A DNA stretch of 64,000 bases from Candidatus Zhuqueibacterota bacterium (GCA_029262005.1 JAJDAG010000089.1:1-64000), one strand, 5' to 3'. Counted from the stretch's first letter, positions 1 through 64,000 are shown. The notes: generated by a model not told the origin, from the sequence alone. Program-made: numbers and translations.

Positions 1-323
1 AGGATAGATTCTGGTTAGACTATAAGTGATGGTATTTTCTGAAAAAAGTGTAGTATAGTCATTTTCATTCACAGAAGCCTGCATCTTCTCCAACTCATCC
101 GCATATTGCGTGGGAATCCAGCAAGACAGATAAGCCTGACCATTGCTGTTGGTGGTGCCGTATTCCCAGCAGTCATAATAATCCGGGTCGAACGGATCCC
201 CATACTGCGTGGTGACCCAGAGTTTAACATTGATACCGGCCAGAGGCGCACCGTTGTGGTCGTAAACAAAGAACTCGGCATGGTAGCCGTAAGTGACGAC
301 GGGTGGCCCGGTCAAACCACCGT
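1..323 (-). pseudogene. N-terminal fragment of Vps62-like secreted protein, 5' end lost
   Basis: The reverse strand is open from 323 to the window edge and encodes a near copy of the N-terminal region of the intact protein at 4462-5970 (shared TYGYHAEFFVYDHNGAPL, then WVTTQYGDPFDPD and WIPTQYADELEKMQAS). Homology begins at about 294, where the intact copy has GGGG after its signal peptide. Upstream there is no ATG and no signal peptide; the frame meets a TAA at 337-339. A MITE-like element (324-475) abuts the break. The rest of the gene lies beyond the left edge, so the state of its 3' end is unknown. I read it as a truncated paralogue; a GTG start at 328-330 inside the element is possible but would give a protein without an export signal. 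Confidence 0.75.
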
Positions 324-475
324 GTGCCACGTGCTTTTAGGCCGTGGCGTTCAATGCATCAGTCAAATGACCGGGTTTGTCATAGTGTTTCAACTTTTTT
401 CGAGGGTTGTGGTATTTTCTGACACGATACTTGTTTGAATGCCTGCGTTAGGCACGGCCTAAAGGCACGTGGCAC
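324..475. mobile_element. MITE-like element, 152 bp with 23-bp terminal inverted repeats
   Basis: Positions 324-346 and 453-475 are inverted copies that match at 22 of 23 bases (core GTGCCACGTGC and TTAGGCCGTG). The 106 bases between them hold no credible ORF. The left end lies exactly where homology to the Vps62-like coding sequence is lost. No target-site duplication is obvious. It could also be a two-unit REP (BIME-like) element, since the arms contain a short palindrome. Confidence 0.6.
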
Positions 476-666
476 CCACTTAATGTTATTGTGTGTGTCA
501 TGGGCACCCGGCGGGCGAGCGCATTAAAGGCACTGGCTAAAGCCAAGTGCCACCCAACTCTTAAATTCTCCTGTCCAGGGCACCCGGCGCCAACTACTAC
601 ACCCAAGTGCGTGAATAAGAATTACGATTAGAATTGTAGCCTTAGAAATTTTCATAAAATTGACAA
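476..666. repeat. Repeat-dense intergenic DNA with REP-like palindrome
   Basis: Two features stand out. A 12-bp direct repeat GGGCACCCGGCG occurs at 502-513 and 578-589. An imperfect palindrome at 529-551 pairs GGCACTGGCT with AGCCAAGTGCC around one or two bases. The motif shares the GTGCC core with the neighbouring MITE-like arms, so the whole stretch may have been built by the same family of small elements. No coding sequence is visible. Confidence 0.5.
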
Positions 667-1059
667 TCACCTCAATGATTCACCAACACTCCCTATACCA
701 ATCACAATATAGAAGAAAAGGGCAAGTGATATTGCGACGGCTGTTAGCGACACAATAGTTTTTTTTTGGTCGTACCGCTCTACTTTAATGGACACAATAT
801 CATCAAGAGCAATTTTTATCTCTTCGTAAGGGCCCGGTCGAGTATCATAACGCGGTGTCAGCCCGCATAGATGCTCCTCATCGAAGCGAGGTTTTTTGAC
901 CTTTATCTCTTTGCCGGAAATCAACTTAACATAGAGTAATCGCTCTTGTTGTAATTTTTCCGGCTCCATCGGAGCCAGGATTCTGTGTGAACAAGCAAAA
1001 GTGGAAACATTAAAACAAACCAAAAGGAAAAATATCGATCGGTGACGGCAATACCACAT
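667..1059 (-). CDS. Small lipoprotein with C-terminal membrane segment (paralogue of 4047-4439)
   Basis: Function unknown. The ATG at 1059 overlaps the TGA of the upstream gene (TGATG), so it is probably translationally coupled; a TTG one codon earlier is less likely. The N-terminus is a lipoprotein signal ending in a TFAC lipobox. The middle holds ILAPMEPEKLQQERLL, a VKLISGKEIKV strand and RPGPYEEIKIALDDI, followed by one hydrophobic helix near the C-terminus. The paralogue at 4047-4439 shares all of these. Both follow Vps62-like genes on the same strand, which suggests a functional link with that family. Confidence 0.75.
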   Translation of the reverse strand: MWYCRHRSIFFLLVCFNVSTFACSHRILAPMEPEKLQQERLLYVKLISGKEIKVKKPRFDEEHLCGLTPRYDTRPGPYEEIKIALDDIVSIKVERYDQKKTIVSLTAVAISLALFFYIVIGIGSVGESLR

Positions 1060-1553
1060 CAATATGCTTCCAATCTTAGATAGTTTTTCTGCTTATCTTT
1101 CTTTGGTTCTTTTTTTCCTAAAAAATAGCCGAGTGTCACACCACTTATCAACCCAACACCCGCTCCAATGAGAGTACCTTTCGTAAATATTTCTGGCGGT
1201 TCTCCCGGCATATGGGGTGAATGATTTATGGAGTGCCCGATCCAAGCACCAGCGAATACGCCTACAAAACCAAAAACAACCATAGGCACAGGATTTAGCT
1301 TTGTTTCTTTTTCAGAAATAGTCTGGGGAGCTGGCATCATCATGGCGAGAGGCCGCGGTCTCCTGGTGTTAGTCGCCACACAATCTTTATCCTTACCAAT
1401 TATTCTTGGAAGCAAATATTGCAAGAAATCAATATCTTTATGCATTGAGCCTTTTCGCTGTGCAGTGACTTGCGCCTCTGTCACCTGATTTGCGCCAAGT
1501 ATTATGGCGCATGTAATTAAGAATATGTAGGTTGTTTTCATTCTAATACCCAT
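1059..1553 (-). CDS. Glycine-zipper membrane protein, unknown function
   Basis: A 164-residue protein (160 if it starts at the second ATG, 1541). The N-terminus is a hydrophobic signal (IFLITCAIILGANQVTEA) with a likely signal peptidase cut after TEA. The C-terminal half has two Gly-rich hydrophobic segments, VVFGFVGVFAGAWIGHSI and GTLIGAGVGLISGVTLGYFL, which resemble the glycine-zipper hairpins of outer-membrane-associated proteins. A basic tail follows. Neither start has a clear ribosome binding site. It lies between the barrel-like gene and the coupled lipoprotein and is probably co-transcribed with both. I do not recognise the family. Confidence 0.65.
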   Translation of the reverse strand: MGIRMKTTYIFLITCAIILGANQVTEAQVTAQRKGSMHKDIDFLQYLLPRIIGKDKDCVATNTRRPRPLAMMMPAPQTISEKETKLNPVPMVVFGFVGVFAGAWIGHSINHSPHMPGEPPEIFTKGTLIGAGVGLISGVTLGYFLGKKEPKKDKQKNYLRLEAY

Positions 1554-1577
1554 TGCCGTGGATTATAATGAAATAAT

Positions 1578-2417
1578 TTATTTCGCGATATTAAAAACTA
1601 ATGCAAATCCCTTTTTATCATACCTGCCGTAAAAGTCTGCCAGAAATCCTAAAATAAACAGTGTCCCACTTTTTCGGCGATAACTGAAATTGGCGCCAAG
1701 AGCAGTTTTGTATGATTTCGAATTAGGGAGTACTTGCTTATTATATTTTTTATTTTCACCATGGTAGCCTATAATAAAAAAGGATATCCTTGTATTTTGA
1801 GATGTATTCATGGAAGGCTCGAGCTTAAAGTGTATTTCATTTCCAGCTTGATTATATAGATTACCGAAATCTACTATCGAATGATTCATGCGTCTGCGAA
1901 AGCGATAACTTGCTGAATAGTCCAGTTTCACGAAACCTATGTTGTTTGAGAAAGATAAACCAATATCAAATTTATCGTCTTCAATCCAAACTGCACTGCC
2001 AATTTTACCAAACTCATAGCCAACGCGTAGCCAAAGAGGGAGTTGTGATGGAAGTTTCAAATTCACCCATAGCCATGGTGTGCCCCACGAACTGCCAAAA
2101 GAGTCGCGAGCCATGACCAAACTTCCTTTGAATGCTGTATTGATTGTTAAATTTTCTCTGCTGTAAAATCGATAGGTAAAGTAGGCATACCACTCGGAGT
2201 AACTAATACCTTCTGCATTGGCTTCGCCATTGGCGTTAAATTCATTTAATCCCTTAAAAATATAGCTGGTTACTTTCGCTTTTTCAAATGGATGAATTGT
2301 ATCATTGCCTTGATCACTATAAGTTAAAAAATCGAATGTAAAGGCTTGGGCGGATATTGATGACGGTAAAATAATTGAATACAAAAGTAAGATTAGCAAA
2401 TATTGGGTTTTTATCAT
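1578..2417 (-). CDS. Predicted outer-membrane beta-barrel protein
   Basis: A 279-residue protein starting with a clear signal peptide (ILPSSISAQA cleavage region). The mature part is rich in alternating aromatic and polar strands such as YSEWYAYFTYRFYSR, SLSFSNNIGFVKLDYSASYR and AALGANFSYRRKSGT, typical of a small beta-barrel, with no hydrophobic helices. The start ATG at 2417 has an AAGG upstream. Inferred location is the outer membrane. It is followed after 24 bases by the glycine-zipper gene, so these two and the lipoprotein at 667-1059 look like one transcription unit. No specific family recognised. Confidence 0.65.
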   Translation of the reverse strand: MIKTQYLLILLLYSIILPSSISAQAFTFDFLTYSDQGNDTIHPFEKAKVTSYIFKGLNEFNANGEANAEGISYSEWYAYFTYRFYSRENLTINTAFKGSLVMARDSFGSSWGTPWLWVNLKLPSQLPLWLRVGYEFGKIGSAVWIEDDKFDIGLSFSNNIGFVKLDYSASYRFRRRMNHSIVDFGNLYNQAGNEIHFKLEPSMNTSQNTRISFFIIGYHGENKKYNKQVLPNSKSYKTALGANFSYRRKSGTLFILGFLADFYGRYDKKGFALVFNIAK

Positions 2418-2446
2418 TCCCGTACCTTTTTCTTAAATTTAAAATC

Positions 2447-2491
2447 CCGATTCGGCGAAGTCAATTTTCGTCTCATCATCGCCGAATCAGG
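2447..2491 (-). terminator. Stem-loop, probable terminator of the Vps62-like fragment
   Basis: GATTCGGCGA and TCGCCGAATC form a 10-bp perfect stem (2449-2458 with 2479-2488). Read on the minus strand it is followed by a T/A-rich stretch. It separates the Vps62-like fragment from the barrel gene and may act as a weak terminator. Confidence 0.5.
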
Positions 2492-2531
2492 TTATTGATC
2501 GTTATCCAGTGAAGGGGAGAAACTTTTGTTA

Positions 2532-3205
2532 TTAGTAACCCTTCTCCTCCCACTCAACATTCTGGACAGGCCCAGCCGGTGCAAAATTACCTACATTATC
2601 AGGGACACCAAACCATTTTTCGGCAATATAAGTACCTACACCAAATGTCCACCCAGCTATTATTCCTCGGGCTGCTGTGAAGACTGTGTAGCCGGCGCTT
2701 GGTTCGGATAAAACATATCCCCAAAATGCGTTAAAGACCATCCAATTCAAATTATTGCCATTTGAATCAATGTAAGGCACGGTATTGTTCTGACCATTGT
2801 TTACATAGCCAAAGTCTGGGAGAATTATGATATTTGAATAATTATCAAAATCGATAATAAGACCTTGGCCATCAACAAACTCATCATCACCCAATGAATT
2901 GATATTATTATGTGTACCAGGGTTCGGATAGGAGCCATGAGTGCCATGGCCGCTCATTCCAAAAGAATCAACGTATCCTCCTACATATACCTTCGGATGT
3001 GTTTGGTTCACGAGCGTGATCTGCGTTGGGTCTTTCACCGATTTTTCATGATGGAAATAATAGACAACTTTTTGAATTTGTGCTTGGCTCGGAGACTGGC
3101 CATTCACAATTACATTAATATGCTCCCAATCACCTTCATGACGATTTGCGGATGCATTAAATGGGTAGTAAAACCAATACTGAATAACTACATCATTTTG
3201 CTCGA
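2532..3205 (-). pseudogene. C-terminal fragment of a Vps62-like secreted protein
   Basis: Homology to the C-terminal part of the 502-residue protein at 4462-5970 starts at about 3191 with IQYWFYYPFN and HEGDWEHINVIV, the core signature of Vps62/DUF946-like domains, and continues through YYFHHEKS, THPKVYVGGY, GSYPNPGTHNNI and GDDEFVDG. The GTG at 3107 would begin after the signature and is not a credible start. Upstream the frame runs into a palindromic REP-like repeat at 3206, and the N-terminal half and signal peptide are missing. The C-terminal tail differs from that of the intact copy, so this was a diverged paralogue before it was broken. Confidence 0.7.
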
Positions 3206-3360
3206 CCTGGGTTTCTAACCCAGGCCGGTCAATAATAATCGGGCTTCTGCCCCAACAAATCTGTTTGATAACATTATTTTTTTTGCATTGTCGGTTATCA
3301 GTTGGGGCAGAAGCCCTTTCTAATCGCGCCCCGGGAAGAATCCCAGGGCGAGCAACAGCC
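3206..3360. repeat. Cluster of REP-like palindromes
   Basis: Three elements lie in a row: a short hairpin CCTGGGTT-TCT-AACCCAGG (3206-3224); a perfect 16-bp inverted repeat, GGGCTTCTGCCCCAAC at 3241-3256 and its complement at 3301-3316, around a 44-base T-rich loop; and a 45-base unit at 3311-3355 (AAGCCCTTTCT ... CCCAGGGCGAGCA) that recurs at 3642-3686. They sit exactly at the 5' break of the Vps62-like fragment. The look is that of REP/RAYT-type repeats, but no Y1 transposase gene is in the window. Confidence 0.6.
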
Positions 3361-3527
3361 CCACATACTTCAAACCTTATTCCCTTATTTTGTTATAATG
3401 TCAAATGCGTCATACGGGTATTCATATTAAATAAGGTAATAAGGTTTTGACGTCAGGTTGCGATTCATGCTATTAAGCTGTAAAAGATTAAAATAAGGTT
3501 TTTAATAGCCTTGCTTTTAAATTTAGA
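3361..3527. other. Intergenic spacer between repeat clusters
   Basis: AT-rich sequence between the two repeat clusters. Short ORFs cross it, but none has a ribosome binding site or recognisable homology. Nothing else is visible. Confidence 0.4.
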
Positions 3528-3687
3528 TCGCCCTGGGGTTTCATTAAACCAGGTTTTTTGCATGCATCAATTCCGAAGAAGTGTCTCCTTGAATATTTAT
3601 ACATCATATTCTTCATCGTTTAACCATGGCCGGGCGCTGCTAAGCCCTTTCTCATTGCACCCTGGGAGGAATCCCCAGGGCGAGCAG
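3528..3687. repeat. Second copy of the REP-like repeat cluster, at the IS982 break
   Basis: A hairpin-forming stretch, CCCTGGGGTT then AAACCAGG (3531-3548), is followed by the second copy of the 45-base unit at 3642-3686. That copy is close to the one at 3311-3355, with a handful of substitutions and one indel. It ends where IS982 transposase homology begins, so the repeat replaced or interrupted the transposase N-terminus. Confidence 0.6.
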
Positions 3688-4046
3688 GAAATTTGGGGTA
3701 AACTCTTTGGCGACAAAGGATATATTTCCAAAAATCTCTTTGAGATGCTCTTTGTTGATGGCATTCATCTGATCACTAAAATCAGAAATAATATGAAAAA
3801 TTCGCTCATGGATATAAATGACAAAATATTGTTGCGTAAACGAGCACTCATCGAAACCATTAATGATGAACTAAAAAATATCTGCCAAATCGAACATTCA
3901 AGGCATCGGTCACAGGCTAATTTTCTTTGCAACACCATCGCTGGATTGGTAGCATACTCATTTCTGCCTAAAAAACCAGCTATTAAATGTCAATTTGTCA
4001 ACTCAAAGCAATTAGCTTTCTGTTAAGCGCTTACGTCGAACTCACG
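3688..4046 (+). pseudogene. IS982-family transposase, C-terminal remnant
   Basis: From about 3688 the plus strand encodes the C-terminal third of an IS982-type DDE transposase: IWGKLFGDKGYISKNLFE, HLITKIRNNMKN, LLRKRALIETIN, ICQIEHSRHRS and a hydrophobic AGLVAYSFLPKKPAI end, with the stop at 4024-4026. The N-terminal DD-containing part is absent. The remaining ORF upstream (from 3511) is only translated repeat sequence. The CGTCGAACTCACG after the stop looks like an IS982 terminal sequence, so the right end is near 4046. The element is inactive and not autonomous. Confidence 0.8.
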
Positions 4047-4439
4047 TTAGTTAAACCCGCTTCCCCAGCTCGAAGCAAAGGCTTGAAATAATCCCAATGT
4101 AGTTACGATGATTGCAACCACTAATAAAGTCTTGGGCGGAGAAAATCTTTCGACTCTTATGGAGTCAATCTCATTGAGAGGAACCTTTATTTCTTTGTAT
4201 GGGCCGGGGCGACTATCATATAAAGGAATTTTACCTAATAAAAAAGTCTTAGTAAACTTCGGTTCCCTTACATTTATTTCCTTTCCAGAGACTAATTTAA
4301 CATGGAGTAATCGCTCTTTTTGTAGTGATTCAGGATTCATCGGAGCAAGGATTCTTTTTGAACAAGCAAACAAGAAAAAATAAAAACAGACCAATAGAAA
4401 GAATGCAAAGTATCGAGAGTGTGTTCTATAGATTATCAT
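4047..4439 (-). CDS. Small lipoprotein (paralogue of 667-1059)
   Basis: A 130-residue protein with a hydrophobic leader ending in a LFAC lipobox followed by SKRILAPMNPESLQKERLL, then VKLVSGKEINV, RPGPYKEIKVPLNEIDSI and a C-terminal hydrophobic helix. It matches the lipoprotein at 667-1059 block for block. It starts 22 bases after the intact Vps62-like gene, so the two are probably co-transcribed. Its stop codon lies at the edge of the IS982 remnant. The repeated order Vps62-like gene then lipoprotein suggests that the lipoprotein acts with the secreted protein at the cell surface; the role itself is unknown. Confidence 0.75.
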   Translation of the reverse strand: MIIYRTHSRYFAFFLLVCFYFFLFACSKRILAPMNPESLQKERLLHVKLVSGKEINVREPKFTKTFLLGKIPLYDSRPGPYKEIKVPLNEIDSIRVERFSPPKTLLVVAIIVTTLGLFQAFASSWGSGFN

Positions 4440-4461
4440 CTTATCAACCTATACGTTGTTT

Positions 4462-5970
4462 TTATGGTCGAGCAGAATAGTAACTAAATGAATTATTGTC
4501 CTCTAGTGTATTCCAACCCGAATTATAAGGTGGGCCTGGGGGGCCGTCATTTCCTATATCACCACCCGTTGTTGGCCAAATATACAGGAACGGCTGGAGC
4601 CATTCACCGGGGCTATCAGCCTCCCACAGGCCCCAGGGTATTGCAGCTTTGAACCATCTCATGTGTAAATCATTGCTATAGTCTATGTCATCAATTTCAG
4701 GCAATATGACAATCCCCCTTTTGTCGTTTGGATCGCCGTCGATGAACTCACTATAATTGATATATGGGCCGTTTCCCCATACATATTCGTCAAACCCTAA
4801 AGGCCCTACATTGCTCCAAGTTCCCGGTTCTGGATAGCTGCCTCCAGATGTTTCTCCTGGGACACAAGTTGCAGGCAAGTCAATACCCGCGCACGATCCC
4901 CCAACATATATTACCGGGTGTGTATTATTGTCAAGTTCCATATCACTAGGAATTCGCAGTTGTACCAAATGATGGAAATAAAAATTGACTTTAACTATCT
5001 CTGCATCCGCGGGATCTTGAGAGTCTACAACCACATTAATGTGTTCCCAATCCCCTTCATGATTATTGTACCCATCATTATAAGGATAGAAAATCCAGTA
5101 TTGAATAACGTAGCGAGAACCATAAACGAATAAATGAGCATAAATTGTATGACTGAAATAGTTGTTGTTGCGCTCAGTTTGATAAAGTGCCGACCAACCA
5201 GAGGGGTCTGGGTTTCCAGAAAAACCAAAATGAAAGCGTAGATAATAATTCCCGTAAGCCGCTCCAGGTGGTTGACCTTCATAATTGTAGGCATTCCATG
5301 TTAATGTTTCCCATGAAGAGCTTGGATTGTTAATCCAAGGATGCCAATTTGAAACTGGAGGAACGAAAAGCCCTTCGTCGTCAACAGAAAAATCATCAAC
5401 TTTTTGGCTGTTTGTATTAATGGCCGCAAACCACAACCCACTGGTTACATCCGCGTTGATATATTCAACAGGCTCCGGTGCAATCCAATCAGTTGGTGAA
5501 TGTAGTTTAAGGCTCGGACAAAATTTTTCTGCTAAAGGCAATTCCCACGGGTCATAAATCAAGTTATGATCCGTGTCATACATTAAGTCATATCTTGGAT
5601 AAATCCTTGTCTGTGCATAAGAAACCGTGTTTTCTGAGTATAAAATGGTATAATCAGAGTTGAGCATACTGGCCTGCATCTTCTCCAGTTCATCCGCATA
5701 CTGCGTGGGAATCCAGCAAGATAGATAAGCCTGGCCGTTGCTGTTGGTGGTGCCGTATTCCCAGCAGTCGTAAAAATCCGGGTCGAACGGATCCCCATAC
5801 TGCGTGGTGACCCAGAGTTTAACATTGATACCGGCCAAAGGCGCACCGTTGTGGTCGTAAACAAAGAACTCGGCATGGTAGCCGTAGGTACCGCCACCGC
5901 CGGCAGCAAATAGTGAAGGGGCCGAAATTAGAAATAAAATCAGACTGAATACCCATAAAATCCGTTTCAT
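4462..5970 (-). CDS. Secreted protein with Vps62/DUF946-like domain
   Basis: A 502-residue exported protein, the only intact member of a local three-copy family. A typical signal peptide (FLISAPSLFAA) is followed by GGGG. Residues about 25-110 look like an immunoglobulin-like or carboxypeptidase-regulatory fold (AEFFVYDHNGAPLAGINVKL). The C-terminal half carries YVIQYWIFYPYND and NNHEGDWEHINVVV, which resemble the QYW...HEGDWE signature of the Vps62 (DUF946) family, plus THPVIYVGGS. The start is supported by AAGGAG seven bases upstream of the ATG. The biochemical role of the family is not established. It is followed by its lipoprotein partner and preceded by the T9SS-like cargo gene. Confidence 0.75.
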   Translation of the reverse strand: MKRILWVFSLILFLISAPSLFAAGGGGTYGYHAEFFVYDHNGAPLAGINVKLWVTTQYGDPFDPDFYDCWEYGTTNSNGQAYLSCWIPTQYADELEKMQASMLNSDYTILYSENTVSYAQTRIYPRYDLMYDTDHNLIYDPWELPLAEKFCPSLKLHSPTDWIAPEPVEYINADVTSGLWFAAINTNSQKVDDFSVDDEGLFVPPVSNWHPWINNPSSSWETLTWNAYNYEGQPPGAAYGNYYLRFHFGFSGNPDPSGWSALYQTERNNNYFSHTIYAHLFVYGSRYVIQYWIFYPYNDGYNNHEGDWEHINVVVDSQDPADAEIVKVNFYFHHLVQLRIPSDMELDNNTHPVIYVGGSCAGIDLPATCVPGETSGGSYPEPGTWSNVGPLGFDEYVWGNGPYINYSEFIDGDPNDKRGIVILPEIDDIDYSNDLHMRWFKAAIPWGLWEADSPGEWLQPFLYIWPTTGGDIGNDGPPGPPYNSGWNTLEDNNSFSYYSARP

Positions 5971-6058
5971 TTTTAACTCCTTATCATTTAAGTATTTTTT
6001 TTAAGTTTTCAAACATTTTAGTAAAGCACAGTAAAAAATCGTTTTGGTTTGGAATTGA

Positions 6059-7345
6059 TTATTTCAATAGTAAAAGTTTACGCCGGGCCTTAAAATCCCC
6101 AGCCTGAATCTGATAAACATAAAGCCCGCTGGAAAGAAGTTGCCCCTGGTCGTTACGGCCATTCCATACGACTTTATGACTGCCGGTGCTGTACGCCCGA
6201 TCAACAAGGTTGCGCACCAACTGACCAACTGTGTTGTAAATGTGCAGCTTAACCTCCGCAGCCTGCGGAAGATCAAATTGAATTTGTGTTTCCGGATTAA
6301 AGGGATTGGGAAAGTTCTGATAAAGTTGAAAGGTCTCCGGTAATTTAGTCATCGCAGCCATTCCGACCCTTCCCTCAGAAGACAGCTTCTTTATGGTGAT
6401 ACCGCCCAATTCTTCGGTGAAGAATTCCTGCGCATCGTTCAAGTTGTCTGCAAAATCACTGAGCTGGGGTGATTGCGCGATGGTTACTGGTAAATGCACT
6501 GTTTCTCCCGGCTGCAAATTGATGGGGCCGTAACTTAAGAGAAAACGAAAATCGCTCGCCTGTTCCGGGTCAGTTCCATTCACATTTCCTTGCAAATATG
6601 AATACATGTCGGCCTCATTTTGCGGGTCGTCTTCAGCCGTCCACCAGGAAACTATTGGTTTGGCCACGCCTAAAATCATCGCACCTAAAAGCGGATTCTC
6701 TGTTCCTGTGATACTGCTGTCAAAAATAAACGGCGCTTTACCTTTGAGTGCAAATCCCACTTTGTCGTTTGCAGGTGAATTGCGGTTGTCTTTGTCCGGT
6801 GCATCCACATCTGACCATAAACCGACGTAAACGCCCTTAAGCGCCGGGAAAGCTGAATCCAGCGTAATTGCATAATCCACCAAAGCAAATCCTGTGTTTT
6901 TAAAGCCATATATAGTTTGCGCTACCTGCAACCCTAACGGGATATGGCCGGTAAACGCGGTTAAATCGGAAAATGAGGTGGTGGCAATTTCCTCAACCTG
7001 AGAAAAGCCGGTGTTGGTTGTGGCAGCAAAGGACTTCACCTCAGCCGTCCACTCTGAACGAGATACAACAGAATTGCCCGCACCGGCAGACACAAGCGAT
7101 TTTCCTTTTGAGTTAACTGCACCAACCCAAAGAGCGAATTCCGCATAGTAGTTCACATAATTGGTAAACGCAGTATCTTTATTGGCGTGGCGTGCAGTGC
7201 CAAAAACACCAAATGCACGATTAGGCAGCTCCAAGCCACCCACTTTCGCCTTACTGTCCGCCAACACTTCCTGCCCGATTACAAATATACAGGACAACAT
7301 GAACAGGATTACCAACATCATTTGGGCCATCTGTTTCACATTCAT
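6059..7345 (-). CDS. Secreted protein with T9SS-like C-terminal sorting domain
   Basis: A 428-residue protein with a signal peptide at residues 1-30 and GGAGGT upstream of the ATG. Residues about 35-345 form a beta-rich region of unknown function, with GIYVGLWSDVD-type segments seen in proteins of this kind. The last 80 residues carry the type IX/FlgD-like sorting domain: FQLYQNFPNPFNPETQI, a KLHIYNTVGQLVR strand, VVWNGRNDQGQLLSSGLYVY, and a basic KARRKLLLLK end. Such C-terminal domains direct cargo across the outer membrane and attach it to the surface. It ends 88 bases before the Vps62-like gene starts on the same strand. Confidence 0.85.
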   Translation of the reverse strand: MNVKQMAQMMLVILFMLSCIFVIGQEVLADSKAKVGGLELPNRAFGVFGTARHANKDTAFTNYVNYYAEFALWVGAVNSKGKSLVSAGAGNSVVSRSEWTAEVKSFAATTNTGFSQVEEIATTSFSDLTAFTGHIPLGLQVAQTIYGFKNTGFALVDYAITLDSAFPALKGVYVGLWSDVDAPDKDNRNSPANDKVGFALKGKAPFIFDSSITGTENPLLGAMILGVAKPIVSWWTAEDDPQNEADMYSYLQGNVNGTDPEQASDFRFLLSYGPINLQPGETVHLPVTIAQSPQLSDFADNLNDAQEFFTEELGGITIKKLSSEGRVGMAAMTKLPETFQLYQNFPNPFNPETQIQFDLPQAAEVKLHIYNTVGQLVRNLVDRAYSTGSHKVVWNGRNDQGQLLSSGLYVYQIQAGDFKARRKLLLLK

Positions 7346-8043
7346 GACTTACCTCCGATTTTGGGTTAGTTCTTTGCGTGGGGTGAAATATCTTTACAAA
7401 AGGCACCATACAAACAAACCAAATCACATTTTCTTAAGATTAAAAAAACAATTATATTGGTTTACAATATAATTTACCAAGACATATAACCTCGTTTCTC
7501 GGCACTTGTCAAGACGTTGCAGGAGACAAGCAGCAGAACCTGCATGCTTCAATTATTTATCCAGGCATAGTGATTTATCAATAAAGACAAGACTCTCCTC
7601 TGCTACTATAAAGAGAGACACTCCAATTCCGCAAAACCTCTCAACAAAAGAGTCACTTTTTGTTGATTCTCAAATGTTTCTTTCAGCGATAAGATTTTAT
7701 GGAACACAATCCGGGCACACTGCATTATGAGGGGGGGGGACGTTTATTATAACTCTTATCATTAAGAGTTTTGTTCAGAGCAAGGCGAGAAAAACTGACC
7801 ACGCCGGCAATCCGTCAGGGTTAGTATTCTCCCTATCTCCGTTTTCTCCGCTTCACTTTTTCATCCGTGTTTCATCTGTGCAAATCCGTGGCTTTCCCTT
7901 TTTCTCTTGTTTACTTTACCGACATTAAGCAGGATAAAAACGGAAATATTAAACCTCCGAGGCATCCATCAGCACATTTGCTGAAAGGTTGGTACCGCTT
8001 CAGACAAAATGGATGTTACTTTTCACAAGCAAGGAGACTTTAC
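7346..8043. other. Intergenic region with a dispersed-repeat-like sequence
   Basis: About 700 bases between divergent genes. A G-run lies at about 7732-7739. Positions 7865-7895 read TCCGTGTTTCATCTGTGC followed by AAATCCGTGGC, a sequence type that recurs in intergenic DNA of many environmental bacteria. Short ORFs here have no ribosome binding site or similarity. Promoters for both flanking genes should lie here, but I cannot place them with confidence. Confidence 0.4.
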
Positions 8044-8496
8044 ATGGCTACTGAAAACACCATTTCCATCACGATTTTGGACGAGCAGAAAACCCAGGTG
8101 CTGGCGGCTCTCGACACGTTGAACACCATCCTCGGGCCATTTCTGGTGGCGCTCACGCCGGATGACCGCATGGAGTTGCCAAAAATGAGCGACCGTTCCA
8201 GACCGTTTGTCGGCAAGGCGCTCGACTATGCCCAGGACCAGCCCGACCTGGCTCCGGCCTATCTGAATGTTCCTGAGTTGAAGAAAGATGTGGAAGCTGT
8301 TGAAGTGCTCACTGAATTCAACCGCACTCTGAGCCGGCTCAACGACAATGTTGAAGACACCATTATGCTGGCCGGCAGCGAGGCTTATTCGGCGGCGCTG
8401 ACTTTTTATAACAGCGTGAAACAGGCGACTAAAATGAACGTGCCCGGTGCCAAAACCATTTACGATGATCTTAAACAACGCTTTAACCGCGGTTGA
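8044..8496 (+). CDS. Conserved-looking helical protein, unknown function
   Basis: A 150-residue cytoplasmic protein. The ATG at 8044 is chosen because AAGGAG lies eight bases upstream; longer readings from 7867 translate repeat sequence. It is mostly amphipathic helix, with no signal or membrane segment. Segments include ITILDEQKTQVLAALDTLN, ALTPDDRMELPKM and LSRLNDNVEDTIMLAGSEA, ending with YDDLKQRF. I know similar small proteins as uncharacterised single genes in Bacteroidota and relatives, and assign no function. It stands alone, about 440 bases before the sigma factor gene. Confidence 0.7.
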   Translation: MATENTISITILDEQKTQVLAALDTLNTILGPFLVALTPDDRMELPKMSDRSRPFVGKALDYAQDQPDLAPAYLNVPELKKDVEAVEVLTEFNRTLSRLNDNVEDTIMLAGSEAYSAALTFYNSVKQATKMNVPGAKTIYDDLKQRFNRG

Positions 8497-8940
8497 TTTC
8501 CAATCTCTCCACTTCCTCCGAATCCGACTTTCACCTCGATCGATTCCTGACGCGCTTCTGATTTCGAACTCTCTTTAACACACTGATAACAATTGCAGGA
8601 GACCAGGCGCAGTCTTCTGCAAAGCTTATTCTCCGGGCCATATGGCCTTTTTTCTTCACACGCTTTCCTTGGCCGACCTTTCACCCCGGGCATTCGAACT
8701 TAAAGGTTCAACGTCGTACCTCAGAGGTCCAACCACCGGGCTCTGCCCCCCGAACGCCGAGCTTTGACCCTCGCCCGCCGAAGTCTGAGGTGGGGAGGGG
8801 TACCTACCTAGGTACCCTCTCTACCTTTATTTTAATTAGGTTTACAGCAAAAAATGGAAAAAACGTAAAGGAAAGTCTCCCGGCAATTTTGTACTCAATA
8901 TTTAACTTGAATTAAACAGCCGATAAGACTATTTTTTAAC
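8497..8940. other. Leader region of the sigma factor gene with GC-rich palindromic block
   Basis: The segment 8690-8820 is clearly more GC-rich than its surroundings and has several palindromes: ACCTC-A-GAGGT at 8718-8728, and GGGTACC/GGTACCC arms at 8798-8804 and 8811-8817 that enclose TACCTAGGTA, a perfect 10-bp palindrome (8805-8814). An AT-rich stretch follows up to the sigma factor start. It could be an operator, a structured leader or the remnant of a small element. No ORF is credible. Confidence 0.45.
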
Positions 8941-9537
8941 ATGGCTGGAGCAAAAACTAAACAACAATCCACTGGAGAATTTGCGCTTGTGCGGGCGGCT
9001 CAGGCCGGCGATGCCGAGGCGCTTAAAGAACTGGTTCAGCGTTACGAGGAGACCGTTTATAATTTTGCATTTAAGGTTTGCCGCAGTGAAGAAGCTGCTG
9101 AAGACACGCTGCAGGAGGCTTTCCTCAGCATTCTCACCGCACTTAAGTCATTCAACTACAAATCAAATTTTTCTACCTGGATTTACCGCATCGTCTCCAA
9201 CTCCTGCTTGATGAAGTGGCGCAAAGAAAAGCCGGAACGATGGGAATCATTCGAGGAATTAGATCATCCGGAAGAGCGTATTCAGGATTCTTACACACGC
9301 TGGCCCGACTCACCTGCGGATAAAATGTTGCATCGTGAGTTGCAAACTGAAATGGACAAAGCGATACTGGCTTTGCCGCCGGTTTACCGGTTGGCCTTTG
9401 TTTTAAAAGATTTGGAGGGCTTGAAAATTCAGGAAGTTGCCAAGTCGCTGGACATTTCGGTGCCTGCTGCCAAAGCGCGAATCAGGCGGGCACGCCTTTT
9501 TCTGCGGGACAGACTGGAACCTTATGTCCAAAACTAA
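8941..9537 (+). CDS. RNA polymerase sigma factor, ECF subfamily
   Basis: A 198-residue sigma-70 family protein of the extracytoplasmic function type. Region 2 covers about residues 15-90 (AAQAGDAEALKELVQRY, DTLQEAFLSILTALKSF, STWIYRIVSNSCLMKWR). Region 4 covers about 130-190 (ALPPVYRLAFVLKDLEGL, then the helix-turn-helix VAKSLDISVPAAKARIRRAR). It directs RNA polymerase to a dedicated promoter set, usually under anti-sigma control. No good Shine-Dalgarno sequence precedes the ATG, so translation may be weak or regulated. The next gene starts directly after its stop (TAAATG) and is its likely partner. Confidence 0.95.
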   Translation: MAGAKTKQQSTGEFALVRAAQAGDAEALKELVQRYEETVYNFAFKVCRSEEAAEDTLQEAFLSILTALKSFNYKSNFSTWIYRIVSNSCLMKWRKEKPERWESFEELDHPEERIQDSYTRWPDSPADKMLHRELQTEMDKAILALPPVYRLAFVLKDLEGLKIQEVAKSLDISVPAAKARIRRARLFLRDRLEPYVQN

Positions 9538-9756
9538 ATGAAAGCAAAAGAACGCATCTTAAATATTTGCACCGAGCTTGGCGAAGACCTTGACTCGCCC
9601 GGTTGTAAACAATTGCGGGCGTATGTTGAGAGTTGCCCTGATTGTGCGGCCTTTGTTGATTCGGTTAAGAAAACCATCCTGCTTTATCAAAGCTACCCGC
9701 CAAAACAGTCGGCCAACCGCATGGAACGTCTGTTCAAACGATTAAATTTGAAGTAA
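9538..9756 (+). CDS. Small Cys-rich protein, putative zinc-finger anti-sigma factor
   Basis: A 72-residue protein whose ATG directly abuts the sigma factor stop codon, which implies translational coupling. It carries Cys residues in ICTELGED, SPGCKQL and ESCPDC, like the N-terminal zinc-binding anti-sigma (ZAS) fold, although the usual HxxxCxxC has Glu in place of His. There is no membrane segment, so it would be a soluble regulator. The position and the CxxC motif are seen directly; the anti-sigma role is inferred from them. Confidence 0.75.
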   Translation: MKAKERILNICTELGEDLDSPGCKQLRAYVESCPDCAAFVDSVKKTILLYQSYPPKQSANRMERLFKRLNLK

Positions 9757-10150
9757 GTCCCGCATTCTAAAAATCCGGCTCTGAAGATAAAACCAGTGAT
9801 TGTTCCGTCACGTTTGTGCTCTTCACTTTTACCTAACCTGGCAAAGCCAGAACCAAAGAGTTTTCAGACAGGATTAACTGGATTATTTTTTTAGCCAGGC
9901 AATTCTCAAAATTCTGTTTATCCTGTAAATCCTGGCTAAGAAAATATTCTACCGAAAAATGGTAGAAAAATATTTGTCAGTTATTAACGGGATAAAGCCG
10001 GAAGCACATTTCCACCTTGACGTCAACGAATTATTTTTATTCTCGATACTTGTTCTCGCTTCAGATTCCTCACCCTGAGAAACGGGATTCGGAATGGCAA
10101 CTTACATTGAGCCTTTGAAGAAGCAAAAGGCAAAGCGACGGTCTGCACAT
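9757..10150. other. Intergenic region with dispersed-repeat-like inverted repeat
   Basis: Positions 9868-9942 contain GACAGGATTAACTGGATT, then TTAGCCAGG and, after a spacer, TTTATCCTGTAAATCCTGG followed by CTAA. TTAGCCAGG and CCTGGCTAA form an inverted repeat. This class of sequence is common in intergenic DNA of many bacterial genomes. No ORF or promoter can be supported. Confidence 0.4.
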
Positions 10151-11596
10151 CTAGTGGTGTACGAAAACCGAGATTGTTAAAAACAGGGCTGATATCGCCA
10201 TCAGTATGAGAAACAGCGGAAATACAAAACGCAACCACTTTTGGTACGGAATTTTAGCCAGACTCAGCATGGCCATTAAAACGCCGGAAGTGGGAACGAT
10301 TGTGTTTGAGAAACCATCACCACAGGTAAAGGCAAGAACTGCTGTCTGCCGCGACAAACCCAATACGTCCGACAATGGCGCCATCAATGGCATGGTCACG
10401 GCCGCTTGCCCGGAACCAGAGGGAATAAAGAAATTCAAAGCAGATTGAAAAATGAGCATGCCTTGTGCAGAGAGCACCTGTGGAAATCCCCGTAGCACAG
10501 TTGCCGCTGAAAAAATCAGCGTGTCCATGACCTGGCCTTCATCCAGGACAACCTGAATTCCCCTGGCAAAGCCAACAACGAGCGCTGCCACAACCATTTC
10601 TTCCATTCCGTTTACAAACGCTTTTACAGCTTCAGATATTTTCAATTCGCTGAAAAAGGTGGCCACAATGCCCATTAACAGGAATCCACCGGCCATTTCA
10701 TTTAACCACCAGTCGTAGGCCTGGACAGCATACAAAATGAAAGCAAAAATTGTGAATGAGCCGGCCATGATGGCTAAGTGCGAGCGAGTCAGTTTTGTTT
10801 TTTCATATTTTAAGTCACCGAGGTCAAAAGCGTCGCCTGCCATCAGTGATTTTGTCGGATCATTTTTTATTTTTTTACCATAGTGCAGCACATAAATTAA
10901 GGTAATCGCAAGAGTTGTAAATAAAAACACGGCGCGGAATTGCCACTCTGAATTCAAAGGCAGTTCCGCAATGCCCTGGGCAATATTTACGGTAAACGGG
11001 TTGGTTGTGGCGGCTGCAAAACCGACATCCGCTGCAAGCATAACCAGAGCCAGACCATAAATCCGGTCATAGCCAAGTTCTTTGGAGACAAGCATAAAAA
11101 TCGGCACAAGCGGTATGAATTCTTCGCTCATGCCAAGGGTTGAACCGCCCACAGCTATTGCAGTCATAATAATCATAGTCAGCAGCGGGCCTGAGTCGCC
11201 AAATTTATCCAGTAATTTGTGCAGCATGGCGACGATCACGCCTGTCTTTTGCAAGATGCCAAAAACGCCACCAATAATAAATATGAAGAAAATAATGTCA
11301 GCGGCGCCTTCCATCCCGCGTGGAATGGCGCTCAGGAAGCCGACAAAACTCACCGGTGAGGCCTTGTCTTTTTTTTCTTCACCTATAATCATGCCCTGCA
11401 CGGAAATGTGTTTGTCTTGTGCCTTGTATGTGCCGGGCAGAACAATGTTGCGTGTAAGACTGCCTACTTTGCGTTCTTCACGTTGGTATGAGCCGGATGG
11501 AATGACGTAAGTGAGGAGAGAGCAAAAAAGAATTACCCCGGTAAGTAATGTAAAAACATGCGGCATTTCGATTTTCATGAAAAAAGACTTTAGCAC
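10151..11596 (-). CDS. YfcC/DcuC-family (ArcD-like) membrane transporter
   Basis: A 481-residue inner-membrane protein with about 12 hydrophobic segments, matching the YfcC branch of the DcuC/ArcD-like transporters. Diagnostic stretches are the N-terminal LLTYVIPSGSYQ, GGVFGILQKTGV, AIAVGGSTLGMSEEFIPL, GFAAATTNPFTVNIAQ and the C-terminal FIPSGSGQAAVTMPLMAPL. Members are thought to move amino acids, peptides or C4-dicarboxylates by ion-coupled or exchange transport; the substrate cannot be read from the sequence. A GTG start is supported by AGGAG seven bases upstream; the ATG six codons later has no better site. It stands alone. Confidence 0.85.
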   Translation of the reverse strand: MLKSFFMKIEMPHVFTLLTGVILFCSLLTYVIPSGSYQREERKVGSLTRNIVLPGTYKAQDKHISVQGMIIGEEKKDKASPVSFVGFLSAIPRGMEGAADIIFFIFIIGGVFGILQKTGVIVAMLHKLLDKFGDSGPLLTMIIMTAIAVGGSTLGMSEEFIPLVPIFMLVSKELGYDRIYGLALVMLAADVGFAAATTNPFTVNIAQGIAELPLNSEWQFRAVFLFTTLAITLIYVLHYGKKIKNDPTKSLMAGDAFDLGDLKYEKTKLTRSHLAIMAGSFTIFAFILYAVQAYDWWLNEMAGGFLLMGIVATFFSELKISEAVKAFVNGMEEMVVAALVVGFARGIQVVLDEGQVMDTLIFSAATVLRGFPQVLSAQGMLIFQSALNFFIPSGSGQAAVTMPLMAPLSDVLGLSRQTAVLAFTCGDGFSNTIVPTSGVLMAMLSLAKIPYQKWLRFVFPLFLILMAISALFLTISVFVHH

Positions 11597-11806
11597 AAAT
11601 TTTCTCCTGAAGTTAAATGCAAATCGTCAACATTGACTCTGAGTACAATGATTTTTATGATGCAATTTCTTGATAAAGGCTAAACGAAAATTCAGTTTTT
11701 TTGAGTCCCTTGACTGTAATTATGCGCATTGACTATCTCTGTTAAATGCTGCGAATGCAAAAGCGGGTCACGAGAAAGAGAGTTTTTCAAAGTAGTCGTG
11801 TTTAAT

Positions 11807-12712
11807 TTAGACAGGACGCACCAACTCCGCGCCGCGACTGCTCAGGCCAAGTATCCGGGTTTGGGCGGATAAATTCTGAGCGCTTATGACTTGCTGCCAG
11901 CGATTTTTTAAGATTTTGCCATCCCCCAGTGTAAAGGCGATTATTGCTGAACCGGAACCGCTGACGCAAACACCGAGGGCGCCGCACTCATAAGCGGCTG
12001 TTTCGAACACATCGTACGCCGGAAGCATTTTTTTTCGATATGGTTGATGCAGTTTGTCCTGCACAGCTTCTTTGAGCGCTGAGTAGTCGCGGGTCAAAAA
12101 CGCGTGGCTTAACAATGCGCTGCGCTGTACGTTGAATATAGCGTCTTTGTGTGAAACGGTTTCCGGCAGGACCAGCCGGGCCGCATCGGTGGAAACACGC
12201 TCTTCCGGAATAACAACCACCGTGCGTAAAGCCGGGTCGATTTCCACGCGTTTGGTCACGTGACCGGTGGCGTGCAAGCAGCTAATGGTAAGTCCGCCCA
12301 GCAGCGACGCGCTGACATTTTCCGGGTGTCCTTCCTGCTCAATGGCCAGCGCCAGCAGTGTGTCCGTTGCCAGGGGCTGTTTGAGAAAATGATTTGCAGC
12401 AAGTAATCCCCCGACGGTTGCCGCGCCACTGCTGCCCAGACCTCGCGCCAAAGGAATAGGATTTTCAATCGAAATATCCAGCGGGGGCATAACTTCCCGG
12501 GCACGCTCAAATACTTTGCGGGCCGATTTGTAAACCAGGTTCGATTCATCCAGTGCAATACCATTTTCACCTTCACCCGAATAGTCAATTCGTCGTTGGC
12601 TGTCTGCGGCCGGCTTTACAGTAACGGTCAAATAGAGTTGCAGGGCCAGGCCAATGGTGTCAAATGCCGAACCGAGATTGGAGGTTGAGGCAGGGATGCG
12701 TAATTTAATCAT
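11807..12712 (-). CDS. thrB: Homoserine kinase
   Basis: A 301-residue GHMP-superfamily kinase that phosphorylates L-homoserine in threonine synthesis. The N-terminus has PASTSNLGSAFDTIGLAL, and the ATP-binding motif PIPLARGLGSSGAA is at residues 85-98. A third GHMP motif, GVCVSGSGSAIIAF, is near the C-terminus. Length is normal for ThrB. Its start overlaps the end of pyrE by 8 bases, which makes it the last gene of a pyrF-pyrE-thrB unit. No other threonine pathway gene is in the window. Confidence 0.93.
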   Translation of the reverse strand: MIKLRIPASTSNLGSAFDTIGLALQLYLTVTVKPAADSQRRIDYSGEGENGIALDESNLVYKSARKVFERAREVMPPLDISIENPIPLARGLGSSGAATVGGLLAANHFLKQPLATDTLLALAIEQEGHPENVSASLLGGLTISCLHATGHVTKRVEIDPALRTVVVIPEERVSTDAARLVLPETVSHKDAIFNVQRSALLSHAFLTRDYSALKEAVQDKLHQPYRKKMLPAYDVFETAAYECGALGVCVSGSGSAIIAFTLGDGKILKNRWQQVISAQNLSAQTRILGLSSRGAELVRPV

Positions 12713-13286
12713 TCTTCCCCAAAGCGCGACTGCCGGGTTTCATGGCGGGTCCAAGTTTGTCTAATCTTGGATCATCTGGTTGATAGGCCTGAATTTTGAG
12801 GGAAACCAGCGAAAAATACGGCACAGCCAATTCTGCTTTGCCGGCGCTGCGATCCACCAGACAGCCAACGCCAACAGCTTCGCCGCCCAGTGCCTGCACC
12901 AGCGCGATGACTTCTTTTACCGAGCCGCCGGTCGTAATGACATCTTCCACCACCAGCACCCGTTGCCCGGGTTGGATTTCAAAGTTACGTCGCAAAGCCA
13001 TGGTTCCTTGTTCGCGTTCTGCAAACAGGGCGGGTACTTTCAGCGCCCTGGCCGTTTCATGGGCCACAACGATGCCACCTACTGCCGGTGCGATGACTAA
13101 TTCTATCCCGGCATTTTTGTAGTGCTCAGCGATTTGTGCGCACAATTTTTCAGCAATATCCGGGTGTTTGAGAACCTGTGCACATTGAAAATATTGCGTG
13201 CTGTGCAATCCGGAAGTAAGAATAAAATGCCCATTGAGCAGGGCGCCTGTTTCTTCAAACTTTTGTAAAATTTCCTTGTCGGTCAT
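12705..13286 (-). CDS. pyrE: Orotate phosphoribosyltransferase
   Basis: A 193-residue enzyme that joins orotate and PRPP to form OMP, the fifth step of pyrimidine synthesis. The PRPP-binding loop VLVVEDVITTGGS is at residues 110-122, and the N-terminal FILTSGLHSTQYFQC is typical of the family. The APAVGGIVVAHETAR segment forms part of the fold. Five bases separate it from the upstream pyrF, and it overlaps thrB downstream, so the three are probably co-transcribed. Length is standard. Confidence 0.95.
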   Translation of the reverse strand: MTDKEILQKFEETGALLNGHFILTSGLHSTQYFQCAQVLKHPDIAEKLCAQIAEHYKNAGIELVIAPAVGGIVVAHETARALKVPALFAEREQGTMALRRNFEIQPGQRVLVVEDVITTGGSVKEVIALVQALGGEAVGVGCLVDRSAGKAELAVPYFSLVSLKIQAYQPDDPRLDKLGPAMKPGSRALGKND

Positions 13287-13291
13287 GTTTG

Positions 13292-14119
13292 TTACTTTGA
13301 ATTTATTTTGAGCGCTCTTATTCGATTGATTTCCTGGTGAAGTGCTTCCGCTTCTGTCTTGGCAGTCTCGGCAAAGTCACTGTTACCGGACTTATAGATT
13401 ATACTGCGGCTGGCATTGATTACAGCCAATCCACCGTTGCAGTCTGTGCCGTGTTTAACGGCTGCGGATAAGCTGCCCCCCTGCGCGCCAACCCCGGGAA
13501 TTAAAAACGGCAAGCCGGGTGCGATGGAACGAACGGCGCCCAAATCCTGTTCGTGAGTAGCGCCAACAACCAATCCGCAGTTACCATTGGTGTTCCACTT
13601 TACCACTTCTTTTGCTACTTTTTTGTAAAGCGGTCGTTCATGAATTTGTAAATGCTGAAAGTGTTTCGCGCCTGGATTGGAAGTTAGCCCCAAAACGAAG
13701 GCACCTTTTTCAGGCCATTGCAAAAACGGTGCGACAGAATCCTGTCCCATGTAGGGGCTGACTGTGACAGCATCAAAGTTGAGGCGCTGCAAAATGGCTT
13801 CAGCATATTTTTGAGAAGAATTACCAATGTCTGCCCGTTTGGCGTCGGCGATGGTTAGCACATTGGGTGGCATATTGTCCATGAGTTTTTCCAGGGCGCG
13901 CCAGCCTTTGGCGCCTTCTGCCTCGAAGAAAGCAAAGTTGGGTTTAAACGCCAGTGCAACGTGTTTGGTACTCTCAATGATGGCTAAACAAAAAGTGTAA
14001 AGCGGATCAGACTCATTTTTCAGAGACTCTGGTATGCGCGCCAAATCCGGGTCCAAGCCGATACAAAGCAGACTGTTTTTTTTTGTTGAGAGGTTTTGTA
14101 GCCGATCTATGAAGTTCAT
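13292..14119 (-). CDS. pyrF: Orotidine 5'-phosphate decarboxylase, type 2
   Basis: A 275-residue enzyme that decarboxylates OMP to UMP. The longer type 2 form is shown by SLLCIGLDPDLARIP, AFKPNFAFFEAEGAKGW and the catalytic ADAKRADIGNSS (Lys near residue 94). VSPYMGQDSV and FLIPGVGAQGG follow in the expected order. It is first in the pyrF-pyrE-thrB unit and so catalyses the step after its neighbour pyrE. The start ATG at 14119 is the natural one for the family. Confidence 0.95.
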   Translation of the reverse strand: MNFIDRLQNLSTKKNSLLCIGLDPDLARIPESLKNESDPLYTFCLAIIESTKHVALAFKPNFAFFEAEGAKGWRALEKLMDNMPPNVLTIADAKRADIGNSSQKYAEAILQRLNFDAVTVSPYMGQDSVAPFLQWPEKGAFVLGLTSNPGAKHFQHLQIHERPLYKKVAKEVVKWNTNGNCGLVVGATHEQDLGAVRSIAPGLPFLIPGVGAQGGSLSAAVKHGTDCNGGLAVINASRSIIYKSGNSDFAETAKTEAEALHQEINRIRALKINSK

Positions 14120-14340
14120 TTGTTGGGCTCGTGGTAAAGGTGAAAAAGCGACCTGCTTACAGTATTTAAAGTAACAGAAACAGCCGACAGAATCAACAGG
14201 AAATTGGTTGGCGCAGGTATGTCATATAAAGCGTGCCGGTTTTTTTACGGCCTATTTCCGAGTCTTAAGTTGAGGCTGTTGTCACAACGTATTTTTGTGG
14301 AAAACCATTCCGGTTAATTCCAGGCCGGCAGGTTGCTGAG

Positions 14341-14892
14341 TTAGTGTTTTTCGACCATTTGCCCGCCGCTTTTTGAGTCGCTTGCTTCAATAATCCGTTT
14401 TAAGTTGTCGTAAGTTTCCTGACCGCGCTCAACCATTCTTGATTTGGAAAGTCGCAGCAATGACTTCCAGAGTAAATTTTTCCCTTCTACTTTTGTAATT
14501 GCTAAAATTTCGGTCATTTTTCTGTTGCCGCTAAACTTAACTTGAACTGTTGCTATCATGGGTTCGGCGTTAAGTTCAAAGGCAAATAACTCGTTGTCTC
14601 TGAATGCGGTAACGTATTCAGTCATTTCCATGACCTCACCTTCTTCTTCAAAAACCATTTTGTATGTACTGCCCACTTGATTTGGGCTGCCACTAAGTGT
14701 CTCAATACTCTTGAAGCCCGGAAGCCATTCCGCCATGCGCCCGGCGTCGCTAAACACCGCCCATGATTGCTCCAGTGGCGCATTGACAACAACATGGGAT
14801 TGATACTCAAAAGATGGAAAGATGACACCGACAAGTAGAAAAAGTGCGATAATAGCAAGCAAGGAATAGCCGATACATTTGAGCGGTTTCAT
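14341..14892 (-). CDS. SRPBCC-family (START-like) protein with N-terminal membrane anchor
   Basis: A 183-residue protein with one N-terminal hydrophobic helix (YSLLAIIALFLLVGVIFP) followed by a polyketide-cyclase/START-like fold: VVVNAPLEQSWAVFSDAGR, WLPGFKSIE, GSTYKMVFEEEGEVMEMTE and a long C-terminal helix (ERGQETYDNLKRIIEA). SRPBCC folds bind hydrophobic ligands. The anchor would place the domain on the periplasmic or cytoplasmic face of the membrane; which one is not clear. A CTCC/GGAG-type site lies upstream of the ATG. It stands alone between pyrF and the desulfurase-SelD gene. Ligand unknown. Confidence 0.8.
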   Translation of the reverse strand: MKPLKCIGYSLLAIIALFLLVGVIFPSFEYQSHVVVNAPLEQSWAVFSDAGRMAEWLPGFKSIETLSGSPNQVGSTYKMVFEEEGEVMEMTEYVTAFRDNELFAFELNAEPMIATVQVKFSGNRKMTEILAITKVEGKNLLWKSLLRLSKSRMVERGQETYDNLKRIIEASDSKSGGQMVEKH

Positions 14893-14949
14893 GTTTGTCC
14901 TCCTGTAGTTTAGAAGAAAATATTAAAAAGTTCAGGTGAAAAAGTGATT

Positions 14950-17166
14950 TTACGCCTTTATGACTTGAATTTTACCTTTGCCTGACTTTGAAATACACCC
15001 GATTCGTGCCGCCTGTGCAACGCCATTTTGCTGTAATTTCAGCACTGCGTCTACTGCTTCTTTCTCGGGCAAAGCGATAAGCAGGCCACCGGATGTTTGC
15101 GCGTCACAAAGCAATGTACGCATTGTATGCGAAACGTCACTTGCCCAGTCAACCATATCCGCTATGTAGTCCAGGTTGTTTAAAGTGCCGCCAGGAATAA
15201 TTTTAGCTGCCACCAATTCTTTGGCTTGAGTTAATACAGGTACTTTTTCAGCGATAATTTCCGCCTCAACGCCACTGCCAATGGTCATCTCTTTTAGATG
15301 CCCGAGCAAGCCAAAACCAGTAATATCTGTGCAGGCGTGCACGGAAAAATCTGCCAGCACTTCTGCTGCCGCGCGGTTGAGTGTTGCCATAAGCGCGGTT
15401 GCCGTTACTGTGGTTTCAGGTTTCGCCAGACCTCGTTTAATCGCAGTTGAGATGATCCCCAAGCCGATTGGTTTTGTTAAAATGAGTGCGTCGCCGGGTT
15501 TAGCGCCGTTATTTGTCCATATTTTGTCAGGATGAACAATGCCGGTTACGGCAAGGCCGAACTTGGGCTCCGTATCTTCGATAGTATGCCCGCCGATAAT
15601 GCTCAGGCCGGCCTCTTTTGCTTTGTCCTGGGCACCACGCAGGATGTCCCCGAGCACTTCCATCGGCAGCCTGTTCGAGGGAAAACCAACAATGTTGAGC
15701 GCAAACAAAGGTTTGCCGCCCATGGCATAAATGTCGCTCAGAGCGTTGGTTGCTGCTATTGCGCCAAATTGGTAAGGATCATCATGGATGGGAGTGAAGA
15801 AATCCACAGTTTGCACGATAGCTGTGTCCTGATTTATTTTGTAAACTGCGGCATCATCTGCAGTATTGAGGCCAACAAGCACGCGCGCGTCGTCGGGTAC
15901 CGGCATATCAGCCAGAATGCGTTCGAGAGCCTGGGGGCGTAATTTACAGGCGCAACCCAGGCCATGGGTAAAGTGCGTGAGTTTTATTTCACCAACCTTG
16001 TTGCCGGCCGGAGCAAGTTCGTGTTCTGCATTGGGCTGAAGCCGGTTCACCGCAGCGGTGATTATAGAAACGGCTTTTTCAACGTCATTTTCTGTTAGAA
16101 ATCTTCCTGTGGAAAGGCGAATGGTACCCATGGCGTATTCCACCGGCACCCCCATGGCCAGTAAAGTCGGGGAAATGTCGATAGAGTCTGAATGACATGC
16201 CGCACCGGCTGAAGCAGCCAGTCCATCAAGCTCATCGAGCAAAGTGTTTGCTTCAATACCAGGAAAGCTGATGCTGAGTGTGTTTGGCAATCTGTTCTTC
16301 GGGTGGCCATTTAATTTGACCCGGTGACATTTGGCTAAAATGCCCTGATAGAGCAAATCGCGCGTATGGCGCATGTGTGCGCTATTTTGCTTGAAGTCTT
16401 TTTGTGCGAGTTCGCAGGCCTTGCCCAGTCCAACAATTTCCAATACATTTTCGGTGCCGGCGCGCAAGTTTGATTCGTGATCGGCGCCGTGTATTTGTTT
16501 TTCCAGCGTGACACCCTGCCGAACATAGAGTGCGCCAACGCCTTTGGGTGCATAAATTTTGTGGCCTGCTACTGTCAGTAGATCTGCGCCAAGTTCATTG
16601 ACCTGTACTGGGATTTTGCCGACACTTTGCGCAGCATCAGTGTGCAAAGGTATTCCATGTTTATGGGCGATCTCTGCAATTTCCGCAATGGGTTGAATGG
16701 TGCCGACTTCGTTGTTCGCGTGCATAAGCGAAACTAAAATAGTCTGTGGCGAGATGGCTTTTTCAAGTGCATTTACATTGATCACGCCGTTTTCATCTAC
16801 CTGTAAATAAGTTACTTGAAAGCCGTTCTGTTCAAGGAATTTGCACACTTCGGTAACAGCCGGGTGTTCGATTTGCGAAGTGATGATGTGGGTGCCCTTG
16901 CTGCGATTTGCCAGCGCAAAACCTTTGATGGCATAATTGTTAGATTCACTGCCGCCACTTGTGAAAATAATTTCTTCCGGCTCACACCCGAGCAAGTCAG
17001 CGACCTGTTGCCTGGCCAACTCAACAGCCTGCCTGGTTTCAAATCCGTACCAGTGGCTGCTGCTGGGGTTGCCAAAATGTTGTTCGAGAAAGGGCCGCAT
17101 GGCTTCGATGACCGGTGCGGCAAGTGGGGTTGTCGCGTTGTAGTCAAGGTAGATAGGGGGCTGCAT
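14950..17166 (-). CDS. Cysteine desulfurase - selenophosphate synthase fusion (NifS/IscS-SelD)
   Basis: A 738-residue two-enzyme fusion. Residues 1-375 are a class V PLP-dependent cysteine desulfurase: PLP lysine in AGHKIYAPKG (K203), active-site loop AGAACHS (C324) and RLSTGRFLTENDVEKAV. Residues about 393-738 are SelD: the catalytic loop GLGCACKL (Cys405, Lys408), then ADDAAVYKI, ALSDIYAMGGKP, GGHTIEDTEPKFGLA and DITGFGLLGHL. The desulfurase half can release selenium from selenocysteine and the SelD half makes selenophosphate with ATP, so the fusion would channel selenium. The catalytic position is Cys, not Sec. No selA, selB or ybbB is in the window, so the fate of the selenophosphate is unknown. 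The esterase gene lies 14 bases upstream. Confidence 0.93.
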   Translation of the reverse strand: MQPPIYLDYNATTPLAAPVIEAMRPFLEQHFGNPSSSHWYGFETRQAVELARQQVADLLGCEPEEIIFTSGGSESNNYAIKGFALANRSKGTHIITSQIEHPAVTEVCKFLEQNGFQVTYLQVDENGVINVNALEKAISPQTILVSLMHANNEVGTIQPIAEIAEIAHKHGIPLHTDAAQSVGKIPVQVNELGADLLTVAGHKIYAPKGVGALYVRQGVTLEKQIHGADHESNLRAGTENVLEIVGLGKACELAQKDFKQNSAHMRHTRDLLYQGILAKCHRVKLNGHPKNRLPNTLSISFPGIEANTLLDELDGLAASAGAACHSDSIDISPTLLAMGVPVEYAMGTIRLSTGRFLTENDVEKAVSIITAAVNRLQPNAEHELAPAGNKVGEIKLTHFTHGLGCACKLRPQALERILADMPVPDDARVLVGLNTADDAAVYKINQDTAIVQTVDFFTPIHDDPYQFGAIAATNALSDIYAMGGKPLFALNIVGFPSNRLPMEVLGDILRGAQDKAKEAGLSIIGGHTIEDTEPKFGLAVTGIVHPDKIWTNNGAKPGDALILTKPIGLGIISTAIKRGLAKPETTVTATALMATLNRAAAEVLADFSVHACTDITGFGLLGHLKEMTIGSGVEAEIIAEKVPVLTQAKELVAAKIIPGGTLNNLDYIADMVDWASDVSHTMRTLLCDAQTSGGLLIALPEKEAVDAVLKLQQNGVAQAARIGCISKSGKGKIQVIKA

Positions 17167-17180
17167 GATGAGATCTCTAT

Positions 17181-17843
17181 TTATTTTTCTTTTGATTGTT
17201 TAAGTAGTGGCTTGATAACGCGCCAGACGTTTTCAGCCAGAATTCGATGCCCGGCAGCAGTCGGATGAATTTGGTCCGCCTGGTTCAATTTGGGCACGCC
17301 GCCAACACCTTCGAGTAAAAATGGAATCAGCCGGGCCTGGTTCTTTTTGGCCAAGTCAGGGTAAATTTTTCTGAACTGATTGCTGTAATCCGGGCCAAGG
17401 TTTGGTGGCGCCTGCATACCGGCCAAAACAATCTTGGTCTTCGGATATTTTTTTATAGTTTTATCAATAATACCTTGCAGGCTCTTATGTGTTACTTTGA
17501 GATCGATGCCCCGCAGGGCGTCATTCCCTCCTAATTCCAACACCAGAATGTCTATTCGCTGCTGCAGTAACCAGTTTATTCGGCGCAGGCCACCGCTGCT
17601 GGTTTCACCGCTGAGGCCGGCGTTGACAACATAAAAGGGCCAACCAAGCGAGTCAATTTTTTGTTGAATAAGGGCCGGGAATGCCTGCTCAGGCTCAAGA
17701 CCGTAGCCGGCGCTTAAGCTGTTTCCCAAAAAAAGAATCGTCTTTATGTTTTTGGGGATTTCCTGCGGCAGGCCTGCTACGGTTATTGGGCTTAATAGCA
17801 ACAAGTAAATAATCAGAAATAAAGGGATATGTTTTAGAGTCAT
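17181..17843 (-). CDS. SGNH-hydrolase, TesA-like arylesterase
   Basis: A 220-residue exported esterase or lysophospholipase of the GDSL/SGNH type. A signal peptide covers about residues 1-24. Block I reads FLGNSLSAGYG, with the nucleophile Ser at 42; the usual GDS is GNS here. Then come NAGLSGETSSGG (Gly block), ELGGNDALRG (Asn block) and ADQIHPTAAGH (Asp/His block), so the catalytic set is complete. It acts in the periplasm on ester or thioester substrates. The start of the desulfurase-SelD gene is 14 bases downstream and a lipoprotein gene is 29 bases upstream, so the three may be one transcript. Confidence 0.9.
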   Translation of the reverse strand: MTLKHIPLFLIIYLLLLSPITVAGLPQEIPKNIKTILFLGNSLSAGYGLEPEQAFPALIQQKIDSLGWPFYVVNAGLSGETSSGGLRRINWLLQQRIDILVLELGGNDALRGIDLKVTHKSLQGIIDKTIKKYPKTKIVLAGMQAPPNLGPDYSNQFRKIYPDLAKKNQARLIPFLLEGVGGVPKLNQADQIHPTAAGHRILAENVWRVIKPLLKQSKEK

Positions 17844-17872
17844 TTGATTTCTGCCGGTGTGGTTGTGGTAAG

Positions 17873-18301
17873 TTATTTTAGATATGTATCAAAATTACTT
17901 ATCTTCCAGACATCTTGTATTTTAGTTGTTGAGAGTACAAATTTACGCTCAGATTTTTTACCGCCGGGATTCTCAATGGTGATATCATAATAAAGAATTG
18001 CTGCCTGGTCTGAGCGCTTTTGGACTCGCAGCAGTTCGTAGTTAAGGAATGGTTTGTGTTTTGCCAGATCCAAACTTGGTGTCATGCGGACGTTCTGTGT
18101 GAGTTTAATTTCCTCTTCCAGTTTATCAAGAGCCAGGCCCGTGCTGAGTTCCAGGGCGCCCCGCTGGTTTAATTCAATAAAATAGCGGAACAAGAATTGA
18201 TCGGCGACCCCTTCAGGTGTGTTTTTGTAACCACACGCAGAAAGATGTACCAAACCTGAAAAAAATAAAATCAACAAAAATAATCGCAATGTGTTTGCCA
18301 T
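17873..18301 (-). CDS. Lipoprotein, unknown function
   Basis: A 142-residue protein with a lipoprotein signal ending LSACGYKN (lipobox LSAC). The mature part has YKNTPEGVADQFLFRYFIEL, then a helical part (STGLALDKLEEEIKL) and beta strands ending in VWKISNFDTYLK. The layout recalls small SnoaL/NTF2-like or DUF4878-type lipoproteins in which a helix is followed by a sheet ending in a W-x-I/V motif, but I do not claim membership. It is first in a probable unit with the SGNH esterase and the desulfurase-SelD fusion. Confidence 0.75.
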   Translation of the reverse strand: MANTLRLFLLILFFSGLVHLSACGYKNTPEGVADQFLFRYFIELNQRGALELSTGLALDKLEEEIKLTQNVRMTPSLDLAKHKPFLNYELLRVQKRSDQAAILYYDITIENPGGKKSERKFVLSTTKIQDVWKISNFDTYLK

Positions 18302-18580
18302 GACCTGGCTTCCTTCCGCTTGTTAATTGTCCGAGAATGTTTTGAGAAATGAATGTGTTTGGCCAGTCTTGTCACCTGAGACAAGTCTAAAGGCAAATTC
18401 AGGGCACCATTAAACTGAATGATTGCTTGAACTGTTCTCCTTCTAAAATAGCAGGCAAAGACAACAATGCCAAATGAAAAATGATCTGGTTTGCATATTG
18501 GCGGTAATTTATATACATTGCCAGCGCTTTTCAGGCTGGCAAGAATACTCAAATGACCCCTAATATTGAAGGACAAGATT

Positions 18581-19702
18581 GTGCGTAACTTCAACGAACT
18601 GTCTCCGCCGCAACGTATTCTCCTTGGGCCCGGGCCAAGTACAGTGCATCCGCGTGTTTATCGCGCTCTGGCGACACCCATAATTGGGCATCTGGATCCG
18701 GAGTTTTTACAAATAATGGATGAGTTGCAGGAAATGTTGCGCTGGTTATTTGGCACAACAAACAGGCTTACCTTCGCGGTTTCAGGCACAGGGAGCGCTG
18801 GTATGGAAGCGGCATTTGTCAATATTGTTGAACCAGGTGATACGGTTATTGTTGGCGTCAACGGCGTTTTTGGTAATCGTATGTTGGATGTGGTTCGCCG
18901 GTGCGGTGCCACCGCTGTGCCGGTAGAAGCGCAATGGGGCCATCGTCTCGATATTCAAAAAATTGAGGATGCGCTCAAGCGGAACAAGCCGGTTAAGGCG
19001 GTGGCGCTCGTTCATGCAGAAACGTCGACTGGCGTGCTGCAGCCCATGACAGATGTCGGCGCTCTTTGTAAGAAATACGGCGCGTTGCTGGTCGCAGACA
19101 CGGTAACTTCTTTGGCTGGTTTGCCTGTACTGGTAGATGAGTGGCAAATTGATGTCTGTTACAGTGGTACGCAAAAATGCCTGAGTTGTCCACCCGGGCT
19201 TGCGCCCATCACTTTTAGCGAGCAGGCGCTGGCAATCGCGCAATCGCGCAAAACAAAAATACAAAGCTGGTATCTGGATGTGACTATGATCGCAAACTAT
19301 TGGTCAAACAGCTCCAGAGCTTACCACCACACGGCACCAATTTCGATGAATTATGCCCTGCGTGAAGCTTTGCGATTGGTGAGTGAGGAGGGCCTGAAAG
19401 AAAGATTTAGGCGCCACGCAAGAAACAGTGCAATTCTGATTGAAAATTTGCTTCAACTCGGCCTTGAGCCACTTGTGCATGAAGACGTGCGATTGCCGTG
19501 TCTAAATGCCATTCAAGTGCCGAGGCATGTCGATGAAGCCAAAATCCGGCGGCGCCTGCTACAAGAATACAATATTGAAATTGGTGGCGGGTTGGGCAAC
19601 CTTGCTGGAAAGATTTGGCGTATTGGTTTAATGGGTGAATCGTCAAGCAAAGCAAATGTTGTCTACCTGGTTTCGGCATTACGGGAATTGCTTAATAGTT
19701 GA
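18581..19702 (+). CDS. Class V aminotransferase, alanine-glyoxylate/serine-pyruvate type
   Basis: A 373-residue PLP enzyme of the AGXT group, which moves an amino group from alanine or serine to glyoxylate or pyruvate. The N-terminus has RILLGPGPSTVHPRVYRAL and FAVSGTGSAGMEAAF; ALVHAETSTGV, VADTVTSLAG and the PLP lysine region CYSGTQKCLSCPPG follow, and IGGGLGNLAGKIWRIGLMG near the end. I chose the GTG at 18581 because GAAGGA lies seven bases upstream; a TTG at 18566 would add five residues. It stands alone. The exact substrate cannot be told from sequence. Confidence 0.9.
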   Translation: MRNFNELSPPQRILLGPGPSTVHPRVYRALATPIIGHLDPEFLQIMDELQEMLRWLFGTTNRLTFAVSGTGSAGMEAAFVNIVEPGDTVIVGVNGVFGNRMLDVVRRCGATAVPVEAQWGHRLDIQKIEDALKRNKPVKAVALVHAETSTGVLQPMTDVGALCKKYGALLVADTVTSLAGLPVLVDEWQIDVCYSGTQKCLSCPPGLAPITFSEQALAIAQSRKTKIQSWYLDVTMIANYWSNSSRAYHHTAPISMNYALREALRLVSEEGLKERFRRHARNSAILIENLLQLGLEPLVHEDVRLPCLNAIQVPRHVDEAKIRRRLLQEYNIEIGGGLGNLAGKIWRIGLMGESSSKANVVYLVSALRELLNS

Positions 19703-20126
19703 TTGTTAGCCTGAATACTGCACAGCACCTTTGGCATTGAGGAGGAGTTTTGGTAATTTACAGCAGTTTGCCGACCGAGCAAGACTCTTTCCGAAGGACA
19801 ACTCGGTGCATGAAGTTTGACTTTAAATTAGGAATTAATCAGACTAGTAACCATTTGTAGCCGCTTGATTTTTTCTGTAATTTTTTCAACCTTAATGTTG
19901 TTCATCGGACATGAGGTCGTGCATAACTCAGGCTAACAATAAATGAGTTTGTTCATGTTTGTCGGGCATTTCGGGCTGGGTTTCGCAGCAAAAAAGTCGC
20001 TGCAAAGGCATCCCTGGGGACGTTGTTTCGTACTGTTCGGTTTGTCGATCTTTTTTGAACATTTTATCGGCAGACCCGGACGCAATAAAACCTGAATTTT
20101 ACTTAGAAAGAAGCCATCGGATACCC
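19703..20126. other. Intergenic region, nothing recognised
   Basis: About 420 bases between the aminotransferase and the nuclease. A GGAGGAG at about 19740 precedes only a very short TTG-initiated ORF, so I do not call a gene. No repeat or terminator was seen. Confidence 0.3.
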
Positions 20127-20942
20127 ATGAAAAATGTGTTAAATGTGGTTTTACTTATTCTCCTTGTCAGTCTAATTCTCTTTTTGATCCCAAGAGAGCA
20201 AATGGATGAAGTTCATGAAATTGTTCTGCCAAGTCACCCCGGGTTACCAGGAAACGCAAGGCACGGTGAGATGATCGAGCACCAGTTCTATACATTGTCC
20301 TATAGCGAACAGCATGAACAAGCTTTCTGGACAATGTACCGGTTGACTGCTGAGAATTTGTCGATGCCAAAATATAAACGCACGGATAATTTTCGTGTTG
20401 ACACTCTCGTTTCTACGGGCTCGGCAACAAAGCAAGACTACAAGGGTTCAGGCTTTGATCGGGGGCATCTGGTGCCTGCCGGGGATATGTCGTGGTCAGA
20501 GGTGGCGATGTCCGAATCGTTCTATATGAGTAATATGAGCACTCAGGCACCTGGTTTTAACCGTGGAATTTGGAAGCGGCTTGAGTCGCAGGTACGTGAA
20601 TGGGCATCTGCCAACGAACTCGTGTATGTCGTAAGCGGTCCTGTTTTGAACGATGGTCTCGAAACTATTGGTGCGAACAAAGTGTCGATTCCACGATTTT
20701 TTTACAAAGTGATTATTGACTATGCAGAACCTGAAATTAAGAGTGCGGCATTTGTTTTTGAAAACAAGAAATCAGGCGAAGATTTGTTCAGTTTTGCCGT
20801 CTCAATTGACTCCGTAGAGCGTCTGACCGGATTGGATTTTTTCCCGGCACTGCCAGATGGATTCGAAAAAAGTCTTGAGGCGACAAGCCAAATCGAAGCC
20901 TGGCTGGTGGGAAATTCCGCTGAGAGTAAGGGAGGCAATTAA
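20127..20942 (+). CDS. Exported DNA/RNA non-specific endonuclease (NUC1 family)
   Basis: A 271-residue ββα-metal nuclease. The ATG at 20127 is preferred because it begins a hydrophobic export or anchor segment (LNVVLLILLVSLILFLI); reading from 19959 adds an unlikely leader. The catalytic motif is GFDRGHLVPAGDM (His 114), followed by the metal-binding region SFYMSNMSTQAPGFNRGIWKR with its conserved Asn. VVSGPVLNDG and FFYKVIID are also typical. It should degrade DNA and RNA outside the cytoplasm, for nutrition or in competition. No immunity gene is adjacent, which fits an exported housekeeping nuclease rather than a toxin. Confidence 0.92.
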   Translation: MKNVLNVVLLILLVSLILFLIPREQMDEVHEIVLPSHPGLPGNARHGEMIEHQFYTLSYSEQHEQAFWTMYRLTAENLSMPKYKRTDNFRVDTLVSTGSATKQDYKGSGFDRGHLVPAGDMSWSEVAMSESFYMSNMSTQAPGFNRGIWKRLESQVREWASANELVYVVSGPVLNDGLETIGANKVSIPRFFYKVIIDYAEPEIKSAAFVFENKKSGEDLFSFAVSIDSVERLTGLDFFPALPDGFEKSLEATSQIEAWLVGNSAESKGGN

Positions 20943-21270
20943 TTAGTCAAAAAACCAAATCATGGCAGAACAATGCATGTTTGGGCGCATTTTGACTTCA
21001 GATTCTTAATTTGACAAAAAGTGAGTTACTAAAATTAGTCCTTGCTTTTTAAAACTGAATATTGTAATGTGTCTACGATAAGCAATTGTACCTGTTTTTT
21101 TCGCCTTTCTGTATTTTGGTGATAAATCTGTTTGAGACGACCGCAATAAAGAAAAAGAAACTCGTGGAGAATGGTGCAAGACAACTATTCGAAGCGATTT
21201 TTTTTTGCCCGGAACAGGCTGAGAACACAGAAGTACGCAACACATATTTATTAGATTAAGGATCAATGCA
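20943..21270 (+). promoter_or_regulatory. Long leader region before the cold-shock gene
   Basis: About 330 bases without an ORF precede the cold-shock gene. Cold-shock mRNAs often have long, structured 5' leaders that control translation with temperature, so this stretch is a candidate. No specific cold-box motif could be identified. AAGGATCA lies just before the start codon. Confidence 0.35.
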
Positions 21271-21471
21271 ATGGAAACAGGAACAGTGAAGTGGTTCAAC
21301 AGCGCCAAGGGTTATGGTTTCATCACCAGAGAAGAAGGCGATGACGTGTTTGTTCACTACAACGCAATTGAAGGCGATGGTTACAAAACGCTGGAAGAAG
21401 GCGACAAAGTGCAATTTGAGATCGGTGACGGACCAAAGGGCTTACAGGCAACCAAAGTTTCAAAAATATAA
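21271..21471 (+). CDS. Cold-shock domain protein (CspA family)
   Basis: A 66-residue single cold-shock domain with both RNA-binding motifs, KGYGFI and VFVHY. The N-terminus [14 protein letters not shown] and the end LQATKVSKI are standard. It binds single-stranded nucleic acid and melts RNA secondary structure. A terminator follows about 20 bases downstream, so it is a single-gene transcript. The next gene on the same strand is a DeaD-type RNA helicase, a partner in cold adaptation. Confidence 0.97.
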
Positions 21472-21489
21472 TTTGGGAAAAATTTTTAC

Positions 21490-21524
21490 AAACCCTGGTC
21501 AATTGTGGCCAGGGTTTTGTGTTT
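21490..21524 (+). terminator. Rho-independent terminator of the cold-shock gene
   Basis: An 8-bp stem, AACCCTGG (21491-21498) with CCAGGGTT (21509-21516), is followed by TTGTGTTTT. It lies 19 bases after the stop codon. Confidence 0.85.
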
Positions 21525-21683
21525 TATGGCTGGTCTTTCCACATTGAGATGTTCCACCAATTTACTTACGCCGCTAAGCTTTGTTATTTCCCCAGAAAAA
21601 CAATGTACCAGAGTGGACCCAACTATTGTGTTTTAATGGTTGGATTTTTTTTATTGTGCAGTATTAATTATTAGGTTTTATTG

Positions 21684-23429
21684 ATGTCAACAGATATTTC
21701 CACACAACCCAGTTTTCAGGATATAGGGCTTGCAAAACCAGTTCTAAAGGCTCTGGATACAGTTGGGTACGAAACACCTTCTCCCATTCAAGCACAGACA
21801 ATTCCACTTATGCTGGCTGGTAAGGATGTACTTGGGCAAGCTCAAACCGGAACTGGAAAGACCGCTGCTTTTGCCCTGCCTTTATTGTCTCTTATTGATT
21901 TAAAAAATTTGCGCCCGCAAGTGCTTGTTTTGACACCTACGCGGGAGTTGGCTCTACAGGTTGCCGAAGCTTTCCAGCGCTATGCGAGCCACATGAAGGG
22001 GTTTCATGTCGCTCCAATTTATGGGGGACAGGACATTGGTGGACAACTGCGACAGTTAAAGCGAGGTGTGCATGTTGTGGTGGGTACGCCGGGAAGATTG
22101 ATGGATCACATCAGGCGTGGAACTTTGAGGTTTGATACGTTGCGCTGTCTGGTGCTTGATGAAGCCGACGAGATGCTACGAATGGGCTTTATTGATGATG
22201 TTGAGTGGATTATGCAACAAACGCCCCCTGAGCGCCAGATTGCACTCTTCTCTGCTACGTTACCCACACCCATTCGTCGTATTGCGCAGCAACACATGAA
22301 TGAGCCTGAAGAGGTCACTATTAAAGTGCGTACCACGACGGCTGATACCATTCATCAACGCTACTGGATGGTGAGTGGATTGCATAAATTGGATGCATTG
22401 ACACGAATATTAGAGGCTGAGCCTTTCGATGGTATGCTCGTTTTTGTTCGCACACGTACAGCGACAGTTGACCTGGCCGACAAGCTGGAAGCTCGTGGTT
22501 TTTCCACAGCTCCTTTAAATGGTGATATCCCTCAAAGCCAACGAGAACGTACGGTGGAACGCCTGAAGTCGGGTAAAATAGATATTTTGGTTGCAACCGA
22601 TGTTGCCGCTCGTGGGCTTGATGTAGATCGCATCAGTCATGTTATTAACTACGACATTCCTTATGACACTGAGGCCTACATTCACCGCGTTGGCCGAACC
22701 GGCAGAATGGGGCGTCCTGGAGAAGCGATACTGTTCGTGGCGCCACGTGAGAGACGAATGTTGAGTGCAATCGAAAGGGCGACGCGACAAAAAATCGAGA
22801 TGATGGAACTGCCATCAACAGAAGCCATTAACGACAAACGCATTGCTCATTTTATGCAACGAATTACGGACACACTTGCAACAGAAGAATTGGGTTTCTT
22901 CTATCAGCTATTGGAAAAGTATCGGCAAGAACACAATGTGCCGGCATTAGAAATAGCCGCTGCATTGGCCAATCTTGTCCAGGGGGATGAGCCACTGTTG
23001 TTGACTCACAAACCGTTAAAAACAAGCTCCAAAAGCTATGATAGTCCGAGCCCTCGAAAGGAAAGGGATTCTTCCAGTCGCCGTAATGTGGTTTCTGAAT
23101 CGGAAGAGGGAATGGAGCGCTACCGCATTGAGGTTGGTCATGTCCACGGAGTGAAGCCGGGCAACATTGTCGGCGCCATTGCCAACGAGGCTGGTTTGGA
23201 TAGTCAGTATATCGGACGAATTGATATTCGCGACACTTATTCTACTGTTGATCTGCCTGAAGGCATGCCGCGAGACATCTTTCGCTTGCTTAGAAAAATT
23301 TGGATTTCGGGTCAAAAATTACAAATATCAAAAGTAGATGATTCGAAAAAACCCCGATTTGAACGAAAAAAGAGTAAGCCTCAAATAAAGCAGCTGGGCA
23401 AACGACACAAAACACATTTTGCCCGGTAG
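21684..23429 (+). CDS. deaD: DEAD-box RNA helicase, DeaD/CsdA type
   Basis: A 581-residue ATP-dependent RNA helicase. In order: Q motif ETPSPIQAQTIP, Walker A AQTGTGKTAAF, PTRELALQVAEAF, DEAD box VLDEADEMLRMGF, SAT (ALFSATLP), VATDVAARGLDVDRI and HRVGRTGRMGR. The C-terminus (about 475-555) is a DbpA-like RNA-binding domain (RIEVGHVHGVKPGNIVGAI, YIGRIDIRDTYSTVDLP), then a basic tail. It remodels structured RNA in ribosome assembly, mRNA decay and cold adaptation. I take the ATG at 21684 rather than a TTG one codon earlier. It sits beside the cold-shock gene but behind that gene's terminator. Confidence 0.95.
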   Translation: MSTDISTQPSFQDIGLAKPVLKALDTVGYETPSPIQAQTIPLMLAGKDVLGQAQTGTGKTAAFALPLLSLIDLKNLRPQVLVLTPTRELALQVAEAFQRYASHMKGFHVAPIYGGQDIGGQLRQLKRGVHVVVGTPGRLMDHIRRGTLRFDTLRCLVLDEADEMLRMGFIDDVEWIMQQTPPERQIALFSATLPTPIRRIAQQHMNEPEEVTIKVRTTTADTIHQRYWMVSGLHKLDALTRILEAEPFDGMLVFVRTRTATVDLADKLEARGFSTAPLNGDIPQSQRERTVERLKSGKIDILVATDVAARGLDVDRISHVINYDIPYDTEAYIHRVGRTGRMGRPGEAILFVAPRERRMLSAIERATRQKIEMMELPSTEAINDKRIAHFMQRITDTLATEELGFFYQLLEKYRQEHNVPALEIAAALANLVQGDEPLLLTHKPLKTSSKSYDSPSPRKERDSSSRRNVVSESEEGMERYRIEVGHVHGVKPGNIVGAIANEAGLDSQYIGRIDIRDTYSTVDLPEGMPRDIFRLLRKIWISGQKLQISKVDDSKKPRFERKKSKPQIKQLGKRHKTHFAR

Positions 23430-23439
23430 GCGGGAAGTT

Positions 23440-23484
23440 ATTCAGGAGAAACCCGGCTTGCTTTTGTGCCGATTTCTCCTGAAT
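23440..23484 (+). terminator. Strong stem-loop after the helicase gene
   Basis: A perfect 12-bp stem (ATTCAGGAGAAA at 23440-23451, complement at 23473-23484) with an inner CGGC/GCCG pair. There is no U-run, so it may be a processing or stability hairpin rather than a classical terminator. Confidence 0.55.
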
Positions 23485-23531
23485 GACATCACGAACACTC
23501 ATTTAGCTTTTACCGAAAACAAACTGTCCTG

Positions 23532-23714
23532 CTATTTTTTCAGAGGATATGTGGCGGTAAAACGCGTACCTTCCTCTTCAGAGCTTGTAAACGTAATTCG
23601 ACCATCCAGGTAACGCTCAGTCAACAATTTTACATTGTAAGTCCCCAGGCCTCTTTGCGTACTTTCACAGGAGTACAAAAATGTAAAGCCACAAACCCTT
23701 GACTTCAACGGCAA
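23532..23714 (-). pseudogene. Remnant of a sensor histidine kinase ATPase domain
   Basis: The minus strand encodes, up to the stop at 23532, the very end of a HATPase domain: STQRGLGTYNVKLLTERYLDG (a G2-box-like GLGTY), then SSEEEGTRFTATYPLKK. Everything upstream of the G2 box, including the H and N boxes, is missing; the preceding residues (MPLKSRVCGFTFLYSC) do not fit. It is a decayed gene end or a fragment left by a deletion next to the amidase gene. Confidence 0.65.
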
Positions 23715-23822
23715 TTATCTTTAATATACAACAGCATTCACTCCTGCTCCGCCGTGAAGAAAAATCAAGCTATAACATACACCCTTAGGCAGAGCCCGAT
23801 GAAAATAGAGGCGCAACAACCA

Positions 23823-25943
23823 ATGCCAAAATCATTAGTCTGTCTTTTCATTTCTTTACTTCTGCTCATGTCTTGTGCGGGTTCCAGGTTTAAGCTGCAT
23901 CCGTGGGAGAAGCTACCGAAAGCAGAATACACAATTCCACCCTATTCGAAGCATTTGGCGAAATTCAAAATCGCACTTGATCCCGGCCATGGTGGCAACG
24001 CAGATATTCCCGGTTACAAGCGTGGCCCTACAGGAAAACGCGAAGCAGTGATGAACCTGAACGTCGCTTTCTTTTTGAAGCAGTTTCTTGAATCGGCCGG
24101 TGCAACGGTTTTTATGACGCGAGTGGATGAGCGTTTTGTTGCTTTGCAAGAGCGGGCAAGCATGGCTGCTGCCGCCGGTAGTGATTTCATGATTTCTTTG
24201 CACCATAACGCAAGCAACAATCCTGAAACCAATTACGCGGCGGTTTTTTATCATCTTACGCCGGACCATTCTCCGGTCAGCATGGATTTGGCGCGCAATA
24301 TCTATTTTGGCCTGGTGGATGCCTTACATTTACCGCAAGTTTTAGAAGGTGGATTGTTGACGGATCGGTTATTTTATCCAGCTGGTTTTGGTGTACTGCG
24401 TCGCTCAACAATTCCTGCGATCCTGCTTGAGTCGTCTTTTTATTCAAATCCCTTCGAAGAAAAACGTTTGACCGACTTGAACTACAATCGCCGTGAAGCT
24501 TATGGTATTTTTCTCGGGCTGGCGCGTTGGGCCGCCGGCGGTGTTCCGAGTGCTCAAAAGCGCAAACCTGTCGGCATTTCAACGACAAAACAACCTCTTA
24601 TCGAGTATGAATTGTTTGACGGTATTTCGCAGCGTGGTCGCCGTAGTTTACACGATAAATTGATTTTTACGGGATCGGTTGACGCCAGAATTGATGGTGC
24701 TCGAGTGCCCGTGACTTTATCGGGAAATGATGGAATTCTGTCGTTTGCGCCGGACAGCATTCTTGGTAATGGCGCACACACGGTGCAGGTCGATTTTGAG
24801 AATCTGTTCAAAAACCACAATTTGCCTCGAACGGATACTTTTATTGTGGCTGCGCCCGCCGATTCTATTAATTTTTTGTACACCATGCAGTATTTGCCGG
24901 CCGACACGTTTGCAGTTATGCCCATTCTTTTGAAATTTTTTGACAGCGATGGCACGCCGATATGGGATAGCACTCGTGTGTCTATTCGCGCAGACAAGGG
25001 TGCAATAATGCCGGAGACACCGCAACTGCGAGATGGCAGGGTCAGGGTATATTACCGGGCCCACAAAGAAATCGGCCTTGTACAACTCATTGCATCCACA
25101 CCCGCTTTTTCTGATACTCTATTGCTGTCACTCACGCCGCGTGGTCGGACATGGATTGTCAGTGGTACTGTTTTGGACGGCGCTACAGACGCTCCCGTGG
25201 AAACAGCCACAGTCCGGTTGAACGACTCCACCTGGACAGTAACAGATAAAAACGGGTTTTATTCTTTTTTTAGTCCACCAACTGGATTTGACACGCTGAG
25301 CGTAGAGCGGGATGGTTACGCCCAGGCATGGCAATCGATACAAGTCGACAGCATGCGAAGTTTGCAAGCTCACTTTCGACTCAAACCGAACTTTGACGGT
25401 TTGCTGCACGGCGAGGTTGTCATTCTTGACGCAGCTCTTGGCGACTCAGCCACTGCTGATTTTTTTTCGGACTCTCTTTCCGTTGCAAGTGTAAATTTTG
25501 AAATGGTGCAACAGTTGGCTGCCATGTTGCGCTGGGCCGGTGCAAAACCGGTACTGGTACGCGAGCGGAACGAATGGCTGTCTGCACCCAAACGCATCGA
25601 TCTGGTGAATGCGGTACCAGAGGGTTGGTATTTGAAGTTTTCTTATGAGAATTGGGAGTCAGATTCCGTGTTTGTGCAAGCGACAATTTACCCTGCTAAC
25701 AAGGTTGGGGAGAAAATCGCCAGCTCAATCGTGGGTACATTTGCTGCTGTTCCGAACGTTCAGGGAAGTATTTTGCAAAATACGGAGATTCCGGAAGTAA
25801 CGTTAACAAACAAAACAGCACTTGAAGTGCGTATTCGGTGTAGGGAGCCCGAAATACTAAAGCGGGATTTATCTGCCCTGTTCAGAGGAATAGTGGAACA
25901 TTATCTTGTGGAACACCAGGCCAGTGCAAAACAGGCAGAATGA
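23823..25943 (+). CDS. Lipoprotein N-acetylmuramoyl-L-alanine amidase with decayed second amidase-like domain
   Basis: About 706 residues from the ATG at 23823, chosen because it starts a lipoprotein signal ending LLMSCAGS; a GTG at 23754 and an ATG at 23799 are alternatives. The first domain is a zinc Amidase_3: KIALDPGHGG (zinc His), the Glu in KREAVMNLNVAFFLKQFL, DFMISLHHNAS (second His) and AILLESSFYSNPFEE (catalytic Glu). It cleaves the lactyl-peptide bond of murein. A beta-rich linker and a carboxypeptidase-regulatory-like repeat (VSGTVLDGATDAPVETATV) follow. The last 200 residues (VVILDAALGD, FEMVQQLAAMLRWAGAKPVLV, GWYLKFSYE) mirror the amidase fold order but lack the zinc ligands. It is probably anchored in a membrane facing the periplasm. 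Confidence 0.88.
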   Translation: MPKSLVCLFISLLLLMSCAGSRFKLHPWEKLPKAEYTIPPYSKHLAKFKIALDPGHGGNADIPGYKRGPTGKREAVMNLNVAFFLKQFLESAGATVFMTRVDERFVALQERASMAAAAGSDFMISLHHNASNNPETNYAAVFYHLTPDHSPVSMDLARNIYFGLVDALHLPQVLEGGLLTDRLFYPAGFGVLRRSTIPAILLESSFYSNPFEEKRLTDLNYNRREAYGIFLGLARWAAGGVPSAQKRKPVGISTTKQPLIEYELFDGISQRGRRSLHDKLIFTGSVDARIDGARVPVTLSGNDGILSFAPDSILGNGAHTVQVDFENLFKNHNLPRTDTFIVAAPADSINFLYTMQYLPADTFAVMPILLKFFDSDGTPIWDSTRVSIRADKGAIMPETPQLRDGRVRVYYRAHKEIGLVQLIASTPAFSDTLLLSLTPRGRTWIVSGTVLDGATDAPVETATVRLNDSTWTVTDKNGFYSFFSPPTGFDTLSVERDGYAQAWQSIQVDSMRSLQAHFRLKPNFDGLLHGEVVILDAALGDSATADFFSDSLSVASVNFEMVQQLAAMLRWAGAKPVLVRERNEWLSAPKRIDLVNAVPEGWYLKFSYENWESDSVFVQATIYPANKVGEKIASSIVGTFAAVPNVQGSILQNTEIPEVTLTNKTALEVRIRCREPEILKRDLSALFRGIVEHYLVEHQASAKQAE

Positions 25944-26014
25944 ATTATCGTCAGCGCAGATTAACTCCCTGCCGGAAATGGTAATATTTTCTGGTTAAGA
26001 ATACGTTGGAGAAT

Positions 26015-26854
26015 TTACTTCATCAACTTCCGTCCGCTTTCGAACATCACACTTAAATATTCCTGCAAGATTTCTCTGGGTTTTTCCGAATTAACCAGTT
26101 CCTGATACTTCAGCAAAGCGCCGTTCCAGCCTTCAGACTGCCAACTCACAGCTGCAGGCAATTTCGTTTTTTTGAGTTCCTCGGGCATTGGGTAGGCTGA
26201 AATGTAGAAATATGGCTCAGCGAGGCCTTCATCGCCGGTAGAAAAGCCAAAGCTCATTTGTGCATCTGCCATTTCTTCGTCACTCGGGTCAATATCAGGA
26301 ATCAGGTTCCCGGAAAACCAGACAAATGCCATATCAAAATGGTGTGACCAAATGCATGTCGGGCTTGTTTCTTCGCGCATCCCGGATTTAAATTCTTCAA
26401 AAATCATGGCGATTTGGCCCAATGCCTGCCAAAAACGATTTGCAGCAACAGGGTCGTATTCGCGCTCTGTGTTGTCCTGAAATTCGCCCTGATCAATTTC
26501 GGGTTTGATGCCTAAAGTTGTCAGGATTTTCAGGAGGTTGTCGCAAAAGTGGTGGACGGATTGGCCGTTTAAAGCGCTTCGAATATGATCTCCTTTGCTC
26601 GTTGCAATGACCAATTCATGCTTCATTAAGTTCAGCTCAAGTGTGAAAGCAAAAGAGTCTGAAGTGCCGCCGGCAGTAATTGGTGGTGTGACCAGTCCTG
26701 TTACGCCGGGGCGCAGGCTGATGTGCCACCAGTGCTTGGTTCGCGGCGCCAGTGCCTCGCGAACGGCGCCCATGACTTTTGTGTAGGCATGAATTGTGTC
26801 ACGGGTGCCGCGCCACTTATCCAGAGAGAGTTCGGGGAAATTTGTATCGGGCAT
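26015..26854 (-). CDS. DUF5996-family protein
   Basis: A 279-residue cytoplasmic protein. The N-terminus WRGTRDTIHAYTKVMGAVREAL and HWWHISLRPGVTGLVTPPI match the DUF5996 family pattern. Later segments include FAFTLELNLMKHELVI, IWSHHFDMAFVWFSGN and PYFYISAYPMPEEL, rich in His and Trp. Function is unknown; no catalytic set is recognised. There is no signal or membrane segment. It stands alone, 183 bases from ytxJ on the same strand. Confidence 0.8.
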   Translation of the reverse strand: MPDTNFPELSLDKWRGTRDTIHAYTKVMGAVREALAPRTKHWWHISLRPGVTGLVTPPITAGGTSDSFAFTLELNLMKHELVIATSKGDHIRSALNGQSVHHFCDNLLKILTTLGIKPEIDQGEFQDNTEREYDPVAANRFWQALGQIAMIFEEFKSGMREETSPTCIWSHHFDMAFVWFSGNLIPDIDPSDEEMADAQMSFGFSTGDEGLAEPYFYISAYPMPEELKKTKLPAAVSWQSEGWNGALLKYQELVNSEKPREILQEYLSVMFESGRKLMK

Positions 26855-27037
26855 GATATATATCCTTATGAATTTTGGTGTATAAAATACGCTTGCTGCA
26901 TTGGTTGTGGCTTACTTCCCGGGCATGTACACCATCATCCGGCTGAAGTGATCCGGTCAGCCGGTTGCAGCCCTCGCTCCATTTTCTATAAATGGCGATT
27001 TGACTCGACCTGTTTACACAAAATAACGAATGAGAAT

Positions 27038-27409
27038 TCACTCTTGAAGATTGAGTGCTTCCCTAATTCCCGCCACAGTTACATCAGAGTGTGAGGCATT
27101 AAAAATAGCTTTGCCACCACGCACAAGCAGAACTTGTGGCGATTGATGTTGAACCCCAAACGTGGTTGCGACCTGTTGCGAAATCGCCGGTTGTGCCAGC
27201 AAATCGAGATAATAGACTCGTAAAGAGTCCGGCTGAATGTTCCAGCGCCGCTCGAGTCTGCTCTTGGCGGCTATGCTGATGGGGCAGCGAGTGCTGTGCT
27301 TGAACACGGCAACCGGCTGCTTTTCTGACTCCGTAATAATTTTCTTGAGCTGACTTTCTGATTCAAGTGCATGCCACTCAAGTGTTGAACTTTTCTTTCT
27401 ACCAAACAT
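27038..27409 (-). CDS. ytxJ: Bacillithiol-system redox protein YtxJ
   Basis: A 123-residue thioredoxin-fold protein. The signature VFKHSTRCPISIAAKSRLE contains the monothiol active Cys (RCPIS in place of CxxC), and VYYLDLLAQPAISQQVATTF and FGVQHQSPQVLLVRGG match YtxJ proteins. The family is linked by distribution and context to bacillithiol and acts as a putative bacilliredoxin-like protein in the cytoplasm. It implies that this organism makes bacillithiol, although no bshA/B/C gene is in the window. It stands alone. Confidence 0.9.
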   Translation of the reverse strand: MFGRKKSSTLEWHALESESQLKKIITESEKQPVAVFKHSTRCPISIAAKSRLERRWNIQPDSLRVYYLDLLAQPAISQQVATTFGVQHQSPQVLLVRGGKAIFNASHSDVTVAGIREALNLQE

Positions 27410-27704
27410 AATGTTTTTCCCGGTTGATTGTCTTTAGAACTGGATTATGGTACAAAACATTCCAACATTTTCCAAGTATATCGTCATTTATTTTTTTATT
27501 TGTTTTCGTTTGTGAATTGGCGCAAGTTTATGTTTGTTGCGCTTGATCCTTATTAATCTTATGAAGTGCCTTGTTCAGGGGAAAATATTCCGGTGTATAT
27601 TTCGCCAACTGGGAGGGCGGAATTCGTTTGGCCGCTCAATTGTGAGTGGGATTTGTATTTACGGTTTGCAGATCGGGAGATTTTAGACGATGCTTCCTTT
27701 GCAG
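27410..27704. other. Intergenic region, nothing recognised
   Basis: About 300 bases upstream of ytxJ and downstream of the rpsU terminator. Plus-strand ORFs cross it, but they only read the complement of the terminator and rpsU. No promoter is confidently placed. Confidence 0.3.
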
Positions 27705-27754
27705 TAAAACGCAAAAACCCTGCTTCTTTTTTTCAAAAGAGCAGGGCCTTTGCG
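27705..27754 (-). terminator. Rho-independent terminator of rpsU
   Basis: On the minus strand GCAAAGGCCCTGCTC pairs with AGCAGGGTTTTTGC across a short A-rich loop and is followed by GTTTTACT. It starts a few bases after the rpsU stop codon. Confidence 0.85.
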
Positions 27755-27762
27755 TAAAGAAC

Positions 27763-27960
27763 CTAAAGCAGATGTCTGTTTTTTCGTTGGCGTTTTTTGG
27801 CCAGATTTTTTGCGATCTTGCGTTCTTCGCTCGGTTTCATATAAAAACTTTTTCGTTTTACATCTCGGTAAACACCGGCGCGTTGACATCGCTGTTTGAA
27901 CCGCCTCAGAGCTCGGTCTATAGATTCGCCATCTCTCAGGGTGATAACAATCACCTTCAT
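27763..27960 (-). CDS. rpsU: 30S ribosomal protein bS21
   Basis: A 65-residue basic protein of the small ribosomal subunit. VIVITLRDGESIDRALRRFK, CQRAGVYRDVKRK and KPSEERKIAKNLAKKRQRK are diagnostic. In many bacteria bS21 helps initiation at the mRNA anti-Shine-Dalgarno region. AAGGGGGG lies directly before the ATG. A terminator follows, so it is monocistronic. Confidence 0.97.
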   Translation of the reverse strand: MKVIVITLRDGESIDRALRRFKQRCQRAGVYRDVKRKSFYMKPSEERKIAKNLAKKRQRKNRHLL

Positions 27961-28223
27961 CCCCCCTTTCGCGGTTTTTTTTGTGCCATGAGTAAATTCC
28001 TAATATTAAAAATTATACCATGAAAATCGACCAAAGGTTTCCTTTCTTAAAAAGAAACATCAAATAAACACGACGATAGGCCTGGATTTAATTCCTGGTA
28101 AGTTGTGTTTTGTCAAAATATTCATAGTGTGACTTTGATTTTTGCAGTGTGTATTTTGGGATGTTTGCTTTGTCTAATGATACAGTTTGCTCTATTTTAT
28201 TGGCTTAGTGAACTTGTCGGTGT

Positions 28224-29603
28224 TTATCTTTTCCCATGACGGATGGCACGCGCCCGCTCTTCATACATATTGCCTTCATTCTCTTGTCCCAATGACTTAT
28301 ACAATTTTGCAAGGGTTCGCAAGACGGTTATGACGCTACTGTGCTGAGTGCCAAATGCATTCTCACGAATTTCCAGTGCTCGTTTGTAGTAAGTGACCGC
28401 CTCGGAAAAGTTGCCACGCGTTTTGCACAAGCCTGCTATGTTAAACATAGAAGAAGCAACATTGGGGTGTGAAGGCCCGTGCGCTGTCTCAATGATTTTT
28501 AATGCTCGTCTATGGAGGCTCTCAGCCTGTGAGTATTTGCCTTGCGAATCGTAGAGCACAGCAAGGTTGTTTAGGGATGCCGCTAAATTAGGGTGGCTTG
28601 CACCTAAGTTTGTCTCGGTTATTTCGGCGGCGCGTTTATAAAGCGATTCGGCTTCCGTAAACCGTGCCTGTACTTTGTAAAGCGCTGCCAGGTTAGTAAG
28701 TGCACCTGCCACATCAGGGTGTTCGGCACCAAGAAGTTTCTCCGTAATTGCCAAAGCCTGTTTTAGAAGAGGTTCTGCCGCACTGAGGTTGCCATGGCTC
28801 TTATAGACTTCTGCCAGGCTGACATAAAGGGCCGATACCTGTAAGCTCTCTTTGCCAAACATGCGCTCTTTTACGGCGAGCGCTTGCTTGTAAAGTGGCT
28901 CTGCCTCAGCGTATTTGCCCTGCATTTTGAGCACGGAAGCGAGGTTGTTTTTGGCAACAGCGACTTCAGGGTGATCCGGGCCGAGGCTCGCCTGTATAAT
29001 GCCCAGAGAACGTCGGTGCAGTGCTTCTGCTTGCTTGTGGTTGCCTTGCTTATCACTCAGAACTGCAAGATTGTTTAAAGCGGTGGCCACATCAGGGTGG
29101 TTTGGACCGAGTGCTTTTTCCCTTATTTCCAATGAACGCTTGTAAAGATTGTAAGCTTTTTGTGAGTTGCCTTTTGCATTTTGCAAGGCAGCAAGATTAT
29201 TGAGTGAAATGGCGACTTCCGGATGTTCTTCTCCGAAAGCTTTTTCTCTGATTTCCAGTGCGCGTTTGTGCAGCGTTTCAGCTTTCGCTATATTGCCTTT
29301 TTCCCGGTGAAGTACTGCAAGATTGTTTAGTGATGATGCAATTTCCGGGTCATCGCTTTCCAGTATTTTTTCACGTATGGCCAGCGCTTTCGTGTGAAAT
29401 GATTCAGCCTTGGTGTAATCGCCAAGGGCTTTGTATAATTCACCGATGTTGTTCAAAGAAACGGCGAGGTCAATATTTTCTTCTTTAAAGATGCTCTCAG
29501 CGCTAGTAACTATTTCGTCTACAAGCTTTTCCGCCTCTGTATACTCGCCTTGCTGAAATAGTTTGACCAGTTTACTATTGAGCTCGTTCCACCTAGTACG
29601 CAT
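28224..29603 (-). CDS. Tetratricopeptide repeat protein (kinesin-light-chain type)
   Basis: A 459-residue protein almost wholly built of 42-residue TPR units, about ten copies, each with AEXLHKRALEIREKALG-like and HPDVATSLNNLAXLY-like halves. The first 40 residues form a shorter leading repeat. There is no signal peptide or enzyme domain, so it is a cytoplasmic protein-interaction scaffold. Such long KLC-type arrays are frequent in Cyanobacteria, Bacteroidota and KSB1-like genomes. Partners are unknown; it stands alone, divergent from the flavoprotein gene. Confidence 0.9.
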   Translation of the reverse strand: MRTRWNELNSKLVKLFQQGEYTEAEKLVDEIVTSAESIFKEENIDLAVSLNNIGELYKALGDYTKAESFHTKALAIREKILESDDPEIASSLNNLAVLHREKGNIAKAETLHKRALEIREKAFGEEHPEVAISLNNLAALQNAKGNSQKAYNLYKRSLEIREKALGPNHPDVATALNNLAVLSDKQGNHKQAEALHRRSLGIIQASLGPDHPEVAVAKNNLASVLKMQGKYAEAEPLYKQALAVKERMFGKESLQVSALYVSLAEVYKSHGNLSAAEPLLKQALAITEKLLGAEHPDVAGALTNLAALYKVQARFTEAESLYKRAAEITETNLGASHPNLAASLNNLAVLYDSQGKYSQAESLHRRALKIIETAHGPSHPNVASSMFNIAGLCKTRGNFSEAVTYYKRALEIRENAFGTQHSSVITVLRTLAKLYKSLGQENEGNMYEERARAIRHGKR

Positions 29604-30013
29604 TCACTTAATCTAGTTTTGGTAAGGTTGTTCTTTAGCATAAATAGATAGTCATTATTTACATGCAAAGCAAGCAGATAACTGGAATATTTAAGATGTA
29701 AAACGACGTTACTTGACATTAATTGTTTTTTGTAAAGCACAAACACCACTTGAAACTGTTTTTGCTATTGAGTAAGTTGAGAGTGTTCTTATGTTGCAGG
29801 TTTAATCTTTTCGCCTGATTTATTCATGAACTTTGCCATAGAGACACAGAGCACACTGAGAATACATAACTTACAATAACTGCTCACGTTGAAGATAGTT
29901 TTTAAGAGCAAATGGCGATTTTCATTTTTCTTAAACTCTAGCCTTTGACAAAGTGCGGAGAATTTAACAATAGATATTTGTGTAGTATCGTTATTTTGAG
30001 GTGAATGTAATTT
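29604..30013. repeat. Divergent intergenic region with dispersed CTCTGTGTCTCTGTGGC-type repeat
   Basis: Positions 29822-29864 (GCCATAGAGACACAGAGCACA core) are the reverse complement of a sequence also present at 42641-42688. Outside the core the two copies still agree (ATTCTCAGTGTGCTCTGTG and TTCATGAATAAA-like flanks). The rest is AT-rich and must hold the promoters of both flanking genes; a TTGACA at 29714 is the only hint. Confidence 0.55.
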
Positions 30014-31354
30014 ATGTCTGAAAATTTGGTTGTCATTGGAAATGGCATCGCTGGAATTACCACGGCAAGGCATGTTCGCAAAAGAAGCAACATGCAGATC
30101 ACTGTGATTTCTGCAGAAACGGAATATTTTTTTTCAAGAACTGCGCTTATGTATGTCTTCATGGGGCATATGCGGTTTTCGGACACAAAGCCTTATGCAG
30201 ATGATTTTTGGCAAAAAAATCGAATTGATCTTATATATGGAAAGGTTGAGCACATTGCCACGGAAAGTAAGACATTGCATCTGCTTGACGGTCGGACCAT
30301 TCCCTACGACAAGTTAGTGATTGCCACTGGCTCGAAGTCCAATAAATTTGGCTGGCCTGGCCAGGAACTGCCCGGGGTGCAAGGATTGTACTCATGGCAG
30401 GATCTTGAGTTGATGGAGGATAACACCAGAGGTATTTCCAGAGCAGTTATTGTTGGCGGTGGTCTTATTGGTATCGAAGTGGCTGAAATGCTGCTGTCAC
30501 GCAATATTCCGGTCACTTTTCTTGTTCGGGAAGAATTCTATTGGGACAATATTTTGCCCAAAGATGAGGCACGCATGATCGGGGAGCATGTGCGGCAACA
30601 CGGGGTGGATTTGCGCTTGCAAACCAATTTGCGTGAAATCTTGCCGGATGAAAAAGGCCGGGCCCGGGCGGTTGTGACTGACTCTGATGAAGAAATCGCT
30701 TGTGAGTTTGTCGCACTGACGCCTGGCGTGCATCCCAATATTGAGTTAGCCAGGAATTCAAAGATTGAAACAGGCCACGGCGTGTTGGTGAATGACTTTC
30801 TGGAAACCAATATTGACGGTGTGTACGCGGTCGGTGATTGTGCGGAGATAGTGGTGCCTGGTGACGCAAGAAACCGCATAGAACAACTTTGGTACACTGG
30901 CAAGATGCAAGGTGTTGCACTTGCCAAAACTATTTGTGGAGAGCGAAGTAAGTATGAGCGTGGCATTTGGTACAATTCCGCAAAGCTTATGGATATTGAA
31001 TATCAGACTTACGGCTTCGTAAGCAACTTGCCACGCGAAGGCGAGTCGTCTTTTTACTGGGAGCATTCGGGTGCACGGCACAGCATCCGAATCGTTTATG
31101 ACAGTGAAACTGAAAAGGTTCTCGGGTTTAATTTTTTTGGTATTCGTATGCGGCAGGATGTTTGTCAAAACTGGATTCGTGATGGCAAATCACTCTCTTT
31201 TGTTATAGAGCATTTGCGCACGGCCAATTTTGATCCTGAATTTTTTAGAAGATATGAGTGGGAAATCCTGACTGCTTACAACGATCAATATGGCGATTCG
31301 CTGAGTCTCCTTGGTAAGGTCGGATTGTATGATAGATTAATTGGGCAGAAATAA
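30014..31354 (+). CDS. FAD-dependent pyridine nucleotide-disulfide-type oxidoreductase
   Basis: A 446-residue flavoprotein. The FAD motif is VVIGNGIAGITTARHVRK (residues 6-23), the NAD(P)H motif is AVIVGGGLIGIEVAEMLLS, and the second FAD contact is NIDGVYAVGDCAEIV. The type resembles rubredoxin/ferredoxin reductases and the NirB N-terminal part. The C-terminal extension has LWYTGKMQGVALAKTICGE. The next gene, a membrane ferredoxin, starts two bases after its stop, so the pair is one operon and probably one electron-transfer module: NAD(P)H to flavin to Fe-S to quinone, or the reverse. The partner acceptor is unknown. Confidence 0.88.
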   Translation: MSENLVVIGNGIAGITTARHVRKRSNMQITVISAETEYFFSRTALMYVFMGHMRFSDTKPYADDFWQKNRIDLIYGKVEHIATESKTLHLLDGRTIPYDKLVIATGSKSNKFGWPGQELPGVQGLYSWQDLELMEDNTRGISRAVIVGGGLIGIEVAEMLLSRNIPVTFLVREEFYWDNILPKDEARMIGEHVRQHGVDLRLQTNLREILPDEKGRARAVVTDSDEEIACEFVALTPGVHPNIELARNSKIETGHGVLVNDFLETNIDGVYAVGDCAEIVVPGDARNRIEQLWYTGKMQGVALAKTICGERSKYERGIWYNSAKLMDIEYQTYGFVSNLPREGESSFYWEHSGARHSIRIVYDSETEKVLGFNFFGIRMRQDVCQNWIRDGKSLSFVIEHLRTANFDPEFFRRYEWEILTAYNDQYGDSLSLLGKVGLYDRLIGQK

Positions 31355-31356
31355 GA

Positions 31357-32883
31357 ATGGATACGCACGTACTTCATAAACCGCAGACAGGCATGCGAAT
31401 TGCCGGTTTGAGCATTTTTTTTCTGGGTTTCCTCATTTTTACATCCAGTCTGTTTGTGGGACAATATCAAATTAGCAAAAAGACGCTCACCGCGCTTTCC
31501 CGGCAAGTGCCGACGGAGCGGCTAGTCAAACTTGCTCCTTTGCAGAACCGAAACTACACGTCAAAAGTCGCTCTGCTCGCAGATATCGAAAAATATATCA
31601 ATGATGACGGGCAGGTGCAACCTTACCAACTCGGTGAATACAAGCTGGCAATTCTGAAAGAGGCCAACATCGGGCTGCTAAAGGAAAATCCAGGACTTTT
31701 CTTTTTGTGCAGTATTGTTCTAGCCGCGATAGGGGCGCTTGTTTTTATTCTTGCAGGGCTGAAAATGCCTGCCGGAATTCAACATAACCACATTTTTTTT
31801 AATTCTGCAATGAGCCGGGGCGTGTTGGGAATTAGTGCCGCTGTGTACTTGATTGGTTTTTACGTGCTGCTTTATTGGTACCCTGAATATATCGTGAATT
31901 TGCTGATTCTTTCCGATCCTGTCAGTGATTTCATCCGCAATATGCCTGCTGATCGCTGGTTTCTCTACGGAACGCTTTACACTTTTGCAGTAGCAGTCAT
32001 GGGTGTGAGAATGTTTGTGAAATACCGCCACAACCGCTATCATCTCGTTCGAACCGGTTCCGTGATATTCTTTCAGTTGGGTTTTGCATTTCTTTTGCCC
32101 GCTATTATGGAGCGCTTGAATCAGCCGAGTATGGACTTGAAAAACGCCTGGCCGCTAAATTACTCCTTCTTTATGGATTGGAACCTGAACAGCCTGACAA
32201 GTAGTGGCGGCTTCGGTTTGTTCCTCCTGTTCTGGGGGATTGTTTTGGCACTCATTGTCGTGCCGGCAATGACTTATTTTTTTGGTAAACGCTGGTACTG
32301 TTCCTGGGTTTGTGGTTGTGGCGGATTGGCTGAAACCCTTGGCGATCCTTACCGGCAACTTTCCAATAAATCTCTTAGCGCCTGGAAGATTGAGCGCTGG
32401 ACCATTCATTCTGTCCTGCTTTTTGCAGTGGTGATGACTGTGATGCAGATAGCAAATTTTCTTTCAGATGGCAACGTCTTTGCCAACTATACCTGGCGTG
32501 TGAATCAGGCTTATTCGTTTCTGATTGGTTCCGCATTCGCCGGTGTTGTCGGCACCGGATTTTATCCGTTAATGGGAAATCGTGTGTGGTGCCGTTTCGG
32601 TTGCCCTCTGGCGGCGATTCTCGGCCTGGTGCAAAAATTCAAGTCGCGATTTGTGATTGTAACGAATGGCGGGCAGTGTATCTCTTGTGGCAATTGTTCG
32701 ACATACTGTGAAATGGGCATTGACGTTCGTTGGTATGCACAACGTGAACAAAATATAGTGCGCGCTGCTTGTGTTGGTTGCGGTGTCTGTGCTGCGGTGT
32801 GTCCGCGAGGCGTGTTGCGGCTGGAAAACAGCGATCCGGCAATGCGGTTGAATATTGTGCCGGATGATGAATGTGGCCTCTGA
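31357..32883 (+). CDS. Membrane-bound 4Fe-4S ferredoxin (NapH/NosR/CcoG-like)
   Basis: A 508-residue polytopic protein with about 6-8 membrane segments. Two membrane-associated Cys motifs, WYCSWVCGCGGLAETLGDP and WCRFGCPLAAILGLV, are the polyferredoxin pattern of NapH and NosR C-termini. Two 4Fe-4S motifs follow: CISCGNCSTYCEMGIDV and CVGCGVCAAVCPRGVLRL. It should carry electrons between the quinone pool and a partner. The directly upstream flavoprotein is the probable partner. A non-cytoplasmic loop of about 90 residues lies after the first membrane segment. There are no nap or nos genes nearby, so the physiological role is open. Confidence 0.88.
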   Translation: MDTHVLHKPQTGMRIAGLSIFFLGFLIFTSSLFVGQYQISKKTLTALSRQVPTERLVKLAPLQNRNYTSKVALLADIEKYINDDGQVQPYQLGEYKLAILKEANIGLLKENPGLFFLCSIVLAAIGALVFILAGLKMPAGIQHNHIFFNSAMSRGVLGISAAVYLIGFYVLLYWYPEYIVNLLILSDPVSDFIRNMPADRWFLYGTLYTFAVAVMGVRMFVKYRHNRYHLVRTGSVIFFQLGFAFLLPAIMERLNQPSMDLKNAWPLNYSFFMDWNLNSLTSSGGFGLFLLFWGIVLALIVVPAMTYFFGKRWYCSWVCGCGGLAETLGDPYRQLSNKSLSAWKIERWTIHSVLLFAVVMTVMQIANFLSDGNVFANYTWRVNQAYSFLIGSAFAGVVGTGFYPLMGNRVWCRFGCPLAAILGLVQKFKSRFVIVTNGGQCISCGNCSTYCEMGIDVRWYAQREQNIVRAACVGCGVCAAVCPRGVLRLENSDPAMRLNIVPDDECGL

Positions 32884-33030
32884 GTAAATACGCCGGCAGC
32901 CCGGTTCAATAGGACTATCGACCTTACCTGGGATTTGCCCCATTCGCCACTTTCCTGTTGCGAATCATTACATTTATTTTACCTTAGTAGTATACTCAAT
33001 TCTGAAATTATTATTTCAAAATAACTTCAA

Positions 33031-33708
33031 ATGGAACCGTGTTTTCATCCTCGTGTAAAGGTTTGTTGCATTAGCAGCGTGGAAGAAGCCTGGCTTGCAA
33101 TTCGTTGTGGTGCTTCGGCGCTGGGCCTCGTTTCTGAAATGCCAAGCGGTCCCGGTGTCATTTCGGAGGCCCGCATTGCTGAAATCGCAGCGATTGTGCC
33201 GCCTGGAATTACGACTTTCTTACTCACATGCAAGCAGGAACCGGAGGCGATAATTGCGCAACACCAACGCTGCGCCACAAACTGCATTCAGCTTGTTGAT
33301 AAGGTTTTGCCCGGGAGTCATACCCGGATAAAGGCTGCCCTGCCTGGTATTTCTCTGGTTCAGGTTATTCACGTGAGCGGTGAGGAGTCCATCGAAGAGG
33401 CCGTTGAACTGGCCGAACATGTTGATGCAATTTTGTTAGACTCCGGGAATGCCAATCTTAAAGTAAAAGTGCTGGGCGGCACTGGTCGAACACATAATTG
33501 GGAATTTAGCCGTCGCATTCGTAAAAAAATAGACAAGCCGCTTTTTCTTGCCGGTGGCCTGACAGCGCAGAATGCACCTGGTGCTACCCTGCAAGTGGCC
33601 CCTTTCGGCCTGGATCTCTGTAGCGGCGTGCGCACAGAAGGGAAGTTGGACGCAACAAAGCTTCTTGCTTTTTTTACCTCTTTACAAAATTTGAAAGGGA
33701 CTGCATGA
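33031..33708 (+). CDS. trpF: TrpF-like phosphoribosylanthranilate isomerase
   Basis: A 225-residue TIM-barrel protein of the phosphoribosylanthranilate isomerase family. The usual KICG is RVKVCCISSVEEAWLAI here, and the catalytic Cys position is kept. CGASALGLVSEMPSGPG matches the family's second strand; the conserved Asp is in DAILLDSG; the phosphate site includes LAGGLTAQN and GLDLCSGVRTEG. It would isomerise PRA in tryptophan synthesis, but no other trp gene is in the window, and HisA-like or other roles are possible. Its TGA overlaps the ATG of the DUF2252 gene (ATGA), which implies coupled translation of an odd pair. Confidence 0.85.
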   Translation: MEPCFHPRVKVCCISSVEEAWLAIRCGASALGLVSEMPSGPGVISEARIAEIAAIVPPGITTFLLTCKQEPEAIIAQHQRCATNCIQLVDKVLPGSHTRIKAALPGISLVQVIHVSGEESIEEAVELAEHVDAILLDSGNANLKVKVLGGTGRTHNWEFSRRIRKKIDKPLFLAGGLTAQNAPGATLQVAPFGLDLCSGVRTEGKLDATKLLAFFTSLQNLKGTA

Positions 33709-34937
33709 AATTATCAAATCTTCCGGATTGGAAAAATTGCACGCTTCTTGTGTTTATTTCTGCATGCCTTTTTGTGGGGTGTGACACAACAGAGACACCA
33801 AGGGGAGCACAAAATTCGCTTTATATAAGCCCATCAGCGCATGACTTTTCACAGAACCCTGAATTGTTGCAGAGAATTTATGACTCACCACACGGATATT
33901 TTCGTTTTATAAATATTCTTTTTAGTAATGAGGTTTGTAACCGGTTTAGTGGCATGTTGCGAGGTACTCCCTCATTTAATTTGCACGGTGATGCACACAT
34001 TGAGCAGTACGCCGTAACCGATCTTGGCAGAGGCCTTACGGATTTTGATGATTCATCCACGGGGCCGGCTGTAATTGATTTGATGCGCATTGGCGTTTCG
34101 CTGCATCTGGCCTGCCGTCAACAAAATTGGCGGGAAGAGGCTCAGTCTTTATTTGATAAATTTCTTGAAGGGTACCGGGCCGCACTTAAGGACCCTACAC
34201 TGAGACCGCCTGAGCCGGTGCTGGCACAACGTGTGCGTACTAAGTTCAAAGTAGATCGTAAAAAATATTTCAAGTGGGTTAGCAGTATTATGCAAGCGTT
34301 GCCGGCAGGAGAAAAGGAAAAAGTGGTTGAAGCGATGGCGCCTTATTTTGCAGCAATGTACGCTGAGCACTCCGAGTTATCAAATAATTTTTTTGATGTG
34401 GTCGATGTTGGCTACCTTCGAATGGGCATTGGCAGTGCTTTGGATTTAAAATATCTGCTACGAATTCGTGGCAGTTCAGCAAATCCGGAAGATGACCTTG
34501 TGCTGGAGGTTAAGCAAGTGCGTAATTTAACTGGAATTGGTTGTATTACAACCGCGCAGGATGCAGACCCGTTCCGCGTGTTGTTGGGGCAGGCGCGCAT
34601 CGCTTATGAACCGTATAATTATCTTGGCTATATTCGTCATGAAGGGGCAACCTTTTGGGTACATGCCTGGGTAGATAATTACAAAGAGCTTGAGATTGGG
34701 AAAACCACTCAATCCATCGAAGAAATGGCTGAGGTTGCGTATGACGTTGGTGTGCAACTCGGCCGTGGGCACACCAACCAAATTGCCGCGCCTCTGGATG
34801 TGCAACTGCGTCGAGAACAGCTTAGCTTGCTTGCAAGTACGGAAGCCCAGATAAAAAAAATGTGCCTGGAGTTGACGGATGAGGTTGTTGCAGCCTGGGA
34901 GTTGTTTTGTGATGAAGTGAGAAAAGACTGGGATTAG
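33705..34937 (+). CDS. Lipoprotein with DUF2252 (kinase-like) domain
   Basis: A 410-residue protein with a lipoprotein signal ending LFVGCDTTE (Cys 26) and a DUF2252 domain. The family signature is clear: FNLHGDAHIEQYAV, then GLTDFDDSSTGPAVIDLMR. KYLLRIRG and LVLEVKQVRN provide the lysine-containing part, and LGRGHTNQIA is near the end. DUF2252 resembles aminoglycoside-phosphotransferase-like kinases. Most members I know are cytoplasmic, so an exported lipoprotein version is unusual; ATP is not expected in the periplasm. It is coupled to trpF by ATGA. No substrate is known. Confidence 0.85.
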   Translation: MKLSNLPDWKNCTLLVFISACLFVGCDTTETPRGAQNSLYISPSAHDFSQNPELLQRIYDSPHGYFRFINILFSNEVCNRFSGMLRGTPSFNLHGDAHIEQYAVTDLGRGLTDFDDSSTGPAVIDLMRIGVSLHLACRQQNWREEAQSLFDKFLEGYRAALKDPTLRPPEPVLAQRVRTKFKVDRKKYFKWVSSIMQALPAGEKEKVVEAMAPYFAAMYAEHSELSNNFFDVVDVGYLRMGIGSALDLKYLLRIRGSSANPEDDLVLEVKQVRNLTGIGCITTAQDADPFRVLLGQARIAYEPYNYLGYIRHEGATFWVHAWVDNYKELEIGKTTQSIEEMAEVAYDVGVQLGRGHTNQIAAPLDVQLRREQLSLLASTEAQIKKMCLELTDEVVAAWELFCDEVRKDWD

Positions 34938-34951
34938 GCTGGTAAAATACA

Positions 34952-34995
34952 CAATTACCATTGAGCCGTTGTGTCCCGGGGCCCAATGGCAATTG
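34952..34995. terminator. Hairpin between convergent genes
   Basis: CAATTACCATTG (34952-34963) pairs with CAATGGCAATTG (34984-34995) in a 12-bp stem with one G-T-type mismatch. It lies between the DUF2252 gene and the convergent barrel gene and may end both transcripts. Confidence 0.5.
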
Positions 34996-35014
34996 TTATT
35001 ATCACCGTGTGAAT

Positions 35015-35521
35015 CTAAAAATAGACATTTGCATGTACCCCGGCGCTGGTGCTTGCCGCCAAACCATTTGCACCACCAACATCAGTAATTGAAACATTCA
35101 ATTGCGCTTCAACGCCAAAGCTGAACATTGCATTCAGAAAATATTCGCCGCCAAACCCTGCGCCAATCGTGGCATTGGTTGTGTTGCCGCCAACTTTTGG
35201 CATATTCAGAGTGGCACTCCCTTGTAGTGATAAATAGGGTGCAATCCTGCGCATGTCGAGATAAAAGCGCGGCGCTAACATCAGCGTTAAGTTCGTTGTT
35301 CCATTTTTAACATAGTTTAATCCCACTCCGGGCGCCAGAGTTAATTTGTTCCCAAGCCATAGGGGTATAAGAATAGTCCCTTGTCCGCCTTGAATTGAAG
35401 CTGTAAGACCATATTTTCTGGACATGGGTTTATCCTGCGCACTTAAATCGTCTGTGAAACCAAGGCCGATTGAAAATGCCAGAACGATTAGGTAAATTAC
35501 TTTTGCAAGAGATAATCTCAT
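35015..35521 (-). CDS. Outer-membrane beta-barrel protein, small porin-like
   Basis: A 168-residue protein. The ATG at 35521 has AAGGAG seven bases upstream and starts a signal peptide (LAKVIYLIVLAFSIGLGFTDDLSAQ). The mature part is a row of short amphipathic strands (GLTASIQGGQGTILIPLWLG, LTLMLAPRFYLDMRR, GAGFGGEYFLNAMFSFGVEA) ending VHANVYF, with the terminal aromatic residue typical of barrel insertion. It is like the small eight-stranded OmpX/OmpW-like barrels of Bacteroidota-type genomes. Role unknown. Confidence 0.8.
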   Translation of the reverse strand: MRLSLAKVIYLIVLAFSIGLGFTDDLSAQDKPMSRKYGLTASIQGGQGTILIPLWLGNKLTLAPGVGLNYVKNGTTNLTLMLAPRFYLDMRRIAPYLSLQGSATLNMPKVGGNTTNATIGAGFGGEYFLNAMFSFGVEAQLNVSITDVGGANGLAASTSAGVHANVYF

Positions 35522-35815
35522 TTTTTTCTCCTTCGTTGTGAGTAAAGAATTTGGTTCTCGGGTGATGCGAGAATTTTGAAAATATATTTGTGTGGAAAGC
35601 AGCCGTTGCCCGGCAAGAGGAATTTCAGAAGATTGGATTAAACAGACCATTATCTAAGCGCTTTGACTGATTTTGAAGTATGTTGCTATTCCCCCGTTTT
35701 GAATTGTCCGTTAATGCAATACCTACAATCATTTGTCTTCAAATATATCGTCAAACCACTGGTTTGCAGTTTTTTTTTAGTATTTTTTTGCAATTGCCTG
35801 TTTTGGATATTTTTG

Positions 35816-37729
35816 TCAGAGTTTTTTTAAGAGCCTGGAAAGTGCCGTGTGCAGTTCGATGATATTATAGGGTTTGCAGATTACATCACTGAAGCCGTAT
35901 CGCATGAAGTCTGTCATAATCGGGGTGTCGCTGTAGCCGCTGGAAACAATGGCTTTCACATGCGGATCAATACTTTTAAGTTGCTTAATCGTTTCCTCAC
36001 CGCCCATGCCACCGGGAATGGTTAGATCCATCACCACAACATCAAACGGATGTTGTGTGGCTAATGCTTGCTCATACGACACGATGGCATCGCGACCGTC
36101 GGCTACAGCAACCGCTTCCAGACCGGCGCGGTGAATGGCTTCAACGAGAAACTGTCTCATTATTTTTTCATCATCTACTATGAGTATTCTGCCTTGATGC
36201 AGTTCCAGTTTTTTTGCTGGATACACGTGTTCCTGCACAGTTATTGCTGAGGCTGGCAGGAAGATATCGACGCGGGTACCCTTGCCGGGAATCGAATCAA
36301 CCGTAACTGCTCCGCCGTGATGTTTTATTATTGCGTGTGTAGTTGCCAGTCCCAGGCCGCAGCCGCTGAGTTTTGTTGTGAAATACGGTTCAAATATCTT
36401 TGGCATATCCTGAGCTGAAATCCCTGTTCCTTCATCTGTGAGCGTAAGCTGAACATATTTTCCTGCCGTCAATTGCAGTTCGTTTTCAGCCGTCACCTCG
36501 CAGTTGCACGCCTCGATTCCGATAATCCCACCGTTGGGCATGGATTGGTTGGCATTAATCAGGAGGTTGTTCAATACCTGGTTTATTTGCCCTTCGTCGA
36601 CTTCAATTGAGTACAAATCGTCCTGCGTGAAAATGGTAGGGTGGATGTTTGACCCACTCAATGCAAACCCTATGGACTCCCTGATGAGGTTCGTTAGGTC
36701 AGTCGGACGTTTCTCCGGCTTTCCACCTTTGGCAAAAGTCGCTAACCGCCTTGTCAATTCTTTAGCCCGCAGCGTTGCGCGTTCCGCAATAGCTAGGTAG
36801 TTATCAGAGTTTTCATGTGCTGTTGCTGAAGCTGCCAGTTGGATGTTTCCTAAAATGGCTGTGAGGAGATTGTTAAAGTCGTGGGCAATGCCGCCGGCAA
36901 TCTGCCCAAGAGAAACCAATCTACTGGTCTGAAGTATCTCCCGTTCATGCCGTACATTTTTAGTAATATCGCTCAAGACAACCATGGCTCCGATAATACA
37001 CCCATCGTTGTCAGTTATGGGAGAGCCTTTTCTTTGTACAACTTTTTCGTCACCATTTTTGTCGATAAGGATGATATTTTTGATGTCTGCGCAAGTCTCA
37101 CCTGATCTAATGATGTTTAGTGCTGGATTGGGAAGAACAGCGCCGGTGTTTTCGTCAATGAAAGGAAAAATTTCAAAGAACGGCTTGCCAATGGCCGCCT
37201 GCGAAGGCCAGCCTGAAATTTTTATCGCCGCGTCATTTAAGGAGATAATGCACCCATTTAGGTCGGTTGTAATGATACCTTCGCAAATACTTTTTAGAGT
37301 GATGTCCAGCTTTTCTTTTTCAACAGCCAGGGCAGCTTTTGTTTTTTTGCTGGCAACTGCATAGCGAATAGCATGCAGTAATGTGTTCGCGTGCAACTGA
37401 TTTTTGTCTTGCAGGTTTGCTGTTTCACAGGGCGGTGTTTCAGGGTTGACCTCCTCATTCCCTTGTTCAGAGATTAACAGAACAGGTGCTTTGCATGCAA
37501 GAATATCAGCCTTTGAAAACAGTTCCTGCCCGGCAGGAGCGCCCGCGCCCTCATCAAGCAGACAAGCATCATATTCTCCGTTGTGAATGGCATTGAGCGC
37601 AGAATGGTAGCCTGATACCCAATTAATTTTCAGCGGGTGTGCATGCATCTCAGAAAGCACTTCTTTTGTATCGCTCTTACCGCTGTTCTCATCCTCAACT
37701 ATAAGAATACGCAGTCCATTGGCTTCCAT
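35816..37729 (-). CDS. Hybrid sensor histidine kinase (REC-PAS-HisKA-HATPase-REC)
   Basis: About 637 residues; I start at the ATG 37729 because GGAGG lies five bases upstream. N-terminal REC-like domain (LRILIVEDENSG, YDACLLDEGAG) in which the phospho-acceptor strand is LLDEG. A PAS domain follows (IICEGIITTDLNGCIISLND). The HisKA phospho-acceptor is in GGIAHDFNNLLTAILGN. The HATPase shows VLNNLLINANQSMP (N box), DEGTGISAQDMPKIFEPYF and GLGLATTHAIIKHHGG. The C-terminal REC is complete (ILIVDDEK, VVVMDLTIPGG, KPY). No transmembrane segment is seen, so it senses a cytoplasmic signal. No cognate regulator is adjacent. Confidence 0.93.
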   Translation of the reverse strand: MEANGLRILIVEDENSGKSDTKEVLSEMHAHPLKINWVSGYHSALNAIHNGEYDACLLDEGAGAPAGQELFSKADILACKAPVLLISEQGNEEVNPETPPCETANLQDKNQLHANTLLHAIRYAVASKKTKAALAVEKEKLDITLKSICEGIITTDLNGCIISLNDAAIKISGWPSQAAIGKPFFEIFPFIDENTGAVLPNPALNIIRSGETCADIKNIILIDKNGDEKVVQRKGSPITDNDGCIIGAMVVLSDITKNVRHEREILQTSRLVSLGQIAGGIAHDFNNLLTAILGNIQLAASATAHENSDNYLAIAERATLRAKELTRRLATFAKGGKPEKRPTDLTNLIRESIGFALSGSNIHPTIFTQDDLYSIEVDEGQINQVLNNLLINANQSMPNGGIIGIEACNCEVTAENELQLTAGKYVQLTLTDEGTGISAQDMPKIFEPYFTTKLSGCGLGLATTHAIIKHHGGAVTVDSIPGKGTRVDIFLPASAITVQEHVYPAKKLELHQGRILIVDDEKIMRQFLVEAIHRAGLEAVAVADGRDAIVSYEQALATQHPFDVVVMDLTIPGGMGGEETIKQLKSIDPHVKAIVSSGYSDTPIMTDFMRYGFSDVICKPYNIIELHTALSRLLKKL

Positions 37730-38004
37730 GCCAACCTCCATTGTTTTTAGCGCTGGTAGTATTTTGTTTTTGAGATCCTGGTGGACGTCTTCCTCTCTTT
37801 AGCCCGAAGATAATGTATGTTATTTGGATTTCAAAAGGGAAAGAAAGTATGTTAAATGAACTTATTGAGATCAGTCACACAGAGGTTCGACGGTGATAGA
37901 TATATATTTTTTTTAAGAAACGCTGGTTGTTGCCCGGGTTGTCAAGTGAGGAAATACTTCTATAAGGTGGCACACTTCGGATTGAAAAACCGGATTTTGA
38001 TGGA

Positions 38005-38604
38005 CTATTTGTCGGAGCCGGCATTATAAACAGGCATGCCCGAATTAGCGTACAATTCGAGCACTTCACAAGCTTGTTTACGCAAGATATCTGTGATGAT
38101 TTCCACTTTTGGCAGCCCAACTCTGTTGTGCAATTTTTCTTGCCAATCATCCGGTACAGGGCCTTCTTTAAAACCGACAATTTGTTCGATATCCCGAGCT
38201 TGTGCCGCGCAGACAAGTTTGGTAATGCCGCTCCACCAGATGACGCCGAAACACATGATACAAGGTTGGCCGCTGCTGTAGAGAGAAAACCGCTTGCCTT
38301 GTGCGCCGGCCAAATCATAGGTTTGCAAAGATTTTTGCGCCAGAGCAATGGCAACTGTTTCAGCATGCGCGATTGAGGTGTTTTGCGCCACAACCGTGTT
38401 TACTCCAAGGGAGACGAGTCCTCCGGTTCCTTCCTCAAAGACGGCGGCGCCAAATGGGCCACCGGTGCGCTGTTTAACATTCTCTCCGGCCAGATTGATG
38501 ACAAATTGCATTTTCTCTTTTTGATCGAGAAACATGTGAGACTTCGTAGTTGCATATTTTTCGTTGGCCCAGAGTGGGAGTTCTACTGTAAACGAAAGTG
38601 GCAT
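38005..38604 (-). CDS. Nucleoside deaminase (guanine/cytidine deaminase-like)
   Basis: A 199-residue zinc-dependent deaminase. The zinc motif is IAHAETVAIALAQK with its His and catalytic Glu, followed by SSGQPCIMCFGVIWWSG (PCxxC). The N-terminal GGPFGAAVFEEGTG and the C-terminal acidic tail match the guanine deaminase-like branch rather than TadA, since tRNA-binding residues are not evident. It deaminates a purine or pyrimidine base or nucleoside in the cytoplasm. The start ATG at 38604 has only a weak ribosome binding site. Confidence 0.85.
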   Translation of the reverse strand: MPLSFTVELPLWANEKYATTKSHMFLDQKEKMQFVINLAGENVKQRTGGPFGAAVFEEGTGGLVSLGVNTVVAQNTSIAHAETVAIALAQKSLQTYDLAGAQGKRFSLYSSGQPCIMCFGVIWWSGITKLVCAAQARDIEQIVGFKEGPVPDDWQEKLHNRVGLPKVEIITDILRKQACEVLELYANSGMPVYNAGSDK

Positions 38605-38648
38605 GTGGTAATATCCCGGTGTTTATGATTTCGTTAATTGTTTGCTGG

Positions 38649-39578
38649 TCAATATATTATGCCCAATTCATCCCGTAAATGTGAATCTGACAATTTGTTC
38701 TTTGACCAGTAGTCCGTTCTGAGTGTATGAGTTTTAACGGCCTTGGTTGTATATTTTTTGGCATTCTTTTCCCGGGCCGTTGAATACGTTTCCTCCCATG
38801 CCAGAATTTGATATGGAAACGTTGTTTCATACGTGACTTTTAGAGTTCTATTGAGGTCTTTGTAATGCAAAGTATAAACGGCAAGGGTATTTGCAGAGAG
38901 ATTTTTATTCGTGATTGTTGCCAACGTTGCCTCTGCAAGTTCAACTTTGAGCGGCACATGACGAAAGCGGGTGAATTGAGATCCAGGAATAATTTCAATT
39001 TCTCCGGTTGGCAAAGACTCCGGGGCCAGGCGGATGCGAGTCCAGATTTCATCCTCGAGAAATGCACTGTCCAGTTTGAAAGCCTTATCGCCCTCTGCCT
39101 GGAAGTAGGAGCGGAGTTGCACATCAAATTCCTGGCCGCGATTATTAAGTTGCGTAAAAGTATGCCCACACCACTCTTGCGAAGACGAGGTTGTTTTTAA
39201 TGTTGTGCGCCGGGTAAAATCTACAGGTGTAAATATTGAGGACATGACTGAATAGGGATAAATGCCTGTATAGAATTTGCGGGTAAAATTGAGTTTCAAG
39301 ACAGGTACGGTCTGAGATTTATCACCGAATTCATATTTCACTTGCCTGTCAGCCCAGAAATCTTCTGTGACAAAGATCAAAACGGCATCGCCCTTGCGTG
39401 TTTCGCCATACCGTGTTTGCTCAAGTTCGTATCGTGTAATTTCGGCTTTTCCGCTATACCAATAATCGGAAAAGGTGGTTTTGTTTTCGGTTGGTTCACT
39501 GCTGCAGGCCTCGTTGGTGGTGCAAAGACCCATCAAGGCAAAAGATAAAAAAGTCAATCCTGCTTTCTTGCCGAACAT
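38649..39578 (-). CDS. Conserved secreted protein, unknown function
   Basis: A 309-residue exported protein with a hydrophobic leader (GLTFLSFALMGLC) and a Cys-containing tail region (TTNEACSSEP) that may be a lipobox. Conserved-looking blocks are DYWYSGKAEITRYELEQTRYGE, LKLNFTRKFYTGIYPYSVMSS, SSQEWCGHTFTQL and EDEIWTRIRL. Close relatives occur in Flavobacteria and have sometimes been named septum formation inhibitor Maf, but it has no Maf motifs, so I do not use that name. Function unknown. It ends about 45 bases before the deaminase gene begins on the same strand. Confidence 0.8.
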   Translation of the reverse strand: MFGKKAGLTFLSFALMGLCTTNEACSSEPTENKTTFSDYWYSGKAEITRYELEQTRYGETRKGDAVLIFVTEDFWADRQVKYEFGDKSQTVPVLKLNFTRKFYTGIYPYSVMSSIFTPVDFTRRTTLKTTSSSQEWCGHTFTQLNNRGQEFDVQLRSYFQAEGDKAFKLDSAFLEDEIWTRIRLAPESLPTGEIEIIPGSQFTRFRHVPLKVELAEATLATITNKNLSANTLAVYTLHYKDLNRTLKVTYETTFPYQILAWEETYSTAREKNAKKYTTKAVKTHTLRTDYWSKNKLSDSHLRDELGIIY

Positions 39579-39664
39579 AAGATTTCTCCGGTTGAATTAA
39601 TTGAACAGGTGTTGTTGCGAGCCCTGTTCGTCAAAGCCTGCTTTTCAAGTTGAGCACTAAATTC

Positions 39665-40309
39665 CTACATGCCTGTAATTGAAACCGCAATAAACCATTG
39701 TGCGAGAAAATAGGTGGTCATAACAAAAAAACGCGCGCTGCGAAATGGTAATTTGAATTTATTGAAGGCCAGCACCGCATCGGAAATCATGAAAAGACTG
39801 GCACCAATGCAGGTGTAGATGCCCAGGCCGGCCAGCCAACGCTCGCACCCGAGCCAGGCCATCAATGAAATTATTAAAATATAAACCGCCACCGGCAGCA
39901 TTAAATTTCCGAGGTGTGGACGCAATATCATGAAAATGCAGGTGCTGACTGCAAAATATGGGAGAAACAGGTAAAGAGAGACATCATAACTTGCAGTAAA
40001 TTTGAACGCTGCAATATAGAACAAGTGCGCCACGAGAAAACTCGCCAGACCGTGAACAAACCGCTCTGATGGCAGCATGAGAAAAATATCTCCTGCAAGC
40101 GAAAAGACCAGCCCCGTGATGAGCAGAAGGCGATAATTGTTCGGCGTGGCGGCTGGAACCATCACTGCCAGGGCGATGATGCAAAGCATAGTGAGTGGCT
40201 TGAAAATATAAACGAACCTGGCGCTGTGGTACTCAAAATAAATATGAAGGACTCCAGAGACGCAGGCCGCCAGCGAGAGCACAAAAAAAAGCGGGGTGTC
40301 GAAATTCAC
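39665..40309 (-). CDS. YhhN-family membrane protein (lysoplasmalogenase-like)
   Basis: A 214-residue protein with about eight membrane segments. The motif LVFSLAGDIFLMLPSERFVHGLAS then FLVAHLFYIAAF is the YhhN/TMEM86 signature, followed by MLRPHLGNLMLPVAVYIL and SLFMISDAVLAFNKF. Characterised animal members cleave the vinyl-ether bond of lysoplasmalogen; the bacterial role is less clear. The GTG start has GGAGG seven bases upstream. It is not in an operon with its neighbours. Confidence 0.88.
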   Translation of the reverse strand: MNFDTPLFFVLSLAACVSGVLHIYFEYHSARFVYIFKPLTMLCIIALAVMVPAATPNNYRLLLITGLVFSLAGDIFLMLPSERFVHGLASFLVAHLFYIAAFKFTASYDVSLYLFLPYFAVSTCIFMILRPHLGNLMLPVAVYILIISLMAWLGCERWLAGLGIYTCIGASLFMISDAVLAFNKFKLPFRSARFFVMTTYFLAQWFIAVSITGM

Positions 40310-40444
40310 CAGCGAGCCTCCACAGTAGCGATATTGGATTTTAAAAACCTGACTTGCATCAGGCTATTCTTACTAAATAATATCACAAAAATCAAGGATG
40401 CATTATGGCAGGATGCGGTTGTTGGTGCCGATGTTTTTGACAAT

Positions 40445-40485
40445 AAAAAAGCCGGACCGGAAACTGCAATTTCTTCCGGACCGGC
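40445..40485 (-). terminator. Rho-independent terminator of the sulfotransferase gene
   Basis: GCCGGACCGGAA (40451-40462) pairs perfectly with TTCCGGACCGGC (40474-40485), and on the minus strand the stem is followed by TTTTTT. It lies 26 bases after the stop codon. Confidence 0.9.
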
Positions 40486-40511
40486 TAATTAATTGAATCG
40501 TTAACTAACGG

Positions 40512-41090
40512 CTAGGCGCGTTGACGATGTAGTGATTTGTCAACGACAGCCAACATGGCATCCGTATTGAGTTCACCGCCCAAAAAGGTGTTAATCTGCT
40601 GCACGTAAACCGCAGGGTCGACCAGCACTTTATTGTATGGCACGTAGTAAACGTCAAAATTAGGTTGATCGTGCAACCATTTTTCAGTGGATACAAGATG
40701 TTTTGAAAACAGGCCTGTCAGTTCTTTGTCGCTGATGCGGTCCGTTGGTTCACCTCTTCTAATAAGCATCTGTTTTTGTGAAGCCAGAATTTCTGCCATT
40801 TTTCGGCGCATAAAAAGTATTTTGTATTGATGGGTGTCAGGCAAATCCCGCAATAGCTGGGAGATAATTTTTATAACTTTGCCTTGTGCTTCAACAAGCC
40901 AGGTTTTGTCATCGCTCTTGTCCAGTTCTTTGACTTGCTCAAGTTCATAGTACCCTTTGGGATTGTCTTCATCTGCCTTGCGGATGTTGTCTATTAATGG
41001 TTCGAGGCCGCCTGCTTCCAACATTTTCATCATCATTGAGGTTCCGGATCGCGGTAAACCTGAAACTAAAATTATTGCTTTTTGATTCAT
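40512..41090 (-). CDS. Sulfotransferase-family protein
   Basis: A 192-residue P-loop protein. The N-terminus has ILVSGLPRSGTSMMMKMLEAGG, the PAPS-binding PRSGTS motif, and YKILFMRRKMAEILASQK matches the second sulfotransferase signature (FMRRP-like with Lys). YVPYNKVLVDPAVYVQQI and FLGGEL complete the fold. It should transfer a sulfo group from PAPS, although the sequence is shorter than typical enzymes, so a kinase-like use is not excluded. GGAG lies six bases before the ATG. A strong terminator follows. Confidence 0.85.
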   Translation of the reverse strand: MNQKAIILVSGLPRSGTSMMMKMLEAGGLEPLIDNIRKADEDNPKGYYELEQVKELDKSDDKTWLVEAQGKVIKIISQLLRDLPDTHQYKILFMRRKMAEILASQKQMLIRRGEPTDRISDKELTGLFSKHLVSTEKWLHDQPNFDVYYVPYNKVLVDPAVYVQQINTFLGGELNTDAMLAVVDKSLHRQRA

Positions 41091-41252
41091 GAATCACTCC
41101 AAATATTATATGGTTAGGTTCCTTGAGTTACATTATTAGAAAGCGCTATATTATCGACATTTTTGCTGCTTTTCCAAAGTTAGTGGTTTTACTTTTGAAG
41201 AGCGGGATATGCGGAAACATTTTAATGAGGCATCTGTGAAACTGTGCTGAAA

Positions 41253-42233
41253 TTATACCCGCGTTATTTTTTCAGCCGCATCATCCCAACGCCATTCCGT
41301 GTCATTTACGACGTGAACACCGCCAAGCCAGTAGTCAACATTGTTTACATTCATCATATCACTATTGCCGACAAGAATGGCCTTGCCGATAGTCGTTAAT
41401 TTGAAGTACGCTTTGGAATAGTCGGTAGCAAGCCCATCGGTTGGGGCGTTGTAAATGGTCAGGAGCGGATTGACGGCCTTGCTCATAAATTCGATTTGCT
41501 TCCATATTTGCGCATCACCAAAACCGTATTTCGGTTCCAGCTCGCAGAGGGTGTAAAACAGGGGTTCGAATTCGTCAATACCTCCTGAAATAAGATCAAG
41601 GCTCAGGTTTTCTATGCGCCCCAATCCGTTTTTTACTGAGGGAAAACGTTCAAGATGGGCGCTAAATGCCTCCTTGCAATTTGGCAGAGCAGAAGTGTCT
41701 TGCCGTAAAATTGATTCGAGCCCGGTTGGATCGGCGTTGACGTAGGCTTGCCAAATTGCAGATGCCAAAGACCGCATTTGTGGTGATACTTGCTGTTTTT
41801 GGGGAAGAAGACTCGCCAACTGCGTACTTGATAACTGCCCCAAACCTCTGAATTTTGGCATGTCAGGAAAAGCATCGATGCAGATGAGGAATATTTTGGT
41901 CTTGCCGCTTTTCAGTTGGGCCAGCCGATTCAGTACGTAAACCATGTTTGTCTGGCAAAACAGGTCAAATTCAAACCACAGCACGATATTTTCATGTGCG
42001 TCGGTCTGACTGAGCTGAAGATTTAGTTTTTGCTGCGACTCGATACACTCGGTGATATCATTTGCGTAGGTTTCAGAAAGATGTTTTGCACGAATCTGTA
42101 TCCATTCTTCATCAGACAGGTTGGCCGGGCACGGCCCCATAATTAATGCCTCGCGCCAAACAAGCACCTCACCCTCAATGCCTGTCTCTGCAAAAGATTT
42201 GGATATGCTATCACCATTCAGTATATGCAGCAT
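41253..42233 (-). CDS. DUF1835-domain protein
   Basis: A 326-residue cytoplasmic protein starting at the ATG 42233, chosen because AGGAG lies eight bases upstream; reading on to 42299 only adds an unconserved leader. The N-terminus MLHILNGDSISKSF, EGEVLVWREALIMGPC and IVLWFEFDLFCQTNMVYVL are the DUF1835 signature. SAHLERFPSVKNGLGRIE in the C-terminal half matches the DUF3658-like region often fused to it. Later blocks include YSKAYFKLTTIGKAIL and YWLGGVHVVNDTEWRWD. Function unknown. It stands alone. Confidence 0.85.
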   Translation of the reverse strand: MLHILNGDSISKSFAETGIEGEVLVWREALIMGPCPANLSDEEWIQIRAKHLSETYANDITECIESQQKLNLQLSQTDAHENIVLWFEFDLFCQTNMVYVLNRLAQLKSGKTKIFLICIDAFPDMPKFRGLGQLSSTQLASLLPQKQQVSPQMRSLASAIWQAYVNADPTGLESILRQDTSALPNCKEAFSAHLERFPSVKNGLGRIENLSLDLISGGIDEFEPLFYTLCELEPKYGFGDAQIWKQIEFMSKAVNPLLTIYNAPTDGLATDYSKAYFKLTTIGKAILVGNSDMMNVNNVDYWLGGVHVVNDTEWRWDDAAEKITRV

Positions 42234-42299
42234 GGTGCATACTCCTAACCCGGTCAAGCCGGTCTTTGGAATCAATATTTTCGTCGGTAAAAACGCCAT

Positions 42300-42722
42300 G
42301 TTCTAATTTTGTGTCGCAGTTAGCTTCAATCAAGGCATGCCAAATCATGTGCGATTCTGCAGTATAGCTGGTATTTGAGTGAAAACGAGCGTATTTGTCA
42401 TTTCATCCGAACCCTGATCAACGGGTTTGGAGTGATGATGAATTTTGAGCTTTTGGTCAAACACGAGCGGTTAGATAATTGACGTTTTTTGCTTAGTTTT
42501 GAATTTTTACCTAATCTGAATTATGCATCAGCCACAGAGAGCACAGAGTTTTAAAAAACAGACAATTAAGGCCTGGAAAATGTGAGAACCCCCATTCGCC
42601 CTTAAAGTTTTTCTTATTGAGGGCATTTGTTCTAAGTTCTGCATTCTCAGTGTGCTCTGTGTCTCTGTGGCAAAATTTATAAATAAAGCAGGCTACAAAA
42701 AGATAAAGGCTGGTTTCATGTA
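42300..42722. repeat. Intergenic region with MITE-like element of the CTCTGTGTCTCTGTGGC family
   Basis: GCCACAGAGA-GCACAGAG (42531-42548) and TGTGCTCTGTGTCTCTGTGGC... (split here: TGTGCTCTGTG 42651-42661, TCTCTGTGGC 42662-42671) are imperfect inverted repeats that bound about 140 bases. The right arm and its flank (42641-42688) recur, inverted, at 29822-29864. The rest of the gap is AT-rich with no ORF. Confidence 0.55.
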
Positions 42723-43043
42723 TTAATAATGCAATGCCAGCCAAACCGTTTTTTCCTGAGCCTGTGTCCACTCAACCCGGTGTTTTCGGTGGGCTGGAAT
42801 AAATAAATAATCGCCCGGTTTCATCTCGATTGTTGCCTCCTCATCTTCGAATTTCATGCCTGCACCGCCTTTGAGCAGCACAACCCATTCGTCGCGTTCC
42901 TGGTCATACCATTGGCCCTCCGGGGTTGCTTGACCATAAGACAAAATGCGCTCAAGCAAAAAATCTGAACGGTTCAAAATGTCTTCGAAGATCTCCTGAT
43001 CAAACTGCTGTGGTATTTCAGAGAAGAGGTTTCGTTTTTTCAT
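42723..43043 (-). CDS. Cupin-fold protein
   Basis: A 106-residue single cupin. The metal-binding region is poorly matched: EWVVLLKGGAGMKFE and MKPGDYLFIPAHRKHRVEW give the typical GDYLFIPAHxxH end with His. There is no catalytic domain besides. It overlaps the upstream acyltransferase stop by ATGA, so the two are co-translated. Its ligand and reaction cannot be inferred. Confidence 0.85.
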   Translation of the reverse strand: MKKRNLFSEIPQQFDQEIFEDILNRSDFLLERILSYGQATPEGQWYDQERDEWVVLLKGGAGMKFEDEEATIEMKPGDYLFIPAHRKHRVEWTQAQEKTVWLALHY

Positions 43044-43648
43044 TCCGGAAAGTGAATTTTGGTGTTGAAGTTTTCCACCCGCTTGCCTTTTTTGCTTCGA
43101 TAAAATTTTTCGAGTTTTTCCATGTCTGCATCCAGATCACCTGAAATTTCGATGAGTGGCCCAAAGCCTAGTGTTCTGTTCGAGTAATCAATAAATGAGG
43201 TTGCGATGGGTACTTTGGCTTGTTCTGCAATAATGTAAAAGCCGGTTTTCCACCTAGGGACTCGTTTGCGCGTGCCTTCCGGAGTAAGTGCCAGGATAAG
43301 CTGTTGTCTTTTTTCAAATTCTGAGATTATCTGGTCCACGAGTCCGTGGCTGCCACTGCGTTCAATTGGCATGCCACCCAGTGCCATGAGTGGCCGCCTG
43401 ATTGGCCATTTGAAGATAGAGTGTTTGGCCATCCAACTTAATTTTAGGCCCATGGCGACCACCGCTGCGAATCCGTACAACGCGTCCCAGTTCGAAGTAT
43501 GCGGCGCGCAAATCATCACCATTTTGGAAACATTTGGTATTTCTCCTTCAAAACGCCATCCGGTCGCTTTGAGAATGAAAGCACCAATTTTTTTAAACAC
43601 ACTCAATTTGTATGTTGGTAATTTGTCTCCGGCTTTTGGAACGTACAT
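43040..43648 (-). CDS. Lysophospholipid acyltransferase (PlsC-like)
   Basis: A 202-residue acyltransferase. The catalytic HX4D motif is in ICAPHTSNWDALYGFA, and the glycerophosphate-binding motif is ALTPEGTRKRVPRWKTG. ALGGMPIERSG lies between them, in the expected order. It should acylate a lysophospholipid or similar glycerolipid at the membrane inner face. It is first in a pair with the cupin gene, coupled through ATGA. A second PlsC-like enzyme lies at 47976-48740. Confidence 0.88.
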   Translation of the reverse strand: MYVPKAGDKLPTYKLSVFKKIGAFILKATGWRFEGEIPNVSKMVMICAPHTSNWDALYGFAAVVAMGLKLSWMAKHSIFKWPIRRPLMALGGMPIERSGSHGLVDQIISEFEKRQQLILALTPEGTRKRVPRWKTGFYIIAEQAKVPIATSFIDYSNRTLGFGPLIEISGDLDADMEKLEKFYRSKKGKRVENFNTKIHFPE

Positions 43649-43809
43649 TTAACTCCTCAACGCGGGTGAAGCTTTCTATTATTTCAAGCCACGCCGCAGG
43701 TAAGAACTCTAAATTGGCAACCCCTTTGATATTTTTCTGCAGGCCTGATTTAGGGGCTTATTATTTTTATCTTGCCAGAAAATGTTAGATAAGTAACGGC
43801 AATGATAGA

Positions 43810-44640
43810 CTATTTTTTCTGTCCGTATTCTAATAATCCTTCAGCCAGAAATTGAATGGCGCCTTCGGTTTCTTCCCAGTATTCACCGAAATTTTCCCAA
43901 TATTCAAGTGCATCGACTTCCTCTTCGTCAAAGTCATCACCGTAGAGCATGTCTTCGAATTCACTGTGAGTTGACTTCACAATTTCTTCAGCTATTGAGG
44001 GGAAAGTTTCAATAGCTATCTTCAGGGCCTGTCTGCTGGACTTGTTCTGGAGCTGGTAAAGGGCCAGTAAGCGGCCATAGAGTGTTTCCGCCATGCTGTC
44101 GTCAGGAAAACGGGTACAGAGCTTTAAAATGTTTTTTGAATTATTAAGATCGAAATTCACCTTTATTGCCGGAACCCGAACACCTTGATTGTCTTCCGGG
44201 TTGATGTGGAGCAGACTTTCAAAGATAAGTAATGCTTCATTCAAGCTGCCTCGTTCATATAGTTCAAGTCCCAAGGCATGATACGCCCGCAGAAAAGGTC
44301 GATTTTCGTGCCAGCCCCACTCTAGTTTTATATCATTGAGCACAACACCTTCAGGTAAACAGGAAAGACCAGTCTCCACGGCTTTTTGCCAGGTATTGAA
44401 GGCAACGTTTACCTCGCCCTGATGCAGCAGGCAGAGTGCCAGATGATGGTGTGCGTCAATATGGTTTGGAAAGGCGTCGATGACGGCGTGCAGCAGCTTT
44501 TTTGCCTCGACAAACTCTTCACATTCAATGAGGTCGATGGCATCAAAAACCATGTCATCCAGGCCCATGACTAAACGAGGGTATCTGAAACGATACTGTT
44601 CGCCATCCAAAGTTTCTAGTGTGAGTTCACTTTGCGACAT
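43810..44640 (-). CDS. TPR-containing protein, unknown function
   Basis: A 276-residue cytoplasmic protein. Helical repeats occur at about residues 40-70 (VEAKKLLHAVIDAFPNHIDA then HHHLALCLLHQGEVN) and 120-150 (YHALGLELYERGSLNEALL then IFESLLHINPEDNQG). A strongly acidic stretch (DDFDEEEVDALEYWE) follows near the end. It starts directly after the msrB stop codon (TAAATG), so the two are co-translated. The N-terminal LTLETLDGEQYRFRYPRL may be a small separate fold. Function unknown. Confidence 0.8.
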   Translation of the reverse strand: MSQSELTLETLDGEQYRFRYPRLVMGLDDMVFDAIDLIECEEFVEAKKLLHAVIDAFPNHIDAHHHLALCLLHQGEVNVAFNTWQKAVETGLSCLPEGVVLNDIKLEWGWHENRPFLRAYHALGLELYERGSLNEALLIFESLLHINPEDNQGVRVPAIKVNFDLNNSKNILKLCTRFPDDSMAETLYGRLLALYQLQNKSSRQALKIAIETFPSIAEEIVKSTHSEFEDMLYGDDFDEEEVDALEYWENFGEYWEETEGAIQFLAEGLLEYGQKK

Positions 44641-45039
44641 TTATGAATCCTTGATTCGCTTCAATGCTGCTGAATTTATGCAGTAGCGGGTTCCGGTTTC
44701 ATCCGGTCCATCGTTAAAAAGATGGCCTAAATGCGCGTCACATTGGCTACAGAGCACCTCGGTTCGAACCATTAAGTGGCTGGTGTCTAACTTCTCGGCA
44801 ATGTTTTCCCTTTTGGCAGGCAGGGTAAAGCTGGGCCAACCTGAACCTGAGTCAAATTTGTCTTGCGAGCGAAATAGCTCGGCCCCGCAGCAAATACAGT
44901 GATAGCTGCCGGCTTCTTTGCAGTTATGGTATTCACCGGTAAAAGCCCGTTCAGTGCCTTTTTTGCGTGTGACTTCAAATTGTTCAGGTGTGAGTATCTG
45001 CCTCCACTCACTTTCAGTTTTGGTTACTTTTTTGCTCAT
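44641..45039 (-). CDS. msrB: Peptide-methionine (R)-S-oxide reductase
   Basis: A 132-residue enzyme that repairs oxidised methionine (R-sulfoxide) in proteins. The zinc-binding pairs are HCICCGAELF and VLCSQCDAHLGHLF; the fold signature is DSGSGWPSF; the catalytic Cys is in GTRYCINSAAL. The ATG at 45039 is chosen since the upstream leader to 45081 (FFLRMFFYIRAI) is unlikely. No signal peptide, so it is cytoplasmic. The downstream TPR gene abuts its stop codon. Confidence 0.95.
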   Translation of the reverse strand: MSKKVTKTESEWRQILTPEQFEVTRKKGTERAFTGEYHNCKEAGSYHCICCGAELFRSQDKFDSGSGWPSFTLPAKRENIAEKLDTSHLMVRTEVLCSQCDAHLGHLFNDGPDETGTRYCINSAALKRIKDS

Positions 45040-45092
45040 GATAGCTCTAATATAAAAAAACATTCGAAGAAAAAAAGACAAATTGCCTTAGA

Positions 45093-45563
45093 TTAAAGAA
45101 GAAGGGCTTTTTCGTGTTTTAATAAGAATTCCTTTCGCCAAATTCCACCACCGAAACCGATGAGCGCACCATTGCTGCCGATAACGCGGTGGCAGGGAAT
45201 GATGATTGGGATTGGATTTCGGCCGTTGGCGGCGCCGACAGCTCGAACAGCTTTTTCTTTGCCAAGGACTCGCGCAACATCCAAGTAAGTGCTGGTGGTG
45301 CCGAAGGGAATGTTCAATAGCTGATTCCATACAGATATTTGAAACGGTGTCCCGGCTGGCTTGAGGCGTAAATCAAATGTGGTGCGGCTGTTGCCAAAGT
45401 AGTCATCCAATTGCTTGCAGCAGTCCGACAGGCAGTCCGGTCGTTGGTTGTGCGGCGCTTTTTTAAATTCTGTGAAATCGATTCCGCAAATGCCTTCTGT
45501 TGTTCCTGTAATTTTGAGGAAACCGATTTCTGACTTGTACCAGGTTTCGAATAGTTTGCTCAT
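45093..45563 (-). CDS. ogt: Methylated-DNA-protein-cysteine methyltransferase
   Basis: A 156-residue suicide repair protein that removes methyl groups from O6-methylguanine onto its own Cys. The active-site motif IIPCHRVIGSNGALIGFGGG has Cys at 124. The helix-turn-helix region is PFGTTSTYLDVARVLGKEK with ARAVGAANGRNP-like residues. There is no AraC-type Ada domain, so it is an Ogt-type enzyme. Its start overlaps the alkA stop (ATGA), giving a two-gene alkylation repair operon. Confidence 0.95.
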   Translation of the reverse strand: MSKLFETWYKSEIGFLKITGTTEGICGIDFTEFKKAPHNQRPDCLSDCCKQLDDYFGNSRTTFDLRLKPAGTPFQISVWNQLLNIPFGTTSTYLDVARVLGKEKAVRAVGAANGRNPIPIIIPCHRVIGSNGALIGFGGGIWRKEFLLKHEKALLL

Positions 45564-46453
45564 TGCAGAGACCTATAAAGGTAAAATGCTGCATAGGCAC
45601 GCCAGCCAACCCAGTTGCCGGCAAGCTTTTGTACTTTGTCAATTGTGGGTTTTTCTGGTAAGTGCAAACTTTTTTTGATGGCGTTGTGCAGGCCAATATC
45701 CTCGAGTGGAAAAGCATCCGCAGAGCCGAGGCAGCGCATGAGCACATAATTCGCCGTCCACGGGCCAACGCCATGCAGCTTGAGTAGCTGTTTTTGGGCT
45801 GTGTCGAAATCAGGTAGATTCTGCAGACTTTTTTTCGAAATGATGCCTTTGCAAATGGCATTCGCCACGCCGATAATGTATTCAGATTTTTTGTTTGTTA
45901 GTTGCAGTTGCCGCAGCTCCCGAACCGTTAATGTTGCCATGATCTCCGGCTGCGGGAAAAGCCAGTAAATGGTCCCTTCGTGCGCCAATTTTTGGCCGTA
46001 GTTTTCAATGATTCTGCTTTGCAAGGTGTAGGCAAATTCAATGTTAATTTGTTGTCCCAAAATAGCCCAGCAAAGCGCTTGAAACAAATCGTGGATTCTT
46101 ACAATACGCAGCCCTGGGTAGGCCCTGCTTAGCTGGGATAGCAATTTGTCTTTGGATGCTATTTTGTAGAAACCGCTGAGGTCGCGTTCCAGATCAAACC
46201 ACTCGCGTGCGTGGGCAATAATTGCGCTCTGTTCTGCCTTTGCAGCGGTTGTGTTGAGAAGGGTTATTTCGAGTTGACTCATTATGGGTTGGCTGAATTC
46301 ACAGAGAATGTGGTTTCCTTTTATATTGAGTAGCTTTCGCAAACGGTCATTTTCAACCACGTGTAATCGCTCCAGCTTTGAACGGTTCAGATAGATGAGG
46401 CACTGCTGGAAATTGAAGTCTTTGGGCGTATTTACCGTGATTTTCTGAGTCAT
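45560..46453 (-). CDS. alkA: DNA-3-methyladenine glycosylase II
   Basis: A 297-residue base-excision glycosylase of the HhH-GPD family. AlkA-type N-terminal domain in residues 1-110, then LFQALCWAILGQQINIEFA, the helix-hairpin-helix KLHGVGPWTANYVLMR and the catalytic Asp in AFPLEDIGLHNAI. It removes alkylated bases such as 3-methyladenine. It is coupled to ogt by ATGA, so the cell makes the glycosylase and the methyltransferase together. No ada regulator is nearby. Confidence 0.93.
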   Translation of the reverse strand: MTQKITVNTPKDFNFQQCLIYLNRSKLERLHVVENDRLRKLLNIKGNHILCEFSQPIMSQLEITLLNTTAAKAEQSAIIAHAREWFDLERDLSGFYKIASKDKLLSQLSRAYPGLRIVRIHDLFQALCWAILGQQINIEFAYTLQSRIIENYGQKLAHEGTIYWLFPQPEIMATLTVRELRQLQLTNKKSEYIIGVANAICKGIISKKSLQNLPDFDTAQKQLLKLHGVGPWTANYVLMRCLGSADAFPLEDIGLHNAIKKSLHLPEKPTIDKVQKLAGNWVGWRAYAAFYLYRSLQ

Positions 46454-46719
46454 AGCCCAATAGTATTGATTTATTTTGTTTGAATCAAGTAACTCTGTGA
46501 AGTCAGCAAGAAACCAACTTTGGCTCAGAAACGGCCGGCGCCAAACAGGTGCGGATTGGAATAAAATTTTTTGTTGGTTTAACAGAGTGCTTTGTTGATT
46601 GTTATGTCCTGTTTTTTTATTTTTAATCTGATTCAGGTTAAGGGCAACGAAGATGCGGAAACTGGGTTTTTCGGATATACTTAATCGTTCATTTCATTTT
46701 ATCCACAACCTGTTATGCC

Positions 46720-47685
46720 ATGATTGATCTAATTGAAATACAGCAAGCTGCAACGCGCCTCAAGGGCATGGTTTTGCGGACACCGCTGCTGTCAAGCAGA
46801 ATCCTTGGGGAGCAAGCCGGTGTGCAGTTATTTTTAAAATGTGAATGCTTTCAGAAAACAGGCTCATTTAAGCCGCGTGGCGCTCTGAATAAAGTGCTGA
46901 CTCTCACTCCTGAAGAACGGCAGTGCGGCCTGATCACTTTTTCTGCCGGAAACCACGCACAAGCTGTGGCCTGGGCTGCTCAGCAAGTGCAGGCGCGTTG
47001 TGCGGTAGTAATGCCTGCTGATGCGCCTTCATCAAAGATTGATGCTGTGCGTGGTTATGGCGCCGAGGTTGTTTTGCACCCGGACCGCCGGACACTGTTC
47101 GATAGATTCAACGCGGAACAAGACGCTCGGGGCGCAACGCTTGTACATCCGTTCGATGATGCTGCCGTGCTTGCCGGTGCCGGAACGATAGGGCTTGAGA
47201 TTGTGGATGCTTTACCGGATGTGGACATGGTTATTGTGCCGGTTGGAGGTGGCGGTCTTTTGGGCGGCGTGGCTTCTGCGATAAAGAATTTGCGATCAAA
47301 TGTAAAAATTATTGCCGTTGAGCTGGCGGCCGGCCCGGGACTTATGCCGGCCATTGTGGCTGGAAAGCCGGTGCAGGTAACGCGCCCGCAAAACACACTT
47401 GCGGATGGCATGACAGCGCCTTTTGTCGGGGAATTGGCTTTAAATATTTCCGCGGAGGCGGTTGATGAAATTGTTACGGTGACTGAGTCTGAGATGATAG
47501 CGACCATGAAGTTGCTGCTCACCCGCTGCAAAATTTACACGGAAGCTTCCGGCGCTGCTGCCACGGCAGCTTTGCTTCATGGTAAAATTGATGTGAGTTC
47601 CGGTTCGCAGGTTGCGACTATTGTTTCCGGCGGCAATGTGGACCTGGAAAAAATGTGCGCTGCGTTTGTCAATAGTGATTCTTGA
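46720..47685 (+). CDS. Threonine/serine dehydratase (fold type II PLP enzyme)
   Basis: A 321-residue PLP enzyme. The PLP lysine is in CFQKTGSFKPRGALNK (K51), SAGNHAQAVAWAA binds the substrate, and VPVGGGGLLGGVA binds the cofactor phosphate; SGGNVDLEKMC ends the protein. It deaminates threonine or serine to a 2-oxoacid. It has no C-terminal ACT regulatory domain, so it is a catabolic TdcB-like or serine racemase-like member rather than full-length biosynthetic IlvA. It stands alone. Confidence 0.9.
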   Translation: MIDLIEIQQAATRLKGMVLRTPLLSSRILGEQAGVQLFLKCECFQKTGSFKPRGALNKVLTLTPEERQCGLITFSAGNHAQAVAWAAQQVQARCAVVMPADAPSSKIDAVRGYGAEVVLHPDRRTLFDRFNAEQDARGATLVHPFDDAAVLAGAGTIGLEIVDALPDVDMVIVPVGGGGLLGGVASAIKNLRSNVKIIAVELAAGPGLMPAIVAGKPVQVTRPQNTLADGMTAPFVGELALNISAEAVDEIVTVTESEMIATMKLLLTRCKIYTEASGAAATAALLHGKIDVSSGSQVATIVSGGNVDLEKMCAAFVNSDS

Positions 47686-47975
47686 ATTGCAGAAGCGGTG
47701 ACAGGGCTTGCATATCCGGCTTTAACTATAATGATTTATATAAGGGGGACATTCTACAATATCCGAATATTTGCACGCGTGTGATTTTTGATTGCCAAAC
47801 AAAGATTATCTTCTATATTTAAGCTAATCGGGCGCTTTTTGTCTGAAATAGAATTTGTCTGGATGACATGAGGCCCCAGGACAATGTGCTCAATTTTTTG
47901 GTGAGGTGAATCATTCAGATCACAAAGGAACAACTCGGGCATCTGAATTTTGTTGAAAGATGCAATTTCAGGATT

Positions 47976-48740
47976 TTGAATCGGTTGCACGTTTCACCCA
48001 GATGGCGGCGGTTGCTAACCAAGACCGGTGAAATTCACAGCAGGGGCTATGTTAAGTTTTTTACGGGCAACATCGCCGAACCACACGGGTTTGAAAATTT
48101 TGAGAAAATAGATCCGACGCGGGGGGTTTTGCTGGTTGTTAATCATCGGTCGTTTTATGATCAGTTTGTTGTTACTGCGGAGCTCATGCGGCGACACGGC
48201 CTGCGCCACCATATTTACTTTCCGGTGCGAGCCAATTATTTTTACGACAATCCCACCGGTGGATTTGTTAATTTGCTACTGGCAGCCTCAACCATGTACC
48301 CACCGATTGTGCGGGATCGCAGCAGACGGCAGTGGAATCGGGTGGCGACGGATATCATGATTGATCTGCTGAAGCAGCCCGGGAATATGGTTGGGTTTCA
48401 CCCGGAGGGCACGCGGAATCGCAACCCCGATCCTTATGAGTTCTTACCACCAAAACCAGGGGCTGGCGAGCTGGTTTACAACGCAAATCCGAATGTTTTG
48501 CCTGTATTTTTGCAAGGGTTTCCTGATAATTTCGGCAAACTTTGCCGACACAATTTTAAGCATAGAAATCCGAAGAAACCACTGGTGCACATGGTGATGG
48601 GCGCGCCTTTGGATTTCAGTGAAGAGCGCAAACTTGAGGCCAGCAAAAAAACCTACTTGCAGATTTCTCAGAAGATTATGCATTCGATTAACGCGCTTGC
48701 TGAGGAGGAGAGGAAGATTCGGGAGTCGATCGCCGGTTGA
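47976..48740 (+). CDS. 1-acylglycerol-3-phosphate acyltransferase-like protein
   Basis: A 254-residue PlsC-like enzyme. The HX4D motif is GVLLVVNHRSFYDQFV, and the second motif is MVGFHPEGTRNRNPDPY; VLPVFLQGFPDNF follows. It should acylate lysophosphatidate or a related lipid in phospholipid synthesis. No ATG is in frame at the start: TTG at 47976 or 47985 must be used, and AGGA lies just before the first. The N-terminus RLHVSPRWRRLLTKTG is basic and may contact the membrane. Confidence 0.85.
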   Translation: MNRLHVSPRWRRLLTKTGEIHSRGYVKFFTGNIAEPHGFENFEKIDPTRGVLLVVNHRSFYDQFVVTAELMRRHGLRHHIYFPVRANYFYDNPTGGFVNLLLAASTMYPPIVRDRSRRQWNRVATDIMIDLLKQPGNMVGFHPEGTRNRNPDPYEFLPPKPGAGELVYNANPNVLPVFLQGFPDNFGKLCRHNFKHRNPKKPLVHMVMGAPLDFSEERKLEASKKTYLQISQKIMHSINALAEEERKIRESIAG

Positions 48741-49086
48741 AAGCCGGGATTGTTTGCGCGTTTTGCCGGGGTTGAATTTCTTCTGATTGTTGCGGAGCGC
48801 GACCCCGCAGAGCCGGCGTCTCCTCTGATCGAATTGGACACAAATGTGGGTGCCGGCGCGAGGAGGCGTGCGGAGCCCGTGGTGGACCCCGGAGGCCAGC
48901 CGCGATGAGCGGCGCTTTGATTTGTGCGCGGAGCGCCACCTTTCGAGGAGGCCGGAACGGTGCAAAACCGTGCTCTGCGATAAGCGTCGAAACTATTTTT
49001 TGTTTGTTTCGTTTATGGCTTTGTCCTATCTGAGTTCCACAACTAATTTGCTCATTGTGGCGCTTGTTAAATACCTGTACTCATAG
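48741..49086. other. GC-rich intergenic block of unknown nature
   Basis: From about 48760 to 48965 the sequence is strikingly GC-rich compared with both flanks. It has repeated GGAGCGC, AGGAGGC and GAGCCGG/CGGAGCC words. ORFs cross it on both strands, but they contain only low-complexity Arg/Ala/Pro and have no ribosome binding sites. It could be a structured RNA, a repeat or acquired DNA. The following AT-rich part leads to the M16 peptidase gene. Confidence 0.4.
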
Positions 49087-49120
49087 ACAGCGAAAGGGGT
49101 GCCTGTCGCTGTGTTTTTTT
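49087..49120 (+). terminator. Terminator-like hairpin just upstream of the M16 peptidase gene
   Basis: ACAGCGA (49087-49093) pairs with TCGCTGT (49106-49112), and GTTTTTTT follows. It ends 20 bases before the next start codon and in front of that gene's GGAGGG, so it would either end transcripts from upstream or work as an attenuator of the peptidase gene. Confidence 0.7.
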
Positions 49121-49140
49121 CAGAATCGGAGGGTTAAGTT

Positions 49141-51981
49141 ATGTTAAAGTATCTAGGTTTGGTCTGTTTATTTATTATCCTTGCTCAAGGAGGCGCTATG
49201 GCTGCAGACGACACGGGACAGTCAAAAATATTTCCGTACAAATATGAAATGCGTGATTTGGATAATGGGTTGCGCGTTGTTGTGATTCCGACAGACTACC
49301 CCAATATTGTGGCGTTGCAAATTCCAGTGCAAACCGGGTCGCGCAACGAGGTTGAGGCCGGGAAATCCGGGTTTGCACATTTTTTTGAGCACATGATGTT
49401 TCGTGGGACGGAGAAATATTCTTCTGAAGAGTACGGCGCGATTTTAAAGAATGCCGGGGCTGACCAGAATGCCTATACAACGGACGATTACACCAATTAT
49501 CACATTACATTTTCAAAGGATGATTTAGAGAAGGTGTTGGAGCTTGAGGCTGACCGTTTTATGCACTTGAAGTATTCGGAGGCTGATTTTAAGACCGAGT
49601 CAAAGGCGGTGCTTGGTGAGTATAATAAAAACTCCGCAAACCCGGTTAGCAAGCTTATTGAAGTGCAGAGAAATGGTGCTTTTCAAAAGCACACCTATAA
49701 GCATACGACAATGGGTTTCATAAAAGACATTGAGGATATGCCGAACCAGTTTGACTATAGTCTTGACTTTTTCGGGCGCTATTATCGGCCTGAAAAGGCC
49801 ATCATTATACTTGCGGGCGATCTCGATGTTGAGAAGACTTTTCGTCTCGTAGAAAAATACTGGGGTGACTGGAAGTCGGGCAATTACAGTGCGGCTATTC
49901 CTGCAGAACCTGCTGCCAATGGCCCGGTTTATGAGCATGTTGAATGGCAAACGCCAACGCTGCCCTGGGTGACGGTTGCTTTTCATGGGCCGGCGTTTTC
50001 TGATATAAAAAATGATATGGCCACGATGGATTTGATTTCCCAGATTGCTTTTTCCCGAAGCTCGCCGCTTTTCCAGAAGCTGGTTGTGAAAGAGCAGAAG
50101 GTCGATCAGCTCTGGTCTTATTTCCCGGATCGCACGGATCCTTATTTGCTGACAGTGGCTGCCCGCCTTAAGAATGGCGCTGATATTTGGTACGTCCGCG
50201 ATGCAATTCTCGAAACGTTCGCAACATTACGCAACGAGACAGTCGCGGCAAAACGGTTGGCAGAGATTAAAGCGAACCTGCGATATTCTTTCGCGCATGG
50301 CATGGACAATTCTGAGGCCATTGCTGCGGCACTGGCCGGCTACGTCGCCAGAAACCGTGACCCGGAAACGGTTAACCGGGTTTACGGGCTTTATGAAACG
50401 GTTACGGCTGAAGGTATCAAAGAAAAGGCGAACCAATATTTTATTGATAAAGGGCTGGTGGTTGTAACGGTTTCCAAAGAGGCGTTGCCGCAAGTAGCCA
50501 GCGTGACCGGTTCAATTGACGCCATCGTTGCAGCGGACAGACAGGCGCCAATGAAAATAGCGTCGGTGCTGCAGCAAAACAGTTCGCCAATTATAAATTT
50601 CAGGGTGCTTTTTAAGGTTGGCGCTGCCAACGATCCGGTTGGAAAACAGGGCCTCGCGCAATTGACTGCTTCGATGATTACGAACGCGGGCAGCAAGAGC
50701 ATGAAGTATGCTGAAATTCAAAAGGCGCTGTACCCGATGGCGGCGAACTTTGCCAATCAGGTTGATAAGGAAATGACCGTTTTTGAGGGAACAACGCATA
50801 TCGATAACCTCAATGCATTTTACGAAATCGTTTCTCAACAATTGCTGACGCCTGCCTGGGATGAGTCGGATTTTACGCGGGTGAAGTCTAATCTGGTCAA
50901 TCAAATAAAAGTTAATTTGCGCGAAAATAATGAGGAAGAGCTTGGCAAAGAAGTGCTTTATGAGGAAATTTATGCAGGACATCCGTACGGCCACTTGAAT
51001 CTCGGGCATGTTAAGGCCGTTGAGGCGTTGACATTGGCTGACCTCAAAGCATTTTATGCTGCGAATTACACCCGGACAAATTTGGTTCTCGGAATGGCTG
51101 GCAATTTTCCAGACGAATTCCTTAGTCGTGTTAATCGGAATATGAGTCAATTGCCGCAAGGGCATTCTGTTGAGGCTCGCTTACCAAAGCCGGAAAAGAT
51201 AGACGGCCTTGAGGCGGTCATCATTCAGAAAGAGACCCGGGCAAATGCAGTGTCTTTTGGTTTTCCAATAGAGGTTACCCGCGCTCACCCTGACTTTGCG
51301 GCTTTGTGGCTGGCACGCTCTTATCTGGGTGAACATCGTTCTTCAAACAGCCATCTTTACCAGCGAATTCGTGAAATTCGCGGGATGAATTATGGCGATT
51401 ATTCTTATATCGAGTATTTCCCCCGGGGTATGTTTCAGTTTCATCCGGATGCCAATTTAGCCCGGCAACAACAAATCTTTCAAATCTGGATTCGTCCGGT
51501 TGAAACAGTTGAAAATGCTCATTTCGCGACCCGCGTTGCCATGTTTGAGTTAAACAAACTTGTTGACGAGGGAATTTCTGAGGAGGACTTTAATGCCACC
51601 AGAAATTACTTACTCAAATTTGCCAATATTTTGACGAAAACGCAGGATCGGCAGCTTGGTTATGCTCTTGATAGCGACTACTACAGTCAGGGTGAGTTTA
51701 CCAAAACCATGGCTGAAAATCTAAAGAAGTTAAGCGTAAAAGATGTAAACCGGGTGATCAAAAAGTACCTGCAAGGCAAGAATGTCAAGTTTGTGTTTAT
51801 CACCAAAGATTCTGAAGATCTGAAAAATCGCCTGGTGAATAACACCACTTCAAGTCTAAGCTATCAGTCTGAGAAACCGGCTGAGTTGTTGGAAGAGGAC
51901 AAGGTTATTCAAGACTACAAGTTGAATTTTACTGCTGAAAAAGTTAAGATTGTACCGGTTGAAGAGGTTTTCGTGAATTAA
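49141..51981 (+). CDS. Exported M16-family zinc metallopeptidase (insulinase-like, two-domain)
   Basis: A 946-residue exported protease with a signal peptide at residues 1-21. The active half has the inverted zinc motif HFFEH (residues 80-84, in SGFAHFFEHMMFRG) with the third ligand Glu in KAVLGEYNK (E157). The C-terminal half is the catalytically inactive partner repeat (ITNAGSKSMKY, EVLYEEIYAGHPYGHLN). It should degrade peptides in the periplasm or at the surface. The ATG follows GGAGGG, and a terminator-like hairpin lies just upstream. A second terminator follows the gene, so it is monocistronic. Confidence 0.94.
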   Translation: MLKYLGLVCLFIILAQGGAMAADDTGQSKIFPYKYEMRDLDNGLRVVVIPTDYPNIVALQIPVQTGSRNEVEAGKSGFAHFFEHMMFRGTEKYSSEEYGAILKNAGADQNAYTTDDYTNYHITFSKDDLEKVLELEADRFMHLKYSEADFKTESKAVLGEYNKNSANPVSKLIEVQRNGAFQKHTYKHTTMGFIKDIEDMPNQFDYSLDFFGRYYRPEKAIIILAGDLDVEKTFRLVEKYWGDWKSGNYSAAIPAEPAANGPVYEHVEWQTPTLPWVTVAFHGPAFSDIKNDMATMDLISQIAFSRSSPLFQKLVVKEQKVDQLWSYFPDRTDPYLLTVAARLKNGADIWYVRDAILETFATLRNETVAAKRLAEIKANLRYSFAHGMDNSEAIAAALAGYVARNRDPETVNRVYGLYETVTAEGIKEKANQYFIDKGLVVVTVSKEALPQVASVTGSIDAIVAADRQAPMKIASVLQQNSSPIINFRVLFKVGAANDPVGKQGLAQLTASMITNAGSKSMKYAEIQKALYPMAANFANQVDKEMTVFEGTTHIDNLNAFYEIVSQQLLTPAWDESDFTRVKSNLVNQIKVNLRENNEEELGKEVLYEEIYAGHPYGHLNLGHVKAVEALTLADLKAFYAANYTRTNLVLGMAGNFPDEFLSRVNRNMSQLPQGHSVEARLPKPEKIDGLEAVIIQKETRANAVSFGFPIEVTRAHPDFAALWLARSYLGEHRSSNSHLYQRIREIRGMNYGDYSYIEYFPRGMFQFHPDANLARQQQIFQIWIRPVETVENAHFATRVAMFELNKLVDEGISEEDFNATRNYLLKFANILTKTQDRQLGYALDSDYYSQGEFTKTMAENLKKLSVKDVNRVIKKYLQGKNVKFVFITKDSEDLKNRLVNNTTSSLSYQSEKPAELLEEDKVIQDYKLNFTAEKVKIVPVEEVFVN

Positions 51982-52041
51982 GACCGGGTTTCGTTTGGGT
52001 TTCACACGACACCCGAAAAGTTTGAATCCGTGTAGAGTTGG

Positions 52042-52077
52042 AAAAAGCCCTGTCGCAGTTTGTGACAGGGCTTTTTT
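52042..52077. terminator. Bidirectional rho-independent terminator
   Basis: AAAAAGCCCTGTC (52042-52054) pairs with GACAGGGCTTTTTT (52064-52077), with T-runs in both directions. It lies between the convergent M16 peptidase and AbgT genes and can serve both. Confidence 0.9.
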
Positions 52078-52125
52078 ATTTTGTGTAATGAAATATGCCG
52101 AGGCTAAACGAGCCGGATTTCCATC

Positions 52126-53655
52126 CTATTGCAGATGAATGTTTGCGCCCGGGCCAACCGGCAGGCCCAGCAGCATCCAAATGATGAGAACAATGGACCA
52201 GGTAATCCAGAATGCGAAGGTGTAAGGCAGCATTGTCGCCACCACGGTACCGATACCTGCGTTTTTGATGTAGCGCTGCATAAAGGCAATAATCAAAGCA
52301 AAATAGGTCATCATGGGCGCGATGATATTTGTGGTGGAGTCGCCAATGCGGTAAGCTACTTGTGTGAACTCAGGTGTGTAGCCGAGCAGCATAAACATTG
52401 GAATAAACACGGGCGCCATGATGGCCCATTTAGCTGATGCGCTGCCCATAAACAGATTTATGAAACCGGCAACAATGATGAAGACCATGATGAGGGGAAT
52501 GCCCTCAAAATTAATGGCTTTTAGAAATCCAGCGCCTTTCACAGCGAGAATGAGACCGAGATTGGTCCATTGAAAATAGGCCACGAATTGCGCTGCGAAA
52601 AATACCAGAACAATATAGAGGCCGAGTGTGCTCATGGCCTTTCCCATACTATTTGCCACTGCCTCATCATTTTTAATTGTGCGTGCGCCAATGCCGTAGG
52701 CTACGCCGACAACGAGTGCCACCAAAAAGATAATGCTGACAATTCCCTTGAGAAAGTACGATTGAATAAATTCCGGTCTGGCGGGGTTGCGGAGCACACC
52801 ATTTTCCGGCCCAACCGCCCAGATCATCAAAGCGGTAAACACAAAAAGCGCCAGCCCGGCGTATTTGAGTCCGCGTTTTTCGTCGTTTGAAAGCGGTTCT
52901 ATTGGCGCCGCTTTTTCGTCACCATCATAATCGCCGAGTCGTGGCTCAATGATTTTTTCGGTAACGAGCGTTCCGACAGCCGCAATGATAAATGTTGAGG
53001 CAACCATGAAATACCAATTGCAAGCAGGATTGACCAGATAGCTCGTGTTGATGATTTGAGCGGCCTCTTGCGAAATGCCCGAGAGCAGCGGATCCACTGT
53101 TCCGAGCACAAGGTTAGCGCTGTAGCCCCCGGAAACACCGGCAAATGCAGCGGCCAGCCCGGCAATGGGGTGTCTTCCCACTGCAAGAAAAATCGTTGCA
53201 CCAAGCGGCACAAGCAGCACATAGCCAATTTCTGAGGCCATGTTTGAAAGAACACCCGCGAATACGATAGTAAAAGTCAGCAGGTGCGATGGCGCCGAGA
53301 GAACCATGAGTCTGAGGCCTGCACCGATCAGACCGCTCCCTTCAGCCACGCCAATTCCCATGAGTGCAACGAGCACAGTGCCGAGTGGTGCAAAGCCGGT
53401 AAAATTTTTGACCATTTCATTGATCATGCGGCGCAGGCCCTCGCCGGTCAATAGGCTCACTGATTTAATGATCTCGCCCGTGCCCGGGTGCACGGCTGAC
53501 ATATCAAAGGCCGCCGCAATGCCGGATATGACAACCACCGTAAGCGCCATTAGAGCAAATAAACTCGCCGGATGCGGCAGCACGTTGCCGCCTCTTTCGA
53601 TAATATCGAGAAAACGGTTCATCAGATTGCCGGGTAATTTAAGTTTGAACTTCAT
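52126..53655 (-). CDS. AbgT-family transporter
   Basis: A 509-residue inner-membrane protein with about 11 membrane segments. Family marks are the N-terminal [73 protein letters not shown] and the C-terminal [17 protein letters not shown] then [13 protein letters not shown]. coli AbgT takes up p-aminobenzoyl-glutamate; other members export sulfonamides or are linked to folate breakdown products. No abgA/B hydrolase gene is nearby, so the substrate is open. Confidence 0.9.
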
Positions 53656-53879
53656 GTACTGTCCCTTTGCTGGTTAAGTTATTCAATATACTTGTGTAAC
53701 CGAAAAACCTGCAGGAGAATTGTAGCCCGGGGGCCGGGCATTTAAAGCCTAAAGCCTCAAATATTCACAGGCTTTGTGAGGCTCTGGCAGACAAAAATAC
53801 TACGCTTTGCCGGGAGCCTTATTTCTGCAATATGTGCGATGTTTGCATCATTTGCTGAAGGGAAAACTGTTTGCCCGGC

Positions 53880-54650
53880 TTACGTGGTTGAGCCGGCGAC
53901 CTCAGGTTTGTGGTTTCTACGAGCGCTAACGATCAGGACGATGCCTATTGCAATTAGTACTATGCTCAGGCTTTGGGCCATGGTTAAACCCATAAAGACG
54001 ATTTTGGTGTTGCGGAATAATTCAGTTGTGATTCTACCAATTCCTAACAAAACAAGGTAGAGTCCGAACATGACTCCCTGGGGAAATGGTCGGGTTCGAA
54101 TGCGCCAAAGAAAAACGAAAATGACGAAAAGAATAAGCATGTCGTAGATTGGCGTCGGGTGCACCAACTCTGTGGTGGGTATAATGCCGTTTGGAAATGA
54201 CATGGCCCAGGGCAGGTCTGTTGACGGGCCATAGTCTCCATCGCCGGAAAGCAGGCAACCGCAGCGGCCGAAAACTTGCCCAAGCGCCAGCAGCGGCGCC
54301 ATCAAGTCGGCGACCATTGGAAAGGAAATTTTGTTACGTCTGCAATACCACGCAACGGCGGCAATGCCACCAAATAGGCCGCCGTACCAAACCAGGCCGG
54401 CGCCGGTAAGCACGTAATCCATTGGGTGATCGATGAAACGGCCCCAGCGTTCCAGGATGTAATAAAAGCGGCCGCCTAAGAATCCGCCGATCATTGCTGC
54501 GATGGCAATGCCGTTTGCAAAATCAGGGTCCGTACCTTTGCGGAGAAACTCTCTTCGTAAAAGCAAAGTGGGTATCAAAAAACCAAGCATGGCCATGACG
54601 CCAAAACTGTTGATGGTAACCGGGCCAATCTTGAATAGTTCGGGTATCAT
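53880..54650 (-). CDS. lgt: Prolipoprotein diacylglyceryl transferase
   Basis: A 256-residue inner-membrane enzyme that adds diacylglycerol to the lipobox Cys of prolipoproteins. The signature is the variant form: LVWYGGLFGG, LGQVFGRCGCLLSGDGDYG and DLPWAMSFPNG, then VHPTPIYDM and RITTELFRN. The canonical E. coli form is GRIGNFIN; the GRxGC...GDGDYG variant is known in several other phyla. Seven or so membrane segments are visible. The enzyme fits the many lipoprotein genes in this window. It is not in an operon with its neighbours. Confidence 0.93.
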   Translation of the reverse strand: MIPELFKIGPVTINSFGVMAMLGFLIPTLLLRREFLRKGTDPDFANGIAIAAMIGGFLGGRFYYILERWGRFIDHPMDYVLTGAGLVWYGGLFGGIAAVAWYCRRNKISFPMVADLMAPLLALGQVFGRCGCLLSGDGDYGPSTDLPWAMSFPNGIIPTTELVHPTPIYDMLILFVIFVFLWRIRTRPFPQGVMFGLYLVLLGIGRITTELFRNTKIVFMGLTMAQSLSIVLIAIGIVLIVSARRNHKPEVAGSTT

Positions 54651-54884
54651 GTAATTTTCCTAATTGCCTAAAGTTATACGTAATAAAGTAATTGTTTTAA
54701 TGTTTTTGTCTAAGTCTGGATGGCACTGTCTATTCAAAAAATCCGGCACAGGGGCCGGAATGATGCTTGAAAGATGAACGATTGCCTTTGTTTTTACTTG
54801 AACGGAGTTGATTAGTTGAAGTCACTTGCCCAACCGTTTTGCAAATGTAACAATTTCGAAATCAAATGCAAGCGGAACCCTGCT

Positions 54885-55973
54885 TCAGGTAACCCTGCCG
54901 CGGCCAGTGATCTTAAATGTCGTTTCCACTTCGCCATTACGCAAACCGTACATTTCATCAAACATATTGACGACGACACAGGCATGATTTGGGATGATTT
55001 TTACCTTTTCACCAATTTCAAAATCTGTATCAGATTCAATGATACCGTGTTCCTCGGAAAGGCGTGAGACCAGCGTATTTTTAGCGGGAATCAGGCCGTA
55101 TCTCGAGCTGCAGCTACCGTGGCCGGTATCAGCGGTCAGTGTTTTTTTTCCAGCGTCAAGAATTGCTCTGTTCTTCGCCGGCCGACTTGTGACGGTTGCC
55201 AAAACGGAAAGTGCACAGTTTTTTATAGCGGCAGCGAACAAATCTACCATAATTAAATCGTTGAAAATATATGTTCCCGGGCGAATTTCTGTAATGCCTT
55301 TGACGGCGGCACAGTAAGAGGAGGTTGGTGTCGAACCGACGCTCACCGTCTCAATTTCGATTCCATTGCTGCGCAACAGTTCTGCTGTCTCAACCATTGC
55401 GCGCCCTTCATGCAGCCCTACTTTTTCAATGTCAGCTTGTGTAGACTGGGCATAAACGTGGCCGCCATGTGTCATCAATCCTCGCAGGTTAACATGCTCG
55501 AGTTGTATGATTTTCATAGCTAACTGCAGCACCTCTTCTCCCGGTGAAAGTCCACAACGGTTTTGACCACAGTTAATTTCAATGAGAACATCCATAGCGA
55601 GACCGGCCTGCCCAAGCGCCGTGTTCAGGCTTACGGCCCCAAATTCGCTGTCTACTGCAATGCTTGTTCTGGTCCTTCTTGCCAGTCCCATCAGCCGTTT
55701 TAATTTTGTTTCGCCTATGATTTGATTGGCGATTAGGATGTCGGAAATACCTGCATCGGCCATTACTTCAGCCTCACCTAATTTTGCGCAGGTGATACCA
55801 CTCGCACCGTTTTCAATTTGTAGTTTGACTATTTCAGGGCATTTATGAGTTTTCGTGTGTGGGCGCAAGGCCACGTTGTGGCGACGTGCCAGATCGCTCA
55901 TTCTGGCTATATTGCCCTCTAATCGGTTGAGGCTAATCAGCAAGGCTGGCGTGTCTAATTCAGAGAAATGCAT
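54885..55973 (-). CDS. DSD1-type PLP enzyme (D-threonine aldolase/D-serine dehydratase-like)
   Basis: A 362-residue fold type III PLP enzyme (alanine racemase N-terminal barrel). The PLP lysine is in LRPHTKTHKCPEI; CAKLGEAEVMADAG and LIEINCGQNRCGL follow. The C-terminal domain has the zinc-binding motif PNHACVVVNMFDEMYG (His and Cys). Members are D-threonine aldolases, D-serine dehydratases and D-3-hydroxyaspartate aldolases; the exact substrate cannot be told here. It stands alone, and is 2 kb from the hydroxyproline operon. Confidence 0.88.
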   Translation of the reverse strand: MHFSELDTPALLISLNRLEGNIARMSDLARRHNVALRPHTKTHKCPEIVKLQIENGASGITCAKLGEAEVMADAGISDILIANQIIGETKLKRLMGLARRTRTSIAVDSEFGAVSLNTALGQAGLAMDVLIEINCGQNRCGLSPGEEVLQLAMKIIQLEHVNLRGLMTHGGHVYAQSTQADIEKVGLHEGRAMVETAELLRSNGIEIETVSVGSTPTSSYCAAVKGITEIRPGTYIFNDLIMVDLFAAAIKNCALSVLATVTSRPAKNRAILDAGKKTLTADTGHGSCSSRYGLIPAKNTLVSRLSEEHGIIESDTDFEIGEKVKIIPNHACVVVNMFDEMYGLRNGEVETTFKITGRGRVT

Positions 55974-56115
55974 GGCACTTGTTCCTGTGTATTGATTGTA
56001 ATAAAGTAAGAAATTTACGTCGAGAATGCAAGAGTGGCTTTGGTGGTTCTGCGCGGTAACTTTTTGAATGTTCAGACGTAGACAAGGCGAGTAACTCTAA
56101 AAGGAGATCTGTAAG

Positions 56116-56292
56116 ATGTTTGAATTCTTAAAAGCGTTGGTTATTTTGCTGATAGCCGTACCGTTTACTTATATTGTTTTTAATGTTGTGTTTGATTTGG
56201 TCAAAAGAACGTTGTTGGTTTTCCTGCCATCGCGTGTACTTGTGCCTGCCAAGGTTCGGAAGAATGAGCGAGCAGATAACGCCAATTTATAG
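56116..56292 (+). CDS. Small membrane protein (58 aa)
   Basis: A short gene with a strong ribosome binding site, AAGGAG nine bases before the ATG. The protein has one long hydrophobic helix (ALVILLIAVPFTYIVF), a short cytoplasmic or periplasmic part (DLVKRTLLVFLPSR) and a polar C-terminal tail (KVRKNERADNAN). The TAG stop is followed 30 bases later by a terminator, so it is a complete single-gene transcript. No family recognised. Confidence 0.7.
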   Translation: MFEFLKALVILLIAVPFTYIVFNVVFDLVKRTLLVFLPSRVLVPAKVRKNERADNANL

Positions 56293-56321
56293 TTTTTCTA
56301 CCTATCTTTTTTTACCTCCGG

Positions 56322-56351
56322 AGCCGGTTCTTTACAGAGCCGGCTTTTTTT
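56322..56351 (+). terminator. Rho-independent terminator of the small membrane protein gene
   Basis: AGCCGG (56322-56327) pairs with CCGGCT (56340-56345), followed by a run of seven T. Confidence 0.85.
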
Positions 56352-56485
56352 GTTGGACTAAGAATTTCCAAACCTTCATATTTTAGACTCATTCTGTACT
56401 TGCTTTGGCCCGCTTGGATGTGTATTTTGTATCGTGTTACGGTTGCGACAAAGCCAGTTTGCCAATTTTAATATAGCCTCTGATT

Positions 56486-57727
56486 ATGCACAATAACAGT
56501 AAAACCGTCGTTTTGTTCATGTTCGCATTTTTGTTTTTTATGTTCCTGACTGGTGCTGCATTTGCCCAGTCCGGTTTGCTTCCGGCAAAGTTTAATGCCG
56601 AAATTCGTGCACGAAGTGAAGCAAGTGGGCGCGATTTTGACAATTCAACCGGTTTGAATACATATACTTTACTACGAACCAGATTTGGTGCTTTGATCTT
56701 ACCGCTGGAAGATGTCCAAATTTTTATGCAATTTCAGGATTCCCAGGTTTTCGGTACCAAACCAAAGGCGCTTTCAGGTGCCTCCAATATTGATTTGCAT
56801 CAGGCTTATTTTGAGATAGCCAATATTTGGAACAAGTCCATTTTTCTCAAAATTGGTCGTCAGGAATTGACTTACGGCAATGAAAGGCTTATTGGCTCTG
56901 AGGGTTTTGGTAATGTCGGGCGCGCCCTGGAGGGCATAAAACTCACTTTTGGCAAGAATAGAAATATTGATATTTTTACGATGCTTATCTCTGAAAGCAC
57001 TCCACCCGGAACAATGCCGGGCACGCCTAATGCAGACTTCAACTTTTTGGGCTTTTATTATAAGCATCGCAGAAATCTCCTGCACGTTGTCGATGGATAT
57101 TTGTTTTTCGAATCCAATTTAGAAGAAACATCCGGTGGCGAGAACGAATTGAAGCGGGTGACCATCGGTACTTATGATAAGGGGAAAATAGGACGCCATA
57201 TTGATTTTGAAACAGAACTTGCGTACCAGTTTGGCAAGCGCAGGGGCCGGAGTGTTTCTGCATTTATGTTAACCGGCTCGCTTGGTTACCATTTTGGTGG
57301 TGGCCGTAAACCGCATTTGAGTATCGGGCTTGACTATCTTTCCGGGACCACGTCTGCCGATGCTGATTATAAAGCGTTTGACACACTCTACGCTACGAAT
57401 CACAAATTCTATGGTTTTATGGATTATTTTCTCAAGTTACCCATTGATTCACAGAGTCGGGGGCTACAGGATGCGATGCTCAAGCTTAAAATTCCTCTTG
57501 GTCGCAAGGTTCGGTTTGATGCGCATTATCACAATTTTCGAATGGTTAGAGGCGAACGCAGAAGCCTTGGCAATGAATTCGATTTTGTCTTGAGTTATGT
57601 TTACAATGTCGTTGCCTCATTTCAAGTTGCCATGACTTTTTTTGTCCCGGATGATCCGATGCTGGCAACTTCTACTGCCGGTGATATTGGCTTCTGGTCC
57701 TACACAACGTTTCTTGTTAAGTTTTAA
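56486..57727 (+). CDS. Alginate-export-family outer-membrane porin
   Basis: A 413-residue protein with a signal peptide (FMFAFLFFMFLTGAAFAQ) and a large beta-barrel. LPAKFNAEIRARSEAS, LLRTRFGALILPLEDVQIF, FLKIGRQELTYGNERLIG and NVGRALEGIKLTFG are the alginate-export (AlgE-like) family signature, and the C-terminal strand ends GFWSYTTFLVKF with an aromatic Phe. It should form an outer-membrane pore for anionic solutes or oligosaccharides. It lies directly upstream of the hydroxyproline operon on the same strand, so a role in uptake of that operon's substrate is possible but unproven. Confidence 0.9.
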   Translation: MHNNSKTVVLFMFAFLFFMFLTGAAFAQSGLLPAKFNAEIRARSEASGRDFDNSTGLNTYTLLRTRFGALILPLEDVQIFMQFQDSQVFGTKPKALSGASNIDLHQAYFEIANIWNKSIFLKIGRQELTYGNERLIGSEGFGNVGRALEGIKLTFGKNRNIDIFTMLISESTPPGTMPGTPNADFNFLGFYYKHRRNLLHVVDGYLFFESNLEETSGGENELKRVTIGTYDKGKIGRHIDFETELAYQFGKRRGRSVSAFMLTGSLGYHFGGGRKPHLSIGLDYLSGTTSADADYKAFDTLYATNHKFYGFMDYFLKLPIDSQSRGLQDAMLKLKIPLGRKVRFDAHYHNFRMVRGERRSLGNEFDFVLSYVYNVVASFQVAMTFFVPDDPMLATSTAGDIGFWSYTTFLVKF

Positions 57728-57935
57728 CCCCCCAGTTCATTATTCCATGAAATAGCATGTGTATGAAGTTTTTGCCCTGCGTACTGTTACTGGTTTCGTG
57801 ATTTTAATCTTTCTCCTGTCCTCTTAGAATAGGGTGGTGTTTGCCGCCAGGAATTTTCAAAAAAAAGAGTTGCAGTTAAATATTCTTTTAATATATTAGT
57901 GATATATGTTGTGTGGTTTGCACTGAGTAATAACA

Positions 57936-57947
57936 GATTGGTCAATC
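57936..57947. promoter_or_regulatory. Inverted repeat, possible GntR operator
   Basis: GATTG-GT-CAATC is a perfect palindrome 50 bases upstream of the DapA-family start. FCD-type GntR repressors bind short palindromes of similar size, and the GntR gene is third in the operon. The link is inferred from position only. Confidence 0.35.
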
Positions 57948-57995
57948 AATTCGGTTGCCTGTTGTAATGAGACGCAAATAATATTGGAGTGTGAG

Positions 57996-58901
57996 ATGCA
58001 AGTAAATTGGGCCGGTGTTTATCCGGCAGTAACGACCAAATTTAAGACAGATGGCAGTTTGGATATTGCTGAAATGGAAAAGCATTTCAGTTGGCAGATT
58101 GAATCCGGCGTTCATGGGCTTGTGGTTGTTGGTTCTCTTGGAGAGAATGGTGTTTTGACTTCGCAGGAAAAACAGGCGGTGCTTAAGACCGCTGTTTCAG
58201 TAAGCGCGGGCCAGGTTCCCGTTCTCTGCTGCGTTGCTGAAACTACAACCGCAGACGCGCTTCAGTGTGTTGCGGACGGTACTGCAAATGGTGCCGATGG
58301 ATTCATGGTGCTGCCACCAATGCGCTATGTTTCCGACCAACGCGAAACACTTGTTTACATAAGGGAAATTGCCCAGGCGGCTGAGCAGCCACTTATGATT
58401 TACAATAATCCGGTGGCGTATGGCGTGGATGTAACACCGCAAATGTTTATTGAATTGGCGAATGAGCCGGCAATCGTTGCCATAAAAGAGTCATCCGATG
58501 ATGTTCGCAGAATTACGGATATTATCAACCTGACAGGAGACCGATATCGTATTTTTTGCGGGGTTGACAACATTGCGCTTGAGGCGCTTGTGCTAGGCGC
58601 GCATGGTTGGCTAGCTGGTTTGGTCTGCGCTTTTCCTAAAGAAACGGTTGCGATTTATGACTTGTTGAAAGCCAATCGCGTGCAGGAGGCTGTTGAGATT
58701 TATCGCTGGTTCAAGCCTGTGCTCGATCTTGATGTTTCAACCAAGTTGGTGCAAAATATTAAGTTGGCAGAGGCTATGGCCGGCGTTGGCAATGAAAACG
58801 TCCGTGCTCCGCGTTTGCCTTTGACAGGCGAAGAGCGAGAGCGTGTGCAGCAGGTACTCCGTGATGCTTTGGCCTCCCGGCCGGATTTGCCCGTTTTCTA
58901 A
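57996..58901 (+). CDS. DapA-family deaminase, probable 1-pyrroline-4-hydroxy-2-carboxylate deaminase
   Basis: A 301-residue TIM-barrel enzyme of the dihydrodipicolinate synthase family. The Schiff-base lysine is in AIVAIKESSDDVRRI (K164), the catalytic Tyr in LMIYNNPVAYGVD (Y136), and VVVGSLGENGVLTS is the substrate loop. In this operon the best-fitting member is the deaminase that turns pyrroline-4-hydroxy-2-carboxylate into 2-oxoglutarate semialdehyde and ammonia. The ATG at 57996 has GGAG six bases upstream; TTG at 57984 is less likely. It is first in the operon, with the aldehyde dehydrogenase 39 bases downstream. Confidence 0.9.
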   Translation: MQVNWAGVYPAVTTKFKTDGSLDIAEMEKHFSWQIESGVHGLVVVGSLGENGVLTSQEKQAVLKTAVSVSAGQVPVLCCVAETTTADALQCVADGTANGADGFMVLPPMRYVSDQRETLVYIREIAQAAEQPLMIYNNPVAYGVDVTPQMFIELANEPAIVAIKESSDDVRRITDIINLTGDRYRIFCGVDNIALEALVLGAHGWLAGLVCAFPKETVAIYDLLKANRVQEAVEIYRWFKPVLDLDVSTKLVQNIKLAEAMAGVGNENVRAPRLPLTGEERERVQQVLRDALASRPDLPVF

Positions 58902-58940
58902 AAAACAAAATGTGATGACTTAATGTAAGGAACAGAGATT

Positions 58941-60377
58941 ATGCAACTTCAAAAAAATTTAATTGCCGGAGAATGGAAAGATTCCGGTGCGGCCAAAGAT
59001 AATATGAGTCCTTCAGATGTTTCAGATGTCGTTGGCGTTTATGCTCAGGCAGATCTTGCAGATGTAAATGCTGCGGTAGCAGCCGCCAAATCTGCATCTG
59101 GTCAATGGGCTGCAAGTACACCGCAGCAACGATTCGATGTGCTGGATTTTATCGGAACCGAAATATTGGCGCGCAAAGCAGAGATCGGGCGGTTGTTAGC
59201 CAGGGAAGAAGGGAAAACGCTTCCTGAGGGAATTGGCGAAACAGCCCGGGCAGGACAGATTTTTAAATACTTTGCCGGTGAAGCGCTTCGGAACAGTGGT
59301 GAGCATATTCAGTCGGTGCGCCCCGGAGTCAGTATCGATATTGAGCGGCAAGCAATTGGCGTGGTTGGCCTGGTTACACCCTGGAACTTTCCCATTGCCA
59401 TTCCTGCGTGGAAAATTGCTCCGGCACTGGCTTTTGGTAATTCCGTCGTTTTCAAACCTGCCGAATTGGTTCCCGGTTGTGCCTGGGCATTGGCTGATAT
59501 TATTTCCCGCTCAGGACTGCCCACCGGGATTTTTAATCTCATCATGGGCAAAGGCAGTGTTATTGGTGATGCTCTGGTGAATCACCAAGATATTTCCGGT
59601 GTGAGTTTTACCGGCTCTGTTGCAGTCGGCCGTCAGGTCGCTGTTAATTGTGTTCAGCGCCAAGCCAAAGTCCAGCTTGAAATGGGCGGCAAAAACCCGC
59701 TGGTCATTTTGGATGATGCAGATTTAGACACAGCGGTCAACTGTGCGGTCAATGGCGCTTATTTTTCCACCGGGCAGCGGTGCACAGCTTCAAGCCGCTT
59801 CATTGTCACTGAAAAAATTCACGATAAATTTGTTGCAGCAGTTAAAGTGTCAATTGCTGCTCTCAGGGTTGACCATGCCTTGTCTGATGGCACCCAAATC
59901 GGTCCGGTTGTAGACGAGAGCCAACTTGCCAAAAATTTTGAATACATTGAAATCGCAAAGAAAGAGGGCGGCCATTTGGCATTCGGCGGTGAGTCTCTGA
60001 AACGTGAGAAAGAGGGATTTTACATGTCCCCTGCACTGTTCACGGAAACCGACAATAGCATGCGGATCAATCGGGAAGAGGTGTTCGGACCGATTGCTTC
60101 TGTGGTTCGGGTTAAAGATTACGAGCAGGCATTGGCCGTAGCAAATGATACGGAGTTCGGGCTCTCTACCGGCATTTGCACAACATCGTTAAAATACGCT
60201 ACCGACTTTCGTCAAAAGGCCGATGCGGGTATGGTCATGGTTAATTTGCCTACAGCCGGTGTCGATTACCATGTGCCGTTTGGTGGCCGTAAAGGCTCCA
60301 GTTATGGCCCGCGCGAGCAAGGTTCTTACGCCGCGGAATTTTACACAACCGTTAAGACAAGCTATACGGCCCCGTAA
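58941..60377 (+). CDS. Aldehyde dehydrogenase, probable 2-oxoglutarate-semialdehyde dehydrogenase
   Basis: A 478-residue NAD(P)-dependent aldehyde dehydrogenase. The catalytic Cys is in GQRCTASSRF (C281), the general base Glu in VQLEMGGKNPLVI (E247), and the coenzyme motif is VSFTGSVAVGRQVA. Its place between the DapA-family deaminase and the hydroxyproline genes points to the oxidation of 2,5-dioxopentanoate to 2-oxoglutarate, the last step of the pathway. GntR follows two bases after the stop. TAAGGAAC lies before the ATG. Confidence 0.93.
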   Translation: MQLQKNLIAGEWKDSGAAKDNMSPSDVSDVVGVYAQADLADVNAAVAAAKSASGQWAASTPQQRFDVLDFIGTEILARKAEIGRLLAREEGKTLPEGIGETARAGQIFKYFAGEALRNSGEHIQSVRPGVSIDIERQAIGVVGLVTPWNFPIAIPAWKIAPALAFGNSVVFKPAELVPGCAWALADIISRSGLPTGIFNLIMGKGSVIGDALVNHQDISGVSFTGSVAVGRQVAVNCVQRQAKVQLEMGGKNPLVILDDADLDTAVNCAVNGAYFSTGQRCTASSRFIVTEKIHDKFVAAVKVSIAALRVDHALSDGTQIGPVVDESQLAKNFEYIEIAKKEGGHLAFGGESLKREKEGFYMSPALFTETDNSMRINREEVFGPIASVVRVKDYEQALAVANDTEFGLSTGICTTSLKYATDFRQKADAGMVMVNLPTAGVDYHVPFGGRKGSSYGPREQGSYAAEFYTTVKTSYTAP

Positions 60378-60379
60378 AC

Positions 60380-61027
60380 ATGGTAGAACCAAGGCAAACT
60401 TTGGCTGAAAAGGCCTATGAACTTATTGAGGAAATGATTGTAACGCTTGAGTTGACACCCGGCTCGAATTTCTCGGAAGGCGATTTGTGCGCCCGGCTCA
60501 ATATTGGCCGGACGCCGGTAAGAGAAGCGCTGCAAAAATTGGCCTCACATCGATTGGTCGCAGGTATGCCGCGGCGGGGTATGATCATCACAGAAGTCAA
60601 TATTGCCGAGCATCTTGCTTTGCTGGAAACTCGGCGCGTTCTTGATCGGTTGATTGCCTCGCGCGCAGCCGTGCGTGCGACCCGGGCACAACGTACTCAA
60701 CTGCGCCAAGATGCCGCGGCGATTCGGGACGTTGCAAAATTAGCAGATCTCGCTGATTTTATGCGGCTGGATCGAGAGGCGGACATAATTTTGGAAGCGG
60801 CTGCGCGAAACCCTTTTGCCATTCGGGCCTGTGCGCCGCTGCATGCCCACTGCCGCCGCTTTTGGTATCTCTATCAGGAAAACGGCGATCTTGTTGAATC
60901 GGCACGTTTGCATGCTGCTGTTTTAACAAGCGTGGCTGACGCCGATGAAGCGGCTGCGGCCTTAGCTTCGGATGCGCTTATCGATTATCTCCTTGCCTTT
61001 ACGAAATCAGTTATAGATATGTATTAG
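60380..61027 (+). CDS. GntR-family (FCD) transcriptional regulator
   Basis: A 215-residue DNA-binding protein. The N-terminal winged helix has ELTPGSNFSEGDLCARLNIG and RTPVREALQKLASHRLV (recognition helix), and the C-terminal FCD domain has LLETRRVLDRLIASRAA with His and Asp metal or ligand residues (ACAPLHAHCRRFWY). It sits inside the operon and probably represses it until hydroxyproline or a pathway intermediate binds. A palindrome at 57936-57947 is a candidate operator. Confidence 0.92.
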   Translation: MVEPRQTLAEKAYELIEEMIVTLELTPGSNFSEGDLCARLNIGRTPVREALQKLASHRLVAGMPRRGMIITEVNIAEHLALLETRRVLDRLIASRAAVRATRAQRTQLRQDAAAIRDVAKLADLADFMRLDREADIILEAAARNPFAIRACAPLHAHCRRFWYLYQENGDLVESARLHAAVLTSVADADEAAAALASDALIDYLLAFTKSVIDMY

Positions 61028-61034
61028 GAAAAAT

Positions 61035-62036
61035 ATGTCCAGAAAAACTTTTTCTTGCATTGATGCGCATACTTGCGGCAATCCTGTTCGAGTTGTCATC
61101 GGTGGGGGACCGTTCCTTGATGGGAAAACCATGAGCGAAAAACGTCAGCATTTTCTTGCGGAGTACGACTGGATTCGCACGGGGCTCATGTTTGAGCCGC
61201 GCGGTCATGATATGATGTCCGGCAGCATCCTTCAGCCGCCATCTGAACCAGAAAATGATATCGGTATTCTGTTTATTGAAACCAGCGGTTGCCTGCCCAT
61301 GTGTGGCCATGGCACCATTGGGACTGTGACTGTGATGCTTGAAAATGGTTTGGTTGTGCCGAAAATACCCGGCCAACTTCGTCTTGAAACGCCGGCCGGA
61401 CTTGTCACAGCTTATTACACACAACAGAATGGCCGAATTACTGCGGTCAGGATTGTCAATATAGCGTCCTATTTACATGCAACTTCACTTGAGGTTGAAT
61501 GCCCGGAACTTGGGCAGCTTCATGTGGATGTAGCCTATGGCGGAAATTTTTATGCAATTGTTGATCAACAAAAAAACTTTAAGGATATGGCTGATTTTAG
61601 CGCAGGTGATCTGGTCCGTTTGAGCCCGGTTTTGCGGGAAAGGCTCAATAAAAAATATACTTTCGTGCACCCTGAAAACGACACTATTTGCGGGTTGAGT
61701 CACATCGAATGGACTGGAGCACCTGTCAACGCTGCGGCACATGCACGCAATGCTGTGTTCTATGGTGACAAGGCGATTGATCGCTCTCCCTGCGGCACCG
61801 GCACTTCCGCACGAATGGCACAATGGGCCGCTCAGGGGAAATTGGCTGAAGGTGATGAATTTGTTCACGAAAGCATCATTGGCAGCCTGTTCCGTGGCCG
61901 CATCGAAGCGTTTACAAAGGTGGAGAAAAACGATGCCATTATTCCAAGCATTGAAGGGTGGGCGCGCGTCACCGGTTTCAACACTATTTTTATTGATGAT
62001 GACGATCCTTATGCGCATGGCTTTCAGGTGGTATGA
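61035..62036 (+). CDS. 4-hydroxyproline 2-epimerase (proline racemase family)
   Basis: A 333-residue cofactor-independent epimerase. The two catalytic cysteines are in LPMCGHGTIG (C90) and RSPCGTGTSARMA (C253), so it has the active Cys/Cys pair of proline racemases and hydroxyproline epimerases, not the Ser/Thr dehydratase type. The N-terminus has FSCIDAHTCGNPVRVV and FEPRGHDMMSG. The context makes trans-4-hydroxy-L-proline the likely substrate, giving cis-4-hydroxy-D-proline. Its TGA overlaps the ATG of the next gene. Confidence 0.93.
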   Translation: MSRKTFSCIDAHTCGNPVRVVIGGGPFLDGKTMSEKRQHFLAEYDWIRTGLMFEPRGHDMMSGSILQPPSEPENDIGILFIETSGCLPMCGHGTIGTVTVMLENGLVVPKIPGQLRLETPAGLVTAYYTQQNGRITAVRIVNIASYLHATSLEVECPELGQLHVDVAYGGNFYAIVDQQKNFKDMADFSAGDLVRLSPVLRERLNKKYTFVHPENDTICGLSHIEWTGAPVNAAAHARNAVFYGDKAIDRSPCGTGTSARMAQWAAQGKLAEGDEFVHESIIGSLFRGRIEAFTKVEKNDAIIPSIEGWARVTGFNTIFIDDDDPYAHGFQVV

Positions 62037-63322
62037 AATTGAACCGGAAGAATTTGTCTCAACAGTACCATGAATTTAAATCTGATGTAATTGTGATCGG
62101 AGGAGGCGTGATCGGGCTTTGTTCCGCCCTCTTTCTCGCCCGCAGTGGCCGCCGCGTAACGCTCATCGAAAGTGGAGAACTCGGCAAGGGTTGTTCTGAG
62201 ATGAATGCTGGGTTGGTAGCAACCAGTCATGTTGTGCCGCTTGCAGCGCCCGGTGTCATTGGCCAGGGCCTCAGATGGTTGTTAGATGCTTCCAGCCCGT
62301 TTTATATCAAACCCCGTTTTAGTTTTGAGCTCATTGCCTGGCTTTTGCAGTTCCGCTCTGCCTGCAATCAACAAAAAGTAAAACAGTCGATAGTTGTGCT
62401 GCATGAACTTTTGCAGGCAAGTTACGCGCTGTTTGAGCAGCTTTCCACCGATGCCATAACCGATTTTGATTTTTGCCAACGCGGTTTGCTGCTGCTCTAC
62501 CTTACGGAAAAAAGCCTGCACCACGGCGTAGAAGAAGCGGAGACGGTGCGTGCAACCGGACTGCATGCGGAGTTACTCGACGCAAAAGGCATTGCGAACT
62601 TAGAGCCTTTTTGTCAAATAACAGCCGCCGGGGGGGTGCACTATCCACAAGATGGACATTTACATCCGGGCGAATTTGTTGATGCAATTAAGAAAGCGCT
62701 GGTTAAGTTGCCTGTTACTATTCAAACACAGACGCAAGTTTCCGGCTTCGAAACACAGGCTGGTCGGATTGCAAAAGTGCTGACCAGCGCAGGTGTTTTT
62801 TCTGCTGAGGAAGTCGTTTTGGCCGGTGGCTCCTGGTCGCCTGGCCTGGCAAAAATGCTACCTTTAAAGTTGTTGGTTCAGCCCGGAAAGGGGTACAGCG
62901 TTGCACTTGAAAAATCCCGAAAACAGCCTTCGGTGCCATCTATTCTTACTGAAGCTCGCGTTGCTGTTACACCACTGGCGAACGAACTCCGCATAGCCGG
63001 CACGATGGCGTTAAGTGGCCTCAACCGCAGCATTAGCCAGCGCCGGGTTGCTGCTATGTTGCAAGCAGTGCCGCGCTACTACCCTGAAATCAAGATTGAA
63101 AATATGCCTGCCAGAGAAGCATTTGTCGGCCTCCGGCCGTGTACGCCGGATGGCCTGCCGATAGTTGGCCGTTCGAGAAGTATCTCCAACCTTGTTGTTG
63201 CTACGGGGCACGCCATGCTGGGCGTAACTCTGGCGCCCGTTACCGGGAAGTTGGTGACTGAGTTGATAAACAGTCAAACACCCTCTTTAGATGTTGCGCC
63301 TTTGTCGCCAGACAGATTTTAG
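62033..63322 (+). CDS. FAD-dependent D-amino-acid dehydrogenase, probable D-hydroxyproline dehydrogenase
   Basis: A 429-residue DadA-like flavoprotein. The FAD motif is DVIVIGGGVIGLCSALFLAR (residues 19-38), the substrate and FAD contacts include MNAGLVATSHVVPLAAPG, VVLAGGSWSPGLAKM and GLRPCTPDGLPIVGRS, and GHAMLGVTLAPVTGKL is near the end. In this operon it should oxidise cis-4-hydroxy-D-proline to 1-pyrroline-4-hydroxy-2-carboxylate, the substrate of the DapA-family enzyme. The start overlaps the epimerase stop (ATGA). Confidence 0.92.
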   Translation: MKLNRKNLSQQYHEFKSDVIVIGGGVIGLCSALFLARSGRRVTLIESGELGKGCSEMNAGLVATSHVVPLAAPGVIGQGLRWLLDASSPFYIKPRFSFELIAWLLQFRSACNQQKVKQSIVVLHELLQASYALFEQLSTDAITDFDFCQRGLLLLYLTEKSLHHGVEEAETVRATGLHAELLDAKGIANLEPFCQITAAGGVHYPQDGHLHPGEFVDAIKKALVKLPVTIQTQTQVSGFETQAGRIAKVLTSAGVFSAEEVVLAGGSWSPGLAKMLPLKLLVQPGKGYSVALEKSRKQPSVPSILTEARVAVTPLANELRIAGTMALSGLNRSISQRRVAAMLQAVPRYYPEIKIENMPAREAFVGLRPCTPDGLPIVGRSRSISNLVVATGHAMLGVTLAPVTGKLVTELINSQTPSLDVAPLSPDRF

Positions 63323-63409
63323 GAATGTAAGGCCCTTAATAGCGTCTTTTTCTTTTTTTGCTCTCAAAATTTTATTAAAATAGAGTTTAATTTAATCAGG
63401 TTGGCCATT

Positions 63410-64000
63410 ATGCAAAGAAGAACATTTTTAACGAGCATTGCAGCCGCTATTTCTGCTTCCATGTTCAAACCTCGTTTTGCTGTTTCAGAAACGAAAGATA
63501 GAAAAATTATCAAGCCGGAAGCCCTTAAACAGGGCGACACAGTCGGCGTGATAACCCCGTGCTCACCGGTATTTGAGCCTGACACCCTGGCTAAAATTAA
63601 ACCGACATTTCAACACTTTGGACTGAAAGTAAAAATCGGCAAACATGTGGGCACAAGACCTTCCTCGTTTCAAGCTGACATTGCCGGACGTTTGGATGAT
63701 TTGCACACCATGTTTGCCGACCCGGATATCAAAGCAATCGTGGCTTCAGGCGGCTATGGTGCCTCACAAATTCTGGATAAAATTGAGTATGAGCTGATCA
63801 AACAGAATCCCAAAATATTCATTGGTTTCAGCGATGTCACCGCATTGCTTATCGCCATTCATAATCTGACCGGCCTGGTCACATTTCATGGCCCGACCTC
63901 ATATTCGGCTTATTCCGAATACACTCAAGAGCATTTTAAGCAGGCTTTGTTTTTAAGTGGAGCAATTGGCCGATTAACCAACCCGGACGCAAACAACACA
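63410..64000 (+). CDS. Exported LD-carboxypeptidase, peptidase family S66 (partial, 3' end beyond window)
   Basis: The frame is open from the ATG at 63410 to the window edge (197 residues), so the C-terminus is missing. The N-terminus MQRRTFLTSIAAAISA is an export signal with twin Arg, Tat-like. The S66 marks are GDTVGVITPCSPV, AIVASGGYGASQILD and KIFIGFSDVTALLIA, where Ser 141 is the predicted nucleophile. It cleaves L-D peptide bonds of murein peptides or, in MccF-type relatives, detoxifies peptides. It lies 88 bases after the hydroxyproline operon, with a T-rich spacer but no clear terminator. Confidence 0.88.
   Translation, partial: MQRRTFLTSIAAAISASMFKPRFAVSETKDRKIIKPEALKQGDTVGVITPCSPVFEPDTLAKIKPTFQHFGLKVKIGKHVGTRPSSFQADIAGRLDDLHTMFADPDIKAIVASGGYGASQILDKIEYELIKQNPKIFIGFSDVTALLIAIHNLTGLVTFHGPTSYSAYSEYTQEHFKQALFLSGAIGRLTNPDANNT

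What the first reader, a model, noticed from the sequence alone, without database searches (positions are those of the whole stretch)
1..5970. Broken tandem array of Vps62-like secreted proteins paired with small lipoproteins
An intact Vps62/DUF946-like exported protein (4462-5970) is followed by a lipoprotein (4047-4439). The same lipoprotein type recurs at 667-1059, with a C-terminal Vps62-like fragment upstream of it (2532-3205) and an N-terminal fragment downstream (1-323). Between them lie a barrel-like protein and a glycine-zipper protein. The repeated gene order suggests a two-gene unit (secreted HEGDWE protein plus lipoprotein), possibly with accessory envelope proteins, that was amplified and then broken by mobile elements. 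The role of bacterial Vps62-like proteins is not established, so this is the best candidate here for an undescribed envelope-linked system.
Basis: partly seen in the sequence, partly recalled or inferred. Interest (0 to 1): 0.6.

Follow-up and report, generated by a model that had tools for sequence, protein, structure and literature searches.

The report
Shuffling NLP-fold surface protein gene unit
A bacterium from a little-known phylum carries a repeated three-gene unit: an exported protein whose variable end folds like a family of membrane-damaging toxins of plant pathogens, a partner with a secretion tag, and a small membrane-anchored protein that tends to change with that end; it looks like a swappable weapon-and-protection or surface-variation system, but its function has not been tested.

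Summary
(1) The unit has three genes, not two: FlgD-Ig/T9SS-tailed protein (7345-6059), Ig + Vps62/NLP-like protein (5970-4462), lipoprotein with C-terminal TM (4439-4047). (2) The "N-terminal fragment" at 1-330 is cut by the contig end, not by a mobile element. The first two genes are adjacent in every locus with a full N-module and enough upstream sequence (14/14, same strand, 5-89 bp), in KSB1-type, Calditrichaeota and Neomarinimicrobiota genomes; 0/52 differently built relatives show this. The C-terminal domain models well (pLDDT 86), and its only significant PDB matches are NLP (Nep1-like, NPP1) cytolysins; some relatives hit Pfam Vps62 and, weakly, NPP1. The conserved Ig module plus polymorphic C-domain plus type-matched lipoprotein, with orphan C-fragments downstream, resembles CDI toxin/immunity cassette arrays. 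One genome holds both halves of an apparent cassette swap. Best reading: a T9SS-linked, cassette-swapping NLP-fold effector with a cognate lipoprotein, probably self-protection. Fold, operon and modularity are computed; toxicity and immunity are inferred and untested. The barrel protein is not conserved. New variant of a known kind.

The parts
6059..7345 (-).
   Evidence: PF13860 44.2 bits (cut-off 27); TIGR04183 32.5 bits (cut-off 23); directly upstream of gene 2 in 14/14 loci
4462..5970 (-). Gene 2: 502-aa exported protein, signal peptide + Ig-like N-module (about aa 28-125) + Vps62/NLP-like C-domain (about aa 140-502)
   Evidence: (Ig module pLDDT 84-97)
5041..5061 (-). HEGDWEH motif (aa 304-310); D307 and E309 align with Mg2+ ligands Asp104 and Glu106 of NLPPya
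   Evidence: ligand identities from PMC6743777
4047..4439 (-). Gene 3: 130-aa lipoprotein (lipobox Cys26), about 75-aa soluble stretch, C-terminal TM-like segment
3206..4046 (.). Stretch with a DDE transposase remnant (3511-4026, +) and repeats dispersed in the genome
   Evidence: PF13612 117 bits; 49 partial matches in the genome
2532..3205 (-). Orphan C-terminal fragment of a second gene-2 protein (from about aa 286), without N-module
   Evidence: 47% identity over aa 286-411
1578..2417 (-). 279-aa exported, barrel-like protein; not conserved, doubtful member of the unit
   Evidence: one short hit in 81 other genomes of the phylum
1059..1553 (-). Glycine-zipper protein; a relative recurs after an orphan fragment in G017 C98
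   Evidence: PF13488 23.3 bits, below cut-off 25; phmmer 8e-9 to L046 4603-4986
667..1062 (-). Second lipoprotein, same architecture as gene 3 (start ATG 1059 or TTG 1062)
   Evidence: 51-52% identity to gene 3
331..666 (.). Repeat-rich spacer upstream of the third N-module
   Evidence: 14 partial matches in the genome
1..330 (-). Third gene-2 N-module without signal peptide; continues beyond the contig end
   Evidence: 95% DNA identity to gene 2 over 218 bp; contig starts at base 1; last 141 bases identical to the end of C150

Best explanation
This is a T9SS-linked surface effector locus that diversifies by cassette exchange. Gene 1 carries a T9SS-type sorting tail and probably escorts or displays gene 2. 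Gene 2 has a constant Ig-like N-module and a polymorphic C-terminal domain of the NLP/Vps62 fold with a conserved divalent-metal-type site. That domain most likely binds the membrane or envelope of another cell and damages it. Gene 3 and its counterparts, a lipid-anchored protein with one C-terminal TM, most likely protect the producer from its own effector. New C-domain plus lipoprotein cassettes recombine onto the constant N-module; displaced C-terminal ends stay behind as orphans next to their small genes. Computed here: gene order, fold, modular divergence, co-variation, orphan cassettes. Inferred: secretion through gene 1, membrane damage, immunity.
For: Gene 1 directly upstream of gene 2 in 14/14 loci with an N-module and upstream sequence, 0/52 long relatives (L042 shows only the gene-1 tail); 9 of 11 strong gene-1 homologues found by an independent search sit next to gene 2. 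T9SS tail on gene 1, SprA in the genome, gene-2 domain fused to such a tail in other phyla. Fold: 15 of 15 PDB matches at E<=1e-3 are NLPs, next E 0.73; profile search of PDB hits only NLPs. Modularity: C55/C98 N-modules 86% and C-domains 27% identical; C98 holds the displaced C55-type C-terminus plus its downstream gene at 92% DNA identity. Lipoprotein type follows C-domain type: 11/15 within against 2/40 between types, p 0.0004; inside one genome 4/4 against 0/6.
Against: All C-domains share one fold, unlike classic polymorphic toxins. Related domains in Gemmatimonadota and Myxococcota stand in single 640-900-aa proteins without gene 1. The rank correlation of C-domain and lipoprotein similarity is only p 0.06; some lipoproteins are more alike than their C-domains (C198/C210: 86% against 54%). 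In C55, L061, L063, L097 and L132 the downstream gene is another small exported protein. TM-scores to NLPs are modest (0.34-0.41 by target). No activity tested.
Confidence: 0.45

Rival explanations
1. A variable surface lectin or adhesin: the NLP-fold domain binds glycans or lipid head groups, its diversity reflects changing partners or phage pressure, and the lipoprotein is an anchor or assembly factor rather than immunity.
For: Single fold kept across all copies; NLPs themselves bind sphingolipid head groups (PMC6743777); relatives fused to adhesion-type modules such as CarboxypepD_reg, beta-helix and FG-GAP repeats; lipoproteins can be more conserved than C-domains.
Against: Orphan C-terminal ends kept together with their small gene and type-matched lipoproteins are better explained by a cognate pair.
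Confidence: 0.3
2. An extracellular metal-dependent enzyme acting on envelope or polymer substrates, with diversification by substrate.
For: Nearly invariant H, E, D, W, E, H cluster (H304-H310), N298 and H333; relatives carry carbohydrate- and polymer-type modules.
Against: The only fold matches are non-enzymatic NLPs; no enzyme family matched in Pfam, NCBIfam or PDB.
Confidence: 0.12
3. A plain paralogous gene cluster, amplified and decayed by mobile elements, without organised exchange.
For: Transposase remnant and dispersed repeats between the pieces; the G027 copy has an in-frame TAG and the G055 copy is truncated.
Against: The gene 1-gene 2 order is kept across distant genomes, and N- and C-halves have sharply different divergence.
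Confidence: 0.1

Closest known systems
NLP / NPP1 (PF05630), Nep1-like cytolysins, e.g. NLPPya 3GNZ
   Same: Fold core (Foldseek E 4e-6, prob 1.00), DWE motif, two of the Mg2+ ligands in the profile alignment
   Different: Domain nearly twice the size, N-terminal Ig module, HEGDWE instead of the NLP heptapeptide, below the Pfam cut-off, encoded in a three-gene bacterial unit
Vps62 (PF06101), the HxGDWE part of the model
   Same: Relatives pulled in by the window protein score far above the cut-off (L056 78 bits, L050 43.5; cut-off 22.1)
   Different: Window protein itself has no hit; the beta-tripod part of the Pfam model (PMC7613979) is not involved
CDI (cdiA-CT/cdiI) loci with orphan modules (PMC3150448)
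   Same: Constant N-part, variable C-end, small downstream gene, orphan C-ends with their small gene, IS debris among orphans
   Different: No VENN-type CdiA, no two-partner secretion; one fold only; immunity not shown
TANFOR polymorphic toxins of Bacteroidetes, proposed T9SS substrates (PMC7073777)
   Same: T9SS link, toxin sometimes in the gene next to the delivery gene, downstream immunity gene
   Different: No TANFOR (TIGR02542) hit on gene 1 or gene 2; other phyla; different C-domain

Membership tests
Vps62 (PF06101) | Score above the Pfam gathering cut-off | tested here: not met
   0 families for the window protein; met by relatives L050 and L056
Vps62 (PF06101) | HxGDWE core shared with family members | tested here: met
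   aligned and nearly invariant in 60 relatives, 10 of which match PF06101
NLP / NPP1 (PF05630) | Score above the Pfam gathering cut-off (21 bits) | tested here: not met
   best relatives 20.4 and 18.4 bits; 7 of 60 relatives at E<=0.1
NLP / NPP1 (PF05630) | NLP fold | tested here: met
   15/15 significant PDB matches; partial, TM by target 0.34-0.41
NLP / NPP1 (PF05630) | Exact heptapeptide motif | tested here: not met
   HEGDWE; H, D, W and E at the same spacing
NLP / NPP1 (PF05630) | Cytolytic activity | not testable with these tools
   needs an assay
Polymorphic toxin system (CDI-like) | Constant N-part with variable C-domain | tested here: met
   86% against 27%; DNA break
Polymorphic toxin system (CDI-like) | Orphan C-ends with a downstream gene | tested here: met
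   G017 C98; window 2532-3205; L097 7959-8405
Polymorphic toxin system (CDI-like) | C-domains of unrelated folds | tested here: not met
   all are NLP/Vps62-like
Polymorphic toxin system (CDI-like) | Cognate immunity gene downstream | tested here: inconclusive
   type matching p 0.0004, rank correlation p 0.06; function untested
TANFOR polymorphic toxins | TANFOR domain TIGR02542 | tested here: not met
   no hit at E<=1 in NCBIfam for gene 1 or gene 2
T9SS cargo | C-terminal sorting domain, and a T9SS translocon in the genome | tested here: met
   gene 1: TIGR04183 32.5 bits, cut-off 23; SprA 782 bits. Gene 2 itself has no such tail

The most novel reading that the evidence does not exclude
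A polymorphic effector/immunity system of KSB1-type, Calditrichaeota and Neomarinimicrobiota bacteria whose exchangeable C-domain has the NLP cytolysin fold, displayed through a separate T9SS-tailed partner and neutralised by a lipid-anchored membrane protein; NLPs and bacterial Vps62-like proteins would then form one superfamily with roots in bacterial conflict.
Probability: 0.35. Interest if true: 0.8.

Novelty: new variant of a known kind. Interest (0 to 1): 0.6.

Why it matters
It gives bacterial Vps62-like proteins, whose role is open, a fold family, a conserved operon partner and a testable activity. No paper in the held library names both Vps62 and NPP1, so the link appears unstated there. 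It would also add a split, T9SS-linked arrangement to the known ways of swapping effector domains, in phyla with few experimental data.

Tried and rejected
First structure job with 10 sequences: good Ig module, C-domain not resolved; solved with 60 sequences. First lipoprotein/C-domain correlation used wrong signal-peptide cuts for two proteins and gave p 0.38; corrected (p 0.06), then tested by C-domain type labels. Considered and rejected: barrel protein as conserved accessory; TANFOR carrier (no TIGR02542 hit); known anti-phage defence proteins (no PADLOC hit); beta-tripod reading of Vps62 (our matches lie in the HxGDWE part of the model). PDB search with the lipoprotein profile gave only non-significant small-barrel hits.

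Full report
WHAT IS THERE. The window is bases 1-64000 of contig C193 of a 5.77-Mb, 205-contig genome; its nearest named relative in the search is a candidate division KSB1 MAG, OFTM177. Another gene 1 and gene-2 N-module lie at the end of contig C150, 91-92% identical. The ends of C150 and C193 share exactly 141 bases, as expected if an assembler stopped where two copies become identical (inference).

THE CONSERVED UNIT. In 82 genomes of the phylum, 12 have a gene-2 match. Gene maps show gene 1 directly upstream of gene 2, same strand, gaps 5-89 bp, in all 14 loci with an N-module and enough upstream sequence, including Calditrichaeota (L063) and Neomarinimicrobiota (L061, L097, L132) MAGs; in one of the 14 (L042) only the gene-1 tail is on the contig. 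None of 52 long relatives (600 aa or more) has it. Searched the other way, 9 of 11 strong gene-1 homologues are followed by gene 2, one ends at a contig end and one is alone. In Krumholzibacteriota, Binatia, Gemmatimonadetes and other MAGs the gene-2 domain is fused to a sorting tail in one protein, consistent with the same export route. SprA of T9SS is in this genome.

THE FOLD. Pfam has no match for the window protein. Relatives match Vps62 (L056 78 bits, L050 43.5 bits) and, weakly, NPP1 (10 and 7 of 60 members). A profile of 60 relatives finds in the PDB only the Pythium NLP, E 0.009-0.017, aligning HEGDWE with the NLP heptapeptide, D307 and E309 with Mg2+ ligands Asp104 and Glu106, and N298 with Asp93 (ligands from PMC6743777). 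The AlphaFold2 model (pLDDT 86.4, pTM 0.89) matches 15 PDB chains at E<=1e-3, all NLPs; the next match is E 0.73. TM-scores are modest; the modelled domain (377 aa) is nearly twice the size of an NLP (about 210 aa).

MODULARITY. In G017 (the RS_7_18 MAG) gene-2 copies C55 and C98 share the N-module (86% aa, 90% DNA over 495 bp), whereas their C-domains are 27% identical. C98 carries, 2.8 kb further on, the last ~113 codons of the C55-type C-domain plus its downstream gene at 92% DNA identity: two parts of one allele, separated by a different C-domain and two lipoproteins. Displaced orphan modules of this kind are described for CDI loci (PMC3150448). The window fragment 3205-2532 and L097 7959-8405 are similar orphans. 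In the window's genome, copy A and copies B and C agree at 92-98% within the N-module up to about aa 85 and fall to 62-75% after it, while B and C stay identical there.

THE LIPOPROTEINS. They share a lipobox Cys, a ~75-aa soluble stretch (longer in some) and, in all but one of the 16 examined, at least one C-terminal TM-like segment. Grouped by C-domain type, 11 of 15 within-type pairs are detectably similar against 2 of 40 between types (permutation p 0.0004; inside G017 4/4 against 0/6). Caveats: a rank correlation of the same matrices gives only p 0.06, within-type pairs partly reflect kinship of genomes, only loci with a lipoprotein were used, and in C55, L061, L063, L097 and L132 the downstream gene is a different small exported protein.

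INTERPRETATION. The constant N-module, exchangeable C-domain with type-matched small membrane gene, orphan cassettes, T9SS link and NLP fold together favour a secreted or surface effector with a cognate protection protein. Against it stand the single fold of all C-domains and the absence of this gene order around related domains in other phyla; a variable surface lectin is the main rival. No step of toxicity or immunity is shown. Published T9SS-linked polymorphic toxins (TANFOR, PMC7073777) share the logic but not the domains; a lipoprotein immunity protein (Imm65) was called exceptional in the survey PMC3482391.

Noticed in passing
window 14950-17166 (-): 738-aa ORF that reads like a NifS/IscS-type cysteine desulfurase fused to a selenophosphate synthase; judged by eye only.
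   Followed up: no
L041 7415-9001 (G027), L048 6409-7266 (G055): Gene-2 copies that look broken: an in-frame TAG in G027 and a truncated copy in G055, each still behind an intact gene 1.
   Followed up: partly
L053 6379-6771 (G081): A lone lipoprotein of the gene-3 type without gene 1 or gene 2 beside it, possibly an orphan protection gene.
   Followed up: partly
L052 6148-8658, L054 5965-8478 and many Gemmatimonadota/Myxococcota loci: About 840-aa proteins with the same domain in the N-terminal half and a C-terminal part that reads like an outer-membrane barrel; a separate, apparently single-copy branch.
   Followed up: partly
L133, L136, L137: The domain also occurs in Bathyarchaeota MAGs (565-583 aa proteins).
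   Followed up: no
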